This document shows, piece by piece, positions 1 to 64,000 of a stretch of 64,000 nt of DNA (the first letter of the stretch is position 1; each line of letters opens with the position of its first letter). The notes beneath the pieces were generated by a model. The model was not told the origin of the DNA, did no database searches, and saw nothing but the letters and a program-made list of their open reading frames with translations. The DNA comes from Mesosutterella porci (GTDB taxonomy: Bacteria > Pseudomonadota > Gammaproteobacteria > Burkholderiales > Burkholderiaceae_F). Position numbers and translations under genes: made by a program. Where the stretch lies: positions 62,001 through 126,000 of the forward strand of contig NZ_JAKNCT010000004.1 of NCBI RefSeq assembly GCF_022134585.1, read 5' to 3'.

Positions 1-1
1 G

Positions 2-166
2 CTGCACCTCACCGAGGACTACGACGCGGGGTGGCTCGAGTACGGCGCGGGGCTCACCGTGAAGCTGCAGAAGAACCTTCAGCTCTACATGGACTTCGAC
101 CGCGGCTCGGGCGGAAACTACGAGCGCAAGTGGGCCTGGGACGCGGGCCTGCGCTGGAACTTCTAA
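2..166 (+). CDS. Autotransporter beta-barrel, C-terminal end (partial)
   Basis: The frame is open from the window edge to TAA at 164-166 and gives the last 54 residues of a protein. The residues alternate in an amphipathic beta-strand pattern (AGLTVKLQKNLQLYMDF, then WAWDAGLRWNF) and end in an aromatic residue, as is typical of the outer-membrane barrel of type V autotransporters, where the terminal F is the Bam recognition signal. The passenger domain and start lie outside the window. Another outer-membrane barrel protein is possible, but the GLRWNF-type end fits an autotransporter best. Confidence 0.7.
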   Translation: MHLTEDYDAGWLEYGAGLTVKLQKNLQLYMDFDRGSGGNYERKWAWDAGLRWNF

Positions 167-295
167 AAGCGCAAAGGGGAGAGGCCGGGGCCGGAAAGCC
201 GTCAAAGGCCGGGCCCAGCTCCTTCGGACAGCCCGAAGGCCCGGAGCTGAAAAAGGAGACGCCGGAATCAGCTTCCCTCCGGCAGGCCCGAGGAC

Positions 296-320
296 GGAAA
301 AAGGCCCCCTGCGGGGCCTT
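296..320 (-). terminator. Rho-independent terminator
   Basis: An AAGGCCCC / GGGGCCTT stem with a four-base loop (301-320) is followed on the minus strand by a run of T (A run at 298-302 on the plus strand). It sits 60 bases downstream of the minus-strand PPOX gene and tail to tail with the autotransporter, so it may serve both strands. Confidence 0.7.
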
Positions 321-378
321 TCGCTTTTGCCCGAACCTTTTGCGTGAAGGCGGAACGCGCAGGCTTTCCGCCTTCGCT

Positions 379-891
379 TCAAGCCTCGCTCTGCGCCTCC
401 TTCGCGCGCCGCTCCATAAGGACGCAGAACGCCATCTTCCCCGTGATCTGAACCGGGGTCACCTCGAGCAGGGCGAAGTAGCTGAATTTCTGGATCTCGC
501 GGGCCCGCTCCTCGAGCCTTCCGGGCGCGAGGCGGTCCATCATGGCGTTGAGGATCGCGAGCTTGTCCTCGTCCTTTTCGATATAGCGGCCGGTGCCGCG
601 CACGATCACGCTTCTGTAGCGCGTCTCGTAGGTGAGCGGGAGGACCTTCCCCTCGGCGATGACGGCAAGCGACACCTTCGGGTCGCGCCTCACGCACTCG
701 AACCGGTAGCCCCCGGGAGCACCGTGGATGTAGATCTTCCCGTCGAGGTAGGCGTAATTGACCGGGACGCCGTAGGGGAAGCCGTCGTCGCCCTGAAGGG
801 AGAGGACCGCCGTGTGGCCCGCCTTCAGAATCTCTTCGCACTCGGCCGGGGAGAGCTGCTGCCCGAACCGCCTCATTTTCCGTTCCTGCAT
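379..891 (-). CDS. Pyridoxamine 5'-phosphate oxidase-like flavoprotein (NimA-type)
   Basis: The 170-residue product has the split-barrel FMN-binding fold of the PPOX/NimA family: an N-terminal CEEILKAGHTAVLSLQGDDGFPYGVPVNYAY segment, then IYIHGAPGGYRFECVRRDPKVSLAVI and the YRSVIVRGTGR strand. Members bind FMN or related cofactors and some reduce nitroimidazoles, but the substrate here cannot be told. An inner methionine (MRRF) five residues in is a possible alternative start. It appears to be a single-gene unit ending at the hairpin near 300. A second, more distant member of the family lies at 49688-50236. Confidence 0.8.
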   Translation of the reverse strand: MQERKMRRFGQQLSPAECEEILKAGHTAVLSLQGDDGFPYGVPVNYAYLDGKIYIHGAPGGYRFECVRRDPKVSLAVIAEGKVLPLTYETRYRSVIVRGTGRYIEKDEDKLAILNAMMDRLAPGRLEERAREIQKFSYFALLEVTPVQITGKMAFCVLMERRAKEAQSEA

Positions 892-1113
892 CTTTCATTC
901 ACTTCAGAAATGTCCGCGGAGGCCGTCCCCCGGCGGAAGAAGGGCCCGTTCCCGCGGGCCCGGGGTGTCCGGTTTCCGGACCGGGAGCCTGAAGCCGCGG
1001 GCCGTCCCGCGGGATTCCTTCAGGCTTTCCTCCTCCAAAAAAAGTGTCAGGCCAAGGCTTCGGATCCGCTTTATCAACCATTGCCGCGCTGCCCTCGTCC
1101 TAAACCGCTGCCT

Positions 1114-2601
1114 TTACCGGCCTTCCCCCTGGCCAGAGAGGAACCGCTCGATCCCCTTGGCCATGAGGTGCATCCCCTCGCGGATCTGCTCCTCGGTGAA
1201 GCCCGCGAACCCGAGGATCAGGCCCGAGAGGTCTCGCCTTGCGATGCAGCACTCCGAGAGCGTCCGCAGCTCGAGCCCGCAGGCGCTTCTCAGAAACTGC
1301 GCGAGCTTCCTGTCGTCCACGGGGATTGAAAACTGGAAGGCGAGGTGCGTGCCCTGGGGCCCCGAGACGATGCGCCCGTAGCGGCCGAGAAGGCTCTGCG
1401 CCGCCTCGATCATCGCGGCGCGGCGGGCCTTGTAGAGCTTTTTCAGCCGGCGCACGTGCGCCTCGTACCGGCCACCCGCAATGAACTCGGCGAGAATCAC
1501 CTGGTGGACCTCGCTCGCGTGGCGGTCGTTGAGCATCTTCGCGCCCCCGAAGGCCGCCGCGAGCCCCTTCGGGGCGATGAGGTAGCCCATGTTGAAGCCC
1601 GGGTAGATCATCTTCGTGAAGCTGCCCAGGTAGACCACCGAGCCGCGGGCCGCGTCCGCGGAGGCAAGCGCCGAATGCGGGGCGCCGTCGAAGCGCAGCT
1701 CCCCGTCGTAGTCGTCCTCGATCAGCCAGGCGCCGCTCGAGGCGGCCCAGCCGATGAGCCCGGAGCGGTCCTTCTGACCCATGAGGTAGCCCATCGGATA
1801 CTGGTGGCAGGGAGTGACGAGCATCCCGCGGGCGCCGGAGGAGCGGACCGCCTCCAGGTCAAGCCCCGGCTCTTCGATCCTCACGGGCTCGGGCCTGAGC
1901 CCAAAATAGGCGAGCGCCTGGCGGTGCGGCTGGTAGCCGGGATCCTCGACCAGGATTTTCTCGCCCGGCTCGAAGAGCACCTGCACGCACATGGACAGCC
2001 CCTGCTGGATGCCGCTTGTCACAATCACGTCCTCGGGGGCGCAGTTAAGGCCCCGCGCGCGGCGCACGTAGTTCGCGATCGCCTCGCGGAAAGGCGGGTA
2101 GCCGCAGGGCTCGCAGTAGCCGTTGTGCAGCCACGGGCTTTTCGAGACGCGGGCGACGATCTGCGTCCACTTCTTGCCGGGAAGGCTTTCGTAGTCGGGG
2201 CTCGCGATCGCGAAGGGCCGCAGCGCCTGCACGCGGAAGGACAGCGCTTCGAGCGCGAGCGAGGCCCTCGGGGAAACGCGCTTTTGCACCGCGGGGACGG
2301 CGACGCTCAGCGGGGCCGCCGCCCGGTCGCCCGGCGGGAGGGTGACGACGCTGCCGCTACCCGCCCGCGGGGCGAGCCAGCCCTCGTCGCGAAGCCGCGC
2401 GTAGGCGGCGGTCACTGTGACGCGCCCCACCCCGAGCCGGGCCGAGAGCGCGCGCGAGGAAGGCAGCCGGTCGCCCGGCCGCAGCGACCCGGACCGGATC
2501 CCCGCGAGAAGCGCCTGGTAGACCTGGTCCTTCAGGGGGGCTGCGCCCTCCCCGGTGTCGAGCTCAATGTCAAGCGTGAGGCTTGAAGTGCGTGCGGCCA
2601 T
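1114..2601 (-). CDS. MocR/PdxR-type transcriptional regulator with aminotransferase domain
   Basis: The protein has 495 residues. Residues about 20-85 form a GntR winged helix (QVYQALLAGIRSGSLRPGDRLPSSRALSARLG). From about residue 125 on it is a class I aminotransferase-like domain, with a PLP-lysine motif (SFTKM) and the usual IEDDYDGELRF segment. MocR proteins use PLP or an amino compound as effector and control vitamin B6 or amino-acid genes. It starts only 12 bases after the stop of ccsA and reads the same way, so it is probably the last gene of the resB-ccsA transcript, which is an unusual place for a regulator. Its target cannot be read from the sequence. Confidence 0.85.
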   Translation of the reverse strand: MAARTSSLTLDIELDTGEGAAPLKDQVYQALLAGIRSGSLRPGDRLPSSRALSARLGVGRVTVTAAYARLRDEGWLAPRAGSGSVVTLPPGDRAAAPLSVAVPAVQKRVSPRASLALEALSFRVQALRPFAIASPDYESLPGKKWTQIVARVSKSPWLHNGYCEPCGYPPFREAIANYVRRARGLNCAPEDVIVTSGIQQGLSMCVQVLFEPGEKILVEDPGYQPHRQALAYFGLRPEPVRIEEPGLDLEAVRSSGARGMLVTPCHQYPMGYLMGQKDRSGLIGWAASSGAWLIEDDYDGELRFDGAPHSALASADAARGSVVYLGSFTKMIYPGFNMGYLIAPKGLAAAFGGAKMLNDRHASEVHQVILAEFIAGGRYEAHVRRLKKLYKARRAAMIEAAQSLLGRYGRIVSGPQGTHLAFQFSIPVDDRKLAQFLRSACGLELRTLSECCIARRDLSGLILGFAGFTEEQIREGMHLMAKGIERFLSGQGEGR

Positions 2602-2613
2602 ATGCCGTCTCCC

Positions 2614-3414
2614 CTAAAAAGAGATGTAGCTGTGCAGTCCGGCGAAAAGCACGCTCACGCCGAAGTAGGTGAAGAGCACGATGACGAAGTCGGCGAGCGC
2701 CCAGGCCGCGAGCCCCCTGCCCGAAAGCTTACCGCGCCAGTCGGCGTGCAGCAGCAGCACGTAGGCGCACCAGGTGAGGAAGGCCCAGGTCTCCTTCGGA
2801 TCCCAGGCCCAGAAGCGGCCCCAGGAGTACTGCGCCCAGACCGCCCCGAAGATGAGGCCGCCCACGGTGAAGACAAGCGTCGCATCGGCGAGCAACCGCC
2901 GCAGCACCGGCACGAGCCGCTCGCCCCGGCTGGAGAAGATGATGCCGAGCGAGAGCACGGCGGCGACCGCATAGGCCGCGTAGGCGGCAAAGGAGAGCGC
3001 CACGTGGGCGATGAGCCAGCCGCTCTTGAGCGACGGCAGGAAAAGCAGGGGCCGCGAGGGGATGCCCGAGAGCGACAAAAAGAGCAGCAGCGCGCCGCAC
3101 CCGCCGAAAAGCGCCGCGGGAAAGAACCGCGAGTCCGTGCGGCGCAGGACGAAGAGCCCGAGCGCGAGCGTGAGGAAGGCAAAGAAAAGAGCCGACTCAA
3201 AAAAGGTGGAGACCGGGAAGGACTCGAACCAGCTCACGTCCATCGCCTGCGCGTAGCCCCGCCAGCGCAGGACAAAGCCCCAGGCCATGAGGGCCATGGC
3301 GGGCAGCGCCGGGATGAAGGAGAAACGCCGCAGCCCTCGGCCACCCAGCAGCCCGAGCAGCCCGGCGAGGATGAGAAGGAGCCCTGCGAGCCCGGCCATT
3401 TCTTCTGCGCTCAT
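2614..3414 (-). CDS. ccsA: Cytochrome c biogenesis protein CcsA/ResC-like
   Basis: This 266-residue polytopic membrane protein carries the heme-handling signature of the CcsA/CcmC/CcmF family (WGRFWAWDPKETWAFLTW) near its C terminus, with about eight membrane segments. Together with ResB it forms the System II cytochrome c synthetase, which exports heme and attaches it to CXXCH motifs in the periplasm. Its ATG overlaps the resB stop by four bases (ATGA), so translation is coupled. The nearest client is the multiheme reductase transcribed divergently at 4751. Confidence 0.88.
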   Translation of the reverse strand: MSAEEMAGLAGLLLILAGLLGLLGGRGLRRFSFIPALPAMALMAWGFVLRWRGYAQAMDVSWFESFPVSTFFESALFFAFLTLALGLFVLRRTDSRFFPAALFGGCGALLLFLSLSGIPSRPLLFLPSLKSGWLIAHVALSFAAYAAYAVAAVLSLGIIFSSRGERLVPVLRRLLADATLVFTVGGLIFGAVWAQYSWGRFWAWDPKETWAFLTWCAYVLLLHADWRGKLSGRGLAAWALADFVIVLFTYFGVSVLFAGLHSYISF

Positions 3415-4385
3415 TTCACTTTCCTCCGAATGACGAGAGCAAGTCCCGCGCAGCCTGCGCTGGCCAGTGCGAAGCCCAGCAGGATCAGGGGACTGAAGGG
3501 CAGCCGCGAGACGGAGAGCACCGTGTACTCCACCCCCTTGAAGTCGAGGAAGCGCAGCCTGCAGCCTCCCAGCTGCTCGGACTCGGGCGCGGCCGGAAGC
3601 ACCCAGCGCCTGAAGTGAGCGCCCTTTTCCGTGACGAGATCGACGAGGTAGGCGGGATTGAGGATCCCCTTCACGCCCGCGTCCCGGATGCCGGAGTCCG
3701 GAAAGACCGCGCTCGGGATGAAGTCGCGCACGGTGACCGAGCCGCAGCCCGGGACCCGGGCGGTCTCGCGGAACTTCAGCTCCAGGGCAGCCTCGCGCGG
3801 GCCGGCCTTGGCCAGAATCCGCGGATTAAGGCCCGCGGTGAGGCCGTGGCTGTGCTGATAAAAGTCGTAGCCGCCGTAGGAGAACGGATGGTTCACGGAA
3901 AGCTTCACGTTCGTTTTCTTTCCCCCGTCCTCCACGGTGATGTCGGAGTCGTAGGAGCGGATGCGGAGCGAGTTCGGGTAGGTTCTGATCCGGAAGTCGT
4001 TCAGCCGCAGCGCGAAGGGCAGCTTCCGGTCCTTGTCGCTTTTGTCCACGTAAAAGGAGGCGGCGTCGCCCTCGCGGATGTAGACGAAGCCCTTCTCTCC
4101 GTACCGGGCGTTAAGGAAAAAACCGGCGAGCGCGGCGAGCAGCCCCGCGTGCAGGAGCACGAGCGAGACCCAGGCGAGGCTCGCCTCCGGACGGCGCAGC
4201 CTGCGGACCAGATAAAGGGCGAGAGAGGCCGCGAAAAGCGCAAGTCCCGCGAGCAGCCCCGGAGAGTCCGCGGCGGACTCGAGCCCGCGCCTTGCCGTGG
4301 CGAGTACGAGGCTTGCCGCCGTGACGACGGCCCCGGCCGCGCAAAGCAGCAGCGGAATGTTCTTAAACAGTGAGCGGACCTGCAT
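3411..4385 (-). CDS. resB: Cytochrome c biogenesis protein ResB-like
   Basis: From the ATG at 4385 the product has 324 residues. It has several N-terminal membrane helices (FKNIPLLLCAAGAVVTAASLVL; LLAGLALFAASLALYLV), a large periplasmic region and a last helix near the C terminus, which is the ResB layout. The frame is open further upstream to a TTG at 4421, but no ribosome site supports that start and it would run through the palindromic operator-like boxes, so the ATG is preferred. It forms the heme export and ligation complex with CcsA, with which it overlaps. Confidence 0.8.
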   Translation of the reverse strand: MQVRSLFKNIPLLLCAAGAVVTAASLVLATARRGLESAADSPGLLAGLALFAASLALYLVRRLRRPEASLAWVSLVLLHAGLLAALAGFFLNARYGEKGFVYIREGDAASFYVDKSDKDRKLPFALRLNDFRIRTYPNSLRIRSYDSDITVEDGGKKTNVKLSVNHPFSYGGYDFYQHSHGLTAGLNPRILAKAGPREAALELKFRETARVPGCGSVTVRDFIPSAVFPDSGIRDAGVKGILNPAYLVDLVTEKGAHFRRWVLPAAPESEQLGGCRLRFLDFKGVEYTVLSVSRLPFSPLILLGFALASAGCAGLALVIRRKVK

Positions 4386-4630
4386 TTTACGATGGATCCA
4401 AGTGTTTTTGATTGGATCCAATCTACCGAAACGCCCCCGGAATGACTAGATCCAAACTGCGGCTAAATGATGAGGCCATTTCCCGCCGGCCGCCCTCTGA
4501 AAACCAGGTCCGGACGGAGCGCTCAGAAAGAAATAATCATTCATCATACTGTTTTTAAATAATTTAATTTTTCAATTTCTAAAAGCAGGCCTCTTTCCCG
4601 CCTTTTTGGCTCCGTTTTGGATCCATGATT
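4386..4630. promoter_or_regulatory. Divergent regulatory region with repeated TTGGATCCA boxes
   Basis: Between resB and the octaheme reductase there are four copies of a box related to TTGGATCCA: 4391-4400 (GATGGATCCA), 4410-4423 (GATTGGATCCAATC, a perfect 14-base palindrome), about 4447-4456 (TAGATCCAAA) and 4615-4627 (TTTTGGATCCATG). The repetition and palindromy suggest binding sites for a dimeric regulator acting on both divergent promoters. No known consensus was recognised. The middle of the region (4540-4600) is AT-rich. Confidence 0.5.
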
Positions 4631-4631
4631 T

Positions 4632-4658
4632 ATTTCCAAAATGGGTCTATTTGGAAAT
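4632..4658. repeat. Inverted repeat upstream of the octaheme reductase
   Basis: ATTTCCAAA at 4632-4640 and TTTGGAAAT at 4650-4658 are perfect 9-base inverted arms separated by 9 bases. It is followed by a tandem 9-mer (GGCTTCATT twice, 4697-4714). It could be an operator or a leader hairpin of the reductase mRNA. Confidence 0.45.
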
Positions 4659-4750
4659 CTTAACTGATGCTTAAATGGCTTCAATGTTCAAGCCACGGCT
4701 TCATTGGCTTCATTGCTTTTATAAAAAAACTCTACGAAGGAGAGCCCATC

Positions 4751-6463
4751 ATGAAAGGGAAAGCATTTCCGGCAGCGCTCGCGCTCTGCGCCGCAACCGC
4801 CCTTGGAGCCGCCCCGGCGGCCGAGGCCCTGACACGGGCCGCGCCGCTCACGCCGCCCGCGCAGAAGGTCGAGAACCCGCAGCAGTGCCTCGCCTGCCAC
4901 ACCCCGGTGGCGAAGCTCCACAACCGCGGGGCGCACAGGAACGTGAACTGCGGCTCCTGCCACACGGTGCCCGCGGGGCACACTTCCGCCCCTTCGGCCG
5001 CCAACCGCCCGAAGACCCGCTTTGACTACGGCTCCTGCTCCCAGTGCCACAAAGAGCAGCACAAGGACCTGTTCAATCCCAAGTACCACTACGAATGGGC
5101 CCAGAAGAAGGGCATGAACGACTACAGCTTCGTGCGCGACCAGGACGACGGGTGGCCGCGCGCGATCCAGCACAAGTTCCCGCGCTTCCACGCCGGGCTC
5201 ATGTCGGACTTCATCGCGAACCGCGCCAACGGCCGCTTCAAGTACAAGTCCCTTGTCGCGCAGGGCGCGCCTCAGGAGGACCACTGGAAGAACATCATCG
5301 ACGACTTCCCGCAAAACGGCGACCTGATGAAGGGCGACGTAATCGGCATCGGCTGGCGGCCGCATAAGGGCCGCGAGGGCCAGCAGGACTCGCGCTGCCT
5401 GCTCTGCAAGACCTCCGAGACGATGCTGGAGTACGCCTACGACGTGACCGCGCCCAACCCGAAGGGCTATGACTTCGACAGCAAGGTGGTCCCGATGCTG
5501 AAAGGCACGCACTCGGGCTTCAACTGCAGCTTCTGCCACGATCCGCACTCGGCCGAGCCGCGCGTGATCTTCGCGCCGATGATCGAATCGATGACCGGAA
5601 AGAACGGCCGCGGAAACACCTACCAGAGGCAGGCGAAGAAGGGCAGCAAGGCCTTCCCGTCGATGGAGGTGATCGACATGGGCGTGCGCGGCTTCACGCG
5701 CAAGATCGGCATCCTCTCCGACTACAACGCCAACTACCAGTGCGGCCAGTGCCACAACGCGGCCAACCGCTACCTCAACTACAAGCACAATGACACCGGC
5801 AAACCCGTCACCCGCGAGGAACTCGCCAAGGCCGGCGTGAGCCCCTACTCGACCGAGTTCCTGGGCGACCCGGTGAAGACCTACGAGTGGTTCAAGAAGA
5901 AGGGCTGGAACCAGGGCACGAACGGGCTCACCGGCGTGAAGTACATCAACGGCTCCGACCACCCGAACGTTGAAATCCTGATCAACAGCAGGCACGGCCA
6001 GGCCGGCGTCACCTGCACCGACTGCCACTTCGCGAAGAAGAAGGACGGCACGTTCGAGCACCAGCCGAGCCTTGCGAAGCTGAAGGTCCGGAACACCTGC
6101 ATGAGGAGCGAATGCCACGGTCCGGGCTCCAGGGACAACTGGACGAACCCCGGCCAGGCGCTCTACACGATCGAGTCGATCCAGCAGGCCTACAGGATCC
6201 GCACCCAGAAGATGGAGATGGCCGCCAAGGACGCGCAGCGGATGCTCGCCGCCGTGAAGGCGAAGAAGGCGACGCTGCCGCAGGCGGAGTTGAAGACCCT
6301 CACCGAGGCCTACGAGCAGTACCTCTCGACCCGCGACTACTGGCTCACGGACCTCTCGAGCGGCTTCCACAATCCGAGGGCGTTCGACCGCTCGGTCACG
6401 AAGACGATCTGGGATCTGAGAAGCGCGAACGGCAAGGCAAAGAAGGTTTTCAAGACCCTGTAA
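4751..6463 (+). CDS. Octaheme nitrite reductase-like cytochrome c (NrfA superfamily)
   Basis: From the ATG at 4751 (AAGGAG at 4737-4742) the 570-residue product begins with a Sec signal peptide ending near AEA. Heme motifs, by residue: CLACH 46, CGSCH 67, CSQCH 96, CLLCK 216, CSFCH 259, CGQCH 331, CTDCH 422, and C-x4-CH at 450-456. The lysine-type CXXCK is the active-site heme of nitrite-reducing NrfA enzymes. Three hemes before it match the octaheme (ONR/TvNiR-type) branch rather than pentaheme NrfA. HPNVE and the RHGQAGVTCTDCH block match conserved NrfA segments. The likely reaction is six-electron reduction of nitrite to ammonia in the periplasm. No nrfH or nrfB partner adjoins it. The last motif has two extra residues between its cysteines. 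Confidence 0.85.
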   Translation: MKGKAFPAALALCAATALGAAPAAEALTRAAPLTPPAQKVENPQQCLACHTPVAKLHNRGAHRNVNCGSCHTVPAGHTSAPSAANRPKTRFDYGSCSQCHKEQHKDLFNPKYHYEWAQKKGMNDYSFVRDQDDGWPRAIQHKFPRFHAGLMSDFIANRANGRFKYKSLVAQGAPQEDHWKNIIDDFPQNGDLMKGDVIGIGWRPHKGREGQQDSRCLLCKTSETMLEYAYDVTAPNPKGYDFDSKVVPMLKGTHSGFNCSFCHDPHSAEPRVIFAPMIESMTGKNGRGNTYQRQAKKGSKAFPSMEVIDMGVRGFTRKIGILSDYNANYQCGQCHNAANRYLNYKHNDTGKPVTREELAKAGVSPYSTEFLGDPVKTYEWFKKKGWNQGTNGLTGVKYINGSDHPNVEILINSRHGQAGVTCTDCHFAKKKDGTFEHQPSLAKLKVRNTCMRSECHGPGSRDNWTNPGQALYTIESIQQAYRIRTQKMEMAAKDAQRMLAAVKAKKATLPQAELKTLTEAYEQYLSTRDYWLTDLSSGFHNPRAFDRSVTKTIWDLRSANGKAKKVFKTL

Positions 6464-6497
6464 ATCCCATTCGCAGGCAGTCCTGAAAAACAAGGGT

Positions 6498-6528
6498 CCC
6501 CGGGAAAGACAATTTCCCGGGGGCTTTT
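6498..6528 (+). terminator. Rho-independent terminator of the octaheme reductase gene
   Basis: CCCCGGGAAA (6498-6507) and TTTCCCGGGG (6513-6522) form a perfect 10-bp stem with a five-base loop, followed by GCTTTT. It lies 35 bases after the reductase stop codon. Confidence 0.85.
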
Positions 6529-6585
6529 GATCATCTTCCAAAGGCTGCAACGGAGGAAAGCCGGACTCCCCCTGCGCCCTTGATT

Positions 6586-6903
6586 TCAGCAGCCCTTTCC
6601 GGTCACGCTGCAGGCCGGTGCGGAGGCTTCGACCGCGAAAGGCTTGAAGCCCTTTCCCTTCAGGTAGCCTTCCCAGTCGGTGAAAATCGTGCCGTCCTCG
6701 TCCACGCAGGCGGGCAGCCCGATGTCGTGGATTTTTTTCAGCCGGTCGAAGACCGGGTTCGAGTCGCGGTAGATCAGGAACTGCTTCAGGTTCTTCAGGC
6801 TTCCCGTGACATCGAGATACTCATAGGCAATGCCGAAGCGGTCGAAATTCGCCTTGCAGGCTCTGCAGTCCGGGCACATCGGGCTTCCGTAAACTTTAAG
6901 CAT
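6586..6903 (-). CDS. Glutaredoxin-like thiol-disulfide protein
   Basis: From the ATG at 6903, preceded by AAAGGA, the product has 105 residues. It begins MLKVYGSPMCPDCRACK, a thioredoxin-fold beta strand followed by a CPDC redox motif, then FDRFGIAYEYLDVTGSLKNLKQFLIYRDSNPVF and GLPACVDEDGTIF, which supplies the cis-proline region. This fits the glutaredoxin-related family found in anaerobes. The C terminus has two more cysteines (PACSVTGKGC). The open frame upstream of this ATG lacks homology and a ribosome site, so it was not used. Confidence 0.75.
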   Translation of the reverse strand: MLKVYGSPMCPDCRACKANFDRFGIAYEYLDVTGSLKNLKQFLIYRDSNPVFDRLKKIHDIGLPACVDEDGTIFTDWEGYLKGKGFKPFAVEASAPACSVTGKGC

Positions 6904-7048
6904 CAGCTGTTTTTCCTTTTGACTTGAGAGGGGTGGAAGCGGCGGGGGAAAGGCCGCCGTTTTCGTTAGTTTAGCTGCTTTTCTCACCGCCCCCGAGCCT
7001 GGTGCTATAACCTTTTCCCATCCTGATTTTTTATTGTGGAGGAGCTCC

Positions 7049-8260
7049 ATGGAGTTCGTTCTGAAGGACAAGGTCTTCCCGGAGATCGCCGCCTGGGCCG
7101 ACGAGCTCGCAGCGATCCGGCACGAGATCCACGAGAACCCCGAGCTTGGGTTTGAAACGCCGAAGACCGCGGAGCGGATCGCGGGGCTGCTGCGCGGCTG
7201 GGGCGCGGACGAGATCGATCAAAAGACCGTGAGGAACGGCGTGATCGCCGTGGTGAACGGCAGCCGCCCGGGGCCCGCGCTCGCCCTTCGGGCCGACATC
7301 GACGCGCTGCCGATCGACGACCTCTCGGGCCGCCCCTGGGCGAGCCGGATCAAGGGGCGCTGCCACGCCTGCGGGCACGACGGGCACCAGACGTGGCTTC
7401 TCGGGGCGCTGCGGCACCTCGCCACGGACCGCAGCTTTGCGGGCCGCGTGATCGGCATTTTCCAGCCCTGCGAGGAGCCGACCGGAGGGGCGAAGGCGGT
7501 GGTCGACTCGGGCGTCTTCCAGAAATACGGCATCCGGGAGATCTACGGCGCGCACGACGAGCCGATGCTGCCCAAGGGAGTCTTCGGCTTCCGGGCGGGG
7601 CCTCTTCAGGCCTCCTCGGACAACTTCTGGATCAAAATCCACGGCCGGGGCACCCACGGCGGGCGCCCGCACCTCGGGATCGACCCGATTGCGGCCGGCG
7701 TCCAGCTCTACGGGGCGCTCCTGAGCATCGTCTCGCGCCGGGTCGACCCGATCGAGCCCGCGGTGGTCTCGGTCTGCTCGTTGAACGCCGGGCGCTACGA
7801 GGCGCAGAACGTGGTCCCGCCGCTGCTCACCATGAGCGGAACGGTGCGCACGTACTCCGAAGAGGTCCGCTCGCAGATCGAGCGCGAGGTGCAGCTCATG
7901 ACCGAGGAGACTGCCCGCGCGAACGGCTGCAGCTCCGAAATCCGCTACGAGCGGAAGACCCCCGCCGTGATCAACGACCGCGACCGGACGCTCGAGGCGG
8001 CCGGGATCGCGCAGAAGCTCTTCGGAGGGGAGCACGTCGTGCCCGACATGAAGCCCTTCATGAGCTCGGAGGACTTCGCCGAGTACCAGCGGGTAGTTCC
8101 CGGCGTCATGATCCGGATCGGCATCCGCGACGAGGACCACACCGCGGGCGTACACAGCCCCGTCTTCGACTTCAACGACGAGGTGCTCCCCGCCGCGGCG
8201 ACGCTGCTGTCGAAAATCGCAAGGGTCAGGCTCGAAGAGCTTGCCGCAGCCGATGCCTGA
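7049..8260 (+). CDS. M20D family amidohydrolase (hippurate/N-acyl amino acid hydrolase type)
   Basis: The ATG at 7049 follows GGAGGAG at 7038-7044 and gives 403 residues. The M20D metal and catalytic motifs are present: CHACGHDGHQ, PCEEPTGGAKAVV, and the lid-domain segment GRGTHGGRPHLGIDP. The C-terminal metal histidine lies in DHTAGVHSPVFDFND. Such zinc or manganese enzymes release amino acids from N-acyl, benzoyl or peptide-like conjugates. The exact substrate is unknown. Its stop overlaps the start of the EamA exporter by 8 bases, so the two probably act together, for example releasing and then exporting a product. Confidence 0.85.
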   Translation: MEFVLKDKVFPEIAAWADELAAIRHEIHENPELGFETPKTAERIAGLLRGWGADEIDQKTVRNGVIAVVNGSRPGPALALRADIDALPIDDLSGRPWASRIKGRCHACGHDGHQTWLLGALRHLATDRSFAGRVIGIFQPCEEPTGGAKAVVDSGVFQKYGIREIYGAHDEPMLPKGVFGFRAGPLQASSDNFWIKIHGRGTHGGRPHLGIDPIAAGVQLYGALLSIVSRRVDPIEPAVVSVCSLNAGRYEAQNVVPPLLTMSGTVRTYSEEVRSQIEREVQLMTEETARANGCSSEIRYERKTPAVINDRDRTLEAAGIAQKLFGGEHVVPDMKPFMSSEDFAEYQRVVPGVMIRIGIRDEDHTAGVHSPVFDFNDEVLPAAATLLSKIARVRLEELAAADA

Positions 8261-9176
8261 GCGCAGGACAGCGCTGCGCACGCTCGAGGGCGTCTTTCTC
8301 GCCGCCTTCTCCGGGATCTGCTTCGGCTCGATGGGCGTGGCCGCGCAGGTGCTTTTCACGCGCTTTGGCTTCAGGCCGCAGGACCTCGTGTCGATCCGGC
8401 TGATCGGGGCGGGCGCCCTCATGCTCGCCCTCGAGGCGCTCTTCTCGCGGCGCGGGCTTTTGAGGCCACTTTTCTCCGACCTTCGCAACCTCCGCGACAT
8501 CGCGGTCCTCGGCGCGGGCTTCGTCCTCATCCAGCTCACTTTTTTCCTCTCCATTGACGCGGCCAACGCCGGCACGGCCTCGCTCATGGTGGGCTTCGTG
8601 CCGCTTTTCGTGATCCTCTGGCTCGCGGCGCGCGAGAGAAGGCTCCTGCGGGGCCGCGAAGTCCTGTGCCTCGCGCTCGCGATGGCCGGGGTGGCGCTGC
8701 TCGTCTCCAAGGGCCGGCTCTCCAGCCTCGACTTCTCCGTCTCCGGAGTCGCCTGGGGCATCGTCTCGGCCGGGTTCGGGGCGTTCTGCACGCTGCAGCC
8801 CGGCTCGGTCATCCGCCGCACGGGCGTGCGCTTCGCGGTGGGCTGGGCGATGGCCCTGGGAGGTGCGGCCGACCTGCTCTTTACCTCGCCTTTCGCAGGC
8901 GGCGCCCGCTGGACCTGGGAGTCGGCCGGCCTCTACGCCTTCATCGTGATCTTCGGCACGGTGCTCGCCTTCGGCTGCTACCTGAAGAGCACCTCCTATG
9001 TGCCCGCCTCGGTGACGAGCCTGCTCTCCTCCTTCGAGCCCCTCACCGCGGTGATCCTCACCGTGACGCTGCTCGGGGTGCCCTTTTCCGCCCCGGAGGC
9101 GGCGGGAGCGGCCATGGTGATCGCGAACATGGTGATCCTCGCGCTGCCGCGGAAGGGACCGGGCGGCCCGGGCTGA
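8253..9176 (+). CDS. EamA/DMT family transporter
   Basis: This is a 307-residue integral membrane protein with about ten helices and two EamA repeats (first SIRLIGAGALMLAL, second SVTSLLSSFEPLTAVILTVTLLG). The PASVTSLLSSFEPLTA segment is typical of the second repeat. The ATG at 8253 lies inside the end of the M20 gene, so translation is coupled. DMT transporters export metabolites or amino acids; the substrate cannot be told, but coupling to an amidohydrolase suggests an amino acid or a deacylated product. Confidence 0.82.
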   Translation: MPERRTALRTLEGVFLAAFSGICFGSMGVAAQVLFTRFGFRPQDLVSIRLIGAGALMLALEALFSRRGLLRPLFSDLRNLRDIAVLGAGFVLIQLTFFLSIDAANAGTASLMVGFVPLFVILWLAARERRLLRGREVLCLALAMAGVALLVSKGRLSSLDFSVSGVAWGIVSAGFGAFCTLQPGSVIRRTGVRFAVGWAMALGGAADLLFTSPFAGGARWTWESAGLYAFIVIFGTVLAFGCYLKSTSYVPASVTSLLSSFEPLTAVILTVTLLGVPFSAPEAAGAAMVIANMVILALPRKGPGGPG

Positions 9177-9202
9177 GGGAAAGCCCTTCAGCCTGGGCCG
9201 GC

Positions 9203-9265
9203 AAAAAAGCCCTCCCGGTCCGCTGCCGCCGCCCGGAAAGGGGCGTGAGGCAGGCCGGGAGGGCT
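9203..9265 (-). terminator. Terminator of the DASS transporter gene
   Basis: AGCCCTCCCGG (9208-9218) and CCGGGAGGGCT (9255-9265) are perfect 11-base inverted arms. On the minus strand the hairpin is followed by TTTTTT (A run 9203-9208). The loop of 36 bases is long but GC-rich and can fold further. It lies 65 bases after the stop of the minus-strand transporter gene. Confidence 0.75.
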
Positions 9266-9329
9266 GCGCCCGCAAGGGAAAAAGGAGGCAGGAGACAGCG
9301 CCGCCCTTTTCCCGCGCGCCAAACCGCCT

Positions 9330-10742
9330 TTAAAGCGACGTGAACAGGCCCAGCATCCTCCAGTAGGGCACGCCGATCAGCGCGAAGATCACGTAGGAGA
9401 GCAGCGTCACGAAAAGGCCGGTCGCCCACCACTTCTTCAGAGGCACATAGCCCGCGCCGAAGAGCACGGGGCCGGCCGCGTTCGCGTAGTGGGTCACGAG
9501 GGCCCCCATCACGCCGCAGGTGAGGAACACGAGGAACATGTCCCACTTCGGCAGCCCCGCGGCCAGTCCGATCGTGTACTGCACGGGGATCACCGAGGCC
9601 ATGTAGGCGCCGCAGGAGACAAAGAGGTAGCGGCAGCCGGTGCCGGCGAAGACCAGCAGGATCAGAAGCGCCACGTGGTTGAAGGAGGAGAAGTCGACGA
9701 GCGTCTGCAGCCAGTCGGCCATCCAGTTGAAGAACTTGAACTTGTTCAGGGCGCCGGCCATGCCGAGGATGCCGCCGTACCAGGCGAGCGTCGACCAGAT
9801 CTGGCCGTTCACCGCGATGTCCTTCCACTTGAGGATCCCGGTGAGAAGGCAAAGCGAGATGAAGCCGAGGACGACGGCCGTGCTGTTGATCCCGGTGTAG
9901 GAGGAGGTCGCCCAGAGCGCGATCGCGGCGAGGAAGAGAACGCAGAGCACCTTCTCGTTCCTGTTCATCGGCCCGATCGACTCCAGCCCCTCGCGGGCGA
10001 TCCTCTTGTTGTCGATCTTCGTGATCGTGGGCTTGTAGATCTTGTAGATCAGCCAGGGCGCGAGCAGCAACACGATGCCCGCGGGCACGATGAAGCAGGT
10101 CGTCCACTGCAGCCAGCTCACCTGCATGCCGAGAATCTGCTCGGTCATCGACCAGGCAACGGTGTTGGCGGCGTAGCCCGTGAGGAAGGTGATGCCGGTG
10201 CACATCGTCACGATGTAGAGCAGCTGCGAGAGGTAGGCTCCGATTGCGTTGGGGTTGTGCTCGGGGGTGGAGCCCAGGGCCTCGGCGACCGACCGGAAGA
10301 TCGGGAAGATGATGCCGCCCGTGCGCGCCGCGTTGGACGGCGTCACAGGCGCGATCACGAAGTCAGAGAAGGCCGCGGCGTAGCCGAGCCCGAGGGACGT
10401 GCGCCCGAAAATCCCGATCAGGTGGTAGGCGATGCGCTTGCCGAGCTGCGTGTCGCGGAAGGCCTGCGCGATCACAAAGGCGCCCACGACGAGCCAGGTC
10501 ATGTTGAGGGCGAAGCCTGAAAGGGCCACCTGCTGGCCCTTCATGCAGACCGCGTAGAGGCCGAGGAAGATCATGAGGATCGCGGCCTCGGTGAGCGGAT
10601 GCAGCATGATGCCCAGAATCGTGGCCACGTAGAAGGGGAAGAGTCCCCAGGCCTTGGGATTCATGCCTGAGGGCGGATCGGTGAGAAGCAGCAGCAGCGG
10701 CAGGAAGCACACCGCGAGCTTGATGAGCTGGTTTTTTGTCAT
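9330..10742 (-). CDS. DASS family anion/dicarboxylate transporter
   Basis: The ATG at 10742 is preceded by GGGAGAGAG and gives 470 residues with about 12-13 hydrophobic segments. The family motif VIAPVTPSNAARTGGIIFPI is present, as is the second SNT-like region near GCRYLFVSCGAYMASVIPVQYTIG. Close families are the 2-oxoglutarate/malate and citrate/tartrate transporters of the DASS/SLC13 group (YflS/SodiT1-like). Di- or tricarboxylate uptake or exchange would suit anaerobic fumarate-type respiration, but the substrate is not fixed by the sequence. The frame extends upstream of this start without a ribosome site. Confidence 0.85.
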   Translation of the reverse strand: MTKNQLIKLAVCFLPLLLLLTDPPSGMNPKAWGLFPFYVATILGIMLHPLTEAAILMIFLGLYAVCMKGQQVALSGFALNMTWLVVGAFVIAQAFRDTQLGKRIAYHLIGIFGRTSLGLGYAAAFSDFVIAPVTPSNAARTGGIIFPIFRSVAEALGSTPEHNPNAIGAYLSQLLYIVTMCTGITFLTGYAANTVAWSMTEQILGMQVSWLQWTTCFIVPAGIVLLLAPWLIYKIYKPTITKIDNKRIAREGLESIGPMNRNEKVLCVLFLAAIALWATSSYTGINSTAVVLGFISLCLLTGILKWKDIAVNGQIWSTLAWYGGILGMAGALNKFKFFNWMADWLQTLVDFSSFNHVALLILLVFAGTGCRYLFVSCGAYMASVIPVQYTIGLAAGLPKWDMFLVFLTCGVMGALVTHYANAAGPVLFGAGYVPLKKWWATGLFVTLLSYVIFALIGVPYWRMLGLFTSL

Positions 10743-10846
10743 AAGTCTCTCTCCCAGGGGACGAGCAGGGCCGTCATCCGGCCCCCGCCGCGCGGGCCGC
10801 TCCCGAACCGGGAGCGAGAGAGAGCGGCGCATCCCTGTCATGTGTC

Positions 10847-10870
10847 GGTATTCCTGTATTCCGGAATACC
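10847..10870. promoter_or_regulatory. Palindromic operator-like site upstream of the DASS transporter
   Basis: GGTATTCC (10847-10854) and GGAATACC (10863-10870) are perfect inverted arms 8 bases apart, located about 105 bases upstream of the transporter start in the gap shared with the divergent lipoprotein gene. A second hairpin, GCTCCCGAACCGGGAGC (10799-10815), lies in the leader. The first looks like a dimeric-regulator site; no family consensus was recognised. Confidence 0.45.
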
Positions 10871-11017
10871 AGCTACATCATGTCACAGCCCGGACCCGGC
10901 GGTCAATACTTTCCGCCGAACCCCGGCCCCGGCCTCCGGGATGATGCGAGGAACAAAAAAGTCCCTCTTTACTCTTTATAATGACCTCTGTCGCCGATCC
11001 CACCTCAAGGAGAACAG

Positions 11018-11437
11018 ATGATGCAGAGAAGAATCCTGCTTGCCCTTCCCGCGGCGCTTGCCGCTTCCGCGCTCCTGTCCGGCTGCGGGCTTTCCGGCGT
11101 CCGGGTCGAGGAGCTGCCGCGCCGGGAGACCAAGGCGGGCGCAAAGCGCATCCGCCAGGCGATTCTCGACACGGCGGGACGGCTGGGCTACAGCGTCGAA
11201 GCCGACCGCCGGGGCGCGGTGACCGTCGTCTACAAGAAGCTCGACCGCGACAGAAAGCCCATGCAGGCCCGCTACCGGATCGACTACGGCGAGCACTGGT
11301 ACCAGATCCACTTCCTGAACAGCAGGGGCCTGAGCGAAGCCCGGGACGAGGGTGGAAACCGCACTGCGCACCGGAAGGTGCAGCAGTGGCAGTCGCAGTT
11401 CGACCGCCACCTGATGAAAGAGCTCGGGGCGAAGTAA
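11018..11437 (+). CDS. Small lipoprotein of unknown function
   Basis: The 139-residue product has a lipoprotein signal peptide with lipobox LLSGC (mature Cys near residue 23). The mature part, with VRVEELPRRETKAGAKRIRQAILDTAGRLGYSVEADRRGAVTVVYKK, has the alpha/beta pattern seen in several small periplasmic lipoproteins, but I do not recognise a named family. AAGGAG at 11007-11012 serves either of two adjacent ATG codons (11018 or 11021). It is transcribed away from the DASS transporter. Confidence 0.75.
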   Translation: MMQRRILLALPAALAASALLSGCGLSGVRVEELPRRETKAGAKRIRQAILDTAGRLGYSVEADRRGAVTVVYKKLDRDRKPMQARYRIDYGEHWYQIHFLNSRGLSEARDEGGNRTAHRKVQQWQSQFDRHLMKELGAK

Positions 11438-11482
11438 GCCCGCCTTTCCAAGCCGGAAAAGAGAAAAGGCGGAGCGGCCCTT

Positions 11483-11647
11483 TCAGCGCCGCCAGAACGT
11501 GCGCCAGGCGAAAAAGAGGGTGTAGAGCACCCCCACCGTCTGGGCCATAGGCCTGCTCGCTCCCGCCCAGAGAAAGCCCCGGTACAGCGCGTAGCCCATG
11601 GCGGCGTAAAAGAGAAAGACGAGAACAACGGCCCAGTCGATCTTCAT
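11483..11647 (-). CDS. Small two-helix membrane protein
   Basis: An ATG at 11647 opens a 54-residue frame: MKIDWAVVLVFLFYAAMG, then a basic/polar turn (RGFLWAGASRPM) and a second hydrophobic segment (TVGVLYTLFFAWRTFWRR). Two membrane spans, charged ends and high third-position GC argue that it is real, although it is short. The function is unknown. It is convergent with the lipoprotein gene. Confidence 0.5.
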   Translation of the reverse strand: MKIDWAVVLVFLFYAAMGYALYRGFLWAGASRPMAQTVGVLYTLFFAWRTFWRR

Positions 11648-11767
11648 GCGCTCTATTTTATGAAAGGCCGCGCCCTTTCGCCCGCTTTTTTCCCTGAAAT
11701 CACAGGGCTCCGATAAAAGGGCATACCTCAGAAGAAGACATCCATCCTAACTGTTTCTTCTGCACTT

Positions 11768-12838
11768 TCACCCGGCATCAACTAAGGCAAGAGCCATAAT
11801 CAGGGCGGCCACGGCCGCTATCAGCTTTCCTGCAAAAAGCGCGGAGATTCCGGCCGGGTATACAGCCGATACGAATCCCAGCTGATCCCCCAAAAGGCAA
11901 AGAGCGGGGCCAGAAAATGCCGAGCATATCACCCTGCCCCGCCGGGTCATTTGATCGAACAAAGTATACGTCGGCAGTGGATTGGCGAGAGCGACAATCA
12001 TTCCCAAAGCTGCAGAGTCATCAATCTTTAAAAACGAAGCGAATGCATGGAGCAGTCCCGCAAAGTGCCTTTGGATAAACAGTACGAAGGGATAGGCCCC
12101 CGCCAGCATCACACTGATTTCCCCAATGAGCTCAAACTGCCGGCCCATAGGGGCCATCCCAGGAATCAGCACAAAACCAAAATAATTTTCAAGTGCAGCA
12201 ACTGCCAGCAGCAGAATGAAGGCGCCGACCAAAAAACGGGAAACAAGAAGGCAGACCTGAGCCGTTTTTTCCGCAAAAAAAGCAAGGGCTCCGGCTACGG
12301 TAGCCGCAAAGATGAAGGCGGGCATGCCTAGTTTCAGAAGAGAGCTCATGGCATAGCCTTCCGCCAGACCGACCCCAAAAAGACTGAGGGGAGCGGCGAT
12401 AATGCCGATGACCAGTCCCTTGGAAACATCCAAACGACTCTCCGAACCGCACATGGAAAGAGAGAGAGGCATCGCATAGGTCAGAATGCAGCCGAACGTT
12501 CCTCCTAAACCAATCCCGGACAGAACCGCCGCCTCACTGCTGTGAGCCATGGACTGGGCTAGTGGCAAACCGCCCATATCTACTCCCAGCACCATCCCCG
12601 CAAATAGTGCCGGATCCGATCCTACGGACTCGAACAGCCTACCGAAAAATGGGCCGATACACGCTCCCAGGGCCGGAGCAGCACACATAATGCCGACCAT
12701 GACCATAGCAAGCGGTCCCATCGTGTTTAACCCCCGCTCAAACTCCCTGCCATAGCCGAACCGATTGTCAAAGAGGGCTTTGTCCACCGCTCCGACAGTC
12801 ATAAAAAAGGCCATGATCCCAATGACCACGGTGCTCAT
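11768..12838 (-). CDS. EutH-type ethanolamine transporter homologue
   Basis: The 356-residue product has about ten membrane segments and matches the EutH family (GNAGALDKALF-like start TVGAVDKALFDNRFGYGREFERGLNTMGPLAMVM, then MGGLPLAQSMAHSSEAAVLSGIGLGGTFGCILTYAMPLSL). EutH takes up ethanolamine in enteric bacteria. No ethanolamine ammonia-lyase or microcompartment gene lies nearby, so its role here is open. It lies downstream of the respiratory operon but behind a strong terminator. GC content is lower than in the flanking genes, as in that operon. Confidence 0.8.
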   Translation of the reverse strand: MSTVVIGIMAFFMTVGAVDKALFDNRFGYGREFERGLNTMGPLAMVMVGIMCAAPALGACIGPFFGRLFESVGSDPALFAGMVLGVDMGGLPLAQSMAHSSEAAVLSGIGLGGTFGCILTYAMPLSLSMCGSESRLDVSKGLVIGIIAAPLSLFGVGLAEGYAMSSLLKLGMPAFIFAATVAGALAFFAEKTAQVCLLVSRFLVGAFILLLAVAALENYFGFVLIPGMAPMGRQFELIGEISVMLAGAYPFVLFIQRHFAGLLHAFASFLKIDDSAALGMIVALANPLPTYTLFDQMTRRGRVICSAFSGPALCLLGDQLGFVSAVYPAGISALFAGKLIAAVAALIMALALVDAG

Positions 12839-12942
12839 TTCACAGGCTCAGATAAAAAAGGAAAATACGCTTCCCGGCAATTCTTCCTTTATTTTCCTTG
12901 AAAGGACAGAGAAGGAATTCTGCTTTCTGGAAGCTGAAAAAA

Positions 12943-12982
12943 GCTTAAAAAAGTGCCAGAACCGCCCCGGACAGTTCTGGCA
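12943..12982 (-). terminator. Terminator of the molybdoenzyme operon
   Basis: TGCCAGAAC (12954-12962) and GTTCTGGCA (12974-12982) are perfect 9-base arms. On the minus strand the hairpin is followed by CTTTTTTAAGC. It lies about 90 bases after the TtrA-like stop, so the operon most likely ends here and eutH has its own promoter. Confidence 0.8.
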
Positions 12983-13071
12983 TAGAGGTGTACCACAATC
13001 TTACCGGCGATGTCAGCGATGACTCTGCCGCATCAAACCGAATGTGGGAGAAGTCTTTGCAATACTACGGC

Positions 13072-15999
13072 TCAGGCTTTCTCCACCCTCATCGGGATAC
13101 CGCTGCGGCAGTTGCCGCCGGCCCAAACATCGCACAAGAGCGAAGCCGGACCGGGCCGGGTAGGATCCTGAGGAATCAAACGATTAACGGCAATACCGCT
13201 GCCGCGCCGAGCGTCTGCCCGAATCGTCTGCCCATCAATCAGGCAGTCCCTAGCGCCATACCCTGTATGCCCAAAGCAATGGGAAACGCAAACCGCCCCT
13301 GCCGCCACGCCTTGAACACACTTTAAAACTCCCTCGGCAGAAAGCCCGTTCGGGCTCACCAAGCGAGCCTTGTCACCGTCTTTAAGCCCCAGCCGGGCAG
13401 CCGTTGTCTTATTTATAAATATGAAGTTCCGGGGACTGACCCGAAGATCATGTTCGAAAGCGGCAGAATAAGGGGATCTCAGGATGGGCTTGTAGGAACT
13501 GAAGCGCAGCGGAAAACGCTGGCTGCTCCAGATTTTCGACCATGGGTCGCCATTAAAAAAACGAGGCTCGTCCAGCACTGGCACTCCTGGGTACTTCTTT
13601 CCGCTGTAGCAGTTATGCAGCGCTGCCATGGCAGGGTTGAATAGCTGCAGGAATTTGCCGCCTCCGTTTTTCATAAACTGGCCGTCATAGCGCTCTTCAT
13701 GAGCGTAATAGCCTCCTCGTGAGAACAAAGCCTCAATTTGCGAGGCTTCGCCCTTTGTCACTCGCGCTGTCACGTCCCTCATAGCGTGAACGAGTCCGGC
13801 ATATTTACGATCCTCGTCTGTTACCTGTGGCAGCCCTTTGCACTGGGCTGCCACATTGGCAATGTAGCGCACACTCCAGTCCTCCGGATCCAGCAGATCG
13901 ACCGGAGAACCGTCTTTAACCGGTATCGAGGAACGACCGAATCCGGGCAGCCCCAGTTTTACAGCACAGTCTATGAGGAAGCGCTCCATGCCGACTCTGC
14001 GGCCCTGGGCGTCCTTCACCGTCCGGGACTCGGACACAGGAGCACCGGCCACAACGCACTGGTCAAAGCTCCCCCAGGTGCGGTCGCAGGCGTAATCCTC
14101 GTACATCACATGATCCGGGATAATGTAATCCGCATAGACATTGGTCTCGTTGATGTAGGCATCTATCGACACAAAAAGCGGCAGGGTCCGGGGATCAGCC
14201 AAAGCACGGACAGCCTGCCTGCTAAAAGAAGCAGCTGCGTAAACAGGGTTGCTCCTCCAAGTCAGCAGCGCTTTAGCCGGATAAGGAGATTTGTTGGCAA
14301 GAGCCGTAAGCATCTCCGCGGCATTCGAGGCCCCATACCCTGGATTCATGTTGTGATAGAGATGTCCTGCCGGATAAGGCTTAAGGCCCTTCGCCGCCTT
14401 CTGCTTGAATTCTGTAGATTCTTCATAGGGCATGTTGAGGCACACCGTGCTTTGCCCGTCCAGCTTTGGCGCCCCGGAGACTGTATTCAGATCGTATCTT
14501 CCCTCAAACCCCATCTGGGCGCCGTTTCCATAAATGGCGCCGCCCCGCGCGTCATGCGAGCCGATCAGCGTGTTGAGGATACAGATCAGCCAGCCCACCA
14601 TGGGGGCGTCAGCCGTATAGTTGCCTGTGTTCGAAACCACGGCGGCCTTGCGGCCATGGTGAGTGAATTTTTCCGCCACAGCGGTAATCTTCTCTGCCGG
14701 TATCCCGCACAGACGACTGTAGTCTGCAAGCGAATGCTTTTGAGCCTCGCGCTTCAGAAGAGCAAAGCTTGTGGCAAGGCGAACGGATTTGCCAGACAGA
14801 GCCTTCAGGGTCACCTGAGCGTCAAGATCGCCGAGAATCGCTTTCTCAGAGGAAACCGCCCGTCCCCCAACCAGAACGATCCCTTCGCCTTTCTTTCCTA
14901 GCCCAAACTCCGCCGCGTCCGCCATCGAGCCGCTTTCCACATTGACGAGCCAGGCGGCGTTGCTCCAGTTGACCTCTTTCGCTTTTGCGGCTGCGGATTT
15001 AGACGGAACCCTCAAAAAGTCAGCGTTGTACCATTTCCGGTCGATGATGACTCGAACGAGGGCATACAGAAACGCGCAGTCCCCGCCCGGAATGATGGGC
15101 AGCCACGAAGCCCCGGTTTCGGCAGCGGCAGGATTCCTCAAAATAGGGTCGACACAGACATATTCAGCTTTTCTCGCCGTCCTCGCGTCTGCCGCCCCAA
15201 ATCCCAGCCGGTTCAGGCTCGCTCCGGAACTGCCGGGCGCCGTGCCAATGAATATTCCGTATTCAAAATCGTTCCAGTCGATGTCGCACATGCCCGCCTC
15301 AATGGACGGACCGAGCCCCAGAGAATAACCGATCCCCACGGAAGATCCGCAATAAGCATGCTTGGAGACGAGGTTGACGCTTCCGAAGCCTTTGGTCACG
15401 AACCGGCTGAAAAGCCCGCCGCGGATCGTGTCCTCCTCGTTAAAAGTGGCAAATAGCTGGTTGGCCTTGGAGCCGAACTCCGGGCTGCCCGGTTTGACGG
15501 GAGTCTTCAGGTCGCGAATCGACCGTAGCCCCTCCACGCGCCCCTCGCCGAACAAATCCCCTCCTTCAAGGATTTCTCTGAGGGCCTGTTCATAGGGAAT
15601 CGAACGCCATTTGTTTTCTCCGCGCTTTCCTGCGCGCTTAAGAACCTTGACGATTCGATAGGGATCAGAAAGAACATCGGGACCGCTCGCGCCTTTCCCG
15701 CAGGTGGTTGCTCGATGGGAAAGACCGGAATCGCCTGTCAGCATCTCATAGGCCTTGCGCACCGGGGTAGAAAGCGGCAGAGGCCTGCCGCCCGTTACAA
15801 CCTCGCAGTAAGGGTTGCCGGCTACGCGTGTCAGACGCCCTTCCCTTTCGTCATACCTGTAGCGGATGCCACACATGTTGTTGCAGGTAAAGCATTTGGT
15901 AAAACCCAGGCGAATTCCGGGTCTTAATTCAACTGTGCCCCCGGTTTTCTTCATTTCAGGTTCGGAGGCAAGACCGTATCTGATTTTCTTCTCTTGCAT
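13072..15999 (-). CDS. Molybdopterin oxidoreductase catalytic subunit, TtrA-like
   Basis: This is a 975-residue member of the DMSO reductase superfamily. The N-terminal 4Fe-4S site is CFTCNNMCG, completed by the cysteine in TTCGKG. The molybdopterin domains follow, ending in a GLKDGDKARLVSPNG barrel segment. Length and layout are closest to tetrathionate reductase TtrA or the related thiosulfate/arsenate enzymes, and the upstream ferredoxin is TtrB-like. A good ribosome site (AAGGAG) fixes the start, yet there is no twin-arginine signal, so the subunit may be exported with its partner or act in the cytoplasm. The substrate is not proven by sequence. Confidence 0.78.
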   Translation of the reverse strand: MQEKKIRYGLASEPEMKKTGGTVELRPGIRLGFTKCFTCNNMCGIRYRYDEREGRLTRVAGNPYCEVVTGGRPLPLSTPVRKAYEMLTGDSGLSHRATTCGKGASGPDVLSDPYRIVKVLKRAGKRGENKWRSIPYEQALREILEGGDLFGEGRVEGLRSIRDLKTPVKPGSPEFGSKANQLFATFNEEDTIRGGLFSRFVTKGFGSVNLVSKHAYCGSSVGIGYSLGLGPSIEAGMCDIDWNDFEYGIFIGTAPGSSGASLNRLGFGAADARTARKAEYVCVDPILRNPAAAETGASWLPIIPGGDCAFLYALVRVIIDRKWYNADFLRVPSKSAAAKAKEVNWSNAAWLVNVESGSMADAAEFGLGKKGEGIVLVGGRAVSSEKAILGDLDAQVTLKALSGKSVRLATSFALLKREAQKHSLADYSRLCGIPAEKITAVAEKFTHHGRKAAVVSNTGNYTADAPMVGWLICILNTLIGSHDARGGAIYGNGAQMGFEGRYDLNTVSGAPKLDGQSTVCLNMPYEESTEFKQKAAKGLKPYPAGHLYHNMNPGYGASNAAEMLTALANKSPYPAKALLTWRSNPVYAAASFSRQAVRALADPRTLPLFVSIDAYINETNVYADYIIPDHVMYEDYACDRTWGSFDQCVVAGAPVSESRTVKDAQGRRVGMERFLIDCAVKLGLPGFGRSSIPVKDGSPVDLLDPEDWSVRYIANVAAQCKGLPQVTDEDRKYAGLVHAMRDVTARVTKGEASQIEALFSRGGYYAHEERYDGQFMKNGGGKFLQLFNPAMAALHNCYSGKKYPGVPVLDEPRFFNGDPWSKIWSSQRFPLRFSSYKPILRSPYSAAFEHDLRVSPRNFIFINKTTAARLGLKDGDKARLVSPNGLSAEGVLKCVQGVAAGAVCVSHCFGHTGYGARDCLIDGQTIRADARRGSGIAVNRLIPQDPTRPGPASLLCDVWAGGNCRSGIPMRVEKA

Positions 16000-16008
16000 G
16001 GCTTCTCC

Positions 16009-16707
16009 TTACCGCTGCCAGTCATTGCTGTCGAGCTTCAGCAGAACTTCGTCCTTGACCGAGTCAGGCAGTCCGATATAGAAAATGTTGGGCCTGGTTC
16101 CGTGTTGAGTAAGAAGCGCGTATGTCTTGCTGCTGCTGATCACTTTATAGATTTCGCTATTTGGATCATTGAGGTCGCCAAAGATGCGGGCATGCCCGAT
16201 GCAGCTTTCGACGCAGGCAGGGAGCAACCCTGCCTGAAGCCTGTGAATGCAGAAGTTGCACTTCTCAGGAGGAGTCTTGTGCGAGCTGTCGGGCTGCCTG
16301 GCTCCATAAGGGCACGCAGGAACACAGTTCATGCAGTGGATGCAGCGGTCATAGTCAATCACTACCAGGCCGTCCTCGCTGCGCTTGTAGGTCGCCTTGG
16401 TCGGACAAACCTGCACACAGGGCGGATTGCTGCAGTGATTGCACTGGCGCGGCATAGAGATCACAGCCTCGCCGCCGGTCGGGCCGCGGAGTTCGACCTG
16501 TCCTACGGTCGTTCTTCTCCGTGCATCTCCGATCCGATTTTCCATGGAGCAGTTCACCGTACAGGAAAGGCAGCCGGTGCAGCGTCTGACGTCAAAAACC
16601 ATCCCGTAACGTTTGCCTTTTGTTTTCGCCAAAATTTCCGCGCTTGGAACAAACGTCAGAGTCATGCCGCCGGCCATCATTTTCAACAAAGTTCTTCGAT
16701 CAATCAT
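16009..16707 (-). CDS. Four-cluster ferredoxin electron-transfer subunit, TtrB-like
   Basis: The 232 residues start with a twin-arginine-like signal (DRRTLLKMMAGG), followed by four cysteine groups: CTGCLSCTVNC, CNHCSNPPCVQVCP, CIHCMNCVPACP and CNFCIHRLQAGLLPACVESC. The last part (ARIFGDLNDPNSEIYKV) is typical of TtrB and related subunits. It would pass electrons from the membrane cytochrome to the TtrA-like subunit, whose gene begins 9 bases downstream. The signal on this subunit may export the pair. Confidence 0.85.
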   Translation of the reverse strand: MIDRRTLLKMMAGGMTLTFVPSAEILAKTKGKRYGMVFDVRRCTGCLSCTVNCSMENRIGDARRRTTVGQVELRGPTGGEAVISMPRQCNHCSNPPCVQVCPTKATYKRSEDGLVVIDYDRCIHCMNCVPACPYGARQPDSSHKTPPEKCNFCIHRLQAGLLPACVESCIGHARIFGDLNDPNSEIYKVISSSKTYALLTQHGTRPNIFYIGLPDSVKDEVLLKLDSNDWQR

Positions 16708-16792
16708 GGCTGCTTGCTTTTCAGTGCCGGCAGAGCGGGGCGCAGCTGCGCCTCGCCCTGTCGAGAGTTAAAGATCTCGGAGAAATCCCAAG

Positions 16793-17782
16793 TTAGTTTC
16801 CCTTGGCGACTTTCTCATACCAAAGGCTGTGGTTCTGGATCGCCCAGTTCTCATCGCACTTTCCGGAGAGCATGTTCTCGATTCCTCCCTCGCTCATGAC
16901 CGCGCCCATGTAAATGTGCACGACAGAGAAGGCGCTCAGAACAATGGCACTCACAATGTGAATAATGAGAGCGAGAAGAGCTGAGTTTTTAGAGACACCG
17001 CCGAAAGCGGCCGGATAGAGCATCATCAGACCGGTCACGATCAGGCACAGGCCGAATACGACAAACGTCCAGAAAAAAGCCTTTTCGCCGGCGTTGGCAA
17101 AGCCGGCAGCAGGATGTTCGGCCTTTGTTTTCCCCAGATTGATGTAGCCGCCCAGCTTCGCAAACCAGGCCGCGTCGCCCTTTTCCGGCATCTGGCGCTT
17201 CATCCATTTCACCATCATGATCACGGCGCCGATCAGGAACGGGAAGGCAAAGAAGTTATGCAGCTGAACGGATCCGCTCACAAGGGTAAAGAAATGGGAC
17301 GGGGACATCGCCGGCTCAAGCCAGAAGCGCCCCGCGCCAATGACCAGACCCGTCAGGATAAGCACGACTCCGGGAATGCCGGTCAGCCAGTGAAGGAAGA
17401 CGTCCAGCTTGGACCACCTGGGGATCAGCTTGCCGGAGAAGCCATGCTCGAGCTTGGCGCGTCCGTTGATCATCACGAATACGGCAAACAAGACTGCGAC
17501 CAGCACTACGGCTGCGAAGATGAAATTCGCAATCGTGGTGCTTGCCTGCAGGAAGCCGAGATAGCCCGAGCTCACCGCATCCGGGTTGTACGTCATGGTC
17601 AGGCTGGGGTCCGAGGGATATCCCAGCAGCTGAGGCACATCGGCATTGACCGCATGCTCCTGGACCTCAGACCAGAATTCCGGCATATGCTCAACGGTTT
17701 CCTGTGCCGCCTTGTCCGCAGCCCATGCGGCCGAACCTGCGGCACCAAGTCCAAAGGCCGTCAAATATTTAATGATTTGCAT
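16793..17782 (-). CDS. Membrane cytochrome b, formate dehydrogenase gamma-type
   Basis: From the ATG at 17782 (AAGGAA seven bases upstream) the product has 329 residues: a signal peptide ending near AWA, a periplasmic segment, then four to five helices with heme-ligand histidines (LDVFLHWLTGIPG, SVQLHNFFAFPF, IIHIVSAIVLSAFSVVHIYMG). This is the FdnI-like di-heme quinol-linked subunit. It overlaps the chaperone gene by 14 bases. Being the only membrane anchor in an operon with two catalytic/ferredoxin pairs, it may serve both. Confidence 0.85.
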   Translation of the reverse strand: MQIIKYLTAFGLGAAGSAAWAADKAAQETVEHMPEFWSEVQEHAVNADVPQLLGYPSDPSLTMTYNPDAVSSGYLGFLQASTTIANFIFAAVVLVAVLFAVFVMINGRAKLEHGFSGKLIPRWSKLDVFLHWLTGIPGVVLILTGLVIGAGRFWLEPAMSPSHFFTLVSGSVQLHNFFAFPFLIGAVIMMVKWMKRQMPEKGDAAWFAKLGGYINLGKTKAEHPAAGFANAGEKAFFWTFVVFGLCLIVTGLMMLYPAAFGGVSKNSALLALIIHIVSAIVLSAFSVVHIYMGAVMSEGGIENMLSGKCDENWAIQNHSLWYEKVAKGN

Positions 17783-18446
17783 AGCAGTTCCTTGAATTGG
17801 CTGAAGGTACGGCAATGGTTTTTTCCATGCCCGTCATGTCTTGCGAAAGACTGACGCCTTCAAAAAGTGAACTCAGTTTTCGATCGAGAACCCGCGCCCA
17901 CTCCTTCCAGACCTCTTCCTGCGCATCTTGGGCGAAGGCCAGCAGAAAATCATGAGCCCAGTGTCCAAGATGTTCCGCCCAGAAGCGGTCCGCCGCCTCG
18001 GCAAGGGCTTCACAGACCTCCGCATGCCCGGCTTTCTCATGAGCCTGCAGCAGCGATGCGAGGTAATACAGAAATTCCAGCTCGTTGCCGAAAAAATCGG
18101 CCATTTCATTGAAGCGGGGATCCAGTGCAAGGCCGACTTCCGCATAAGAGTGGAGAACGGCCGCCGAGTAGCGATTGTTAAGGATGCGGGTGTGAGTGCG
18201 CCAGACGCTTTCATAGGGAGGGACAGTCAGCTTCCCCGGACCGATACACATGCGGTTGAAATCCACCTCAGCCGCCTCGGCGCTGCCGGCAAACTTTCCG
18301 GCAACCCGGGCCAGGGCTTCTTCGCCATGGTTCTGCGCCCAGCTGGAAAGCCTTTGAAAAGTTTCCTTTTTTCCGGCGTTCTGGCAGCCTTCCTTAAACG
18401 CAAGGAAAAAGTCGCGAGCGCCAGCCCATCCCTCTCTTGTGACCAT
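17769..18446 (-). CDS. TorD/DmsD-family molybdoenzyme chaperone
   Basis: The ATG at 18446, behind AGGAGG, gives 225 residues of an all-helical protein with the family segment LTVPPYESVWRT (the PPYESV motif of DmsD/TorD) and EMADFFGNELEFLYYLASLL. These cytoplasmic chaperones bind the signal peptide and help insert the molybdenum cofactor before Tat export. The obvious client is the DmsA-like subunit in the same operon. Frame upstream of this start overlaps the ferredoxin gene and was not used. Confidence 0.85.
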   Translation of the reverse strand: MVTREGWAGARDFFLAFKEGCQNAGKKETFQRLSSWAQNHGEEALARVAGKFAGSAEAAEVDFNRMCIGPGKLTVPPYESVWRTHTRILNNRYSAAVLHSYAEVGLALDPRFNEMADFFGNELEFLYYLASLLQAHEKAGHAEVCEALAEAADRFWAEHLGHWAHDFLLAFAQDAQEEVWKEWARVLDRKLSSLFEGVSLSQDMTGMEKTIAVPSANSRNCYANH

Positions 18447-18448
18447 CT

Positions 18449-19003
18449 TTATCTGCGCCTCCTGATGATGACCATGTTGGGCCTGTTGGGGCCGTCGCGA
18501 TAGCCAATGCCCTGCCGGGAGGCATCCGGAGTCTGGTTGAGGACCTGAGCCGTGTTGCCCACTTTCAGGCACTTAATCGGGCATCCGTCGACGCAGGCCG
18601 GGTTCAGGCCGGCATCGAGCAGCTCGATGCACATATTGCATTTGGCCGCTTTGCCGTCTTTTTTGCTGATCACGATGGCATCGTACGGGCAAGCGCTCCT
18701 GCAAAGTCCGCAACCCGTACACTTGCTTCGATCCAGCACAACAATGCCGTCGTCGCGCTTCAGGAACGCGCCGGCCGGGCAGACAGCCATGCAGCTCGGG
18801 TTCGAGCAGTGCATGCAGGCATGAGACAGCCACACGTCGCGGATCCTGCCTCTGGAGTCCTTCACCTCATAGAGATCAACCTTGCGGAAGCGGACGTCTT
18901 CCGGCAGCTCGTTGTGGATCTGGCAGGCGATCGTGCAGCCACCGCAACCCACGCAGTTTTCCTGACGGAAAATGAAGCCTTTCTGAAGTTTGTTTTCTGC
19001 CAT
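18449..19003 (-). CDS. Four-cluster ferredoxin subunit, DmsB-like
   Basis: The 184-residue protein has four cysteine groups (CVGCGGCTIAC, CMHCSNPSCMAVCP, CTGCGLCRSACP, CNMCIELLDAGLNPACVDGCP) in the DmsB order. There is no signal peptide, as usual for a subunit exported together with a Tat-bearing catalytic partner. It lies 15 bases after the DmsA-like gene and two bases before the chaperone, so the three are one translational block. It transfers electrons between the membrane cytochrome and the catalytic subunit. Confidence 0.87.
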   Translation of the reverse strand: MAENKLQKGFIFRQENCVGCGGCTIACQIHNELPEDVRFRKVDLYEVKDSRGRIRDVWLSHACMHCSNPSCMAVCPAGAFLKRDDGIVVLDRSKCTGCGLCRSACPYDAIVISKKDGKAAKCNMCIELLDAGLNPACVDGCPIKCLKVGNTAQVLNQTPDASRQGIGYRDGPNRPNMVIIRRRR

Positions 19004-19018
19004 TTGAGTTCGCCTCCT

Positions 19019-21226
19019 TTAAGCCTTTGCCACCGCAACGCGGGTCGAGTGATATGCAGAGCCGCCGCCCAAGTCCGAGAGCTTGCCTGTCGTGAGGCTG
19101 TTGGTGTTCGTGTTGTGACCGAAGGGATTGGTGGAGCGCCAGTTGCACTTGGTTGTCCTCACCACGCCCGGGCGCACGCGAGTGGTCAGGCGCGCGATGA
19201 AGTATGCGGTTCCGCGCTGGTTGGAAAGCTTCACGCGGTCTCCTGCCGCAATGCCCAGCTTCTTGGCGTCAGCAGGATTGATTTCGCACTCGTAGGCATT
19301 GAAGGCGCGGATGTACTTCACGTTGTAGAAGGACGAATTGACACGCTGGGGGATGCCGGGCGAGAGCATGCGGAAGGGGAGCTTCTTTTCTTCCGGAGGC
19401 ATTTCGCTTTCCGGCAATCCAAGATCGACCACCGGATCAAATCCCGCCTTCTTCATGGACTCGGAGTAAAGCTCAATCTTTCCGGAAGGCGTCCCGCACT
19501 TCTGGCCATGGCGGACAGGCACGCTTTCTGGCAGCGGCAGCTTAATGAACTTTTCCTTCTGCAGCCGTTCAACCGTCACGCCCTTGTACCACGGGGCGGC
19601 ATCCGTCAGGAAGTCGCGCATGATGTCAAAGGCCGTCTCATCGAAAGCAGGATCCGTATAGCCCATCCGATGGGCCCATTCCTCAAAGAAAGTGAGATTC
19701 GGCTTCGATTCGCCCAGCGGTTCGATGACTTTCTCACAGATCTGGACGAACCAGCACTGATAGTCGCCGATGATGTCGTCTGTCTCGAACTGGGTGGAGG
19801 CCGGCAGCAACAGGTCGCAGTACTGCATGGAGTCAGTCATGATCATGTCGAAGCCGACCACGAAGAGATCATCGCGCTTCAGGTTGCGGATCACCTGATT
19901 CACGTTCGGGGAGACGGCGACGGGATTGCCGTTGTAGATGACGAGCTCATGGATCGGCTTGATCTTGCGCCCCTCAGTGGTCGGGTTTTCTCCCAGAAGG
20001 GCAGTATCCAAATCCGTCATGTTGACGTGCTGCTGCTCGCCCTTGCGCAGGAAGTTACCCCTGCCTTTGTCCAGGTTCATACCCGTGATCGGCCGGACGT
20101 TGTCATAGATGATGCCGGCGTTGGGCTTGTCGAACATCCCGTGCATCGCCTGCATGATGCCAATCGCCCGAGTCATGCGCGCGCCGTTGAAGTTGCGCTG
20201 CATGCCGTAGCCGCCGCGGATGATCACTTTTTTCGCATTGCAGTAGACCTTGGCCCATTCCTCGATCTCTTCACGCTTAAGATCCGTTGTCTTGACAATT
20301 TCGTCCCAGGAAATGGAATTGATGCGGGCCACGGCTTTGTCGGCGCCAATGCAGCACTTCTCCATGAACTCCTTGTCTTCGAGCCCGTGCTCCAGCATGT
20401 ACTTCATTACCCCAACCGCCACATACGCGTCGGTCGAGGGACGGGGCTGCAGATAGACATCGGCCTGGGAGCAGATCGGAGTACGGTTGGGGTTGACGGC
20501 CAGAACTTTCGCGCCGTTGTCACGTGCCATGTTGATGTATTTGATGCCATGGACGTTGGAAACGGTTTCGTTGAAGCCCCAGGACACATAGCAGTCGCAC
20601 CCCGGAATGGTTTCGGGATCCGGGCCGTCGGTCGTGCCCTGCACGCTGCCGTAGCCCGCGACGCCGCCTTCCGTACAGACCAAACGGTCCAGCACAGAGG
20701 AGCCGAGGCGGTTAAAGAACCGGTCTCCTGCGGCTCTCATGCCGATCGCACCGTAGTTGCCGGAGTAGGAATACGGCAGTACGGCTTCAGAACCGTATTT
20801 TTCTACGACTTCATTGGTTTTCTTGACGAGGATATCCCATGCCTCGTCCCAGGTGATGCGCTTCCACTTTCCGGAACCCTTTTCCCCTACCCGCACCATC
20901 GGGTGCAGGATCCGGTCGGGTGCATAGGTGTATTCCACGTACGTCTGGCCCTTCACGCAGGGGCACGTTCCGGTTTTGAACTGCTCCTCGGCGCCGCTCA
21001 CAAAGGTCATGCGTCCGTCCTGGACGCGGAACTTCATGAGACAGCGGTCAGCGCAGTTTCTCAGGCAGCTGTGGTACTTCACCGTCCCACTGCGCTTATC
21101 AAGCAGCACCGGATTGGCGCCAACGGAATGCATTGCGCTCGCGGAGCCAATCATGAGGCCGGACAGGCCGCCTACTGCAACAGTAGCCCCCGCACCTTTC
21201 AATAAATCACGACGAGAAACTCTCAT
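19019..21226 (-). CDS. Molybdopterin oxidoreductase catalytic subunit, DmsA-like, Tat-exported
   Basis: The 735-residue product opens with a twin-arginine signal (SRRDLLKGAGATVAVGGLSGLM). The 4Fe-4S motif is CLRNCADRC with a later cysteine in GTCPCVKGQ. The domains of the DMSO/TMAO/polysulfide group follow (ITWDEAWDILV, YSGNYGAIG, VLAVNPNRTPIC). Location is periplasmic with a bis-MGD cofactor. DmsA-type enzymes reduce S- or N-oxides, but this group is broad and the substrate cannot be named. It is the first structural gene of the operon, 90 bases downstream of the LysR gene on the same strand. Confidence 0.85.
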   Translation of the reverse strand: MRVSRRDLLKGAGATVAVGGLSGLMIGSASAMHSVGANPVLLDKRSGTVKYHSCLRNCADRCLMKFRVQDGRMTFVSGAEEQFKTGTCPCVKGQTYVEYTYAPDRILHPMVRVGEKGSGKWKRITWDEAWDILVKKTNEVVEKYGSEAVLPYSYSGNYGAIGMRAAGDRFFNRLGSSVLDRLVCTEGGVAGYGSVQGTTDGPDPETIPGCDCYVSWGFNETVSNVHGIKYINMARDNGAKVLAVNPNRTPICSQADVYLQPRPSTDAYVAVGVMKYMLEHGLEDKEFMEKCCIGADKAVARINSISWDEIVKTTDLKREEIEEWAKVYCNAKKVIIRGGYGMQRNFNGARMTRAIGIMQAMHGMFDKPNAGIIYDNVRPITGMNLDKGRGNFLRKGEQQHVNMTDLDTALLGENPTTEGRKIKPIHELVIYNGNPVAVSPNVNQVIRNLKRDDLFVVGFDMIMTDSMQYCDLLLPASTQFETDDIIGDYQCWFVQICEKVIEPLGESKPNLTFFEEWAHRMGYTDPAFDETAFDIMRDFLTDAAPWYKGVTVERLQKEKFIKLPLPESVPVRHGQKCGTPSGKIELYSESMKKAGFDPVVDLGLPESEMPPEEKKLPFRMLSPGIPQRVNSSFYNVKYIRAFNAYECEINPADAKKLGIAAGDRVKLSNQRGTAYFIARLTTRVRPGVVRTTKCNWRSTNPFGHNTNTNSLTTGKLSDLGGGSAYHSTRVAVAKA

Positions 21227-21315
21227 AGTTTGTCTCCTATTTATTTATTTGTTTTTATTATTAAAATGAAGTCAATCTTGCTCTGAAACCCGATTCTGAA
21301 ATTGTCCGATCCTGT

Positions 21316-22287
21316 TCACCTCCGCATTTTTTCTGCCGCCTGCCAGGCCTGTCCCAGCCCTCCGACAAGCTTGTCCTTCACAAAACGGAAAGCCTGAGAC
21401 TGATTGGCGTTTCCATAAACCACGTAATTTCCGATCGGCCTCACCTGATTGCGCATCGCCTTGATGCGCCCCTGGATGGCTGCAGGCAGCCTGACATAGC
21501 TCAGGTTTTTCACAGAATCCGCGAAATTGAGCGTGAACTGGTTGCAGACCACCGTGACGGAATCCGTCTCAGCCAGTGTCTGGAATGCAGCCGACACACT
21601 TTCGGTGTATTCGTCGATCCCCATCTGGCCCCCGTACTGTCTGCAGACCTCCACGAGGAGAGGGCAGGCCAGATCGTCGTAGTTGTCTATTTCGAGGACC
21701 CGATAGCGCGCCAGATCCTCCACAGTCAAATCCGTCCGCCCTTCAAGAGGGTGCCCTTTCCTAAAGAGAAGGTAGATGTCGTGGGTGTGCGCAAAGCATT
21801 CGTAATTGAGCCGCTTGTCATCGAAACCTTCATAGACAACGGCAAAATCAACTTTTCCGCTGGCGATGTCGGATCCGCAGTCGTAGTTCAGGATGCGCAC
21901 GTTGAAATGCATGTGCGGTGCTACCGGAAGGATTTCCTCGCGGATGACCTTTTGAACTGCGAAGCAGAATTCGTCGTAAAGCAGTATTTCAAAGTAGCTT
22001 TCGGACTGATCCGGCTGAAATCCCGCAAACTCTTTGTCGAGTTTCCGATACTGTTCGGTCAGGTGGCTGATGAAGGGAGCGATTTCCGTAGCCTTGGCCG
22101 TAACCTCGAAGCCTTTGTTAGTCCTTACGAACAGCTGGTCGGAAAAAATTTCGCGCAGACAGGCGATCGTCCGGGTGATGGCCGAGTTCGTCATCTTCAG
22201 TTCTTCTGCCACCCTGCTCGCGCTGCGTGATTTGTACAGAGCCAGAAAAACTCTTAAGTGTCGATATGTAAGCGATTCCAGATTCAT
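21316..22287 (-). CDS. LysR-family transcriptional regulator
   Basis: The ATG at 22287 follows AAGGAAAAG and gives 323 residues. The N-terminal winged HTH reads LTYRHLRVFLALYKSRSASRVAEELKMTNSAITRTIACLREIFSDQLFVRT. An effector-binding domain follows (about residues 90-300). It lies immediately upstream of, and in the same direction as, the DmsA-like gene, so it is the probable regulator of the respiratory operon and may be co-transcribed with it. Its effector is unknown. An ATG seven codons further upstream is a weaker alternative. Confidence 0.85.
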   Translation of the reverse strand: MNLESLTYRHLRVFLALYKSRSASRVAEELKMTNSAITRTIACLREIFSDQLFVRTNKGFEVTAKATEIAPFISHLTEQYRKLDKEFAGFQPDQSESYFEILLYDEFCFAVQKVIREEILPVAPHMHFNVRILNYDCGSDIASGKVDFAVVYEGFDDKRLNYECFAHTHDIYLLFRKGHPLEGRTDLTVEDLARYRVLEIDNYDDLACPLLVEVCRQYGGQMGIDEYTESVSAAFQTLAETDSVTVVCNQFTLNFADSVKNLSYVRLPAAIQGRIKAMRNQVRPIGNYVVYGNANQSQAFRFVKDKLVGGLGQAWQAAEKMRR

Positions 22288-22334
22288 GATCTTTTCCTTG
22301 AATTGCATTTTGCAGAGCGCCTGATTTTTTTAGT

Positions 22335-22348
22335 TTGACATTTATCAA
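22335..22348. promoter_or_regulatory. FNR/ANR-type box
   Basis: TTGAC-ATTT-ATCAA matches the FNR consensus TTGAT-N4-ATCAA in nine of ten defined positions. It is centred about 54 bases upstream of the LysR start codon. Oxygen-responsive control would fit an operon for anaerobic respiration. Confidence 0.55.
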
Positions 22349-22760
22349 ATCTAAAATTTTTATCATTTTACAAAAAACTATTTTTCACAATTCGAAAATA
22401 ATTATTAATAATTGATTTTATTGTAATTTTACCGATATTCATATTTAGAATAACGGTTAAATTGATTTAAATTTAATCTTTTAAATGTTTTTGATTTTTA
22501 ATTTAAAAATTCTGTTTATTTGTATTTTCAATGTTTTAATATAAATCTATGTTTTATATAAATATTTATTTAAATTGCTTTCAATAAAATTCCATCGAAA
22601 TTCACATCATCATCCCATTTTCTGAGTAATTCGACCTAATACTTTTTGCTGATAAAAAGGCATTTCCGAACTATGAAAATTAAAAATTCCACCTCCGCCC
22701 TGCCTTCAATCTGAAAAACCGAGGGCCTCTGCAACTTGGGAAACCACCCCAAGGCGGGTC
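22349..22760. other. AT-rich intergenic region without genes
   Basis: About 410 bases are very AT-rich (long A/T tracts such as AATTGATTTAAATTTAATC) in a genome that is otherwise GC-rich. I see no coding frame. It separates the divergent LysR and alkaline phosphatase promoters and may bind nucleoid proteins. Confidence 0.6.
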
Positions 22761-22767
22761 ATTGAAT

Positions 22768-22796
22768 CGTCACAAAACTGTCGTCTTTCCGTCACA
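22768..22796 (+). promoter_or_regulatory. PhoB (pho box) binding site
   Basis: CGTCACA, TGTCGTC and CGTCACA are three 7-base half-sites, each separated by four bases (AAAC, TTTC), giving an exact 11-base period. This is the tandem CTGTCAT/CGTCA arrangement of PhoB boxes. The site ends 58 bases before the phoA start codon. Confidence 0.75.
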
Positions 22797-22854
22797 GCGC
22801 CTCCGTAGGATTGGGCAAGTTCCAACCGACACACAAAAGGCAGACAGAAAAGAC

Positions 22855-24270
22855 ATGCTTAAGACAGTGATCTCTCTCGGCGTTCTCTCGGCACTTTCCG
22901 CCGGCGTCATGGCCCAGGGCCTCATGGACCGCCCGGCCACTGGCAACGACCTCACGCAGCCCGGGGCGGCGGCCCGCATTCACGGCGACCAGAGCGCCGC
23001 GATCAAGGCACTCATCAGCCCGAAGCGCCCGAAGAACGTGATTCTGATGATCGGCGACGGCATGGGCTACGCCGAGATCACGGGCGCCCGCAACTACGCG
23101 CTCGGCGCGGGCGGCTTCTTCAAGGGGCTGGACGCCCTGCCCTTCACCGGCTCCTACACTCACTACTCGCTCAACAAGGACTCAGGCACGCCCAACTACG
23201 TGACCGACTCGGCCGCCTCGGGCACCGCCTGGTCGACCGGAGTGAAGACCTACAACGGCGCGATCGGCGTCGACATCAAGGGCAATCCCCGCAGGACGCT
23301 CATTGAAATGGCGAAGGCCGCGGGGATGGCCACGGGCAACGTGACCACCTCGGAAATCCAGGACGCGACGCCCGCCGTCCTCGTCTCGCACGTGACCGCG
23401 CGCAAGTGCTACGGCCCGGAGCGCACCTCCAAGCAGTGCCCGAAGAACGCCCTTGAAAACGGGGGCCTCGGCTCCATCACCGAGCAGCTGCTCAACACCC
23501 GTCCCGACGTGACGCTGGGCGGCGGCGCAAAGAGCTTTGCTGAAAAGGCGAAGGCCGGCAAGTGGAAAGGCAAGCCCCTGATGGAGCAGGCCCGCGAGCG
23601 CGGCTTCCAGGTGGTCCGAACCGCCGACGAGCTCGCGGCCGTGAAGCGCGCAAACCAGAAGGCCCCGCTGCTCGGGCTCTTCGCCGAAGGCAATATGCCG
23701 GTGCGCTGGCAGGGCCCGAGGGCGGTTGAGAAGGGCTACGCCAAGGACACCCCGGTTGTCACCTGCACGAACAATGCGAAGCGCACGCGGGACATCCCGA
23801 ACCTCGCTGCGATGACCCGCAAGGCGATCGATCTGCTCAAAGGCAGCCCCAAGGGCTTCTTCCTGCAGGTTGAGGGCGCCTCGATCGACAAGCAGGACCA
23901 CGCCGCGAACCCCTGCGGCCAGTTCGGCGAGACGGTCGACCTTGACGAGGCCGTGCAGGTCGCGCTCGAATTCGCAAAGAAAAAGGGCGACACGCTTGTG
24001 ATCGTCACGGCCGACCATGCGCACTCGAGCCAGATCCTGCCGCTTGACACCACGAGCCCGGGCCTCACGCAGAAGCTGCGCACAGCCGACGGCAGCGTCA
24101 TGGTGATCGGCTACGGCACGGCCGTTCCGGAAGGCGACAAGGTGGATATGACGCACACGGGCACCCAGGTGCGCGTAGCGGCCTACGGCCCCCAGGCCGC
24201 GAACGTCACCGGCCTCATCGACCAGACCGACGTGCACTACATCATCCGCCGCGCCCTGCGCCTGAAGTAA
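22855..24270 (+). CDS. phoA: Alkaline phosphatase
   Basis: From the ATG at 22855 the product has 471 residues with a Sec signal peptide ending at VMAQG. Alkaline phosphatase motifs are intact: metal ligand D in IGDGM (residue 68), nucleophile serine in [10 protein letters not shown] (Ser119), [17 protein letters not shown] and the late histidine in [15 protein letters not shown]. It is a periplasmic zinc/magnesium phosphomonoesterase used to gain phosphate. The pho box upstream indicates PhoB control. Upstream in-frame TTG and other codons lack a ribosome site and would destroy the signal peptide. Confidence 0.93.
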
Positions 24271-24384
24271 GCCGGGCGAGCATTGAACGGCCCGCTGCCT
24301 CCCTTTTCTTCCTGCTCCCTGAAGGGGGGCGCTTTTTCCCCAGCGCCCCTCCTGCGCCTTTCGGCGGAAGGACCCGCAGTTTTT

Positions 24385-25269
24385 TCAGTTCGCGGCCGCC
24401 CGTTTTTCCATCTTGAGCAGCCAGGCCTTCGCCTTCACCCCTGCCGCGTAGCCCGTGAGGCTGCCGTTCGAACCCACCACCCGGTGGCAGGGCACGACAA
24501 TCAGAAGGGGGTTGCGCCTGCAGGCCATGCCGACCGCCCGCGCCGAGGCAGGGCAGCCGATTTTCTGGGCGAGCTCCCGGTAGGTCATGGTCTGACCGTA
24601 GGGGATTTCCGAGAGGGCCTTCCAGACTTTCTTCATGAAGGGCGTCCCCTCGGCCGCCACGGGCACCTGAAAGGCTCGCAGCTCTCCTTTGAAATAAGAA
24701 AGAAGCTCGTTTTTGAGCTCTGAGAGCTCGGGCCCCGGATCCTCGCCGCCTTTCTCCCCCGCGGCGGCGAGCCGCACCCCGGTGACGCGGCCTGCCATGG
24801 AGCTGAGCCTCAGCCGCCCGAGGGGCGAATCAAGCAGCAGGACCTGTTCCTCGCGCCCGCACTCCTTCAGGTATTCCCGCGGCGTGAGGCCGCCCATCCG
24901 GCGAAAAAACGCGTAGAAGCCCGAGACGCTCTCAAAGTGGAGCAGCGCGCTCGCGTTGAGAATCGAGACGCCCCCGGCGAGGCTCTTTTTCGCCTCCTCG
25001 AAGCGCAGGGCCTCCAGCGTTTTTTTGGGCGACTCGCCCCAGGCCCGGCAGTACGCCTCCGAGAGCCGCTCCCGGCTCACCCCGAGCCCGTCGAGCGCCT
25101 CGCGCGCCGAGGCGGGGGTGTTAAAAAACAGGACGTTCTCCCGTTTCGGCTTTTTCGAAGCGCAGGATGGCCGGCAGTAGATCCCCGTGCTTTTCACCCC
25201 GTAAACGAAAAGCCCGTCCTTCGTCCTGTCCATCGCAAGAACCGCCTGCCATTTGGCTTCATCGTTCAT
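24385..25269 (-). CDS. ada: Ada-like regulator/methyltransferase with incomplete zinc site
   Basis: The 294-residue protein follows the Ada order: N-terminal methylphosphotriester domain, AraC-type helices (about 65-135), then an alkylguanine-DNA methyltransferase domain with active site PCHRV (Cys261). In E. coli Ada (354 residues) four cysteines bind zinc: CRPSC and later RPCKRC. Here CRPSC (Cys32, Cys36) is present, but the second pair is absent: the sequence runs from NTPASAREA directly to the AraC helices. The O6-methylguanine activity is probably intact; phosphotriester sensing and autoregulation are probably lost. An accidental in-frame deletion or a natural variant are both possible. 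Confidence 0.82.
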   Translation of the reverse strand: MNDEAKWQAVLAMDRTKDGLFVYGVKSTGIYCRPSCASKKPKRENVLFFNTPASAREALDGLGVSRERLSEAYCRAWGESPKKTLEALRFEEAKKSLAGGVSILNASALLHFESVSGFYAFFRRMGGLTPREYLKECGREEQVLLLDSPLGRLRLSSMAGRVTGVRLAAAGEKGGEDPGPELSELKNELLSYFKGELRAFQVPVAAEGTPFMKKVWKALSEIPYGQTMTYRELAQKIGCPASARAVGMACRRNPLLIVVPCHRVVGSNGSLTGYAAGVKAKAWLLKMEKRAAAN

Positions 25270-25531
25270 TATCCGTTTCCCCGTTTGTTCCGGCTGAGAT
25301 CAAACTTAGCACCGGACAGCGTGAAAATCTTCGCAGAAATCTGTTTCAAATTCTTCAATAAACCAATGCTGAAATAAAATCTATAAAATCATGTATAACT
25401 ATTTTTATAAAATTTAAAAACATTGTATAACCTTATTTTCCGGACCCTGTCTTCTTGACGCTTTTTTGCTCCGGGCGCGGCTAGTGTTTGCGCCAAAACC
25501 TCTGACCCTTTTTCATCCCCGGAGCAAGCCC

Positions 25532-27603
25532 ATGAGCATTGCAGAGGCCGCGCGGCCTGGATTGCCTGGACGGCCCCCGCGGCCCCCGTCCTCATTGCAG
25601 CGCTGCACGGCGCGAGCATGTACATGAGCCAGACCCTCCTCGGGCGGGTGAGCCAGGGGGTGCTTGAGACGCTGCGCCAGGAGATGTTCGAGCGTATTCT
25701 TCACTGGCCCGCCCAGGCCCACCTTGAAACCACTGCGGGCGAGGCCGCCTCGCGGTTCGCAAACGAGGCGAACGCGGCGCTCTCGGGCGCCGCGAAGAAC
25801 TGCATCACCCTCTTTCGCGACACCGCCCAGGTTATTTTCCTCACAGCCATTCTGCTCTGGCATGACTGGAAGCTCTCGCTCGTGTGCCTCGCCCTCGCCC
25901 CGGTGATCGTCGCGGTGCTGCCCTGCCTCAGGCCCCACGCCCTGGAGCTTGCCGCAGCGGCGATCTTTCTCACCGGAACGGCGGCCTGCTCGTTTCTCAC
26001 GGCGACGCTCCTGGGGCGGCTCACCGATCTGAGCTTCTACAGCTCCGGAGACTGGAGCGCCGCGGCACCGCTCGCGCTTATCGCGGTCACCCTGCTCTTT
26101 TCCCTGTGCACGCTCTGCTCGAGCGCGCTCCTTGCCCGCGTGACTCAGAAAATCCTGCGCGACATGCGCGGCAGGCTCTTTTCGAGGCTGCTGCACTGGC
26201 CCGAGGAAACCGCCGCGCGGTGGTCCTCTGGCGTCATCGCTTCGCGCTTCGTGAACGAGGCGAACCTCGCCCTCTCGGGTTCGATCGGCGCCTTCACGGT
26301 CCTCGTGCGGGACTCGCTGCAGGTCGCCTCGCTCCTTGCAGTCCTTTTCTGGCAGAACTGGCGCCTAACGCTCATCAGCTTCGTAATCGGGCCGCGCTCG
26401 CTTGGGCCCTGCGGATCATCTCGCGCCGCATGAAGCGTTCCGTGAAGCAAAGCCAGCAGATGGTGGCCGAAATGATCTCCCGGGTCGAGGAGACGTACGC
26501 GGCCTGGGCGACCGTCAAGCTTGCCGGGGCCTGCGGCTTCGAGGCAAAGCGCTTTGCCCGGATCAACCGAGAGGCCTTCCTTGCGGCCTACGAAACACTC
26601 CGCATGAAGGCCTTGGGCACCCCGGTCTCGCAGCTGATCACCATGGCCGGGGTGGCCCTCGTCGTCGCAGCGGCGCTCCTGCAGGCGCAGGCCGGGCAGT
26701 TCTCGTTCGGGGAATTCGTGACCTTCCTCACCGCGCTGCTGCTCTTGAAGACGCCTGTTCAGAACCTTTCGGGGCTGAACGCTACCTTCACAGCCATTTC
26801 CGCAGCCGCCTCGAACGTCTTCGAGATGCTCGACGAACCTCTGGAGAGCGATGCGGGGACGAAGCCGCCGGGGCCCCGTCCCGGCCGCATCGCCTTTGAA
26901 AACGTGAGCCTCACCTACCCGGGAGCGGACAAAGCGGCCCTGAGGCAAGTGAACCTCGAAATTGCCCCGGGGGAGAAGCTCGCGCTCGTGGGCGAATCGG
27001 GCTGCGGGAAGTCGAGCCTCGCCTCGCTCCTGCCGCGGTTCCGCGATCCCACGGAAGGCAGGGTCACCCTCGACGGGACCGGCCTCAGGGAATACTCGCT
27101 TTCCGCACTTCGCTCTTCGATCGCCTATGTCGGGCAGGAGGTCGTGCTGCTCGAACGCACGATCAGGGATCGCCTTCTCAAGGCCTGGGGCGCCGCAGGC
27201 GGAGATTGAGAAAGCCGCCGAGGCCGCCGGGCTGCGGCCTCTGGCCGCGGCACTCCCGCGCGGGCTCGACACCCCGGTCGGGGAGGCCGGCTCGAGCCTC
27301 TCGGGGGGCCAGCGGCAGCTGATCTCGATAACCCGCGCCCTACTGAAAGACGCGCCCGTCCTGATCCTCGACGAGGCGACGAGCGCCCTGGACCTCCGGA
27401 CGGAAGCCGCCCTCAAGGCGGCCCTCGGAAAGCCCATGGAAGGACGCACGTGCCTTGTCATCGCCCACCGCCTCTCCATGGCTGAGGAAGCGGACCGGGT
27501 TGTCGTGCTCGATAAAGGCAGGATCGCGGAGCAGGGCCGGCCCGCTGAGCTGCTGCAAAAGGGATCCCTGTTCCGAAATCTCAGGGAAGCCGCCGCTTCC
27601 TGA
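25532..27603 (+). pseudogene. Decayed ABC exporter (MsbA-like), fused and frameshifted
   Basis: After GGAGC and ATG at 25532 the frame shifts at once. Transmembrane-domain sequence follows (GRVSQGVLETLRQEMFERILHWP to about 25915), and then a second, paralogous transmembrane domain begins mid-frame (LLGRLTDLSFYSSGDWSAAA, ILRDMRGRLFSRLLHWP). Another shift lies near 26390 and a further one near 27195, inside the ATPase. The ATPase motifs survive: GESGCGKSS, LSGGQRQ, VLILDEATSALD. The picture is two tandem MsbA-like exporter genes collapsed into one by deletion and then degraded. No intact product is possible. Confidence 0.8.
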
Positions 27604-27814
27604 GCAGCGCCCAGGCGGGGAAAAGCGAGAGTTTAAAAATATTTTTTACCATTGTTTTCTGATTACTTTGAATCTTATAAAAACGCGACCGGCTGGAAGC
27701 CGGGCCGCTTTCCCCGTCGGCCCTCAGGAGGGGCCACCCCCGCCGCTCGTTCCGGTTCCTGCGCCCTTTTATAATCACGGAGAGCCCTTTTCCTCCGTCC
27801 ACAGGAATTCGCCA

Positions 27815-28180
27815 ATGGCCATCATCTGTCTCGCCCTTTTCATTCTCACATTCGCCGGACTTTTCCTGCCGGGGATGGCCCATGAAATCATCGCGGGGAT
27901 TCTCTTTCTCGCCCTTATCTGGCACAACGCGGCAAGCCTCGACTTCTACCGCAGCCTCCCGCACCTGAAGTACACGAAGACGCCCGCCGGGGACGCGGCG
28001 GTGATTCTCCTGCTCGCGCTCTTCATGGTGCTGCTCTACCTCTCGGGGCTTGCGCTCCTCGCGAACTTCCACTGGGGCACCGCCTTCCTCCCGGGGCTGC
28101 CGTGGCTCGCGCTGCACCTCTCCTGCGCCGTCATTTCGACCGTCCTCATCCTCCTGCACATGAAGCACGAGTGGGGCTGA
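27815..28180 (+). CDS. Small four-helix membrane protein, DUF4405/cytochrome b-like
   Basis: This 121-residue protein has four predicted membrane segments. Histidines lie at helix ends (MAHEIIAG, LIWHN, LALHLSCAV, LLHMKHEW), a pattern seen in small di-heme b-type cytochromes of the DUF4405 type found in gut anaerobes. ACAGGA at 27801-27806 precedes the ATG at 27815. No redox partner gene adjoins it; the decayed ABC gene is upstream and the retron-associated gene is convergent. Confidence 0.55.
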   Translation: MAIICLALFILTFAGLFLPGMAHEIIAGILFLALIWHNAASLDFYRSLPHLKYTKTPAGDAAVILLLALFMVLLYLSGLALLANFHWGTAFLPGLPWLALHLSCAVISTVLILLHMKHEWG

Positions 28181-28198
28181 AGATCGGCAGTCTCCTTT

Positions 28199-29140
28199 TC
28201 AGCGCCCATAGCTGAAGATCAGGCGCACGAATTCCTCTTCATTGGGAAAGGTGAAGCTCGCGAAGTGCTCGAAAAGGACGGGGCACAAATCGATTGGGAG
28301 CGAAAGCAGCGGATGAAGGCTCGACAAAGACTTCTCGCTATGGGTTGAAACGGCAAGGCCAGAGTATCCGTGCACGGCATTCAAGAACACCTTGCCGCAG
28401 CCTGCAGTGACCTCATCCACGGGATCCGGGAAACGCATGAAGGCGCAGCCCGCGGCGAGGACGCTCTTTTCGAACCCTGCAGCCATGCATTCCATCAGGT
28501 CTTCGGCGGAGAGCCCCACCTCATAGGCTCCTTCGCGGTAAGAGAGGGGCCTCTCGCCCAGAGCCCGGAAACGGAGTGCGGAGCCTGTCCGGAAATAAAG
28601 GCGGACAGGCACCCGGCCTTCGCCGCTGAACCCGTCAAAGCCGTGCGCGTTCTCGCGAGAAAAGATTCTCAGCCGGGCGGCGTCATCGGAGATGCAAAGC
28701 GCCGCGCCGCGCGGACCTTCCCGGATACTCTCCAAATCCTCGTCCGCCCCGTCCAGCCAGTCAGACAGGCGGGTGCCGTAGACCGCAAGGCCCGGGTAAT
28801 ACGACTGCCCGAAATAATCGAAGGTCACCCGGCCGCTCCGCACGAAAAGCCCTGAGAAAACGGCAAGCTTCCGGTCCTTCACAAAGAACTCAAGCCCGGT
28901 GTCGCGGCTCGCATCCGCAAGAATGCGGATGAGGTCGATCACGATGCGCTCCGCCTTGAAGGGCACCGGCGCCTGCGGCAGGTGCTGCAGGATCCGCCCG
29001 GTTCTCTCATCCGTTTCAAGCGCTGCTTCGTGAATGGCGGCGCGGACCTCCCGGACTTCCGCCTTGAGTCCCAGACGCTGGAATTCACGGAGGGCTAAAA
29101 GCGCATCGGCGAGAGCCACTGTGATGGTTTCTCCGCTCAT
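28199..29140 (-). CDS. Retron-associated protein of unknown function
   Basis: The 313-residue product starts at 29140 with a four-base ATGA overlap with the reverse transcriptase stop, so it is translationally coupled to it. I do not recognise a family. It has an alpha-helical N-terminal third (ALREFQRLGLKAEVREVRAAIHEAALET), then mixed beta-rich sequence (KLAVFSGLFVRSGRVTFDYFGQSYYPGLAVYG), without signal peptide or membrane helices. The position directly behind a retron-type RT is where retron effectors or accessory proteins are usually found, so a defence role is a reasonable inference only. Confidence 0.7.
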   Translation of the reverse strand: MSGETITVALADALLALREFQRLGLKAEVREVRAAIHEAALETDERTGRILQHLPQAPVPFKAERIVIDLIRILADASRDTGLEFFVKDRKLAVFSGLFVRSGRVTFDYFGQSYYPGLAVYGTRLSDWLDGADEDLESIREGPRGAALCISDDAARLRIFSRENAHGFDGFSGEGRVPVRLYFRTGSALRFRALGERPLSYREGAYEVGLSAEDLMECMAAGFEKSVLAAGCAFMRFPDPVDEVTAGCGKVFLNAVHGYSGLAVSTHSEKSLSSLHPLLSLPIDLCPVLFEHFASFTFPNEEEFVRLIFSYGR

Positions 29141-32100
29141 GCTGCCTTGCCTTTCTTTCCTCTGAGCCGGTCGCCCTCTCTCATCCATTTGCGGAGCCGG
29201 ACGGCTTCCTCGGCCGAAGTCATATTCACGAAGGCGATGCGGCCGAGCAGCTGCTCCCTGGTCACGGGACAGCCCAGCCAGGAAGGCTCGAGGCCCTTCC
29301 TCCAGCGGTCGGCCGCTGCGCGCACCCGGCGCCTGTAGTCCCGGGAGACGTCGGGCTTCGCGTTCACCGTAAGCCCCGTGACGACCTGACGGCGCCCGCG
29401 CCGAAAGACGCTGGATTTTTTGGGATCGAGCCTGAGCCCCGCCGCGGAGAGGACCGACCCCGCCCGCGCGATGAGCCCGACCGCCCCTTCGCCTCCCGAA
29501 AAAGCGAGGTCATCCGCGTAGCGCGTATACCGGCAGCCTTTCCGCTTCGCCTCAGAGGCCAGGATTTCATCGGCCTTGAAGAGCACCCGGTTCAAGAGCG
29601 CCGGAGAGGCGGGAGAACCCATCGGGAGCCCCCCGTCCAGCGTGCAGAGGTCGGCGATGAGGGCGCAGGCGGGAGCCCCCAGCCTGGGGCCCAGGTCCCT
29701 TTCAAGCACCCGGTACAGCACAGGCCAGGCCACCGAGGGAAAGCAGTTGTGGACGTCGGCCACCGCCACCACGGGCTGGCCCGAGTGCACGGACGCATTG
29801 TCTGCGATGGACTTGCCGGCCACAAACCCCATCGCGGCCGGGTGCGCGCCCAAGGGAGCGATCAGGCGCTCAAGGACTCCGCGCTGCAGGAACTTGAGCT
29901 TTTTAATCGGTTCCGAAATGAGCCTCTTCCCGCCATGCTTTTTCGGGATATGGAACCTGCGGTAGCTTTTTTGCAACCGGCAGCCCGGGGCGGCTTTCCA
30001 GTCCATCGCGGAAATGAGCCATTTCACGATCCTCGCCTGTTTGCCGGGCCAAAGTCCCGCCACAAGCCCCGCTTCAGCGGACACAAGGAGCCGCCCTGCC
30101 CGGGCGGCAAGCCTCGCAACCTCTTCCAGCGTGCCGCGGGCAGCGGCCTCTGCATCCGGGCCTTGGAAGCTCCGGGCGAAGACATCCAGCACCTCGCACA
30201 GTTCGTTTGCATCCCGCTTGTCGCAGGAGGCGCAGAGCGCGAGGAAAAGCTTTTCCCGAGTCCAGCTCTTGACATCCCGGCATCCCCAGGCGAGCCTGAC
30301 GGGAAGGCCTGCAAGAAAAAACTTCTTCGCGAGCTCGATAGCCTTTTGGGGCCTTAGCCGGTCAAAAGCCTGCCGGGCCGCCGGGACCCGCGCTTCCTTC
30401 GGGCCATGAAGCGCGATCGCCTGGAGGACTTCGACATCGGTGCAATGGTCAATGATTTCGAGAACTGCCTCTGCGGGCGCTTTGTGCAGAACCCGAAGCA
30501 GCGCCCCGCCGCCGCGCCTCACTCCCGCGGGGGTGAGCATCAGGGCAAGCAGATCTTCCCGGCAGTTCGGCCCAATCTCATTCAAGGCGGGGGCGATGCT
30601 TTGCCCGGGGCCGTTGTAAGAGGCCGCCCCCCAGGCGCAGCAGCGGGCCTCCCGAAGAAGCCATTCCGCGAGCCCGACCTCCCGTGCAGAAAGCGCTCCG
30701 GGGGCTGCTCCCGCTTCGCCGGGTTCAAACCGGCGCGCGGCTCGGGCGGCAAGCCGGGCAACGATAAGCCGCGCCTTCCTGGAAAGGCGCCTGCTGCCCG
30801 CCGGCTCCGGCGCGCAGGCTTCGAGCGCCTGGCGCAGGCCCGCCCTGTCCGGGTCTCCGCAGAGCTCGCACAGCGCAAGGAAAAGTTTTTCTGCGCTCCA
30901 GCTTCCCCGGTCGAGCCATCCCGGAGCAAGCCTGACAGGCAGGCCCGCGAGGAAAAGCTTCCGCCCGAGCGCGGCGGCTTTCCCCGGCGCAAGCTGGTCG
31001 TAAGCCCTGAGGGCAGCTGGAACTCTTGCTTCCTCGGGGCCATGAAGTGCGATCGCACGGAGAACATCGCCCTCCTCGCATCTGTCCGCGATATGACGCA
31101 CCGCATCCGCCGATGCCCGGGGCAGGACCCGAAGCAGCGCCCCGCGGCAGCGCCTCAGCCCCGCGGGGGTGAGCATCAGGGCAAGCAGATCCTCCAGGCA
31201 GTACGGCCCGACCTCCTCCAGGGCCGGAGCGAGGCTCCCCGCCCTGCCCCGAAAGGAAGCAGACCCCCAAGCGAAGCAGAGGGCTTCAGCTTGTTGTGGC
31301 TCGAGACAGGCCCCTCCCGCCTTTTCCCAAAGTGGGGAGCCGTGGAAATCATAAATAAAGCGCTCTTTTATCTTCTTGTTGTTGTAAAAGTCCAGGGACA
31401 GATCCCCGGAGGGATGATGGCGAGCCACGAAGCGCAGGTAGGCCGAAGCGTCCTTTTCAGCAGTCAGTTCTTCCTGCAGGCGATCCTTTGCGTTCCAGAC
31501 AGTATCCCAGCTCTCCTGCAGAAGAATGAATTTCCAATTGGCCGCGCCCTTGCGGCAGCCGTCTTCCAAGTCGAAAAGCTGCAGCCAATGCCCGCTTTCT
31601 TCGAGCCGCCGTTTCTGCCGCTCGGAGCTCACCAGCAGAAGGAACCTCTGGTATTCCCGTGGAAAGTAGCAGTTAGCCCGCGCACCCTTGGCCAATTCCA
31701 CCAGGAAGGAGGCCTGGCCCGACCTGTTCCAGCCAGGCAGGATCTTTCCAAAAAGATGCCGCAGGAGGGCGCCCACCCGGGGATTTCCCTCCAGACTGCG
31801 CCTTTCCCCCAGCCAGTCTCGCCGCCCCTTCGGAGTCGGCTCCTCCTGTACCGCGGCTTTCAGGAAGAGCTGATAGCCGGGGGATTCCTTGAACCGCCTA
31901 AGAAGCTTCGGCTCGCCCGAGAAGGCCCGCAGCAATGATTCCGACACGATGAAGACCGCTTCGTATTCCCCTGTCTTTGAGAAAGCGTAAAACAAGTACC
32001 CGAGCAGCGTCATCCCGGCCGGGGCGCGGACGTCAATCGAAAAGTCCTTCTTCGGCGGCAGGAGAAAGAAGCTCCTCACCGCCGGGCTCCGGATCGCAAT

Positions 32101-32817
32101 CGAAGCATCCCGCCCCAGAAAAGCGGCACAGGCGGCGGGAATCTTTTTAATCCTGATGCCCAGCCTCGCGCAGGCGTCGGCGAAGCCCAGAAGGGTCCTG
32201 GTCAGCCAGCGGCAGCTCAGATGGGGAAGAGTCGGAGGCAGGCAGCGGAATACATCCCAGGCCGAAACGCACGCCGGGCGCTTGCGCCGGCTTTCGACAA
32301 CCAGGCGTCCCAGCTTCATGCAGGTGTCGATCGGAGGGGTGAAGCTGCCTATGGGAAAGACCTCCCTGTATTTGTCGAGGGCAGACTCTTCGTCAAGATA
32401 GGGGTTGTGGGGCCCTCTCTCAACGGCCTTGAGCAACGGGCTCGCGGCCGGGGGATACTGCCGGGGCACCGCATCCGCCTGCCGCACAGCTTCAAGAAGA
32501 GCCTGCCGCCCCGGCTGCCCGGCGCACCAGAGCGCGGAGATCCTCAGGCAGTCCCAAAAAGGCGAATACGCGGCAGAGATCCAGGCCTCCTGATAAGCCC
32601 GCGCCTCGTCCTTGCCCTTGAAAAGGGGCCTGACCCGGGCGGGCCACAGCTGCTCCACTGCGCTGCGGATTTTTTTCCAGTATTCCTCCGGGACGGAAGG
32701 CGCAAAGGGATCTCCCCGGGGAAGCGCACGGGGAATCGCGAAGTCCAGGGAATTGACGGCGTCGCGGATTTCCAAGGAAAACGACGATTCGTCTTTGGCC
32801 TGGCGGAAGTTTTTCAT
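29137..32817 (-). CDS. Giant retron-type reverse transcriptase with long N-terminal repeat region
   Basis: The protein has 1226 residues. Residues 1 to about 510 are unrecognised. Residues 514-725 and 726-937 form a tandem repeat with a 212-residue period, each containing ED LLALMLTPAG, AIALHGP(E/K)EARVP and LAGLPVRLA. RT domain, about 950-1215: FHIPKKHGGKRLI, the retron motif NAxxH (NASVH, 1007-1011), catalytic Asp1021 in ADVHNCFPS, GLPMGSPASPALLN, YADD (1100-1103) and the second retron motif VTG (VVTGLTVN). Usual retron RTs have only 300-400 residues. All catalytic residues are present. A structured segment lies just upstream and an overlapping gene downstream. GGAAGGAGG serves the ATG at 32817 with a long spacer. 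Confidence 0.85.
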   Translation of the reverse strand: MKNFRQAKDESSFSLEIRDAVNSLDFAIPRALPRGDPFAPSVPEEYWKKIRSAVEQLWPARVRPLFKGKDEARAYQEAWISAAYSPFWDCLRISALWCAGQPGRQALLEAVRQADAVPRQYPPAASPLLKAVERGPHNPYLDEESALDKYREVFPIGSFTPPIDTCMKLGRLVVESRRKRPACVSAWDVFRCLPPTLPHLSCRWLTRTLLGFADACARLGIRIKKIPAACAAFLGRDASIAIRSPAVRSFFLLPPKKDFSIDVRAPAGMTLLGYLFYAFSKTGEYEAVFIVSESLLRAFSGEPKLLRRFKESPGYQLFLKAAVQEEPTPKGRRDWLGERRSLEGNPRVGALLRHLFGKILPGWNRSGQASFLVELAKGARANCYFPREYQRFLLLVSSERQKRRLEESGHWLQLFDLEDGCRKGAANWKFILLQESWDTVWNAKDRLQEELTAEKDASAYLRFVARHHPSGDLSLDFYNNKKIKERFIYDFHGSPLWEKAGGACLEPQQAEALCFAWGSASFRGRAGSLAPALEEVGPYCLEDLLALMLTPAGLRRCRGALLRVLPRASADAVRHIADRCEEGDVLRAIALHGPEEARVPAALRAYDQLAPGKAAALGRKLFLAGLPVRLAPGWLDRGSWSAEKLFLALCELCGDPDRAGLRQALEACAPEPAGSRRLSRKARLIVARLAARAARRFEPGEAGAAPGALSAREVGLAEWLLREARCCAWGAASYNGPGQSIAPALNEIGPNCREDLLALMLTPAGVRRGGGALLRVLHKAPAEAVLEIIDHCTDVEVLQAIALHGPKEARVPAARQAFDRLRPQKAIELAKKFFLAGLPVRLAWGCRDVKSWTREKLFLALCASCDKRDANELCEVLDVFARSFQGPDAEAAARGTLEEVARLAARAGRLLVSAEAGLVAGLWPGKQARIVKWLISAMDWKAAPGCRLQKSYRRFHIPKKHGGKRLISEPIKKLKFLQRGVLERLIAPLGAHPAAMGFVAGKSIADNASVHSGQPVVAVADVHNCFPSVAWPVLYRVLERDLGPRLGAPACALIADLCTLDGGLPMGSPASPALLNRVLFKADEILASEAKRKGCRYTRYADDLAFSGGEGAVGLIARAGSVLSAAGLRLDPKKSSVFRRGRRQVVTGLTVNAKPDVSRDYRRRVRAAADRWRKGLEPSWLGCPVTREQLLGRIAFVNMTSAEEAVRLRKWMREGDRLRGKKGKAA

Positions 32818-32825
32818 AAGGCGTG

Positions 32826-33076
32826 CATCCTCCTTCCCTCCTGATCACTTAAGTTTCCTCCGGAGTCTCCGAAGGCGACCCTGTGGACTTCAAAACACTG
32901 TCAGACTGCGGAATGCGCAGCAGAACGCAGATGAAGCGTTGTGAATCCACAGTTCGACTGAGGAGAACTCGACTTCCCGAGGCCTTCAGGCCGAAGGAGG
33001 CGAGACTCCCCGGCGTATTTCCCTCAGCCGGCGAATCGCCGGCAAAACCTGATTTTTTGCGGAAGGAAGGGGGATG
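32826..33076 (-). ncRNA. Candidate retron msr-msd RNA
   Basis: On the RT strand, immediately upstream of the RT start, the segment is bounded by CATCCCCCTTCCTTCC (33076 to 33061) and GGAGGGAAGGAGGATG (32841 to 32826). These pair in 14 of 16 positions, plus a G-T pair, and resemble the a1/a2 arms of retrons. Directly after a1 come two small hairpins (CAAAA/TTTTG, 33043-33059; CCGGCG/CGCCGG, 33028-33042), as in msr. A longer arm, GGAGTCTC/GAGACTCC (33002-33009 with 32862-32869), then encloses about 130 bases holding an 11-bp stem with one bulge (32881-32892 with 32942-32952) and inner hairpins (32924-32940), as expected of msd. Found by eye; ends approximate. Confidence 0.6.
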
Positions 33077-33082
33077 GAATTT

Positions 33083-33091
33083 ATGTTAGCA
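33083..33091 (-). promoter_or_regulatory. Extended -10 promoter element for the retron RNA
   Basis: On the minus strand TGCTAACAT is an extended -10 (TGn-TAACAT) lying 6-7 bases before the first base of the a1 arm at 33076. Transcription would therefore start at about the expected 5' end of the retron RNA. No good -35 is visible, which is acceptable for an extended -10 promoter. Confidence 0.4.
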
Positions 33092-33227
33092 AGGCGCGGA
33101 TTTCCCCGGCAGTCGGGCAAGTCCCTATCGCTTAATTAAGCTTTTTTTCAGGCTGGGGAAGTAGTTTTTTTCAAGCGGAAATGTAAGGGCGGCATCGGCG
33201 CCGGGACTTCCGGCGCGGGAGGGAAAA

Positions 33228-34220
33228 ATGAGAGCCGGCCGGCTGACAGAGGTTCTGGAAAAACTGCTTAAGGCAGCCCGCTGGGCCGCCTTCATCTGGG
33301 GCGCGCCCGGCACCGGAAAGAGCTCCATCGTGAGGGAGGCGGCGGCGAAGATGAAGCTGCCCGTGGTTGACCTGCGGGCTTCGCTCCTTGACCCCACGGA
33401 CCTGCGGGGTCTCCCGATGGTGAAGGACGGCCGGGTCCTCTGGTGCCCGCCCGCCTTCCTGCCGACCCCGGAGATGAAGCCCGGAGTCCTCTTCCTGGAC
33501 GAGATCAACGCCGCTCCTCCGCTCGTCCAGGCCGCCATGTACCAGCTCGTGCTCGACCGCCGCGTGGGCGAGTACGCGCTGCCCCCGGGCTGGAGGATCA
33601 TCGCAGCGGGCAACCGCGCGTCCGACCGCGCGGTGACCTTCAGGCTGTCCTCGGCGCTTGCCAACCGCTTCATCCACCTCACGCTCGAGCCCGACATCCA
33701 CAGCTGGAGCGAATGGGCGTTCAGTCACCGCGTGCGCCCTGAGGTGATAGGGCTGCTGCGCTACCGCTCGGAGCTCCTCTACACAAAGCCTGGGGAAGGC
33801 GCCGCCTTTGCGACGCCCAGGTCCTGGGAAATGGCCTCCGACGCCCTGAAGGCATTCGGAGGGATCAAAGAGGCGCGCGACGTGCTCCCCGGGATTGTGG
33901 GCGAGGGCCCCGCGGCCGAACTCGCGGCGTTTGCCGGGAACGCCGCGATCGCACGTGAAATAGAGGCTCTGCTCAAGGACCCCGAGGGCGCTCCGATTCC
34001 CAAGCAGCTCGACCACCTCTGGGCCCTTGTCACCCACCTCGCCTCCGGTGCGGGCGGCTCCGAACAGGGCGCTGCGGCGATCGAAGCACTCCTTTTCAGG
34101 CTCCCCGCGGAATTCGCCGTGGTGCTCGCGCGCGACACGCTGAAGGTCTCGCCCAAATTCATGCTGAAGCCCGCCTTCCGCAGGTTCATGAAGGAAAACG
34201 CTTCGCTCTTCAAGAGCTGA
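33228..34220 (+). CDS. MoxR-type AAA+ ATPase
   Basis: The 330-residue protein has Walker A GAPGTGKSS (residues 25-33), Walker B VLFLDEIN, sensor-1 AAGNRASDR and an arginine-rich ALANRFIHL segment. MoxR ATPases work as chaperones for a partner that carries a von Willebrand A domain, encoded next door in this case (14-base gap). The ribosome site is GGGAGGG before the ATG at 33228. It is transcribed away from the retron RNA, sharing a 150-base promoter region. Whether the pair belongs to the retron system is not shown. Confidence 0.85.
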   Translation: MRAGRLTEVLEKLLKAARWAAFIWGAPGTGKSSIVREAAAKMKLPVVDLRASLLDPTDLRGLPMVKDGRVLWCPPAFLPTPEMKPGVLFLDEINAAPPLVQAAMYQLVLDRRVGEYALPPGWRIIAAGNRASDRAVTFRLSSALANRFIHLTLEPDIHSWSEWAFSHRVRPEVIGLLRYRSELLYTKPGEGAAFATPRSWEMASDALKAFGGIKEARDVLPGIVGEGPAAELAAFAGNAAIAREIEALLKDPEGAPIPKQLDHLWALVTHLASGAGGSEQGAAAIEALLFRLPAEFAVVLARDTLKVSPKFMLKPAFRRFMKENASLFKS

Positions 34221-34234
34221 AGAGGAGGCAAGCC

Positions 34235-35548
34235 ATGCAGCGGGCCTCCCAGGAAACACTTGAAAAAGCGCGCAACGCCGTGCTCAAGGCCCGCGTGAGC
34301 CTTGCGATGCGCCGCCCCTTCCTCGCCACGGCGCTTCTCGAGCTTCCGGTCCGAGTGCTTGGGGCCGGAGTGCCGACCGCCTGCACGGACGGCTACCGGA
34401 TCATCGTGTCAGCCGAGTTCGCCCTCACCCTCACGCAGCCAGAGCTTCGCGGGCTCCTCGCCCACGAGCTGCTGCACGTGGTGCTCCAGCACAGCGACCG
34501 AAGGGGCGCACGCAACCCCTGGGCCTGGAACATCGCCTGCGACTACGCCGTGAACAACCTGCTGGCCGAGGCCGGATTTTCGATTCCAGAGGGCGGGCTG
34601 CTGCCTCCCCGAAATCTTAAAAACTGTTCGGCCGAGGCCATTTACGACCTCCTTCTCTCCCGCAGGAAAACCGCCGGCGCCGGGCCCGGGCCGGCGCCTC
34701 TTTCCTCCCCTGACGGGTCCATCGAAATCACCCCCCTTGCAAGGCGCCCGGAGAATCGGGACGAAGAAAAAGATCCGGCGGGGGTGATCCCGGGGCCCTG
34801 CGCCGAGGCCGCGGCCGACCTCGTCGACTCCCAGTCGCTTCCTTCGACGCTCGCCCGAAGCGAGGACGACGCGGAAGACGCGAGTGCGAAGAAAATCGTC
34901 GCCCGAATCCGCCGCGAATTCTGTCAGCAGGCGAAAAGCCAAGGCTTTTTCCCCGGCTCAGAGATGGAGGAATTAAAGGCGGGGCCAAAGCCCTCGGTCA
35001 ACTGGCGCGCGCATCTCGCTCGCTTTCTGACCGAAACGCTCAAGACCGACTGGAGGCTTTTTCCGCCCTCGAAGCGCTTCATCTCCCAGGGACTCTACCT
35101 CCCCTCATGCGGCGCCCCGGCCCTGGGATGGATCGTTTTCGCAATCGACACCTCGGGCTCCATGTCGGATGAGGAAATCAGCCAGATCCTCTCTGAGCTT
35201 CAGGCCTTCCGCGAGACTTTCCCTTGCCGCCTCACGGTCCTTCAGGCCGATGCAGACATTGCGGGCGTCTCGGAATTCGAGGCCTGGGATTTCCCGAATC
35301 CGAAGGAGCAGTGGACCATAGCGGGCTGGGGCGGCACGGACTTTCGGCCGGTATTCAAATGGGTGCGGGACAAAACAGCGAAAGAGGGAGAGCCGCCCGC
35401 TGCCCTGATTTACGCGACCGACGGCTACGGGACCTTCCCTGATGCCCCGGGCCTGCCCGTCATCTGGCTGGTCACACCGAACGGAGCAGGAAGGGAATGC
35501 TTCCCCGAGTGGGGAGCATGGGTGCAGCTCCAGGAGCCCGACCGATAA
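34235..35548 (+). CDS. Putative metallopeptidase with VWA-like domain (DUF2201 type)
   Basis: The 437-residue product has a zinc-metallopeptidase motif HELLH (residues 77-81) within LLAHELLHVVLQH, then WNIACDYAVNNLL, an acidic linker and a C-terminal VWA-like domain with the MIDAS sequence DTSGSMS. This arrangement is the DUF2201 family, normally paired with a MoxR-type ATPase as here. GAGGAGG precedes the ATG at 34235. It may be an ATPase-regulated protease or metal-dependent assembly factor. The target is unknown. Confidence 0.83.
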   Translation: MQRASQETLEKARNAVLKARVSLAMRRPFLATALLELPVRVLGAGVPTACTDGYRIIVSAEFALTLTQPELRGLLAHELLHVVLQHSDRRGARNPWAWNIACDYAVNNLLAEAGFSIPEGGLLPPRNLKNCSAEAIYDLLLSRRKTAGAGPGPAPLSSPDGSIEITPLARRPENRDEEKDPAGVIPGPCAEAAADLVDSQSLPSTLARSEDDAEDASAKKIVARIRREFCQQAKSQGFFPGSEMEELKAGPKPSVNWRAHLARFLTETLKTDWRLFPPSKRFISQGLYLPSCGAPALGWIVFAIDTSGSMSDEEISQILSELQAFRETFPCRLTVLQADADIAGVSEFEAWDFPNPKEQWTIAGWGGTDFRPVFKWVRDKTAKEGEPPAALIYATDGYGTFPDAPGLPVIWLVTPNGAGRECFPEWGAWVQLQEPDR

Positions 35549-35717
35549 AAAGCTGCACAACAGAAAGCCTGGTTTCAAATATTCAAATTATTTAAATATC
35601 AAAAAACAATCGAAATATGATTTAAACAATGGCTGTAAATGGCATCGGATGGCTCCGCCTCAGACTGAGCGCTGCGGTCAAATCAGTTGCCTTGATCAAC
35701 TAAATAACCAGTCTTCC
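35549..35717. other. AT-rich gap before the MarR remnant
   Basis: After the metallopeptidase stop come about 60 bases of AT-rich sequence (AATTATTTAAATATC), then more balanced sequence up to the MarR start at 35718. No gene or clear terminator is seen. Confidence 0.4.
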
Positions 35718-36016
35718 ATGTCAGTTCAAGCCACCGAACTGGGCGGGGACGGCACCTCCGCCATCGTGCACCGCGTCCGCGCCTTCAACCGCTTCTACAT
35801 GCCGGCCATGAACCTACTCGGCGACCATTACCGCGGCTCCGAATACCCAGTGACAGCCGCGAGGATCTTTTACGAAATCTACTCGAATGAAGGCTGCAAC
35901 GCGGCCTTTATCGCCAAAACGATGCGGGTCGACAAAAGCTATCTCTCCCGCCTCATCAGCAGGCATGAGAAAAACGGCTGTATTAAAAGGAGACCCTCGG
36001 AGAAAGACGGCCGGTC
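35718..36016 (+). pseudogene. MarR-family regulator, truncated by insertion elements
   Basis: The frame from ATG 35718 encodes about 100 residues of a MarR winged helix (VHRVRAFNRFYMPAMNLLG, then YPVTAARIFYEI, AAFIAKTMRVDKSYLSRLISRHEKNGCIKRRPSEKDGRS). The IS3-family element enters at the wing. If the element and one GTC target copy are removed, the frame continues with SLRLFP, the expected wing sequence, for about ten codons before reaching the ISL3 remnant. The gene was therefore intact before two insertion events. The C-terminal half is gone. Confidence 0.75.
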
Positions 36017-36057
36017 TGAACTGTCCCCAGAAGGTGAGACACTTTCTGGGGATTTTC

Positions 36058-36576
36058 ATGTCCAAAAAGATCTCGATTGAAATTCGTCAAAAAGTATTGA
36101 CGTTACTGAAGCAGGGAGCTCGATCCTTTACGATCTCAAAACAGCTGGGATTGGCCCGCATTAGCGTAGAAAACTGGCAAGCGGCATTTGATCGTGGTGA
36201 TGTTTCATGGAGCCTGGATAACAGCTGGCGGAAAAGAACTGAAGCCATGGCGTGGCAGGCTGTCAGGGGGTACGCTGTTTGTCAATCGTACAATGCGGCG
36301 GGCTGTGCTTTGGGGATGAGCGCCAGCGATATACGTCGGTATGTGCAAAACGTTGAAAAGTTCGGCGCTCCCATCCTCAAAAGAGGGGTCCGTTGCCAAG
36401 CCCCGGAGATCAAGAGCATGCCTGATAAAACAACTGCATCCCGCGGCAAAGAAAATGTGGCCAAAGAGCTTAAGACAGCCCGGAGGACCATTGAGGAACA
36501 GCGGATTGTCCTGGACTGCCTGCTGAAGTCCATAGACGAGCATCTGGGCTCAAAAAAAACAATGTGCCATCCTTGA
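36058..36576 (+). CDS. IS3-family OrfA (HTH protein)
   Basis: The 172-residue product starts at ATG 36058 with a helix-turn-helix region (ISIEIRQKVLTLLKQGARSFTISKQLGLARISVENW) and ends with a helical region (KELKTARRTIEEQRIVLDCLLKSI) like the leucine-zipper part of OrfA. Its last codons run over an A8 tract (36552-36559), where the orfB frame overlaps it. It is needed for binding the IS ends. Confidence 0.8.
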   Translation: MSKKISIEIRQKVLTLLKQGARSFTISKQLGLARISVENWQAAFDRGDVSWSLDNSWRKRTEAMAWQAVRGYAVCQSYNAAGCALGMSASDIRRYVQNVEKFGAPILKRGVRCQAPEIKSMPDKTTASRGKENVAKELKTARRTIEEQRIVLDCLLKSIDEHLGSKKTMCHP

Positions 36577-37429
36577 TTCGGCAATTAAGAGCGCACATCG
36601 CAGCGGGGTATCCGTTGCCCGAGCTTGCGAAATTGCAGGTGCCAGCCGGAGCACCTTTTACCGCCGTATTGGAAATCCTGGTAAAAGAGTGCTCGCGGCT
36701 AAGGCTCCTGGCGATCGCATCAAAGTGCTCCAAAAACGCCACGAAGGACGATATGGCGTCAGAAGGATGACGGCAGCCCTTCGCATGGATGGCCATGAAC
36801 GAAAACCCGGACACAACCAAGTCGCACGCGCCATGAAGGAACTTGGATGCCAGGCCGTGATTCGAAGGAAGAGCACATACAGAGTCAGCCTCACAAAGGG
36901 GCGGCTGACCGACGGGACTGTTCTCGAGAACACGCTGAATCGCAAATTTACTCAACAGGAGCCGGGCAAGGTGTTTGTGACGGATGTGACCTATATTCCA
37001 ACTAAAACTGGCTGGCTCTATCTTTCGCTCGTTATGGATCTTTGCACTCGCGAAATCGTCGTCTGTGAAATGAGCCCCTGCCAAAATATGGCGCTTGCGA
37101 TGCAGACGCTCCACTCGCTTAAGGCGGTGGCCAGCGGACCGGCTGTGCTGCACAGCGACCAAGGAGTGCTGTTCACCAGCCCGATGTTCAGGAAACAAGC
37201 TCGGGATTACGGCTTTAAGCAGAGCTATTCACGCAAAGGGAACTGTTGGGACAACGCCGTCATGGAGGGCTGGAACGGAACGCTGAAGACGGAGTGGCTG
37301 TACCACCCGGACAAGCGCTTTGACAAAAATCTGTTGACTTTTAACCAGGCCCGGCGGGAAATTGAAGCCTATTGCGCCTATTACAATGAGAAACGCATTC
37401 AAGCGAAATTAAGTTACCGCTCCCCCTGA
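36536..37429 (+). CDS. IS3-family OrfB, DDE transposase
   Basis: The frame is open from 36536 and encodes CAILDSAIKSAHRSGVSVARACEIAG, then the catalytic core: first D in VFVTDVTYIPTK, second D in LHSDQGVLF, E in NAVMEGWNGTLKTEWL. No ATG with a ribosome site opens it (a GTG lies at 36689), so it is probably made as an OrfA-OrfB fusion by slippage at A8. The frame is +1 relative to orfA, whereas most IS3 elements use -1 shifting. Confidence 0.8.
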   Translation, partial: TSIWAQKKQCAILDSAIKSAHRSGVSVARACEIAGASRSTFYRRIGNPGKRVLAAKAPGDRIKVLQKRHEGRYGVRRMTAALRMDGHERKPGHNQVARAMKELGCQAVIRRKSTYRVSLTKGRLTDGTVLENTLNRKFTQQEPGKVFVTDVTYIPTKTGWLYLSLVMDLCTREIVVCEMSPCQNMALAMQTLHSLKAVASGPAVLHSDQGVLFTSPMFRKQARDYGFKQSYSRKGNCWDNAVMEGWNGTLKTEWLYHPDKRFDKNLLTFNQARREIEAYCAYYNEKRIQAKLSYRSP

Positions 37430-37540
37430 CAATTCAGGGAAGCGGTAACAGGTAAAACCACTCCGAAGCTCAATTAATTCTGTCTCACAAAGTGGGGACA
37501 GTTCAGTCTCTACGGCTTTTTCCCATTTCCGCTCACAGGA

Positions 37541-38016
37541 TGCGACTGGTGTCCAGATCCATGGCAACCGTTGCGTACCGATGCCCCTTATGGGCAGCAA
37601 ATTCGTCAATAGCCAGACGCTTCCCCCGTTGAAATCGGTATTTTGGAACAGATATTTGAGGAGAACCCTGTCGCAGGCCTTGACGGTTTCCCCGCCAAGG
37701 CGGCAGTGGGCAGGTACCTCGCTGATGGATACGCAGAGTCGCAGAAGGGACTGAATGTTGGCGACCATCAGATTCGTTTTTCTGGCGCGGGGACTGACCC
37801 AGAACAGAGATTCCATCTTGTGACGGCCGCAGTTGCAGTGCACCCGACGTGCTTCAAAATGAACGCATACCGGTTCCGTGCCAGCAACGGCGCTTCTCTG
37901 ACAATCCGTCCAGCGCTTTCGTGAATAGAAGAACACCGTTTCCCACATTCAGGGCAGGCAGCGTCGCTCACAGGCTTCAGGTCAATGTGGATGTTTGCGT
38001 CTTCATTGCTTTTCAA
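37541..38016 (-). pseudogene. ISL3-family transposase remnant
   Basis: Minus-strand fragments in three frames rebuild the N-terminal half of an ISL3 transposase: DAACPECGKRCSSIHESAGRIVREAPLL, then VHFEARRVHCNCGR, SPRARKTNLMVANIQSLLRLCVS, and LAIDEFAAHKGHRYATVAMDLDTSRIL containing the first catalytic aspartate. Homology stops at about 37541 against the MarR remnant. At least two frameshifts and loss of the C-terminal half make it non-functional. Confidence 0.75.
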
Positions 38017-38040
38017 ATTCTTAATAGAAAACCGGGGTAG

Positions 38041-38866
38041 CGGAGTTGGGACATAAAATCAAGTTTTGGCGACAAGATTGAGTTTGCTAAAACATTCACG
38101 ACGGTAGCGTCGCTGCATTAACAGTTGTGGCGGCATTAATGATCTTAACGGCGTTCACCGCCTTTCGTCTTTTCTTCAGCCTCGAATCCCCACCTTATCC
38201 AGAAAATCTTTTATGGGCTTGTTGCGGCCCGCTTATGAAGGCGAGTGTGGCACCATTGAAGCAGATCTTCCCGTTATTCCGTGAAGAACCAGCGGACCAT
38301 ATTCAACACGATGACAGACCGGTCTTTCCTCGAACCGGCGATCGGGCTGCCGGCTGCAAAGAGGTCGTGTCTCTTTTGCGGACAAGCTCTTTCGCCGGTC
38401 GACAGGCGCGTTTACATCGACACGGATAAGGCCCCGCCGCATTGATCCCGCAGGGACCAGCCTGAGGCTGATGTGATGGCCGATGGGCCGCAGCGCTTTC
38501 TGCGCAAAGGCGCGGCGCTCCTTTGAAGTCCTGGTTTTTCTTGAGTGCCGCCCGGCCGATGAGCCGGTCGCAGACCATATAAGCCTGCGTGCAAAACCAG
38601 GAGGAGCTTTCACCTTCCAGGGAACAAGGGAAGACACCCCCTGACGTCCGGGCCTGACAGGTCGCCGGCCAAGGCTTCCAAAGCATCCAAGCGGGGACGA
38701 CGAACAGCCCCTTGTCCAAATGCCAGTTTCAGATAAGACGGAAACCGGGAACTTTCAATATCCAGGCCAGCCTCTTCACTTGCTGGCATGCCTCTTTGAG
38801 TGCCGTCGGAAGTGAAAATCCCCAGCCATAAGGCAGGTCAGTATGCCCGGAGGCCTGGCGGGCGAA
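38041..38866. other. Degenerate region next to insertion remnants
   Basis: About 820 bases contain only short overlapping frames on both strands. None has a recognisable domain or a ribosome site. The composition is like neighbouring genes, so it may be the remains of a further mobile element or of the MarR/acetyltransferase neighbourhood. I could not reconstruct a family. Confidence 0.4.
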
Positions 38867-39523
38867 TCAGAGCGAGGCTCCGAACATCAGCCCCGCGCCT
38901 CCTCTCATGCCCGGCACGTCGGGCCAAGGCTGACGACCGCAGGCGACCCAGGGATCGCGCATATAAAACTTCCAGTCGCAGTTCGTATCAGTAAAAAGGC
39001 AGAAGTTCTTTACGCGCCGCGCCTTCATCGCTTTCATGGCAGCGTTGAGAAGGCGTCTTGAAAGCCCGCAGCCGCGGTAATCCGGCGAAACCCAGAGAAA
39101 ATAAAGTTCAGCCGCAAAGACCCGCCCGTTTTCACGGGTCTGGCGCCGCAGATGCTCGTTGATGCGGGAGATGTGGTCGTAAAGTGCAATCGTCTCGGGA
39201 CCGCCCTTTTGAGCGGCAATTTCCTTTTCCAGCGCCGCGCGGCGCTCCGGCAGGTGCGCATCCCCGCCTATGACGGGGCGATCTCCGAAGACTCCTCCCA
39301 CGGCAAGTCCGGCCGTACCGCCCGTGGGCGCGATCAGCAGCCGCCCGAATGTGACGCTTTGCATCATCTTGGCGCAGTACCAGTCCGCAACCTTGGCTCC
39401 AAGCCCGGGAGCTCCAAGCGTCTCCCATCCCCACTGCGCATGAAACGCATCAACAATGCGGCCGTAGTCCGATGAGCGAAGAGCAATTTCAGTGAGCGCG
39501 CCGACGGCGGCTGTCTGCTTCAT
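38867..39523 (-). CDS. GNAT-family N-acetyltransferase
   Basis: The 218-residue product has the acetyl-CoA binding motif A of GNAT proteins: LYFLWVSPDYRGCGLSRRLLNAAMKAMKARRVKNFCLFTDTNCDWKFY, with the R-G-C-G-L turn. The N-terminal part has a longer beta region (GRLLIAPTGGTAGLAVGGVFGD). Substrate unknown. It seems intact and is transcribed toward the degenerate region. Confidence 0.72.
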   Translation of the reverse strand: MKQTAAVGALTEIALRSSDYGRIVDAFHAQWGWETLGAPGLGAKVADWYCAKMMQSVTFGRLLIAPTGGTAGLAVGGVFGDRPVIGGDAHLPERRAALEKEIAAQKGGPETIALYDHISRINEHLRRQTRENGRVFAAELYFLWVSPDYRGCGLSRRLLNAAMKAMKARRVKNFCLFTDTNCDWKFYMRDPWVACGRQPWPDVPGMRGGAGLMFGASL

Positions 39524-39565
39524 AAGGCTTTTCTCATTTCGAAATTAAATTTTTGATTTTCGCAT

Positions 39566-40021
39566 ATGACAACAGTGATGTCCAATCGGCACCGGAGCAC
39601 AGGCAAAAGCAACACTAGCAGAAAGCACAATCCATATGAGAGAAAGTTCTCTAGCACCCTCAGCCGGATTCTGACAACAGAACGGTTGGCCGGACAGACT
39701 CAGGGAATCGAGAAACCGCAGAAAGACTCAGGATTTGAAGAGACTGTTCCTGAACGAACGCCGGAAGGGAAGATCTATGAACAACCAGATCCTGAGAAAA
39801 TCAAACCTGTTGCCCACAGCTACGCAGAATCCCGCACCTTTTCGGAGACCGGTCCCAGGGAGGCCGCGGCAGGAAAGACTCCGTTTTCTGTACGCGAGGA
39901 CAGAGAAAGAGAACTCCAAGCGTTGCAACACGTAATCCAAAACTCAGGGACTTATAGACTACGAAGAAAAGGCTGTGTCAAGGATCGAAATACAAAAAAG
40001 CTCAGAAAAACAAAACCTTAA
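39566..40021 (+). CDS. Hypothetical protein, doubtful
   Basis: An open frame of 151 codons starts 42 bases from the divergent acetyltransferase gene. The product is very polar and basic (RHRSTGKSNTSRKHNPYERK at the start, RNTKKLRKTKP at the end), is probably disordered and shows no domain. No clear ribosome site is seen. It may be a chance frame. Confidence 0.25.
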   Translation: MTTVMSNRHRSTGKSNTSRKHNPYERKFSSTLSRILTTERLAGQTQGIEKPQKDSGFEETVPERTPEGKIYEQPDPEKIKPVAHSYAESRTFSETGPREAAAGKTPFSVREDRERELQALQHVIQNSGTYRLRRKGCVKDRNTKKLRKTKP

Positions 40022-40049
40022 GCGCAAAGTCCCCAATCTTCAGATTCAG

Positions 40050-40124
40050 TGGAGCGGGTGAAGGGAGTCGAACCCTCGTCTCCAGCTTGGAAGGCTGGGG
40101 TAATAGCCGTTATACGACACCCGC
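40050..40124 (-). tRNA. tRNA-Gly (anticodon TCC)
   Basis: The minus strand reads GCGGGTG at the 5' end, pairing with CACCCGC, then a D arm, the anticodon stem CAGCC/AGCTG with loop CTTCCAA (anticodon TCC, plus-strand GGA at 40089-40091), a TTCGACTC T loop, discriminator T and encoded CCA. The cloverleaf is complete. It reads GGA glycine codons. Confidence 0.95.
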
Positions 40125-40636
40125 AAATCGAGAAGTGAAAGTTAGCACGTTGCAGCAAAAATTGCAAAAGCGTAGACCGCCGCAGCTTTCCCCTCGATTG
40201 CCCGCCCCTCTCTTTCTGCGGGCCGCTCTCAGGTGAAGCGTTTTTTCCGCCTCCTTCTGAGGTATTACCAGAGGCTCACGCTTTGAAATGGGGTAAGCTT
40301 TTCAGCAGATTCAAGAACAACACTTCACCGGAAGAACCGACCGAAATGCACTACATCATCACAAAGAGCAGCCGAGTCGATTCCCGCTTCGCCCCCCGAA
40401 TGTGACCGCCGCTCTCCCAGGCGCGGGCAGCGGAGCCCGCGGGACGCCGGACGTCGGGGAAGGCTCGCCCCCCTGAAGCGAACCGCCCGTGCCAAAAACG
40501 CGCGGGAAACAGTTAAAATTATTGTCTTTCGTCACGCTTTTCCCCAAAAGCTCGTTCCAGGCGAGCCCCCTGAGCCGCCGCCCGGGCCCGAAAGCGGCAT
40601 CCAGACGAACATTATTTTTATAAGAGAACCTCAACC
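40125..40636 (+). other. Leader/intergenic region of the methionine transport operon
   Basis: About 510 bases between tRNA-Gly and metQ contain no convincing gene. A -10-like TAAAAT lies at 40514-40519 inside an AT-rich patch (GTTAAAATTATTG). I looked for a SAM riboswitch and did not recognise one. The ribosome site before metQ is weak (AAGAGAACC). Confidence 0.4.
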
Positions 40637-41497
40637 ATGCAGAAACGCACCCTTTTCAAAGCGATCGGCGCTGCCGCCGCCTCCCTCGTCCTTGCCGCGG
40701 GCCTCACCGGCTGCGGCGACAAGAAAGCCGACTCCGGCGACAAGATCGTGAAGGTCGGCGTCGTGGGCGACTACAACGCCCAGTGGGACACCGTGAACAA
40801 GCTGCTCGCGAAGGACCACATCAAGGTCGAGCTCGTGAAGTACTCCGACTACGCGACCCCGAACCGCGCCTTGAACGACAAGGAAATCGACCTCAACGCC
40901 TTCCAGCACAAGGCGTTCCTCGCGAACGACGTGAAGCAGCACGGCTACAAGATCGAAGCGATCGGCGACACGCTGATCGCCCCGCTCGCCGTCTTCAACA
41001 ACAAGAAGAAGATCCAGTCGATTAAGGACATTAAGGACGGCGACACGATTGCCATCCCGAGCGACCTCACCAACGGCGGCCGCGCCCTGAAGGTGCTTGA
41101 GGCAGCCGGCCTCATCACGGTCGACCCCGCCAAGGGCTACGTCGCGAACAAGACCGACATCACGAAGTACAACGTGAAGATCAAGATCATGGAGGCTGAG
41201 TCCGGAGCGCTTGCGAACCTGCTGCCCGACGTGACCGCGGCCCTCATCAACGGCGGCAACGCCTTCACCGCGCACCTTGATCCCACGAAGGACTCGATTT
41301 TCGTCGAGAACGTGGATCCGAAGGTAAACCCCGTGGCCGCCAAGCTCGTGAACGTCATCGTCGCGCGCTCGGCCGACAAGGATAACCCGACCTACAAGAA
41401 GGTGGTTGACGCCTACCACACGGCCGACGTCGCGAAGACCATCAAGGACACCTATCACGGGGCCTTCATCCCCGCCTGGGAAGGCGCTGAGAAGTAA
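40637..41497 (+). CDS. metQ: Methionine ABC transporter substrate-binding lipoprotein
   Basis: The 286-residue NlpA/MetQ-family lipoprotein has lipobox GLTGC (Cys about residue 26) and family segments VKVGVVGDYNAQWDTV, NDKEIDLNAFQHKAFL, IAPLAVFNNKKKIQSIKDIKDGDTIAIPSDLTNGGRAL and ALINGGNAF. It binds methionine or a related amino acid in the periplasm for MetNI, encoded downstream after an amidohydrolase gene. A strong hairpin after the stop probably lets metQ be made in excess over the ABC subunits. Confidence 0.9.
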   Translation: MQKRTLFKAIGAAAASLVLAAGLTGCGDKKADSGDKIVKVGVVGDYNAQWDTVNKLLAKDHIKVELVKYSDYATPNRALNDKEIDLNAFQHKAFLANDVKQHGYKIEAIGDTLIAPLAVFNNKKKIQSIKDIKDGDTIAIPSDLTNGGRALKVLEAAGLITVDPAKGYVANKTDITKYNVKIKIMEAESGALANLLPDVTAALINGGNAFTAHLDPTKDSIFVENVDPKVNPVAAKLVNVIVARSADKDNPTYKKVVDAYHTADVAKTIKDTYHGAFIPAWEGAEK

Positions 41498-41516
41498 ACT
41501 GATCCCGCTGTCCCGC

Positions 41517-41549
41517 ACGGCCCCGAAAGGGGCCGTTGCTTTTGTTTTC
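41517..41549 (+). terminator. Intra-operon terminator after metQ
   Basis: ACGGCCCC-GAAA-GGGGCCGT (41517-41536) is a perfect 8-bp stem with a GAAA tetraloop, followed by TGCTTTTGTTTTC. It lies 20 bases after the metQ stop and 24 bases before the next start, so it is likely a partial terminator that lowers expression of the downstream genes. Confidence 0.8.
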
Positions 41550-41573
41550 ATTGCTTTAGGGGGAGAGAAACAC

Positions 41574-42776
41574 ATGCCGGACATCACGGCGCTTCACGAG
41601 GCGATCCTTGAGCGGATCGCCGGGCGCTATCCCGAGTACCGCCAGGCGGCCATTGACATCCACGGGCACCCGGAGACAAGCAACCACGAGTACTTCGCCT
41701 GCGGCAGGCTATCCGATCTTCTCAAGTCCGAGGGATTTGACGTGAAGGTGGGAGTCGCCGGTCATCCGACGGGCTTCACCGCCGAGTACAAAAGCGCGCG
41801 GCCCGGCCCCGTGATCGTGTTTCTCGCCGAATACGACGCTCTTGCGGGTCTCGGTCACGGCTGCGGTCACAACCTCTTCGGGGCGACCTCGTCGCTCGCG
41901 GCGGCGGGGCTGAAGGCCGTCGTCGATCAGACCGGCGGGACGATCCGCGTCTACGGCACTCCGGGCGAGGAAGGCGGAGAAAACGGCAGCGCTAAGGGCA
42001 GCTTCGTGCGCGAGGGCTTTTTCAAGGATGTGGACGCGGCGCTCTGCGTCCACCCGGGCGCGACCGGCCACCGGCTCTCGGCCGCGAACATCGCCTGCGC
42101 CCCGGTCTCGATCGAATTTTTCGGGCGGGCCGCCCACGCGGCGAGCATGCCCGAGCGCGGGATCAACGCGCTTGACGCCCTGATCCTCACCTACAACGGC
42201 ATCAACGCGCTCCGCCAGCACGTCACCTCCGATGTGCGCATCCACGGCATCATCACCGACGGGGGCAAGGCTCCCAACATGGTGCCTGACTACGCGCGCG
42301 GGTACTTCTACCTGCGCGCCGCAACCGCCCCGAAGCTCGAGGCGCTCTACGGAAAGGTGGAGAAAATCGTCGAGGGCGCGGCCCTCATGACGGGCGCGAG
42401 AGGCGAGATGAAGCCCACGCAGAACCGGGTCGAAAACCTCGTCCCGACGCCCTCCTTCGACGCCGTCTACCGGAAGCACCTCCTCGAGGCGGGCGAGACC
42501 TGCCCGGAAGAAGAGGCTCCCCGGGCTCAGGACTCCTCCGACGTCGGCAACGTGAGCCAGGTGGTCCCGACGATCCAGCCCTGGATCAAGATCAGCTGCG
42601 AAAAGCTCGTTCCGCATACCGAGGGCTTCAAGAAGGCGGCCTGCAGCGAGTCGGGCCTCGCCTCGATCCGGCTCGGCGCCCGGCTTCTCGCCTTCACCGC
42701 GCTCGACCTCATCCTCGACCCCGGGCTTCTCGCTCGCATCAAGGCCGACCACGCCCGGCGCGTGGCCGAACAGTAA
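41574..42776 (+). CDS. M20 family amidohydrolase (AbgB-like)
   Basis: The ATG at 41574, behind AGGGGGAG, gives 400 residues. M20 motifs: FLAEYDALAGLGHGCGHNLFG with the metal-binding histidines, GTPGEEGGENGSAKG with the catalytic glutamate pair, and the lid segment FFGRAAHAASMPERGINALDA. The type with GHGCGHN is closest to aminobenzoyl-glutamate and related amide hydrolases. Lying between metQ and metN, it suggests that the imported compound is an N-acyl or peptide-like methionine derivative that is cleaved inside the cell; this is inference. Confidence 0.85.
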   Translation: MPDITALHEAILERIAGRYPEYRQAAIDIHGHPETSNHEYFACGRLSDLLKSEGFDVKVGVAGHPTGFTAEYKSARPGPVIVFLAEYDALAGLGHGCGHNLFGATSSLAAAGLKAVVDQTGGTIRVYGTPGEEGGENGSAKGSFVREGFFKDVDAALCVHPGATGHRLSAANIACAPVSIEFFGRAAHAASMPERGINALDALILTYNGINALRQHVTSDVRIHGIITDGGKAPNMVPDYARGYFYLRAATAPKLEALYGKVEKIVEGAALMTGARGEMKPTQNRVENLVPTPSFDAVYRKHLLEAGETCPEEEAPRAQDSSDVGNVSQVVPTIQPWIKISCEKLVPHTEGFKKAACSESGLASIRLGARLLAFTALDLILDPGLLARIKADHARRVAEQ

Positions 42777-42785
42777 GGGCCCTGC

Positions 42786-43811
42786 ATGATCGAACTCACA
42801 CACATCAAAAAGACCTACGACACCGGCCGCGCCCGCGTGACCGCCGTGGACGACGTCTCGCTTTCCGTTGAGAAGGGCGACATCTACGGCATCATCGGCT
42901 TTTCAGGAGCCGGAAAATCAACCCTCGTGCGCTGCATCAACCTGCTCGAGCGGCCCGACTCGGGCCGCGTTCGCGTCGACGGCGTGGAACTCACAGAGCT
43001 GTCGGTGCCGCAACTGCGCGAAGCGCGCCGCCGCATCGGCATGATCTTCCAGAACTTCAGCCTGATGCCCTCGCGCACGGTCGCGGGCAACATCGCGATG
43101 GCGCTCCGGCACTCGGCGCTCACGCCGGAGAAGAAAAAGGAGAAGATTGCGTCGCTCCTTGAGCTCGTGGGCCTGGGCGAACGCGCCGAGTCCTATCCCT
43201 CGCAGCTCTCCGGCGGTCAAAAGCAGCGCGTCGCCATCGCCCGCGCCCTCGCGAACGACCCGAAGGTGCTGCTCTGCGACGAAGCGACCAGCGCGCTCGA
43301 CCCCCAGACCACCCGCTCGATCCTGAAGCTTCTCCGGTCACTCAACGAAAAGCTCGGAATCACGATGGTCGTGATCACCCACCAGATGTCGGTGGTGAAG
43401 TCGCTCTGCCGACACGCCGCCGTGATGGAGCACGGCCGCATCGTTGAGCGCGGCACCGCAGTCGACCTTTTCTCGCACCCGCAGCAGCCGATCACAAAGA
43501 GCTTCATCGACACGGCCTGCAACGTTGACAGCCTGCGCGACTACCTCGAGGACCAGACCGAGCGCAAGGCGGTGACGGGGGGAGCCCCCGTCTATCTGCT
43601 CACCTACGCGGGCTCGGAGACGAGCGAGCCCCTTATGGCAAACCTCTACCGACTCTTCGGCGTCTCGGCGAACATCCTCTTCGGCAACGTCGACTTCGTG
43701 GCCGGCACCCCGATCGGGCGGCTGGGCGTCACGCTCTCCGGAGAAAAAGAGGCGGTCTCCCGGGCGCTCGCCTACATCAAGGACCGCCGCGTAACGGTGG
43801 AGGAGCTCTGA
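42786..43811 (+). CDS. metN: Methionine ABC transporter ATP-binding protein
   Basis: The 341 residues have Walker A GFSGAGKST, Q-loop FQNFSLMPSRTV, signature LSGGQKQR, Walker B VLLCDEATSALD and the switch histidine in VITHQMSVV. The C-terminal part (about 265-341, VYLLTYAGSETSEPLMANLYRLF) is the NIL domain that gives methionine-dependent trans-inhibition in MetN. It starts 9 bases after the M20 gene and ends one base before metI. Confidence 0.92.
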   Translation: MIELTHIKKTYDTGRARVTAVDDVSLSVEKGDIYGIIGFSGAGKSTLVRCINLLERPDSGRVRVDGVELTELSVPQLREARRRIGMIFQNFSLMPSRTVAGNIAMALRHSALTPEKKKEKIASLLELVGLGERAESYPSQLSGGQKQRVAIARALANDPKVLLCDEATSALDPQTTRSILKLLRSLNEKLGITMVVITHQMSVVKSLCRHAAVMEHGRIVERGTAVDLFSHPQQPITKSFIDTACNVDSLRDYLEDQTERKAVTGGAPVYLLTYAGSETSEPLMANLYRLFGVSANILFGNVDFVAGTPIGRLGVTLSGEKEAVSRALAYIKDRRVTVEEL

Positions 43812-43812
43812 C

Positions 43813-44493
43813 ATGGTTGACTTTCTTTTCCGCATCGCTCCGAACCTCGAGCGGCTCTGGCCGGAGCTGCTCACCTGCCTCGAGCAGACCTTCATCATGC
43901 TCGCGGTGGCGGGCACGATCGCCTGGTTCCTGGGCGTTGCGACCGGGGTCGTCCTCGTGACGACCCGCCGCGGCGGCATCCTCGAAAACCGCGGGATCTT
44001 CACCTTCACGGACCGCGCGATCGACATCATCCGCTCGATTCCCTTCATCATCCTCATCGTGCTGCTGATCCCGCTCTCGCGCCTGATCGTCGGTACGGGT
44101 TCGGGCGTCACGGGGTCCTTCGTCGCGCTCGTGTTCGGCACGGTGCCTTTTTTCGCGCGCCAGATCGAGCAGGTGCTCTCGGAGGTCGACGGGGGGCTCG
44201 TGGAGGCAAGCGAGGCGATGGGCCTCACGCCCCTTGAGATCATCACCGGGGTGTACCTGAAGGAGAGCATCCCGGGCATTACCCGCGTCACCATGATCAC
44301 GTTCGTAAGCCTCGTGGGAATCACCGCGATCGCGGGCGCGATCGGCGCGGGGGGACTTGGCGACTTCGCGATCCGCTACGGCTACCAAATGGGCTACCGC
44401 GACATGATCTGGATCACGGTGTTCGTGATCCTCGCGATCATCAGCATCTTCCAGTTTTTCGGGAACCTCATTATCCGCCGCACCAAGCACTAA
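43813..44493 (+). CDS. metI: Methionine ABC transporter permease
   Basis: The 226-residue membrane protein has five or so helices and the permease EAA-type loop EASEAMGLTPLEIITGVYLKESIPGI. Early segments (ELLTCLEQTFIMLAVAGTIAWFLGVATGVVL) match MetI. It starts one base after the metN stop and is the last gene of the operon. Confidence 0.92.
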   Translation: MVDFLFRIAPNLERLWPELLTCLEQTFIMLAVAGTIAWFLGVATGVVLVTTRRGGILENRGIFTFTDRAIDIIRSIPFIILIVLLIPLSRLIVGTGSGVTGSFVALVFGTVPFFARQIEQVLSEVDGGLVEASEAMGLTPLEIITGVYLKESIPGITRVTMITFVSLVGITAIAGAIGAGGLGDFAIRYGYQMGYRDMIWITVFVILAIISIFQFFGNLIIRRTKH

Positions 44494-44530
44494 GGAGGGA
44501 AGGAACCCCGTTTCCGGGGTCCTCCCTTCT
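44494..44530 (+). terminator. Hairpin at the end of the met operon
   Basis: AAGGAGGGA-AGGA-ACCCCG / CGGGGT-CC-TCCCTT folds into a long, slightly interrupted stem directly after the metI stop. There is no T run after it, so it may be a weak terminator or an mRNA 3' end stabiliser. Confidence 0.5.
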
Positions 44531-44695
44531 CCAAAAGTCCGCCTCCTTCGTTTCCTTTTTGTCTCAGGCTTTTCGCCTAAATCCCGGACCCTTTTCCCCG
44601 GCGCACTTGCTTATGATTGTCCCCGGGAGTGATTTTCATTTTCCTCACCGGCGGGCCGCAGGCCCCCGGGAAGCCATATTCAGGGAGAACGTATT

Positions 44696-46201
44696 TTGTC
44701 GACAACATCCATCAACAGCGCCCCGGCCTCCGGAGGCCTCCGGCGCCGCTTCGGGCTTCGGGAGGCGATCACGATCACAGCAGGCTCCGTGATCGGCGTG
44801 GGACTTTTCACCACGGGTTCCAACGTCGTGGGAACCCTCGGCCCCGCGGTGATCCTCGCCACGCTGCTCGCACTCGTAGTGAGCATCTACCCCGCGCTGC
44901 TTTACGGCGAAATGGGTGCGGCGCTGCCCTACGCCGGGGGCACCTACCAATTCGCCTCCTTAGGCCTCGGACGCGGAGCCGGGGTGCTCGCGGGCTGGAA
45001 CTTCATCATTTCCCTTGTCGCGGTGACCGGGGGCGAGGCACTCGCCTTCAGCTATTACTTCCGCACGATCTTCCTCGCCTTCGGGGTGGAGCTGCCGATC
45101 TCCGACGTCGTCCTCGCCTCGATTGTGACGCTCGGCTTCATCGCCGCGAACCTCTTCGGGGTCGAGCTCACCGGACGGCTGCAGAACGCCTTCATGTTCT
45201 TCTTCTGGGGAGTGGCCGCCATCTGGTTTCTCACCATGATCCCGAACGTGCACCTGCCCTACTTCGTGCAGGCCCCGGCGTTCCTGCCCAAGACCGACGC
45301 GCTCGGGTTCTTCTCCGCCACCTGCATGATCTGGTGGTGCTTCGCGGGCTTTGAGGCGTGCGTCGCGATGGGCGAGGAGATCCGCTTCCCCCGCATCAAC
45401 ATCCCCCGCGCAATGTTTCTCGCCCCGTTCGTGGTTTTCGCCGTGAACGCGCTTTTCCAGTGGTACCTCATCGGAATCACGCCAGCCGAGCATCTTACGG
45501 CGCTCTCCACGGCCGAGGCGCCGTTTGCCGAGGCCATGGTCTCGGCCGGAATCCTCGGCTTCCCGCTCGCGCTACTCGCAGCGGGAATCGCCTTCGGTGG
45601 CGATTTCTCGACCCTGAACGCCTCCATTTCAACACCCCCGCGCTACCTCTTCTCGATGGCGCGCGACGGCTCGATGCCGAAAATCTTCGCGAAGACCAAC
45701 CGTTTCCAGTGCCCGTACGTGGCGGTGGCGACGCTGGGCGTACTCACGGTCGCGCTCATCGCCACCAACTCCCTTATGTACATCGCCTCGCTCTCGCTTT
45801 TCGCCGACCTCTTCTACTATGTGATCGGAATCGTCGCAGCCTGGGCCCTGCGGCGCCGCCACCCGGAGCTCGAGCGCCCCTACAGGGCTCCCTTAATCGC
45901 AGTCGGCGCGCCGGTGAGCGCCCTCATCTATCTCGCCATGATGACGCAGCTCGACCGCGAGGCCTTTGTGACCGGGATCGTCTGGTGCGTGATCGGAATC
46001 GCGATCTATCTCGTCTGCAGCCGCAGGTACGGCCGCGGAGGCGAGTTCTCGCTCGACCTCAAGGCCTCCGGGGCGGCCGACCAGCCTGATCCGAAGGAGC
46101 GCGCCGCAATGGACCGCGAATACCGGATCTGGGTCGCGGTCGTAGCGGCGGCCTGCGTCCTCGCCCTGGCGCTCTTTATCCTCCCCTACGTCGCCGCCTG
46201 A
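44696..46201 (+). CDS. APC-superfamily amino acid permease
   Basis: The 501-residue product has 12-13 predicted helices. The N-terminal APC motif REAITITAGSVIGVGLFTTGSNVVGTLGPAVIL is clear, with YAGGTYQF in helix 3 and GFEACVAMGEEIRFPRINIPRA in the middle. The substrate is unknown (amino acid or polyamine). The start is TTG at 44696, supported by AGGGAG eight bases upstream; no ATG in that region fits. Confidence 0.85.
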   Translation: MSTTSINSAPASGGLRRRFGLREAITITAGSVIGVGLFTTGSNVVGTLGPAVILATLLALVVSIYPALLYGEMGAALPYAGGTYQFASLGLGRGAGVLAGWNFIISLVAVTGGEALAFSYYFRTIFLAFGVELPISDVVLASIVTLGFIAANLFGVELTGRLQNAFMFFFWGVAAIWFLTMIPNVHLPYFVQAPAFLPKTDALGFFSATCMIWWCFAGFEACVAMGEEIRFPRINIPRAMFLAPFVVFAVNALFQWYLIGITPAEHLTALSTAEAPFAEAMVSAGILGFPLALLAAGIAFGGDFSTLNASISTPPRYLFSMARDGSMPKIFAKTNRFQCPYVAVATLGVLTVALIATNSLMYIASLSLFADLFYYVIGIVAAWALRRRHPELERPYRAPLIAVGAPVSALIYLAMMTQLDREAFVTGIVWCVIGIAIYLVCSRRYGRGGEFSLDLKASGAADQPDPKERAAMDREYRIWVAVVAAACVLALALFILPYVAA

Positions 46202-46226
46202 TCCCAAAGGAAGAGCGCACGCCCCG

Positions 46227-46529
46227 GTGAAACGCACCAAAAGAGGGCTCAAGCCCTTTTTTGAAGCGCCCGGGGCGCTGTCCGGAAAGACTGTGATCCT
46301 GTTCCTTTCCCTTCAGGCCTGGATTGTCCTCATCTCCGGGATCGGCTTTTATCTCAGCACGTTTCTCTTCCTGCTGTTTCTCATTTGGTTCCTGAACGGC
46401 ATGAAGTCACGCCCGCCGCGCCGATTGCCGCGGCCGCCTGCCCTGCCGCGATTTTTTTCCTGCTTGAAAAAGAGCTCAATGTCATTGAGCCCGCCGTGGC
46501 GCTTTTCTTCTGAACCGCGGCGCGGATGA
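46227..46529 (+). CDS. Hypothetical small membrane protein, doubtful
   Basis: A GTG-started frame of 100 codons begins 26 bases after the permease. Residues 20-60 are strongly hydrophobic (KTVILFLSLQAWIVLISGIGFYLSTFLFLLFLIWFL), but the last 45 residues overlap the convergent PAP2 gene in antisense and look like chance sequence. A real gene would probably be shorter or end differently. Confidence 0.3.
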   Translation: MKRTKRGLKPFFEAPGALSGKTVILFLSLQAWIVLISGIGFYLSTFLFLLFLIWFLNGMKSRPPRRLPRPPALPRFFSCLKKSSMSLSPPWRFSSEPRRG

Positions 46530-47223
46530 TGTCCCGGGCAAAGAAGAGCACGTAAAGCGACGCGCACACCAGCCAGTCGATCAGGGCGGTACCCAGCACG
46601 TGGGTGAAGAAGTGCTCGCCGCGGATCACCTGCACGACGCTGCAGAAAAGGCCGACCCCCAGTGCGAGCGCGACCCCCCTTTTCGCATAAAGGGCGCTCC
46701 GGTCCCGGAAGGCGAAATAAAGCGCGAAAAGACACCAGCCTGTTCCCGCGAACCCTGAGGGCCAGCAGTGGCCCGGGCGCGCAGACCAGGAAAAGGTGGG
46801 AGAGGCGATCGGCTCCTCGCCCCCGAACACGTCGACCCGCACCGGGCAGTAGACCCCGGTCGTCGTCTTCAGGAACTTCACGAGCATCACGCAGGCGAGC
46901 ATGGCGGCCAGCAGGTAGAAGAGATGCTTCAGGTCGAGGAAGCCCCCGCCGGACGCCTTTCGGGCGCGCAGGGTGCGCAGGACGATCACCAGGGCAAGGA
47001 CGGCCGTGCCGATCGGCACCACCCGGGCCACCCGGTGCAGAAAGAGCATGAAGGGCGCCCGGTTAAGGGAGAAGCCGTCAGAAAAATAAAAGGGGCTGCT
47101 CAGCGCGATGTCCAGCGCGTGGGGAGTCGCAAAAACTATCCAGGCGAGAACCGCCCCCGGCAGCAGAAACCAGACGGCCCACTGCAGCGGGGAAATCGGC
47201 CTGAGCCTCATCGTTGAATACAT
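46381..47223 (-). CDS. PAP2-family membrane phosphatase
   Basis: The 280-residue product has about six helices with the three PAP2 motifs in altered form: KTTTGVYCPVRVDVFGG (first), PGHCWPSGFAGTGW (second) and RGEHFFTHVLGTALIDW (third, with catalytic His). Such enzymes dephosphorylate lipids such as undecaprenyl pyrophosphate, lipid A or phosphatidic acid. The C-terminal about 45 residues are polar and may be unstructured. It is a paralogue of the protein at 55615-56784. Confidence 0.78.
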   Translation of the reverse strand: MYSTMRLRPISPLQWAVWFLLPGAVLAWIVFATPHALDIALSSPFYFSDGFSLNRAPFMLFLHRVARVVPIGTAVLALVIVLRTLRARKASGGGFLDLKHLFYLLAAMLACVMLVKFLKTTTGVYCPVRVDVFGGEEPIASPTFSWSARPGHCWPSGFAGTGWCLFALYFAFRDRSALYAKRGVALALGVGLFCSVVQVIRGEHFFTHVLGTALIDWLVCASLYVLFFARDIIRAAVQKKSATAGSMTLSSFSSRKKIAAGQAAAAIGAAGVTSCRSGTK

Positions 47224-47443
47224 AAAGCTCTTCGATAAGAGAACAGTTTCACGCTGAGCATTGAACTCCTGAGACTGTCAAGAGCACGTCAAAAGAGCGT
47301 CAAGCAGGCGCCCTTTCCTGCGGACTCAGCTCTCCTTCGAGGCCCTTCGTGACGCGGGGGATCCTTTCGCAGTAAGCTTCCTTTTCATCCCCTCAAAAAC
47401 ACCCGCCCTGCCGGGGTTCGAAGCTCTCCTTCCCTGAAACTCT

Positions 47444-48619
47444 ATGAATAAGAAATATCTTGGGCTTTTAGCCATCTCGCACTTTTTCACCGACCTCAAC
47501 CTGGGGTCGCTGCCCGCCGTGCTGCCTTTTTTCATCGCGGCCTACGGATTCGACTACAAGTCGGTTGCGGGCTTCATGTTCGCCTCGTCATGCCTGTCGA
47601 CCATCGTGCAGCCCATCTTCGGGTGGCTTGCTGACCGGGGGCCTAGGAACTGGTTCATGGGACTGGGGCTCATACTCTGCGGCGTCACTTTCGCACTCGC
47701 GGGCTTTCTCACAAACTACTGGGCGATTTTCACCGCGATCCTCATTTCCGGCGTGGGCAGCGCCATCTTCCACCCGGAGGCCGCAAAACTCGTGAACGCC
47801 ATTTCGGGCGGAAAACGCGGCACCGGGATCAGCATCTTCTCGGTGGGCGGCAACGGCGGCTTCGGGCTCGGCCCTCTCATTGCGGTCGCCCTGCTCACAG
47901 CCTTTGGGCTTAAGGGCCTTGCGTTTTACGGCGTGGTTTCGGTTCTTTTTGGCGTGCCGCTACTGCTTTTCGGCGGCCGCATCCGGGCGTCCGCCCCCGC
48001 TCCTTTAAAGTCCTCCTCCGGAAAAGCGCCTTCCGCGGCCGCCGAAGATCGGGAAAACGACTGGAAGTCTTTTGGGAAGCTATCAGCCTTCATCGTCCTG
48101 CGCTCGGTCTGCTACACCGGGATCATGAGCTTCCTGCCGCTTTACTGCATCTACGGACTCGGGACCTCTAACTCAGCCGCGAGCGCGACGCTCACCGTGA
48201 TCGCCCTTTCGGGCATCGTCTGCACGTTCCTCGGCGGCCCGCTGGCCGACCGGTTCGGCTGCGTCAAAATGGTCCGGCTGGGGAGCCTCCTGCTCGTGCC
48301 CGCAATCGCGCTTGCGGTCCTGCCGCACAGCCTCGCCTGGGTCTACGCGATGCTGATCCCGATCAGCCTCGCCTTCAACATCACTTATTCGCCTTTCGTC
48401 GTGCTCGGGCAGTCTTATCTCGCGAAAAGCGTGGGCTTTGCCTCCGGGATCACGCTCGGCATCTCGTTCAGCGCGGGCGGCATTCTTGCCCCGGCCCTCG
48501 GCTGGTTCGGGGACAAGTGGGGCATTTCCTCCACGATGGCGCTGGTTGTGCTGCTGTCGGTCTTTGCGGCCGTGATCACGCGGTTCCTGCCTCCGCCGCA
48601 CAGCCGAAACCGCGCCTGA
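47444..48619 (+). CDS. MFS transporter, fosmidomycin-resistance (Fsr) type
   Basis: The 391-residue protein has 12 predicted helices. The start ISHFFTDLNLGSLPAVLPFFIAAYGFDYKSVAGF and the segment GVGSAIFHPEAAKLVN are typical of the Fsr branch of the MFS, which exports drugs such as fosmidomycin. The central loop is charged (EDRENDWKSF). The natural substrate is unknown. It seems to be a single-gene unit. Confidence 0.87.
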   Translation: MNKKYLGLLAISHFFTDLNLGSLPAVLPFFIAAYGFDYKSVAGFMFASSCLSTIVQPIFGWLADRGPRNWFMGLGLILCGVTFALAGFLTNYWAIFTAILISGVGSAIFHPEAAKLVNAISGGKRGTGISIFSVGGNGGFGLGPLIAVALLTAFGLKGLAFYGVVSVLFGVPLLLFGGRIRASAPAPLKSSSGKAPSAAAEDRENDWKSFGKLSAFIVLRSVCYTGIMSFLPLYCIYGLGTSNSAASATLTVIALSGIVCTFLGGPLADRFGCVKMVRLGSLLLVPAIALAVLPHSLAWVYAMLIPISLAFNITYSPFVVLGQSYLAKSVGFASGITLGISFSAGGILAPALGWFGDKWGISSTMALVVLLSVFAAVITRFLPPPHSRNRA

Positions 48620-48659
48620 AGCGCGCGGCACCCCCCAGGGGGGATTGCACCCGGCTCAT

Positions 48660-49097
48660 CTTTCGACGAAGCCTCGGTGGAGCGCACAAAGGTGATGCAG
48701 GGCTACAGGGAAAACGGCTATTTCGTCGAGAGGAAGACCGTGCCGGAGCTCAACGGGAAGCTCGGGCTGCCTGCCTCCGAACTTCAAAAGACGCTTGAAG
48801 CCTGGGAATCGGTCTACGGCTCGAGAAGGATCCCGAATGCGGCCGCAAAGTCTTGATCTTCTCGCGGCTGGACAAGACGCCTTTTTACGGTCAGAAGTCA
48901 GCCCCGCGGGCCAAACCACCTTCGGGGGCGTCATGCGCGACCTGAAGTGCCGCGCGCTTTCGCGCGGCGGGCGGCCGATCCCAGGGCTCTATGCGGCAGG
49001 CGAAACGGCAAGCCAGTACGGGCAGGGCCTCACGATCGCGATCGTACTCGGGCGGCTCTCGGGCCAGAACGCCGCTGCCGAAGCCCTGGAAAAGTAA
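48660..49097 (+). pseudogene. Fumarate reductase/flavocytochrome c-like flavoprotein, C-terminal remnant
   Basis: Fragments in different frames rebuild the C-terminal third of a FAD-binding flavocytochrome c-like protein: FDEASVERTKVMQGYRENGYFVER and LQKTLEAWESVYGS, then after a shift LEKDPECGRKVLIFSRLDKTPFYGQ, and after another TTFGGVMRDLKCRALSRGGRPIPGLYAAGETASQYGQGLTIAIVLGRLSGQ. The N-terminal two thirds are absent. The end is the usual FAD-binding GETAS region. Confidence 0.75.
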
Positions 49098-49135
49098 AAG
49101 AAGAAGGGAGGCCCGTCCTTCCGGGCGGGGCTCTT

Positions 49136-49684
49136 TCAGAAAGCCGGGGCCGGAGCAGCCACTTCAAGCGCCCAAGCCGCGGTGGAAGCTTCGTCCTTCT
49201 CGTCCGGGTGCTTCGCGGCCTCCTTGATCGACCGCAGCGTCGCAGGAGAGAGGGGGTAAAGCGCACGAAGCGACGCGACCACTTCCGGGGCGATTCTCCC
49301 CTGCCAGAGCTGCAGGGACACCACGGCAAGATGCGGGCACTCCCGCGCGAGCGCTTCGCGAACTGTCTTTTCGTATTTCTTCGCCCTCGGTCCCGCAGGG
49401 TCTCCACCCATGGTCCCGAAAAGCGCGGCGCGAGCGGTACGGCCAGCCTTTGCGGCCGCGGCGTCAAGCCGCCTGAGGAAAGCGAGTGACTCTGCGTCCA
49501 TCGCGCCCTTGTCGATCCAAAAACCGAAGAAGGTGAGCGCTCCGGGCTCGGGCGGAGCGTCTGACGCGCGCCGTGGCCCGGGGAGAGACAGAGAAGAGGA
49601 CACGACGCGGGCGAGCTTTTCCGTGTTGCCGCTGCGACTGGAAAAAACGACGCAGAGCGCGCCGGTGTCTATAGATGAATGCAA
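49136..49684 (-). CDS. Flavodoxin-like protein
   Basis: The 182-residue product has a flavodoxin FMN loop (VVFSSRSGNTEKLARVV), then LTFFGFWIDKGAMDAESLAFL and ARAALFGTMGGDPAG, resembling the short flavodoxins of gut anaerobes (BilS-like group). It starts directly after the PPOX-type flavoprotein gene (four bases after its stop begins), so the two are co-transcribed and probably form an electron-transfer or flavin-linked pair. The redox partner is unknown. Confidence 0.75.
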   Translation of the reverse strand: MHSSIDTGALCVVFSSRSGNTEKLARVVSSSLSLPGPRRASDAPPEPGALTFFGFWIDKGAMDAESLAFLRRLDAAAAKAGRTARAALFGTMGGDPAGPRAKKYEKTVREALARECPHLAVVSLQLWQGRIAPEVVASLRALYPLSPATLRSIKEAAKHPDEKDEASTAAWALEVAAPAPAF

Positions 49685-49687
49685 GGC

Positions 49688-50236
49688 TTATCTCTCCAGG
49701 GTTTTAAGCGACACGCCGGACTTCCAGCGCTCAGCCCCGACCCGGGCCTTCCCCGTCACACTTTCGATCTCCACCTTCCAGACCTGGGTGAACGGCAGTC
49801 CCTTTTTAAGATAGGACTCGTTTAGCTCCGGGGGATTATGGGGCGCGTGTCGAGCGATGATCGCTCTCATCGCCCGCAGTCTTTCGTCCTCTTCGGTGAC
49901 AAGGCTCGCCTTCCCCGCCACGATCGCGCTCGCGTAGTCCACGCCGAAGAGGTCTTCGATGATAGTCGACTTGCCGATGAAGCACAGGCTCACCGCCGGG
50001 TTCATGAGGAGGTTTTCCCGGCGGCGGCTCTCGGGCCTTGCGGTGGCATGAAAGTAAATCACCTCGTCCACGAGAACCGGCGTCACCGGCACTCCGTAGG
50101 GAACGCCCGCCTTGTCGCAGGTGGAGAGCACGCAGTGGTCAGACGCGCGAACGATTTCAAGCGCCTGACTGCGCGTGAGGGCACGGTTTTTCCGGCTGAT
50201 GGGCCGGCCCCGGGTCGTATCTTGCGGAAGGGTCAT
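49688..50236 (-). CDS. Pyridoxamine 5'-phosphate oxidase-like flavoprotein
   Basis: From the ATG at 50236 (AAGGAA upstream) the product has 182 residues of the PPOX/NimA split-barrel family: RSQALEIVRASDHCVLSTCDKAGVPYGVPVTPVLVDEVIYFH, then RENLLMNPAVSLCFIG and the DYASAIVAGKASLV strand. It is a distant relative of the protein at 379-891. Co-transcribed with a flavodoxin. The longer upstream frame has no homology and was not used. Confidence 0.8.
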   Translation of the reverse strand: MTLPQDTTRGRPISRKNRALTRSQALEIVRASDHCVLSTCDKAGVPYGVPVTPVLVDEVIYFHATARPESRRRENLLMNPAVSLCFIGKSTIIEDLFGVDYASAIVAGKASLVTEEDERLRAMRAIIARHAPHNPPELNESYLKKGLPFTQVWKVEIESVTGKARVGAERWKSGVSLKTLER

Positions 50237-50423
50237 TTTCTGTTTCCTTGCGCCATGGACAGACCATGGGCAGATGAGGAAAGAGGAGAGAAGCAAGCGC
50301 ACGGGTCCTCTTTCCGAACCTCCGTGCATAGAGGAGAAAGCGCGGCGCCCAAACCGCAGAACCTCAGCTCGGGCGCCGATGCAAAGCCGCCGCGGCCTCA
50401 TTGAAGCCGCGTCGCAGAGGGGA

Positions 50424-51377
50424 TCATGAACGGTGCTTCAGCAGCCCCTTCTTCTCCTTTTCTTTCATGATAAACCCCATGAAGGCGAGCATCGTCATCG
50501 CGCCCAACCTCGGCGTGATGCCCGTGGGATCGTACTGCGGGGCCACCTCCACGAGGTCGAACCCCACGACGTTACCCTTTTTCGCGATGCCCTCGAGCAC
50601 GTCGGTTTCAAAAACGTAGTTGAGGCCGCCGGGCGAAGGGGAGCCCACTCCGGGGGCGGTGTTCATGTCATAGCCGTCGATGTCGATCGTGACGAAGTAG
50701 TTTTTCGCCTGCGGGATCTTTTTGATCACCTCGGCGTCTCCCATTTCGAGCGCCTGACGCGCGGGGATCACGACTGAGCCGAAGTCATACGCAGCCTGGA
50801 AGTCCTCGCGCGTGTTGCTGCCCAGTCCCCGCATGCCGATCTGGCACATCTTCTTGAAGTGGGGTAGCTGCGAGATGAGCCTCATAGGGCTACCGTTTGT
50901 GTAAGTGCGCTGCCCGAAATCCAGGTGCGCGTCAAACTGAACGATGCAGAGGTCCTCGAATTGATCAAAAGCCCGGGCCTCGGGATAGGTCACCGAGTGG
51001 TCGCCGCCCATCATGACGGGAAGCGCCCCCTTGGAGAGGTTTTTCCTTACGGTCTCTGTGATGTTGTCGAAGGTTTCATGGAAATCCATCGGATGGATGT
51101 CCACGTCTCCCCCGTCGACCACCCTCACAGGCGCGGCCAGATACTGCTCCTGCCGCTCCGGGTCCCAGAAACCCTCATCGCCGCGGCCGTAGTGGCAGGA
51201 GACTTCGCGGATCCTCCTCGGCCCGAATTTGGAACCTGTAAGGTAAGGCGTGCTCTGGTCGTAGGGAATGCCCATCACGCAGACGTCCGCGTCGAGCTCG
51301 TCGAGGTTCGTGCAGATGGGGTACTTGGCAAAGCTCGCGATTCCCGTGATGGGAAGGTTGTGGATTTTCTTCGGCAT
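50424..51377 (-). CDS. Agmatinase/arginase-family ureohydrolase
   Basis: The 317-residue protein carries the manganese-binding motifs of the ureohydrolase family: GGDHSVTYP, QFDAHLDF and IDIDGYDMNTAPGVGSPSPGGL, with GSKFGPRRIRE near the N terminus. It hydrolyses a guanidino compound, most often agmatine to putrescine and urea. The specific substrate is not certain; guanidinobutyrase and related enzymes look similar. The neighbouring gene on the other strand is a decayed argininosuccinate-lyase relative, hinting at a guanidino-compound pathway. Confidence 0.85.
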   Translation of the reverse strand: MPKKIHNLPITGIASFAKYPICTNLDELDADVCVMGIPYDQSTPYLTGSKFGPRRIREVSCHYGRGDEGFWDPERQEQYLAAPVRVVDGGDVDIHPMDFHETFDNITETVRKNLSKGALPVMMGGDHSVTYPEARAFDQFEDLCIVQFDAHLDFGQRTYTNGSPMRLISQLPHFKKMCQIGMRGLGSNTREDFQAAYDFGSVVIPARQALEMGDAEVIKKIPQAKNYFVTIDIDGYDMNTAPGVGSPSPGGLNYVFETDVLEGIAKKGNVVGFDLVEVAPQYDPTGITPRLGAMTMLAFMGFIMKEKEKKGLLKHRS

Positions 51378-51680
51378 GAGAAGCCCTCTCCTCTCAAATT
51401 AAAACATTCAAACCGCATTCGCTTTTTAAACGAGAGAAGGGCTTGTCCGCAAAATGATTAATTCATTTAAATGATCTTCTTAAACGCCGCTTATTCATGG
51501 GCGTGCAGTCTCCGGAAAAACCGTGGCGGGACAGACAGGCAAGGTCCCAAATTAAACAGAATTAAAGCTAATGGATAAGTTTTCCATAGGTTCCTCGCGG
51601 CCGCCGGCGGCCCAACGCCACAATGAAGTAGCGGGCAGATCCGACGCCCGGTTTCTGTTTTATGAAGAGGATAATTCGCA
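51378..51680. other. Divergent promoter region
   Basis: About 300 bases separate the agmatinase-like gene and the lyase remnant. A perfect 12-base palindrome TCATTTAAATGA lies at 51463-51474 in an AT-rich patch and could be an operator. No gene is seen. Confidence 0.4.
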
Positions 51681-53136
51681 ATGGCACAGGCGATTGAACG
51701 CGGCCGGCTCAAGGAGCCGCCGGCCCCGGAAGTGATGGATACATGATCAAGCCCACCCTCACCGACGAGGAAGTGGAGCGCTCCTACCAGAGCTACATCG
51801 ACATCAACAAGGCCCACGTCCTCATGCTCGCGCGCCAGGGCATCATCGGCGCCCCCGCCGCGGCGAAGATCCTGGAGGTCGCGCGGAACCTGGAGGTCGC
51901 GCGGAAGATGGCGGCGATGGGCGACAAGCCCGACTTCGAGATCACCCCGGCGCTCGAGGAGATGTACTTCAACCTTGAGAACTACCTGATCGGTCGGGTC
52001 GGCATGGAGGTGGGAGGCCAGCAGCATACGGCCCGTTCGCGCAATGACCTGCACGCCACCGTCGACCGCATGGTGACCCGCAAGGCCTACCTCGACCCCT
52101 GCACCCTCATTAACAAGTTCCGCAGGACGCTCATCGCTCTCGCCCGGCAAAACGAAGACGCCGTGATGTCGGGCTACACCCATCTGCAGCCCTCCGAACC
52201 GATGACCTTTGGGCACTACCTCTCGGCCGTGTCGCTCGCCCTCGCCCGCGACTACTCGAGGCTCTCGCGCGCTTGGGATTCGATCAACCTCAATCCGCTG
52301 GGCGGCGGCTCGATGGGCGCACCACCTGGAACATCGACAGAAGGTACACGACGGAGCTGCTCGGATTCGACGACATTGTGCGGAACTCGATCGACTGCGT
52401 CTGCTCGAGGGATTACCTCATGGAGGTGATGGGAGCGCTTTCCATCATGGCGAACACCATCGCCCGCATGACCACTGACATGCGGGTTTGGTCGACACCC
52501 GACTTCGGTTACGTCGAGGTCTCCGACAGCTGCGCGGTCTGCTCCTCGATCATGCCGCAGAAGAAGACCCCCTGGACGTTCGAGACGACAGCCGGGCTGT
52601 GCGCACGCGTGAAGAGCGACTTCGACGCTGTGTGGATGACTTACAAGGGCGTGCCCTATGCCTTCACCATGGAGTCGATGGACGTGATCGCCGACTTCTG
52701 GCCCTGCGTGAAGGACATGACCGCAATCCTGAAGCTGATGGACGTCACGATGGCGGGCGTCATCGACCACCGCGACCGGGCCCGCAGCACTACGGCGGCT
52801 AACTTCTGCACGGTGACGGAGCTCGCCAACACGCTGGTCGGGCTTGTCTCCCAGCAGGAGGGCTGGACGATTATCCCGCCCACGAACCTCTGGTGCGGCC
52901 GCCAGTTCCTGAAGGGCGTGCACTCGGGACCGCTGCCCGGCAGCCGCCGAGTGACGAGAACCATGTGGGCGGTCTCCGGCAGACTGCTGCCGGAGAGGCT
53001 CGAGGTGGTCGCCGAAGCGGCCACAGCCGCTTTCAGGGAACGGATGATGCGCGAGCTCGAGGGCGTCTCCCCGATCCTCAAAAAGAGCTGCAGGCTGCTG
53101 CGCAGGAAGAGCCCCAATCAAAGCAATCTTCTTTAA
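51681..53136 (+). pseudogene. Argininosuccinate lyase-like gene, frameshifted
   Basis: A likely start at 51681 gives AQAIERGRLKEPPAPEVM, then a one-base shift near 51736 leads into IKPTLTDEEVERSYQSYIDINKAHVLML. The fumarase/aspartase superfamily features follow: GGQQHTARSRNDLHATVDRM, SGYTHLQPSEPMTFGHYL, LNPLGGGSMGA. A second shift near 52320 leads to TTWNIDRRYTTELLGF and the signature SSIMPQKKTPWTFE. Overall it is an argininosuccinate lyase relative of about 480 residues with at least two frameshifts. It may be inactive, or the shifts may be assembly errors. Confidence 0.75.
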
Positions 53137-53655
53137 ATCTGTTTAAACATTTTTTTACCATTGTTTTGATTTTTAGAAACGGTAAAAGTCGGCATCTGAA
53201 CCCGAAGGACCGGCGGCTACCCGCCATTGCCTGACTTCTTCACCCCACATTATCTCAATATTATTTAAAATTATTTCGATAGTGATTCATGATTGAAACA
53301 GTGTTTTTAAGCATTCCACCTCTCTTTTGGCGCCTCCACGCAGGCAGGCCCCCGGCGCGGCGCCAGTTTTCCGAGACCTCCCTCTCATGGTCTCTAAGCT
53401 TTTCTATCGTTAAAACAATGTGTTTAATGCTTTTTAAATTTTATAAACGTCTTCAGCAATTAATAAACATTGAATTAAACTTTCCTAAAGTTTATTCTAT
53501 CTAGAGGCTCATCACTGTTGTTTTAAAATTAATAAACATTGTTTAAATTTCGAAAAAATCAAAAAAGGCTGTTTTAATAAATTTAATATAGCTCTAGATA
53601 AGGTACACAGCCCCGGGGACACGCCCCGGAGCCGGAATTTCTTTTTTAAGCGTCA
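53137..53655. other. AT-rich intergenic region without genes
   Basis: About 520 AT-rich bases follow the lyase remnant. At 53141-53171 lies GTTTAAACAT followed by TTTTTTTACCATTGTTTTGATT, closely matching a stretch at 27631-27664 that also follows a decayed gene. Near-repeats of AATTAATAAACATTG occur at 53457-53471 and 53528-53542. Nothing coding is convincing. Confidence 0.5.
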
Positions 53656-55255
53656 TCAGGCCCAGCTTTTGAGCTTGGCCGCCTCCCGGCCCGCAATCCG
53701 CCCGAAAATGATCGCATCCGCGTTCGCGCAGGCCCCCTGGTAGGTGAGCCCCCAGATCGACGAGGCCTCGCCCGCCACAAAGAGCCTTGGGATCGGCTTT
53801 CCATAAGGATCCAGACACTCGGAGCGGATGGAGTGGCGGGGGCCGCCCATCGTGTGGTAAAGCACGGGAACCAGCTTCATCGCGTAGTAGGGCCCTTTCT
53901 CAGATAAAGGCGCGGACCAAGCCCTGACGTCACGGCCGGCGAAAATGGTCTTCATTTTCGGGTCTGCCGTGAGAGTGCGGCCGAATTCTGTATCGACGCC
54001 TTTTTCCTTCAGGTCCCGGTTCCAGCGCTCGACCTGCCCGACCAGCACCTTCGGATCATGCATGCCCAGCTTCTTCGCGAGCTCTTCGAGCGTGTCAGCC
54101 TTCACGATGACGCCCGAGGCGATCTCACGGCTGTTGTCACGGCTCCAGACATAGCCCTCGCGGTTGATGGCGTAGCCCGAAGCGCCGGCAGTCGCGATCG
54201 GACCGGCCTTGATGTAGGTCTCGTCCATCACCATGAAGCAGGGAATGCGCGGGTAGCGGTGGTTGATCGCGTCAAAGCCGTTCACCGCCATCCAGGAGCA
54301 GTGGTAGTCGAGCTTCTTCTCGTTGACAAACCGCCTTCCGTCCTGGTCGACCCAGATGAAGGCGGGCTGCCGTGTGACGAGCGCGATGCCCGCCTTCACC
54401 CCCGGCACGTTCACACCGAGCGGAGCGGAGACCGCGTTCATGTGCCAGAGGCCCGCCCCCACTGACTGAGCCATCAAAAGCCCGTCGCCCGTGTGGCCGG
54501 GGCTGCCGAGAAACGACATGGGATTCCCGTAAACGTATTTCTTCATCAGATCCGGATTGCACTGGAAGCCGCCGGAGGCAATGAGAACCGCCTTGTTTGC
54601 TCGAATTCGGAGCGTCTTTTCCTTTTGCTCCGCTTCGACGCCCACCACTTCTCCCTTCCGAACGATGAGCCGCCTTGCAGGCGTATTGAGCAGCACCGGG
54701 ACGCCCCGCTTCTCAACAGCGCGCGCGAGCACCCCGAAGAGCCGGTCTCCTCCCTTCTTGCCCGGGACGTTTCGCAACGACATCTTGTTCACGCTCCCCG
54801 CACCCGGAAGCTGCTGGTAGCCGGCATGCCCGTAGACCGCGATCTTCGCTTCCGGCGCTAGCCGGGCGAAATACGCCGGAAGCTCAGCGGACTCCTCGCA
54901 AAAGACCCTCAGGATCTGCTCATCCCATTCCGAGCGCGACAGCTCGTAGAGCGTCTTTAGATATGTGAAATACTCCTTCTTGTCGGTGGGAACGACAAAG
55001 CCGCCGGCTGAAACCGACACGTTTCCCCCGCCCTGCCCCATCTTTTCAAGAATCAGAACGGAAGCACCCGCATCGGGCAGCCTCGATCGCCGCGTTGCAG
55101 CCCGCATTGCCGTAGCCGATCACGACGAGGTCCGCCGACCGATCCCAGTGCAGGTCGGCTTCGCTGTCAATCGCCAGGGCAGGGGCCGCGGCCGCTGCGG
55201 CAGCGCCCGCCGCTGCGCCCTTGAGGAAGCCTCTTCTTGTTATCTGCATAGCCAT
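53656..55255 (-). pseudogene. Tat-exported fumarate reductase-like flavoprotein with one frameshift
   Basis: The start at 55255 encodes a twin-arginine signal (TRRGFLKGAAAGAAAAAAAPALA), then ADLVVIGYGNAGCNAAIEAA, the FAD-binding Rossmann motif. A GGG run at 55075-55077 (plus strand) carries one extra base. With it removed the frame continues DAGASVLILEKMGQGGGNVSVSAGG and on to GPYYAMKLVPVLYHTMGGPRHSI and the FAD-binding RLFVAGEASSIWG. The reconstructed protein of about 530 residues is a periplasmic flavocytochrome c/urocanate reductase-type flavoprotein without heme domain. A single-base error or phase-variable tract is possible. Confidence 0.8.
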
Positions 55256-55614
55256 CAGCAGTCTCCTTTTTTAGATCCGGGGAGAAATCTTCCGTTGTGG
55301 AAGCCTGCGCCCGGCGGCTTCCAGACTACCGCTCCCAGCATGGTTGCTCAAGAAATATTTTTTCGTGGCTCAAAGCTCAGCCTTTTCCTGCTCCGGCTCC
55401 GCCGCCGCTTTCTGCCCGCTTTGTTTCTCATTTGTTTAAACATTTAATCAACATTCATACACGAATAATTCAATTTTTAAAATATTTATTTAAATTCAAA
55501 AAATATTTTTAAAATGTCGGTCCATTTTGACGCTCTTTAGACGCAGCCTTGTCGGGTTCTTGACCGCCTCCGCCGGATACTGCTACCGGTGATCAACCCA
55601 AGCTGGAGCGAGCA
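55256..55614. other. Intergenic region, AT-rich at its end
   Basis: About 360 bases between divergent genes. The part from 55430 to 55515 is AT-rich (GTTTAAACATTTAATCAAC, AAATATTTATTTAAATTC). The other part is mixed and holds no convincing gene. Confidence 0.4.
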
Positions 55615-56784
55615 ATGACGGACGCAGCAAACGTGAAAAGCGGCAGGTATATTTCAGGCGGAGCGGAGAATCCTCCGCCCCTCTCCCTCTTTTCGTGCCT
55701 GGTCGTGCCGCTCGCGCTTCTGACGATTCTCGTCATCAACCCGCCCCACGCCCTCGACCTGTCAATCTCGCATCTTTTTTTCACGGAGGGCTGGGGATGG
55801 CATCGAAGCGATTCCTTTGTCTTCTGGACCCACACAGCGACCAAGTTCATTACTTTCTCCGTCGCCCTTGCCATGATGGCAAGCCTCGCCCTCCGCTGGA
55901 GAAAGAACCGCTCCCTGCCCAGAGATCTCACGACGCTGCGTGAAATCTATGTGCTCACGGCCATGGCGTGCGGCGCAGTTCTGGTCTGGTGGCTGAAGCG
56001 GACGACGGGCGTCGCCTGCCCCTGGGATTTGGGCGAGTTCGGGGGAACTTTTTCCCTCACAAACCCCTCTTTTTCTCTTTTCCCGCAGATTGGGAACTGC
56101 TGGCCCGCGGGGCACGCGGGAACGGGATTTGTTTTCTTCGCCTTTTACTTCGCCTTGAGAGGCATAAGCCGGCCGCTTGTACGGGCTGCTTTCTGGTTCG
56201 CCCTCCTCTTTGGATCTTTCTGCGGCTTTACGAGAGTCATGCAGGGAGCGCATTTCGTCTCCCACGTGATCGCAACCGGTCTGATCGACTGGCTCGTCTG
56301 CGCGGGAGTCTACAGCGCATTCCTCGCCTGGGGCCGCCGGAAGGCCTTTTCTTCGATGGGCCCGTACAAGCAGCCCTGGCAGTGGCGAGCCTTCCCGCAA
56401 CGCACGCTTATTTTGTTCTGCGCGATCTGGTGGGCCGCGGTCTACTCCCTGCCCTATCTTCTGAACTCCATCGGACTGAACAGCACAGGTTTTCAATGGA
56501 GCGCCTCTGCCCTCCTCGCCCTGACGTGCCTCTTCGGAGCGCTTTTCTCGGCCTGCGCCGCTTTCCTGGTCGGAATCGTGCAGCTGCCGACGAGAATCTG
56601 CGGCTCGATGCTTGTGGTCCTCGCAGCCCTGAGCGCCCTCTTTCTTACCTCGGCGGTCGTTCCCGCGGGCCCCTTCCATTGGCTGCAGGCTCCGCTCTTT
56701 TTCCTGGCCTCGCTTCTTCCCGTGCTCCTGGCCGTCTGTCACTCGACGGTTGGCATACGGTCCTGGCGCCTGCAGCCCTACTGA
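55615..56784 (+). CDS. PAP2-family membrane phosphatase with C-terminal membrane extension
   Basis: The 389-residue product has a PAP2 core (about 30-245) with KRTTGVACPWDLGEFGG, IGNCWPAGHAGTGFVFF and RVMQGAHFVSHVIATGLIDW, followed by a further four helices (about 260-385) that the paralogue at 46381-47223 lacks. The two share a long stretch of motif order including WLVCA. The lipid substrate is unknown; lipid A or undecaprenyl pyrophosphate phosphatases are candidates. Confidence 0.78.
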   Translation: MTDAANVKSGRYISGGAENPPPLSLFSCLVVPLALLTILVINPPHALDLSISHLFFTEGWGWHRSDSFVFWTHTATKFITFSVALAMMASLALRWRKNRSLPRDLTTLREIYVLTAMACGAVLVWWLKRTTGVACPWDLGEFGGTFSLTNPSFSLFPQIGNCWPAGHAGTGFVFFAFYFALRGISRPLVRAAFWFALLFGSFCGFTRVMQGAHFVSHVIATGLIDWLVCAGVYSAFLAWGRRKAFSSMGPYKQPWQWRAFPQRTLILFCAIWWAAVYSLPYLLNSIGLNSTGFQWSASALLALTCLFGALFSACAAFLVGIVQLPTRICGSMLVVLAALSALFLTSAVVPAGPFHWLQAPLFFLASLLPVLLAVCHSTVGIRSWRLQPY

Positions 56785-58003
56785 TCCTCGGGGAACCTTG
56801 AAAGCGTAGCCTCTGCCCGCCTCTTTCGGGTAAAGGCTTTCAGCTTTGAGAACATTTCAAACAATCGTTTAAATTGGTTATAATTGTTTATTAACATTTT
56901 ATAAAACTTGTATTAATTGCCTTTCATTCCGGGCAGAGCTTTAGTTTTTTTCTAGATGAATCTCCAAACTCGGATGTAACTTTGGAAGCTTCAAGACCTC
57001 CCGACGCCCGGATGCAGAGCCTAAGGTCTTTCGAGACGTTATGGTCCAATAAGCAGAAAACCCTCTGTGTAGCATTGCAGCCGGCTTGCTTCCGATCCCG
57101 CCGGACGTGTCACCCTGCGGGCCAGCCTGGGCGGTAAAGTTGCATCAGGCTCCTTCCGCCTTATCGGAGCTTTTTCAGCGGGGCTGGCTGGACACCGCGG
57201 ATCCCTGCTGCCCCACTTTTCCTCAGGCCTTTTTCTGGATCTCCTTGCAGGCCTCATTTCTCCTATGGCTCCTGAGGAAGCTCCTCTCTTTCTTCCCGGT
57301 GCTTTGTCAAACTTTGGTTTAATTGATTAATATTGTTTTTTAATATTTATTAGCATGTTATTCATTATTTTTCAGAATTTTTAATACATTTTCAAAATAT
57401 ACGTTTTTCTTTTCTTTGTTTACGTTATCGCCGGCAAGGGGGATCTCTGCTTTACGGAACCGGAAGAACAGCGCCCCTTTTCTGGGCCTTACTTTTTTCC
57501 GTCTCCAAGACTTCTCTGGGAAAGTTGCAGAAACAGGCCTCCGCCTGCCATGTTTTAAAGAATCAATAAAATTATAGAGCGATGTTTTTACACAATTAAA
57601 ATAGTGTAAAAAAACGACTCTGCCTTTCGTTATTCTGCATCTGCCAGAAGTGCTGGCCGTTGAACTTCTAGCATTAAAAAACTTTATTTAATGTTGAAAA
57701 AATCAGATTTGAATTATTTTCAAATATTTTGAAAATTTAGATAAAGGGTTTCAGAGCGACAGTGAAATGGCGGTCTGCGGCCGGAACCGCCAGAAATTTA
57801 ACAAAGGAAAAAGGGAAAGGTGAAGGGGAACGTTGAGACGCGAAGAGCTCCGGTGTGTGCCTTTCGTCCGGTCTTCAGCGCCGCTTCCCCCGGGAGAGGA
57901 GGTGAAAGGGCGGCTTGAGGATGGCGCTGTCCGGAGCAGCACGGATCTCTGCGCGGAAAAAAAGACCGCCCGGAGGCGCCCGGTGTTTTGCTCGGGCAAG
58001 CCT
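56785..58003. other. AT-rich intergenic region flanking the plasmid-type replicon
   Basis: About 1.2 kb without a convincing gene. AT-rich tracts lie at 56860-56930, 57310-57420 and 57555-57740. A perfect inverted repeat, TTTTTACAC (57585-57593) and GTGTAAAAA (57604-57612), could be an operator or partition site. Weak frames exist at 57086-57322 and 57751-57999 but lack domains and ribosome sites. Confidence 0.5.
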
Positions 58004-58288
58004 TCAGCGAACCATGAGGCCGTTGTTCAGAGCCTGGGAAATCGCCGCGTTGATGAAACCGTTTCGAGTCATTCCGTAGTCGCTTGCCACCTTATCAACT
58101 TCCTGCAGTTTTTCCTTAGGCAGGTAGATTGTGAGCTGCTGGCGCTTGTTGATGAGGCGCGGCCGCCCGGGCTTTCTCTGCACGAACTCTCTTTCCTTCG
58201 CCGAGAGGGAGCCGTCTGCGGCTTCTTCTTTTTCCGCAGGGGCAGAGCTGTTTTCATCCATATCCGGATCAAAGAAGGTATTAGGCAT
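58004..58288 (-). CDS. Ribbon-helix-helix DNA-binding protein (partition/repressor)
   Basis: The 94-residue product has an acidic N terminus, the AT-hook-like KPGRPRLINKRQ, and a ribbon-helix-helix domain (QQLTIYLPKEKLQEVDKVASDYGMTRNGFINAAISQAL). It lies 84 bases after parA on the same strand, the place of a ParB/ParG-type centromere-binding partner. It probably binds the repeats near its own gene and works with ParA in segregation. Confidence 0.75.
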   Translation of the reverse strand: MPNTFFDPDMDENSSAPAEKEEAADGSLSAKEREFVQRKPGRPRLINKRQQLTIYLPKEKLQEVDKVASDYGMTRNGFINAAISQALNNGLMVR

Positions 58289-58320
58289 GTTGGCACTCGA
58301 AAATTTTTAGAAACAGTACT

Positions 58321-58351
58321 AAACAGCTGAAATGTATTTATTCAGCAGTTT
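58321..58351. repeat. Inverted repeat between parA and the RHH gene
   Basis: AAACAGCTGAA (58321-58331) and TTCAGCAGTTT (58341-58351) are inverted arms with a single mismatch, 9 bases apart. The place, 33 bases upstream of the RHH start, suits an operator or centromere site for the RHH protein. Confidence 0.45.
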
Positions 58352-58372
58352 TAACACATTGTATTACATCCA

Positions 58373-59026
58373 TCACAACGGAATGGTTTTTTCAACCAGA
58401 TACCGGATTTCGTTGCAGGCCTTGATATCGCGCGGCCGAAGCTCGAAGACCGATTTCCCGGAACCCAGAGCGATGCCGTAGGCCTTGCGGTTCACTATTC
58501 TCGCATCGACGAACTTAAATTCAGGCACCTGCTCGATGATTTTCTGAGCGTTGATGTTGTCGGCCGAGCCGAGCTTCGCGTCAGCCCGGGACAGGAAGCT
58601 GTAGGCCTTGAATTTGCCTCCGATTTTTCTGGCATCGGCGACGATTCTGCCCAGCTTCTTTTTGAAAGACCAGATGTCGGTGCTTCCGGGAGGGCAGGGG
58701 ACCAGAAGAATATCTGTGCGAAGAAGCGTCGCCCTCAGGGCTTCTGTGTCGCGGCCCCCCGCGTCGACTATGACGTAGTCGTACTGTTTTTTCAGTTCTT
58801 CAAGATTCCAGCTGAGCTCCTTCGCTTCCGTGATCAGCTTGAAGGGCACGGCGGGCTTCACCCCCAGCATCTTGCGGACCTTCAGGGCCATCGAGGCCGA
58901 CTCCTGTTCATCGGTGTCGACGAGGAAAACCGTTTTGGCTTTCTGCGTGAGCAGGTAAGTCGCTATGGAAACGGCGATGTTGGTTTTTCCAACACCGCCC
59001 TTGATGTTGGCTACAGCGATGATCAC
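58373..59026 (-). CDS. parA: ParA-family partition ATPase
   Basis: The 217-residue protein has the deviant Walker A KGGVGKT (residues 9-15), then VFLVDTDEQESA, YDYVIVDAGGRD (Walker A'/B region) and DILLVPCPPGSTDIWSF. It is of the short type Ib ParA class without an N-terminal HTH, usually paired with a small RHH protein, as here. It segregates plasmids by ATP-dependent dynamics on the nucleoid. It is divergent from the iteron/rep region. Confidence 0.88.
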   Translation of the reverse strand: MIIAVANIKGGVGKTNIAVSIATYLLTQKAKTVFLVDTDEQESASMALKVRKMLGVKPAVPFKLITEAKELSWNLEELKKQYDYVIVDAGGRDTEALRATLLRTDILLVPCPPGSTDIWSFKKKLGRIVADARKIGGKFKAYSFLSRADAKLGSADNINAQKIIEQVPEFKFVDARIVNRKAYGIALGSGKSVFELRPRDIKACNEIRYLVEKTIPL

Positions 59027-60205
59027 TTTGCGTCCTCTTCACGGAGTTGGGAAAAAGCGGAGAAATCAACCTCTTTTTCCGCTAGAGAATATTACACAGC
59101 AGAGGATGAAGCCACAAATTATAAATTTTAAACAAGGTATTTTATTGCTGTTAAACAATTGTATCTACATTGTATACATATTCAATATTGGATTGAGTTT
59201 TCTTTTTGGGAAAACGCGGTGCAGGCAGAGCAGAAACCGGCACCAGCCTTTGGCAGGCAGATTAAATGTGTTTTAAGTTTGTTCCAAGCTTGTATTCGGT
59301 GTGTTTAACAATTAAATAAATTTAATTTCACAGTTTATTTAGTGTTGAAAAAAGGCTTGGAGAGAACCGGCTGCCTGGAAGCTCTCGGAGCGTGTGGGCT
59401 ATAACGTTTTCCGTACTTCAGGAGACATCATGAAATAACGTTTCCCGTACCCGGCGGCTCTCTTGAAGCGGTGCTTTAGGTATAACGTTTGCCGTGCCTG
59501 CGGTGTACGCCTGAGCGCTTTTGAAAATAATTTTTTAAGATCAATGGGATGCAGATCTGTGTCTGAAGCTTTCGGTGAAATAAGATATAACGGATGCCGT
59601 ATTGTTCGCAGCATCGTCTTTCCTTCCGTAGCTATAGCGTTTTCCGTACCCTTGCGGGCTTTCCTTTTTTCTTTAGCTATAACGTTTGCCGTACCCTTTA
59701 GGGACTTCTGAAATTGAGTGGCGGGCCGTCTGCAGGAGATATAACGTCTTCCGTACCCGATGGGCAGGTAGAAGGAGAGCCGCTATAACGTCTTCCGTAC
59801 CGGTTGTGACGGCCGTTTTGTCTTCGGTTTCTTTTTTTTTCCTGTGTTTAAATCCGAATCCGCGGGGAAGAGGGCTGGGCGGTTGGTTTGATGTCTTTTA
59901 AAAACACGGGATGCAGGACGCAGAAAGGGGGGAAAAACTTTCTGTTTTTGCGTTCCAGAGCGGGCTGGAGTCTTTTAGTTCTTTCTATAACGTCTGCCGT
60001 GTATGGCTGAAGAAGGGAAAGAACAAGCCCGGACAGGTGCCGAATTTTCGATGTTAATCTGTTTTTTTATTTTTAAACAACGATATGCGTGTTGAAGCTC
60101 ATTTTTTGATATAACGTTTTCCGTACTGATGGTAAAAAAAATGGCTGTTCGGTATAACGTCTGCCGTGCCTGTTTTTTGTGAGGAAGCTCTGTTTTCTGA
60201 GCTTG

Positions 60206-60214
60206 TTATCCACA
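60206..60214 (+). promoter_or_regulatory. DnaA box
   Basis: TTATCCACA is a perfect match to the DnaA box consensus. It lies within the iteron region, just upstream of a T-rich, AT-rich stretch (60216-60285) that could be the unwinding element of the origin. Confidence 0.8.
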
Positions 60215-60215
60215 G

Positions 60216-60285
60216 CTTCTGTACTTTCTTTTTTAGTATTTTTAAATCTTTTCTTTTCTTTTATATATAGAGGCCTCTTTTTTAT
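60216..60285. other. AT-rich putative DNA unwinding element
   Basis: A pyrimidine- and AT-rich tract (TTCTTTTTTAGTATTTTTAAATC, then TTTATATATAG) lies between the DnaA box at 60206 and the last four iterons. Plasmid origins place the strand-opening region in this way. Confidence 0.5.
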
Positions 60286-60407
60286 AACGGAGACCGTACC
60301 GTTGATATAACCTTTGCCGTGTATTGTTATAACGTATGCCGTACCGTTCGAATTACGTCTGCCGTGCCTGGGTATAACAAAGTATTTTGTTGTTATGGCT
60401 CAAGGCC

Positions 60408-60416
60408 TGTGGATAA
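60408..60416 (-). promoter_or_regulatory. DnaA box (second)
   Basis: TGTGGATAA is a perfect DnaA box on the minus strand, 64 bases before the rep start codon and on the other side of the last iterons. Confidence 0.8.
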
Positions 60417-60479
60417 ATCCTGCAGCCTTTTCAATGCGGGCGTACGATTTCTCCATTCTGTGCAGAGGCGGGTTTTTCG

Positions 60480-61592
60480 ATGGCCAATCATTCAAAAGAC
60501 GGCAAAATGGTGCGGTACCTGAATCCGCTCAATTTTGCTTCCTACAAGCTGGATTTGTTCGAGCTTCGCGTGGTTATGGCCGCTATCGCCTCGGTGAAGC
60601 CCGATGAGGAAATCAGGCCGAGCGAAACCTATTATGTTTCAGCCGAGGACGTGATGATGCTCGGAACCCGCAAGCAGGAGGTGTATGCAGCGCTTTCCAA
60701 GGCTTCGCAGACGCTCTTCCACAGCTCGGCCACGATTTCCATGAGTGCGCTCGACGCCTTTCCGTCGCTGCGAAGCGGCTTCAGGACTCAGTATGAGGCC
60801 TATAAAAAGCACCCGGACAAGAAAAACTACGTGCAGTTCCACTTCCTCGCAGCCCTGTCTTACGGGGATGGAAAAATCGGGTTTAACTTCACCGAGCAGT
60901 TCATTCCGTTCATCCAGCAGCTGAAGGAGCGGTTCACTGAGTTCGAGCTCGTGGATTTGAAAGGCCTCAAAAGCGTTTACGCGGTCCGCATCTACACGAT
61001 GGCGCTCCAGTACCAGAACCATCCGAAGAGGACGTTCATCACGACGGTGGAGGAGTTGCGCAAGGCGCTCAACCTGGGAAGCGCCTACCGGCTCTTCGGC
61101 AATTTCAAGCAGCGGATTCTCGACGTCGCAGTGCGGCAGATCAACGCTTCACCCTATACAAAGTTCGGGCTTGAGCTCGAAATCGAGAAGGGCGAACACA
61201 ATCGCGTGACGAGGCTGATCTTCCATCTCCAGCCCAAGCCCTATTCCGTGCTTCCCAGCGGTAAACCCGCGAAGTACGAGGAGGGCGCAGCGCAGGTGAA
61301 GGCCCAGACGGTGCTCACGGAAGCGCAGGCGACGCTTTCCATGCGGCAGATCCCCATGTACGCGGACTGGCTCGCGGGTCGGAACGCCAAAAAGGTCGAG
61401 GCGACCGGCTTCAATGCGCATGCTTTTTTCGAGTGGCTCAAAGCCCAGAACATGAATCCGAAGGGCTCTTCGTCGGAGGAGTTCGCGGGCTGGCTGCGAG
61501 CCGAGCTTGCTTCCCCTTCCTTCGTTCAGAAGATTTACAACCCATGGCTCAAGCAGCTGGGATTCCGGAGCCGCCGCCGCTCGGGATCCTGA
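60480..61592 (+). CDS. Plasmid-type replication initiator (Rep_3 family)
   Basis: The 370-residue product has the two-winged-helix layout of Rep_3/RepA initiators: YLNPLNFASYKLDLFELRVVMAAIASVKP, then FTEFELVDLKGLKSVYAVRIYTMALQY, ELRKALNLGSAYRLFGNFKQRILDVAVRQIN and INASPYTKFGLELEIEKG. The C-terminal about 110 residues are an extra region with repeated WL motifs (ADWLAGRN, FFEWLKAQN, FAGWLRAEL). It binds the 15 iterons upstream to start replication. The start at 60480 has only a weak purine-rich site (AGAGGCGGG). Confidence 0.9.
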   Translation: MANHSKDGKMVRYLNPLNFASYKLDLFELRVVMAAIASVKPDEEIRPSETYYVSAEDVMMLGTRKQEVYAALSKASQTLFHSSATISMSALDAFPSLRSGFRTQYEAYKKHPDKKNYVQFHFLAALSYGDGKIGFNFTEQFIPFIQQLKERFTEFELVDLKGLKSVYAVRIYTMALQYQNHPKRTFITTVEELRKALNLGSAYRLFGNFKQRILDVAVRQINASPYTKFGLELEIEKGEHNRVTRLIFHLQPKPYSVLPSGKPAKYEEGAAQVKAQTVLTEAQATLSMRQIPMYADWLAGRNAKKVEATGFNAHAFFEWLKAQNMNPKGSSSEEFAGWLRAELASPSFVQKIYNPWLKQLGFRSRRRSGS

Positions 61593-62315
61593 AACGGCGG
61601 CTTAGGGTTAGTTCTAAACGGTCATTGTTATAGCCGGACTCCTGAACCTTTTGGGGTTGGAAGAAGGGTGTCCGTCAACCGGCTCTGGTGCGTTTTTACA
61701 GCACGGCCGCGCAAGGAAAATCAAGCAGGCCCCGAATCTGATTCGGGAGCGGCCGGTATTTAAGCCTCAGAAGAAAGATGCGCGGGGAGACGCATGCCGC
61801 GTCTGTCTGTCTCTGACGGACCAGGTTAGACGCGGTTGGCTGGAGAGATGAAGACTGCAGGGAAAAATCTCCCGTTGCGGTGAATGGAAAATTGATTTCG
61901 ATTAAGCCAGCTCCGGGGGCGGCGGGGAACAGTACAGGGACAAAGCTGACGGAGCGGTGTTTTTTTAAGCACTGCGCTGAGCTGAGCGCCGCAGGGGGCT
62001 CGGCTGTGGCAAAGCAGCTTTTTAAAGCTCCTCTTAGATCGGTTGAAACGACAGCGGAAACGGAAATGTTGCTTTTTAACAACACTTCAATGTAAAAAAA
62101 CTAAAAGACCTGAGTTTTTCAATTTATAAATTTATACAGTGAAAACAAATGAATACATGCACTCTAAAACAGAAGGCCGGCGAATTATTGGTAAAAACCC
62201 TATATCCTAAGTCGGCAAGTCTTGGCAGGATAGACACAGGGGACATTCGGGTTATGTCCGATTGTTCTTAACCAAAGAAGCCTCAGCCGAGGCTGGATTA
62301 GGAGTTTTAAATCAA
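61593..62315. other. Intergenic region between rep and the porin
   Basis: About 720 bases with no convincing gene. A perfect inverted repeat CCCGAATC-T-GATTCGGG lies at 61731-61747. The last 200 bases are AT-rich and should contain the porin promoter. Confidence 0.4.
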
Positions 62316-63470
62316 ATGAAAAAGTCTCTTGTTGCAGTTGCTCTGCTCGGCGCTTTTGCCGCCTCTGCTTTCGCTGCTCCGTCCGTGACTCTGTACGGCC
62401 GCATCGATACGGGCCTCGCTTATACGCACCAGAATCTGGATCAGAAGGGCGTTGATTCCACCGACACGCTCGAGATGACGACTGGCTGGTCCACCGGCTC
62501 CCGCTGGGGCCTGAAGGGCACGGAAGACATTGGCAACGCCAAGGTCGGCTTTGTCCTCGAGTCCGGCTTCAACTCTGACGACGGCACGAGCGGCCAGGAT
62601 GGCCGTCTCTTCGGCCGTGAGGCTCAGGTGAACGTCTCCGGCGCCTACGGTACTCTGTACGCCGGCCGTCTCGCCACCATCGTGAGCGATGCCGGCTCTC
62701 TCGGCCTTCTGGGCAACGTTTCCGCCTTCCCGAACGGCTACGGCATTGTCGGCACGATGAAGGGCTCGACTGGTTCCGGCTACGACCGCTATGACAACAC
62801 CATCGCCTACAAGACCCCGACGATGGCCGGCTTTACGGTTTCTGCGATGTACTCCTTCAAGGGCAATGACCTCGCGAAGAATAAGGACAAGAAAGATGTG
62901 AGTGGTGCTGAGAATAAGGCGAGCGCCACCCGCTACGCTGCTGCCGGCCTGCAGTACAAGGGCGGCAAGTTCACCGGCGTCCTGGCTGGTGACTACACGA
63001 TGTGGGGCAATGATCAGTACGGTAGGGATCTTGATGATGGCTACACCATCGTCCTCGGCGGTAACTACGATTTCGGCGTTGCCCAGGTCTTTGCCAAGGC
63101 CACTTACTTCGACAACGCTGCCAACGCTCTTGACTCCTTCAAGCTTTTTGATGCTACTAACAAAGACACGGGGGTCGTTGGCAACGGGACCAAGGCTGTC
63201 AAGGGCTGGGGCCTTGAAGTCAGCACCAAGGTGCCGGCTTTCGGCGGCAACTTCCTCGCCACCGTCGGCTATCGTGACGCCAAGGATGTGGACCACACTG
63301 ACATCAAGTATCATCGCTGGAACGCCGCTGTCGGCTACGCCTATCCGTTCTCCAAGCGCACCAACGTCTACGCTGCCGCTGGCTACGCTCAGGAAAAGGC
63401 TAAGGGTGGTCAGGATGCCCGCACCCCGAACGCCGCTCAGGTCGGCCTCGGCCTCGTCCACAAGTTCTAA
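62316..63470 (+). CDS. Outer-membrane trimeric porin (Burkholderiales type)
   Basis: From the ATG at 62316 (AGGAG at 62300-62304) the product has 384 residues with signal peptide KKSLVAVALLGAFAASAFA. The mature protein starts APSVTLYGRIDTGLAYTHQNLD and follows the Gram-negative porin pattern with GSRWGLKGTEDIGNAKVGFVLESGF, GREAQVNVSGAYGTLYAGRL, and terminal QVGLGLVHKF ending in Phe for Bam recognition. It forms a 16-strand general diffusion pore. The start chosen removes an upstream extension without a ribosome site. Confidence 0.92.
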   Translation: MKKSLVAVALLGAFAASAFAAPSVTLYGRIDTGLAYTHQNLDQKGVDSTDTLEMTTGWSTGSRWGLKGTEDIGNAKVGFVLESGFNSDDGTSGQDGRLFGREAQVNVSGAYGTLYAGRLATIVSDAGSLGLLGNVSAFPNGYGIVGTMKGSTGSGYDRYDNTIAYKTPTMAGFTVSAMYSFKGNDLAKNKDKKDVSGAENKASATRYAAAGLQYKGGKFTGVLAGDYTMWGNDQYGRDLDDGYTIVLGGNYDFGVAQVFAKATYFDNAANALDSFKLFDATNKDTGVVGNGTKAVKGWGLEVSTKVPAFGGNFLATVGYRDAKDVDHTDIKYHRWNAAVGYAYPFSKRTNVYAAAGYAQEKAKGGQDARTPNAAQVGLGLVHKF

Positions 63471-63488
63471 TTTCTCTTAGCTGAGAAA

Positions 63489-63512
63489 AAGGCGGAACAT
63501 GCTTTCCGCCTT
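63489..63512 (+). terminator. Hairpin after the porin gene
   Basis: AAGGCGGAA (63489-63497) pairs with TTCCGCCTT (63504-63512). It lies 19 bases after the porin stop and is not followed by a T run, so it may protect the 3' end of the mRNA ahead of the main terminator. Confidence 0.5.
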
Positions 63513-63525
63513 GAACTTGAAGCGA

Positions 63526-63567
63526 AAGAACCGCATTTCGGTATTCCGAATTGCGGTTCTTCTTTTC
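63526..63567 (+). terminator. Rho-independent terminator of the porin gene
   Basis: AAGAACCGCA (63526-63535) pairs with TGCGGTTCTT (63552-63561), with inner pairing TTTCGG/CCGAA, and is followed by CTTTT. A strong bidirectional-looking stem. Confidence 0.8.
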
Positions 63568-63840
63568 TGTGGAAAAGGCAAAGGGCGATGGGCTAAATCA
63601 TCGGTGTTACGTTTCCGCAACAGAAGGATTCTGCCGGGGAATTTGGATCTGTATAGATAAAATTCATTAGGATTTAATGCCTTAGGCGTTTTCTTGATAG
63701 AGCTTTGCAGATCATGCAAAACTCTTTTGTTTTATTGCTTACCGACAAACGCCCGAAGCAGTGCCACTATTGGACTAGTTTCAACGGATGAGATCTGCCC
63801 TCATCATCCAAAATTCAATTTCATTGGTAGGAGAGAAAAT

Positions 63841-64000
63841 ATGATGAAAAAGTCTTTGGTTGCGGTTGCGATCCTCGGAGCCTTTGCAGCTTCTGCTTTC
63901 GCAGCCCCGTCCGTGACCCTCTACGGCCGCATTGATACAGGCCTCGTCTACACCCACCAGGATCTGGATAAGAAGGGGGTTGATTCGACTGACACGTTCG
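63841..64000 (+). CDS. Second porin, N-terminal part (runs off the window)
   Basis: ATG at 63841 (or the adjacent ATG at 63844) follows GGTAGGAGAG. The 53 visible residues, KKSLVAVAILGAFAASAFA then APSVTLYGRIDTGLVYTHQDLDKKGVDSTDTF, are nearly the same as those of the first porin, so the two are recent tandem duplicates. The rest lies outside the window. Confidence 0.9.
   Translation, partial: MMKKSLVAVAILGAFAASAFAAPSVTLYGRIDTGLVYTHQDLDKKGVDSTDTF

Follow-up and report, generated by a model that had tools for sequence, protein, structure and literature searches.

We conclude, with a probability of roughly 0.85, that the 251-base segment upstream of a reverse transcriptase (RT) gene in Mesosutterella porci (positions 32826–33076, minus strand, of the 64,000-nucleotide stretch analysed here, referred to as the window) encodes the msr-msd RNA for a retron belonging to a distinct lineage, which has a gene set of its own; this figure covers the retron RNA and its lineage. 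Retrons are bacterial elements that make small RNA-DNA hybrids, usually for phage sensing. The gene set of this lineage consists of an RT fused to a solenoid-like domain, a fast-evolving protein of ∼330 amino acids (P2), an AAA+ ATPase of the MoxR type, and a protein of the DUF2201 family with VWA and HExxH features (Table 1). The original prediction of an msr-msd-like RNA mentioned neither the accessory genes nor the fusion of the RT to a helical domain of ∼930 aa, and the find is larger than it stated: a retron lineage in which the RT is fused to a solenoid-like domain and accompanied by MoxR and VWA proteins.

Table 1. Features of the retron locus, in window positions.
Feature	Positions	Strand	Basis or remark
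Extended −10-like TGCTAACAT upstream of a1	33083–33091	−	Read from sequence; weak
a1 arm (CATCCCCCTTCCTTCC)	33061–33076	−	15 of 16 positions paired with a2; sequence-divergent counterpart with pairing kept in seven other loci
TCAGG motif 3′ of a1	33048–33052	−	G33049 is the candidate branching/priming guanosine (putative role)
msr hairpin GCCGGCG-ATT-CGCCGGC, 7 bp with 3-nt loop	33027–33043	−	Same 7-3-7 geometry in eight loci, with compensatory changes
Second local hairpin of the RNA	32962–33009	−	MFE fold
Long hairpin, probable msd (reverse-transcribed) stem	32881–32952	−	Basal seven pairs at probability ∼0.98–1.0
Short hairpin between msd stem and a2	32857–32879	−	MFE fold
AAGTGA motif directly 5′ of a2, probable template start (putative role)	32845–32850	−	AAGTGA, AGTGA or AAGTAA similarly placed in 7 of 8 loci
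a2 arm; overlaps the RT gene's ribosome-binding site	32826–32841	−	Pairs with a1
RT gene, 1226 aa: ∼930-aa helical N-terminal region and C-terminal retron-type RT	29137–32817	−	Pfam RVT_1 at residues 957–1140; PADLOC RT_XIII best model, 207 bits
RT domain, residues ∼949–1213, with NASVH (1007), YADD (1100), VTG (1146)	29179–29973	−	Pfam, PADLOC, motifs
P2, 329-aa accessory protein, overlapping the RT gene end	28199–29188	−	Similar-sized protein in the same position after the RT in all readable relatives
MoxR-type AAA+ ATPase, 330 aa, divergent	33228–34220	+	Pfam AAA_5/AAA_3; bpMoxR weak, below cut-off
DUF2201 protein, 437 aa: HExxH metallopeptidase-like and VWA-like domain with DTSGS	34235–35548	+	Pfam DUF2201_N 2e-37, DUF2201 3e-19

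The segment has a predicted folding energy of −117.7 kcal/mol as compared to a mean of −87.1 for shuffled sequences (z = −6.5), and none of 200 dinucleotide shuffles folded equally well. Its 16-base terminal arms, a1 and a2, for which 14 paired positions had been claimed, in fact pair in 15 (14 Watson-Crick pairs and one G-U, with one mismatch), each pair having a probability of at least 0.94, and an arm-only shuffle test gave p ∼0.001. Of two short hairpins predicted beside a1, one is strong (pair probabilities 0.82–0.94) and the other only weak. A long arm joining 33002–33009 to 32862–32869 had also been proposed; the two stretches are complementary on paper, but their pair probability is 0.00 and forcing them together costs ∼10 kcal/mol. 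We rejected this arm; in the predicted fold, its strands fall in the separate local hairpins that flank the probable msd stem. The extended −10 element that was thought to start transcription at a1 is present 7 nt upstream of it, but no −35 is recognizable and a promoter scan found nothing, so this part of the prediction is weak. Neither the window RNA nor those of its relatives had a match in Rfam.

The downstream gene encodes an RT that PADLOC retron RT models match at 1e-50 to 1e-61 and whose best PDB relatives are the solved retron RTs Ec78, Ec86, Ec83, and Ec67 (E 1e-20 to 1e-22). All three motifs given for retron RTs, YADD, NAxxH, and VTG (PMC12405507), are present; among eight aligned RTs of the lineage, YADD and NAxxH occur in all and VTG in seven, the eighth (L037, described below) having CTG. 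The RT proteins of the clade are 950–1226 aa long, with the RT at the C-terminus and a solenoid-like N-terminus. The ∼930-aa N-terminal region of the window protein matched no family. The corresponding region of one relative (L084) is predicted to be entirely helical, with ∼40 helices (pLDDT 81), and the solved folds nearest to this model are HEAT/ARM/importin-like solenoids, none at E ≤ 0.001. Within the window protein, residues ∼509–930 (30028–31290) form two head-to-tail copies of ∼213 aa that are ∼53% identical, including 115-base stretches 86–87% identical in DNA, a pattern pointing to a rather recent duplication of helical repeats.

The genome from which the window derives (2.4 Mb) has a counterpart in the same genus (G433) with a copy that is 98–99% identical and an RNA that is 100% identical. 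That copy (L036, G433:C2:8000-20000; L080) looks inactive because insertion-sequence DNA carrying transposase genes lies between the RNA and the RT gene, whose reading frame is broken; the window copy, unlike it, is intact. Another genus of the same family (G411) carries a 1069-aa RT protein that is 50% identical in the RT part (L037). This locus has an integrase-like gene on one side and a WYL-type regulator-like gene on the other (L037:94-1377 and 10963-11865, named by sequence inspection), suggesting that it lies within a mobile island. Scans with the whole RT as a single protein found nothing in viral contigs or in species-representative genome contigs (84,980 species, one genome each). 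Use of a two-sequence alignment of the RT part (window and L037) yielded eleven close relatives (L081–L091, 41–55% identity), mostly from Burkholderiales, together with Verrucomicrobia and an Acidiferrobacteraceae genome. Only distant RTs came from viral contigs, phages, and plasmids, and none of them spanned the N-terminal region. In a tree of 99 RTs, those of this architecture form one clade (support 100/98). Planctomycete and Hydrogenedentota RTs (L097, L098, L101, L102, and L104) join the clade in the tree (98/95), and MoxR-DUF2201 genes are absent from their neighbors.

Readable DNA upstream of the RT was available at nine loci, and the RNA was recognized in eight of them (the window and seven relatives); no recognizable retron RNA preceded the RT of L083 (L083:3300-3695), which by tree path is the closest RT relative of the window. 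The parts come in one order in all eight loci. The a1 arm is followed by the motif T[CT][AT]G[GA] and, after a 4-nt spacer, by a 7-bp hairpin with a loop of 3 nt; then come additional hairpins, among them a long one, the AAGTGA-like motif (7 of 8), a2, and the RT start. The G of the first motif is invariant, its distance of 4 nt from the hairpin is the same in all eight, and a long hairpin occurs at the matching place in every relative with the RNA. This common order, together with the retron-type motifs of the RT, supports the msr-msd arrangement that the original prediction had put forward.

Covariation in homologs, which that prediction had named as a check, is likewise observed. The arm sequences of a1 and a2 vary among loci and their pairing is retained: in an equal-length composite of the eight loci (11-bp arms and 7-bp hairpin), 97.2% of cells are paired, although the arms entering this count were selected as best-pairing windows, a choice that favors pairing. 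Double changes are found in 13 of 18 pairs: all 11 in the a1/a2 arms and 2 of the 7 in the hairpin. Covariation scores 0.82 as compared to 0.23 in shuffled data and 0.19–0.25 when partners are slid by 1–3 columns, so that the signal is lost on sliding. When the same best-window search was applied to shuffled DNA, seven loci gave p values of 0.001–0.004, and L037, in which the arms pair only with a bulge, gave 0.29. A covariance model of the a1-hairpin part was significant only for its eight training loci among 91 sources, and a hold-out covariance model built from the other seven RNAs gave the window RNA a non-significant score (12 bits, E 0.63). A sequence pattern from those seven loci had its sole window match at 33027–33052 (three mismatches, 0.14 matches expected). 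Because the hold-out model failed, the case for the window RNA rests on its a1/a2 pairing, its geometry, and this pattern match; it is a diverged member of the set, supported more by its own arms and geometry than by its sequence.

In the relatives, the RT is followed by a protein of ∼300–350 aa (P2), a MoxR-like AAA+ ATPase, and a DUF2201 protein, often with overlapping frames. The window ATPase is 47–64% identical to those of the relatives' loci, with invariant Walker motifs, and HExxH and DTSxS are invariant in ten DUF2201 sequences. P2 of the window matched no family in Pfam, PADLOC, or NCBIfam and nothing in plasmids, and its AlphaFold2 model (pLDDT 76) had no significant fold match. As the P2 groups are too divergent to be joined by profile comparison, the name denotes a common position and size rather than demonstrated homology. 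A DNA methylase-type gene lies between RT and P2 in three relatives (L088:6888-7685, L090:634-1500, and L091:781-1575; Pfam N6_N4_Mtase for L088). In the window, IS3-like transposase reading frames (35887–37429) lie just 3′ of the DUF2201 gene.

Whether the AAA-VWA genes (33228–35548) belong to the retron must be weighed against the possibility that they are an independent pair merely adjoining it. The pair is divergently oriented in the window and upstream of the RT in L037, and close homologs of it (AAA 58–67% identical) occur in two other genomes of the same family (L071:8986-11377 in G436 and L072:9036-11282 in G149) with no RT nearby, which shows that the pair can stand by itself. On the other hand, nine relatives have RT, P2, and AAA in a same-strand row, often overlapping, followed by the VWA gene where the contig extends far enough. 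The AAA gene adjoins the RT/P2 block in 11 of 12 clade loci with a readable neighborhood; L091 lacks AAA-VWA in its neighborhood, and the contig of L083 ends before the AAA position. By comparison, AAA-VWA is not found close to any of the 69 RT loci outside the clade (L095 has a dissimilar pair ∼4.5 kb away), and the pair is thus restricted to this clade among the RT loci compared. We therefore consider chance adjacency unlikely and retain the pair as part of the retron's gene set.

A second alternative concerns the RNA itself, which could be a cis-regulatory leader whose a1/a2 pairing hides the ribosome site and controls RT synthesis, no msDNA being made. As originally predicted, a2 does overlap the RT gene's purine-rich ribosome site (GGAGGGAAGGAGGATG ends 8 nt before the ATG), and this overlap recurs in relatives, a2 ending 0–8 nt ahead of the RT start in six of seven and 19 nt ahead in L089. 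Because of this recurrence, the suggested control of RT translation by folding is plausible, and the overlap may limit RT synthesis. A leader leaves unexplained, however, the conserved hairpin, the invariant G and its spacing, the long hairpin, the AAGTGA-like motif, and the presence of a retron-type RT with NAxxH and VTG. As the sole function of the RNA, such a role is very improbable; it can coexist with the retron reading, which we prefer.

As a retron, the locus had to be placed among known systems. ARM and WHSWIM partners define retron type XIII. PADLOC RT_XIII is the best model for the RTs of the clade (207–241 bits), and type XIII also has a large ARM-type partner, although there it is a separate gene (∼1030–1080 aa; loci L177–L182). 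The likeness is partial: a true type XIII RT of the same order (L003) fits RT_XIII over positions 4–460 of 469 with 617 bits, whereas the best stretch in the window RT covers only 272–421 of 469 with 207 bits. Moreover, type XIII loci have separate ARM-size (∼1030–1160 aa) and SWIM-like (∼550–650 aa) genes with no MoxR/VWA nearby, their RTs form another clade in the tree, and the PADLOC ARM and WHSWIM models matched nothing in the N-terminal region, P2, AAA, or VWA. Type XIII membership was rejected because of the partial RT_XIII match, the different neighbor genes, and the separate clade. Judged from its RT motifs and predicted RNA anatomy, the element is a retron that is not of type XIII.

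With the canonical retrons Eco1/Ec86, Eco2/Ec67, and Ec78 the locus shares its RT domain (at the E values given above), the YADD, NAxxH, and VTG motifs, and an a1-msr-msd-a2 RNA upstream of the RT; those retrons differ in lacking the ∼930-aa solenoid fusion and MoxR-VWA and in having other effectors. Some DRT systems use a folded RNA without branched msDNA, and the very large N-terminal domain and the distance of the clade from biochemically studied retrons (RT match only E 1e-20 to 1e-22) might suggest a non-canonical defense RT of that kind acting on a real RNA, but a1/a2 closure, the G beside a1, and NAxxH with VTG are retron features, and this is the least probable of the alternatives.

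Conflict systems built on a MoxR-vWA core pair plus a third component are known, including VMAP, iSTAND, and others (PMC7159879), and the window has such a core pair of MoxR ATPase and VWA protein with a further component. It differs in that the further component is a retron and the VWA protein is of the DUF2201 HExxH type; a search of the locus proteins gave no VMAP match and only a weak bpMoxR match below the cut-off, and with no VMAP component and a DUF2201-type VWA protein the locus was not assigned to the VMAP ternary systems. Linkage of MoxR-vWA has been described to diversity-generating retroelements, not to retrons (PMC7159879). A literature search that covered sources other than the original type I–XIII definition paper found no retron with MoxR, VWA, or DUF2201. 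The gene context is new relative to PADLOC 2.0.0 and the literature searched.

In known retrons, a1 and a2 close the ncRNA and DNA synthesis begins at a G beside the repeats (PMC8989520). By analogy, a1 and a2 would close the RNA molecule here, the RT may prime at the conserved G33049 beside a1, and the template would start near 32845, just before a2, from where the RT would copy back into the 32881–32952 hairpin to give msDNA. For MoxR-vWA pairs, it has been proposed that a peptide of the substrate is captured and the substrate let go in a changed conformation, restructuring the complex with a further component (PMC7159879). In the simplest model, a complex of msDNA, RT, and solenoid, possibly with P2, would be that further component. 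The msDNA-loaded RT and its helical domain, perhaps together with P2, would act as a sensor or lock; disturbance of the msDNA or the RT complex by a phage would switch on the MoxR-VWA pair, which would remodel or cleave a target and so stop the infected cell. Anti-phage defense with msDNA as sensor and MoxR-VWA as executor is thus the function we infer as most likely. Taken by itself, the executor model is tentative and stands somewhat below even odds. That the locus represents a new retron type, in which an α-solenoid is fused to the RT and a MoxR AAA+/VWA metallopeptidase machine is under msDNA control, is a proposition that we hold at just short of an even chance; if true, it would be the first retron with an ATP-driven remodeling and protease module as executor.

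Retron types differ chiefly in how msDNA is coupled to the effector. The RNA anatomy described here, including the ribosome site that a2 overlaps, defines the exact construct with which this lineage can be studied, and it opens a testable question, namely whether msDNA integrity gates an AAA+ machine. In Burkholderiales, Verrucomicrobia, and an Acidiferrobacteraceae genome, the lineage couples a retron to a MoxR and VWA/metallopeptidase pair, bringing together two defense themes that were previously described apart.
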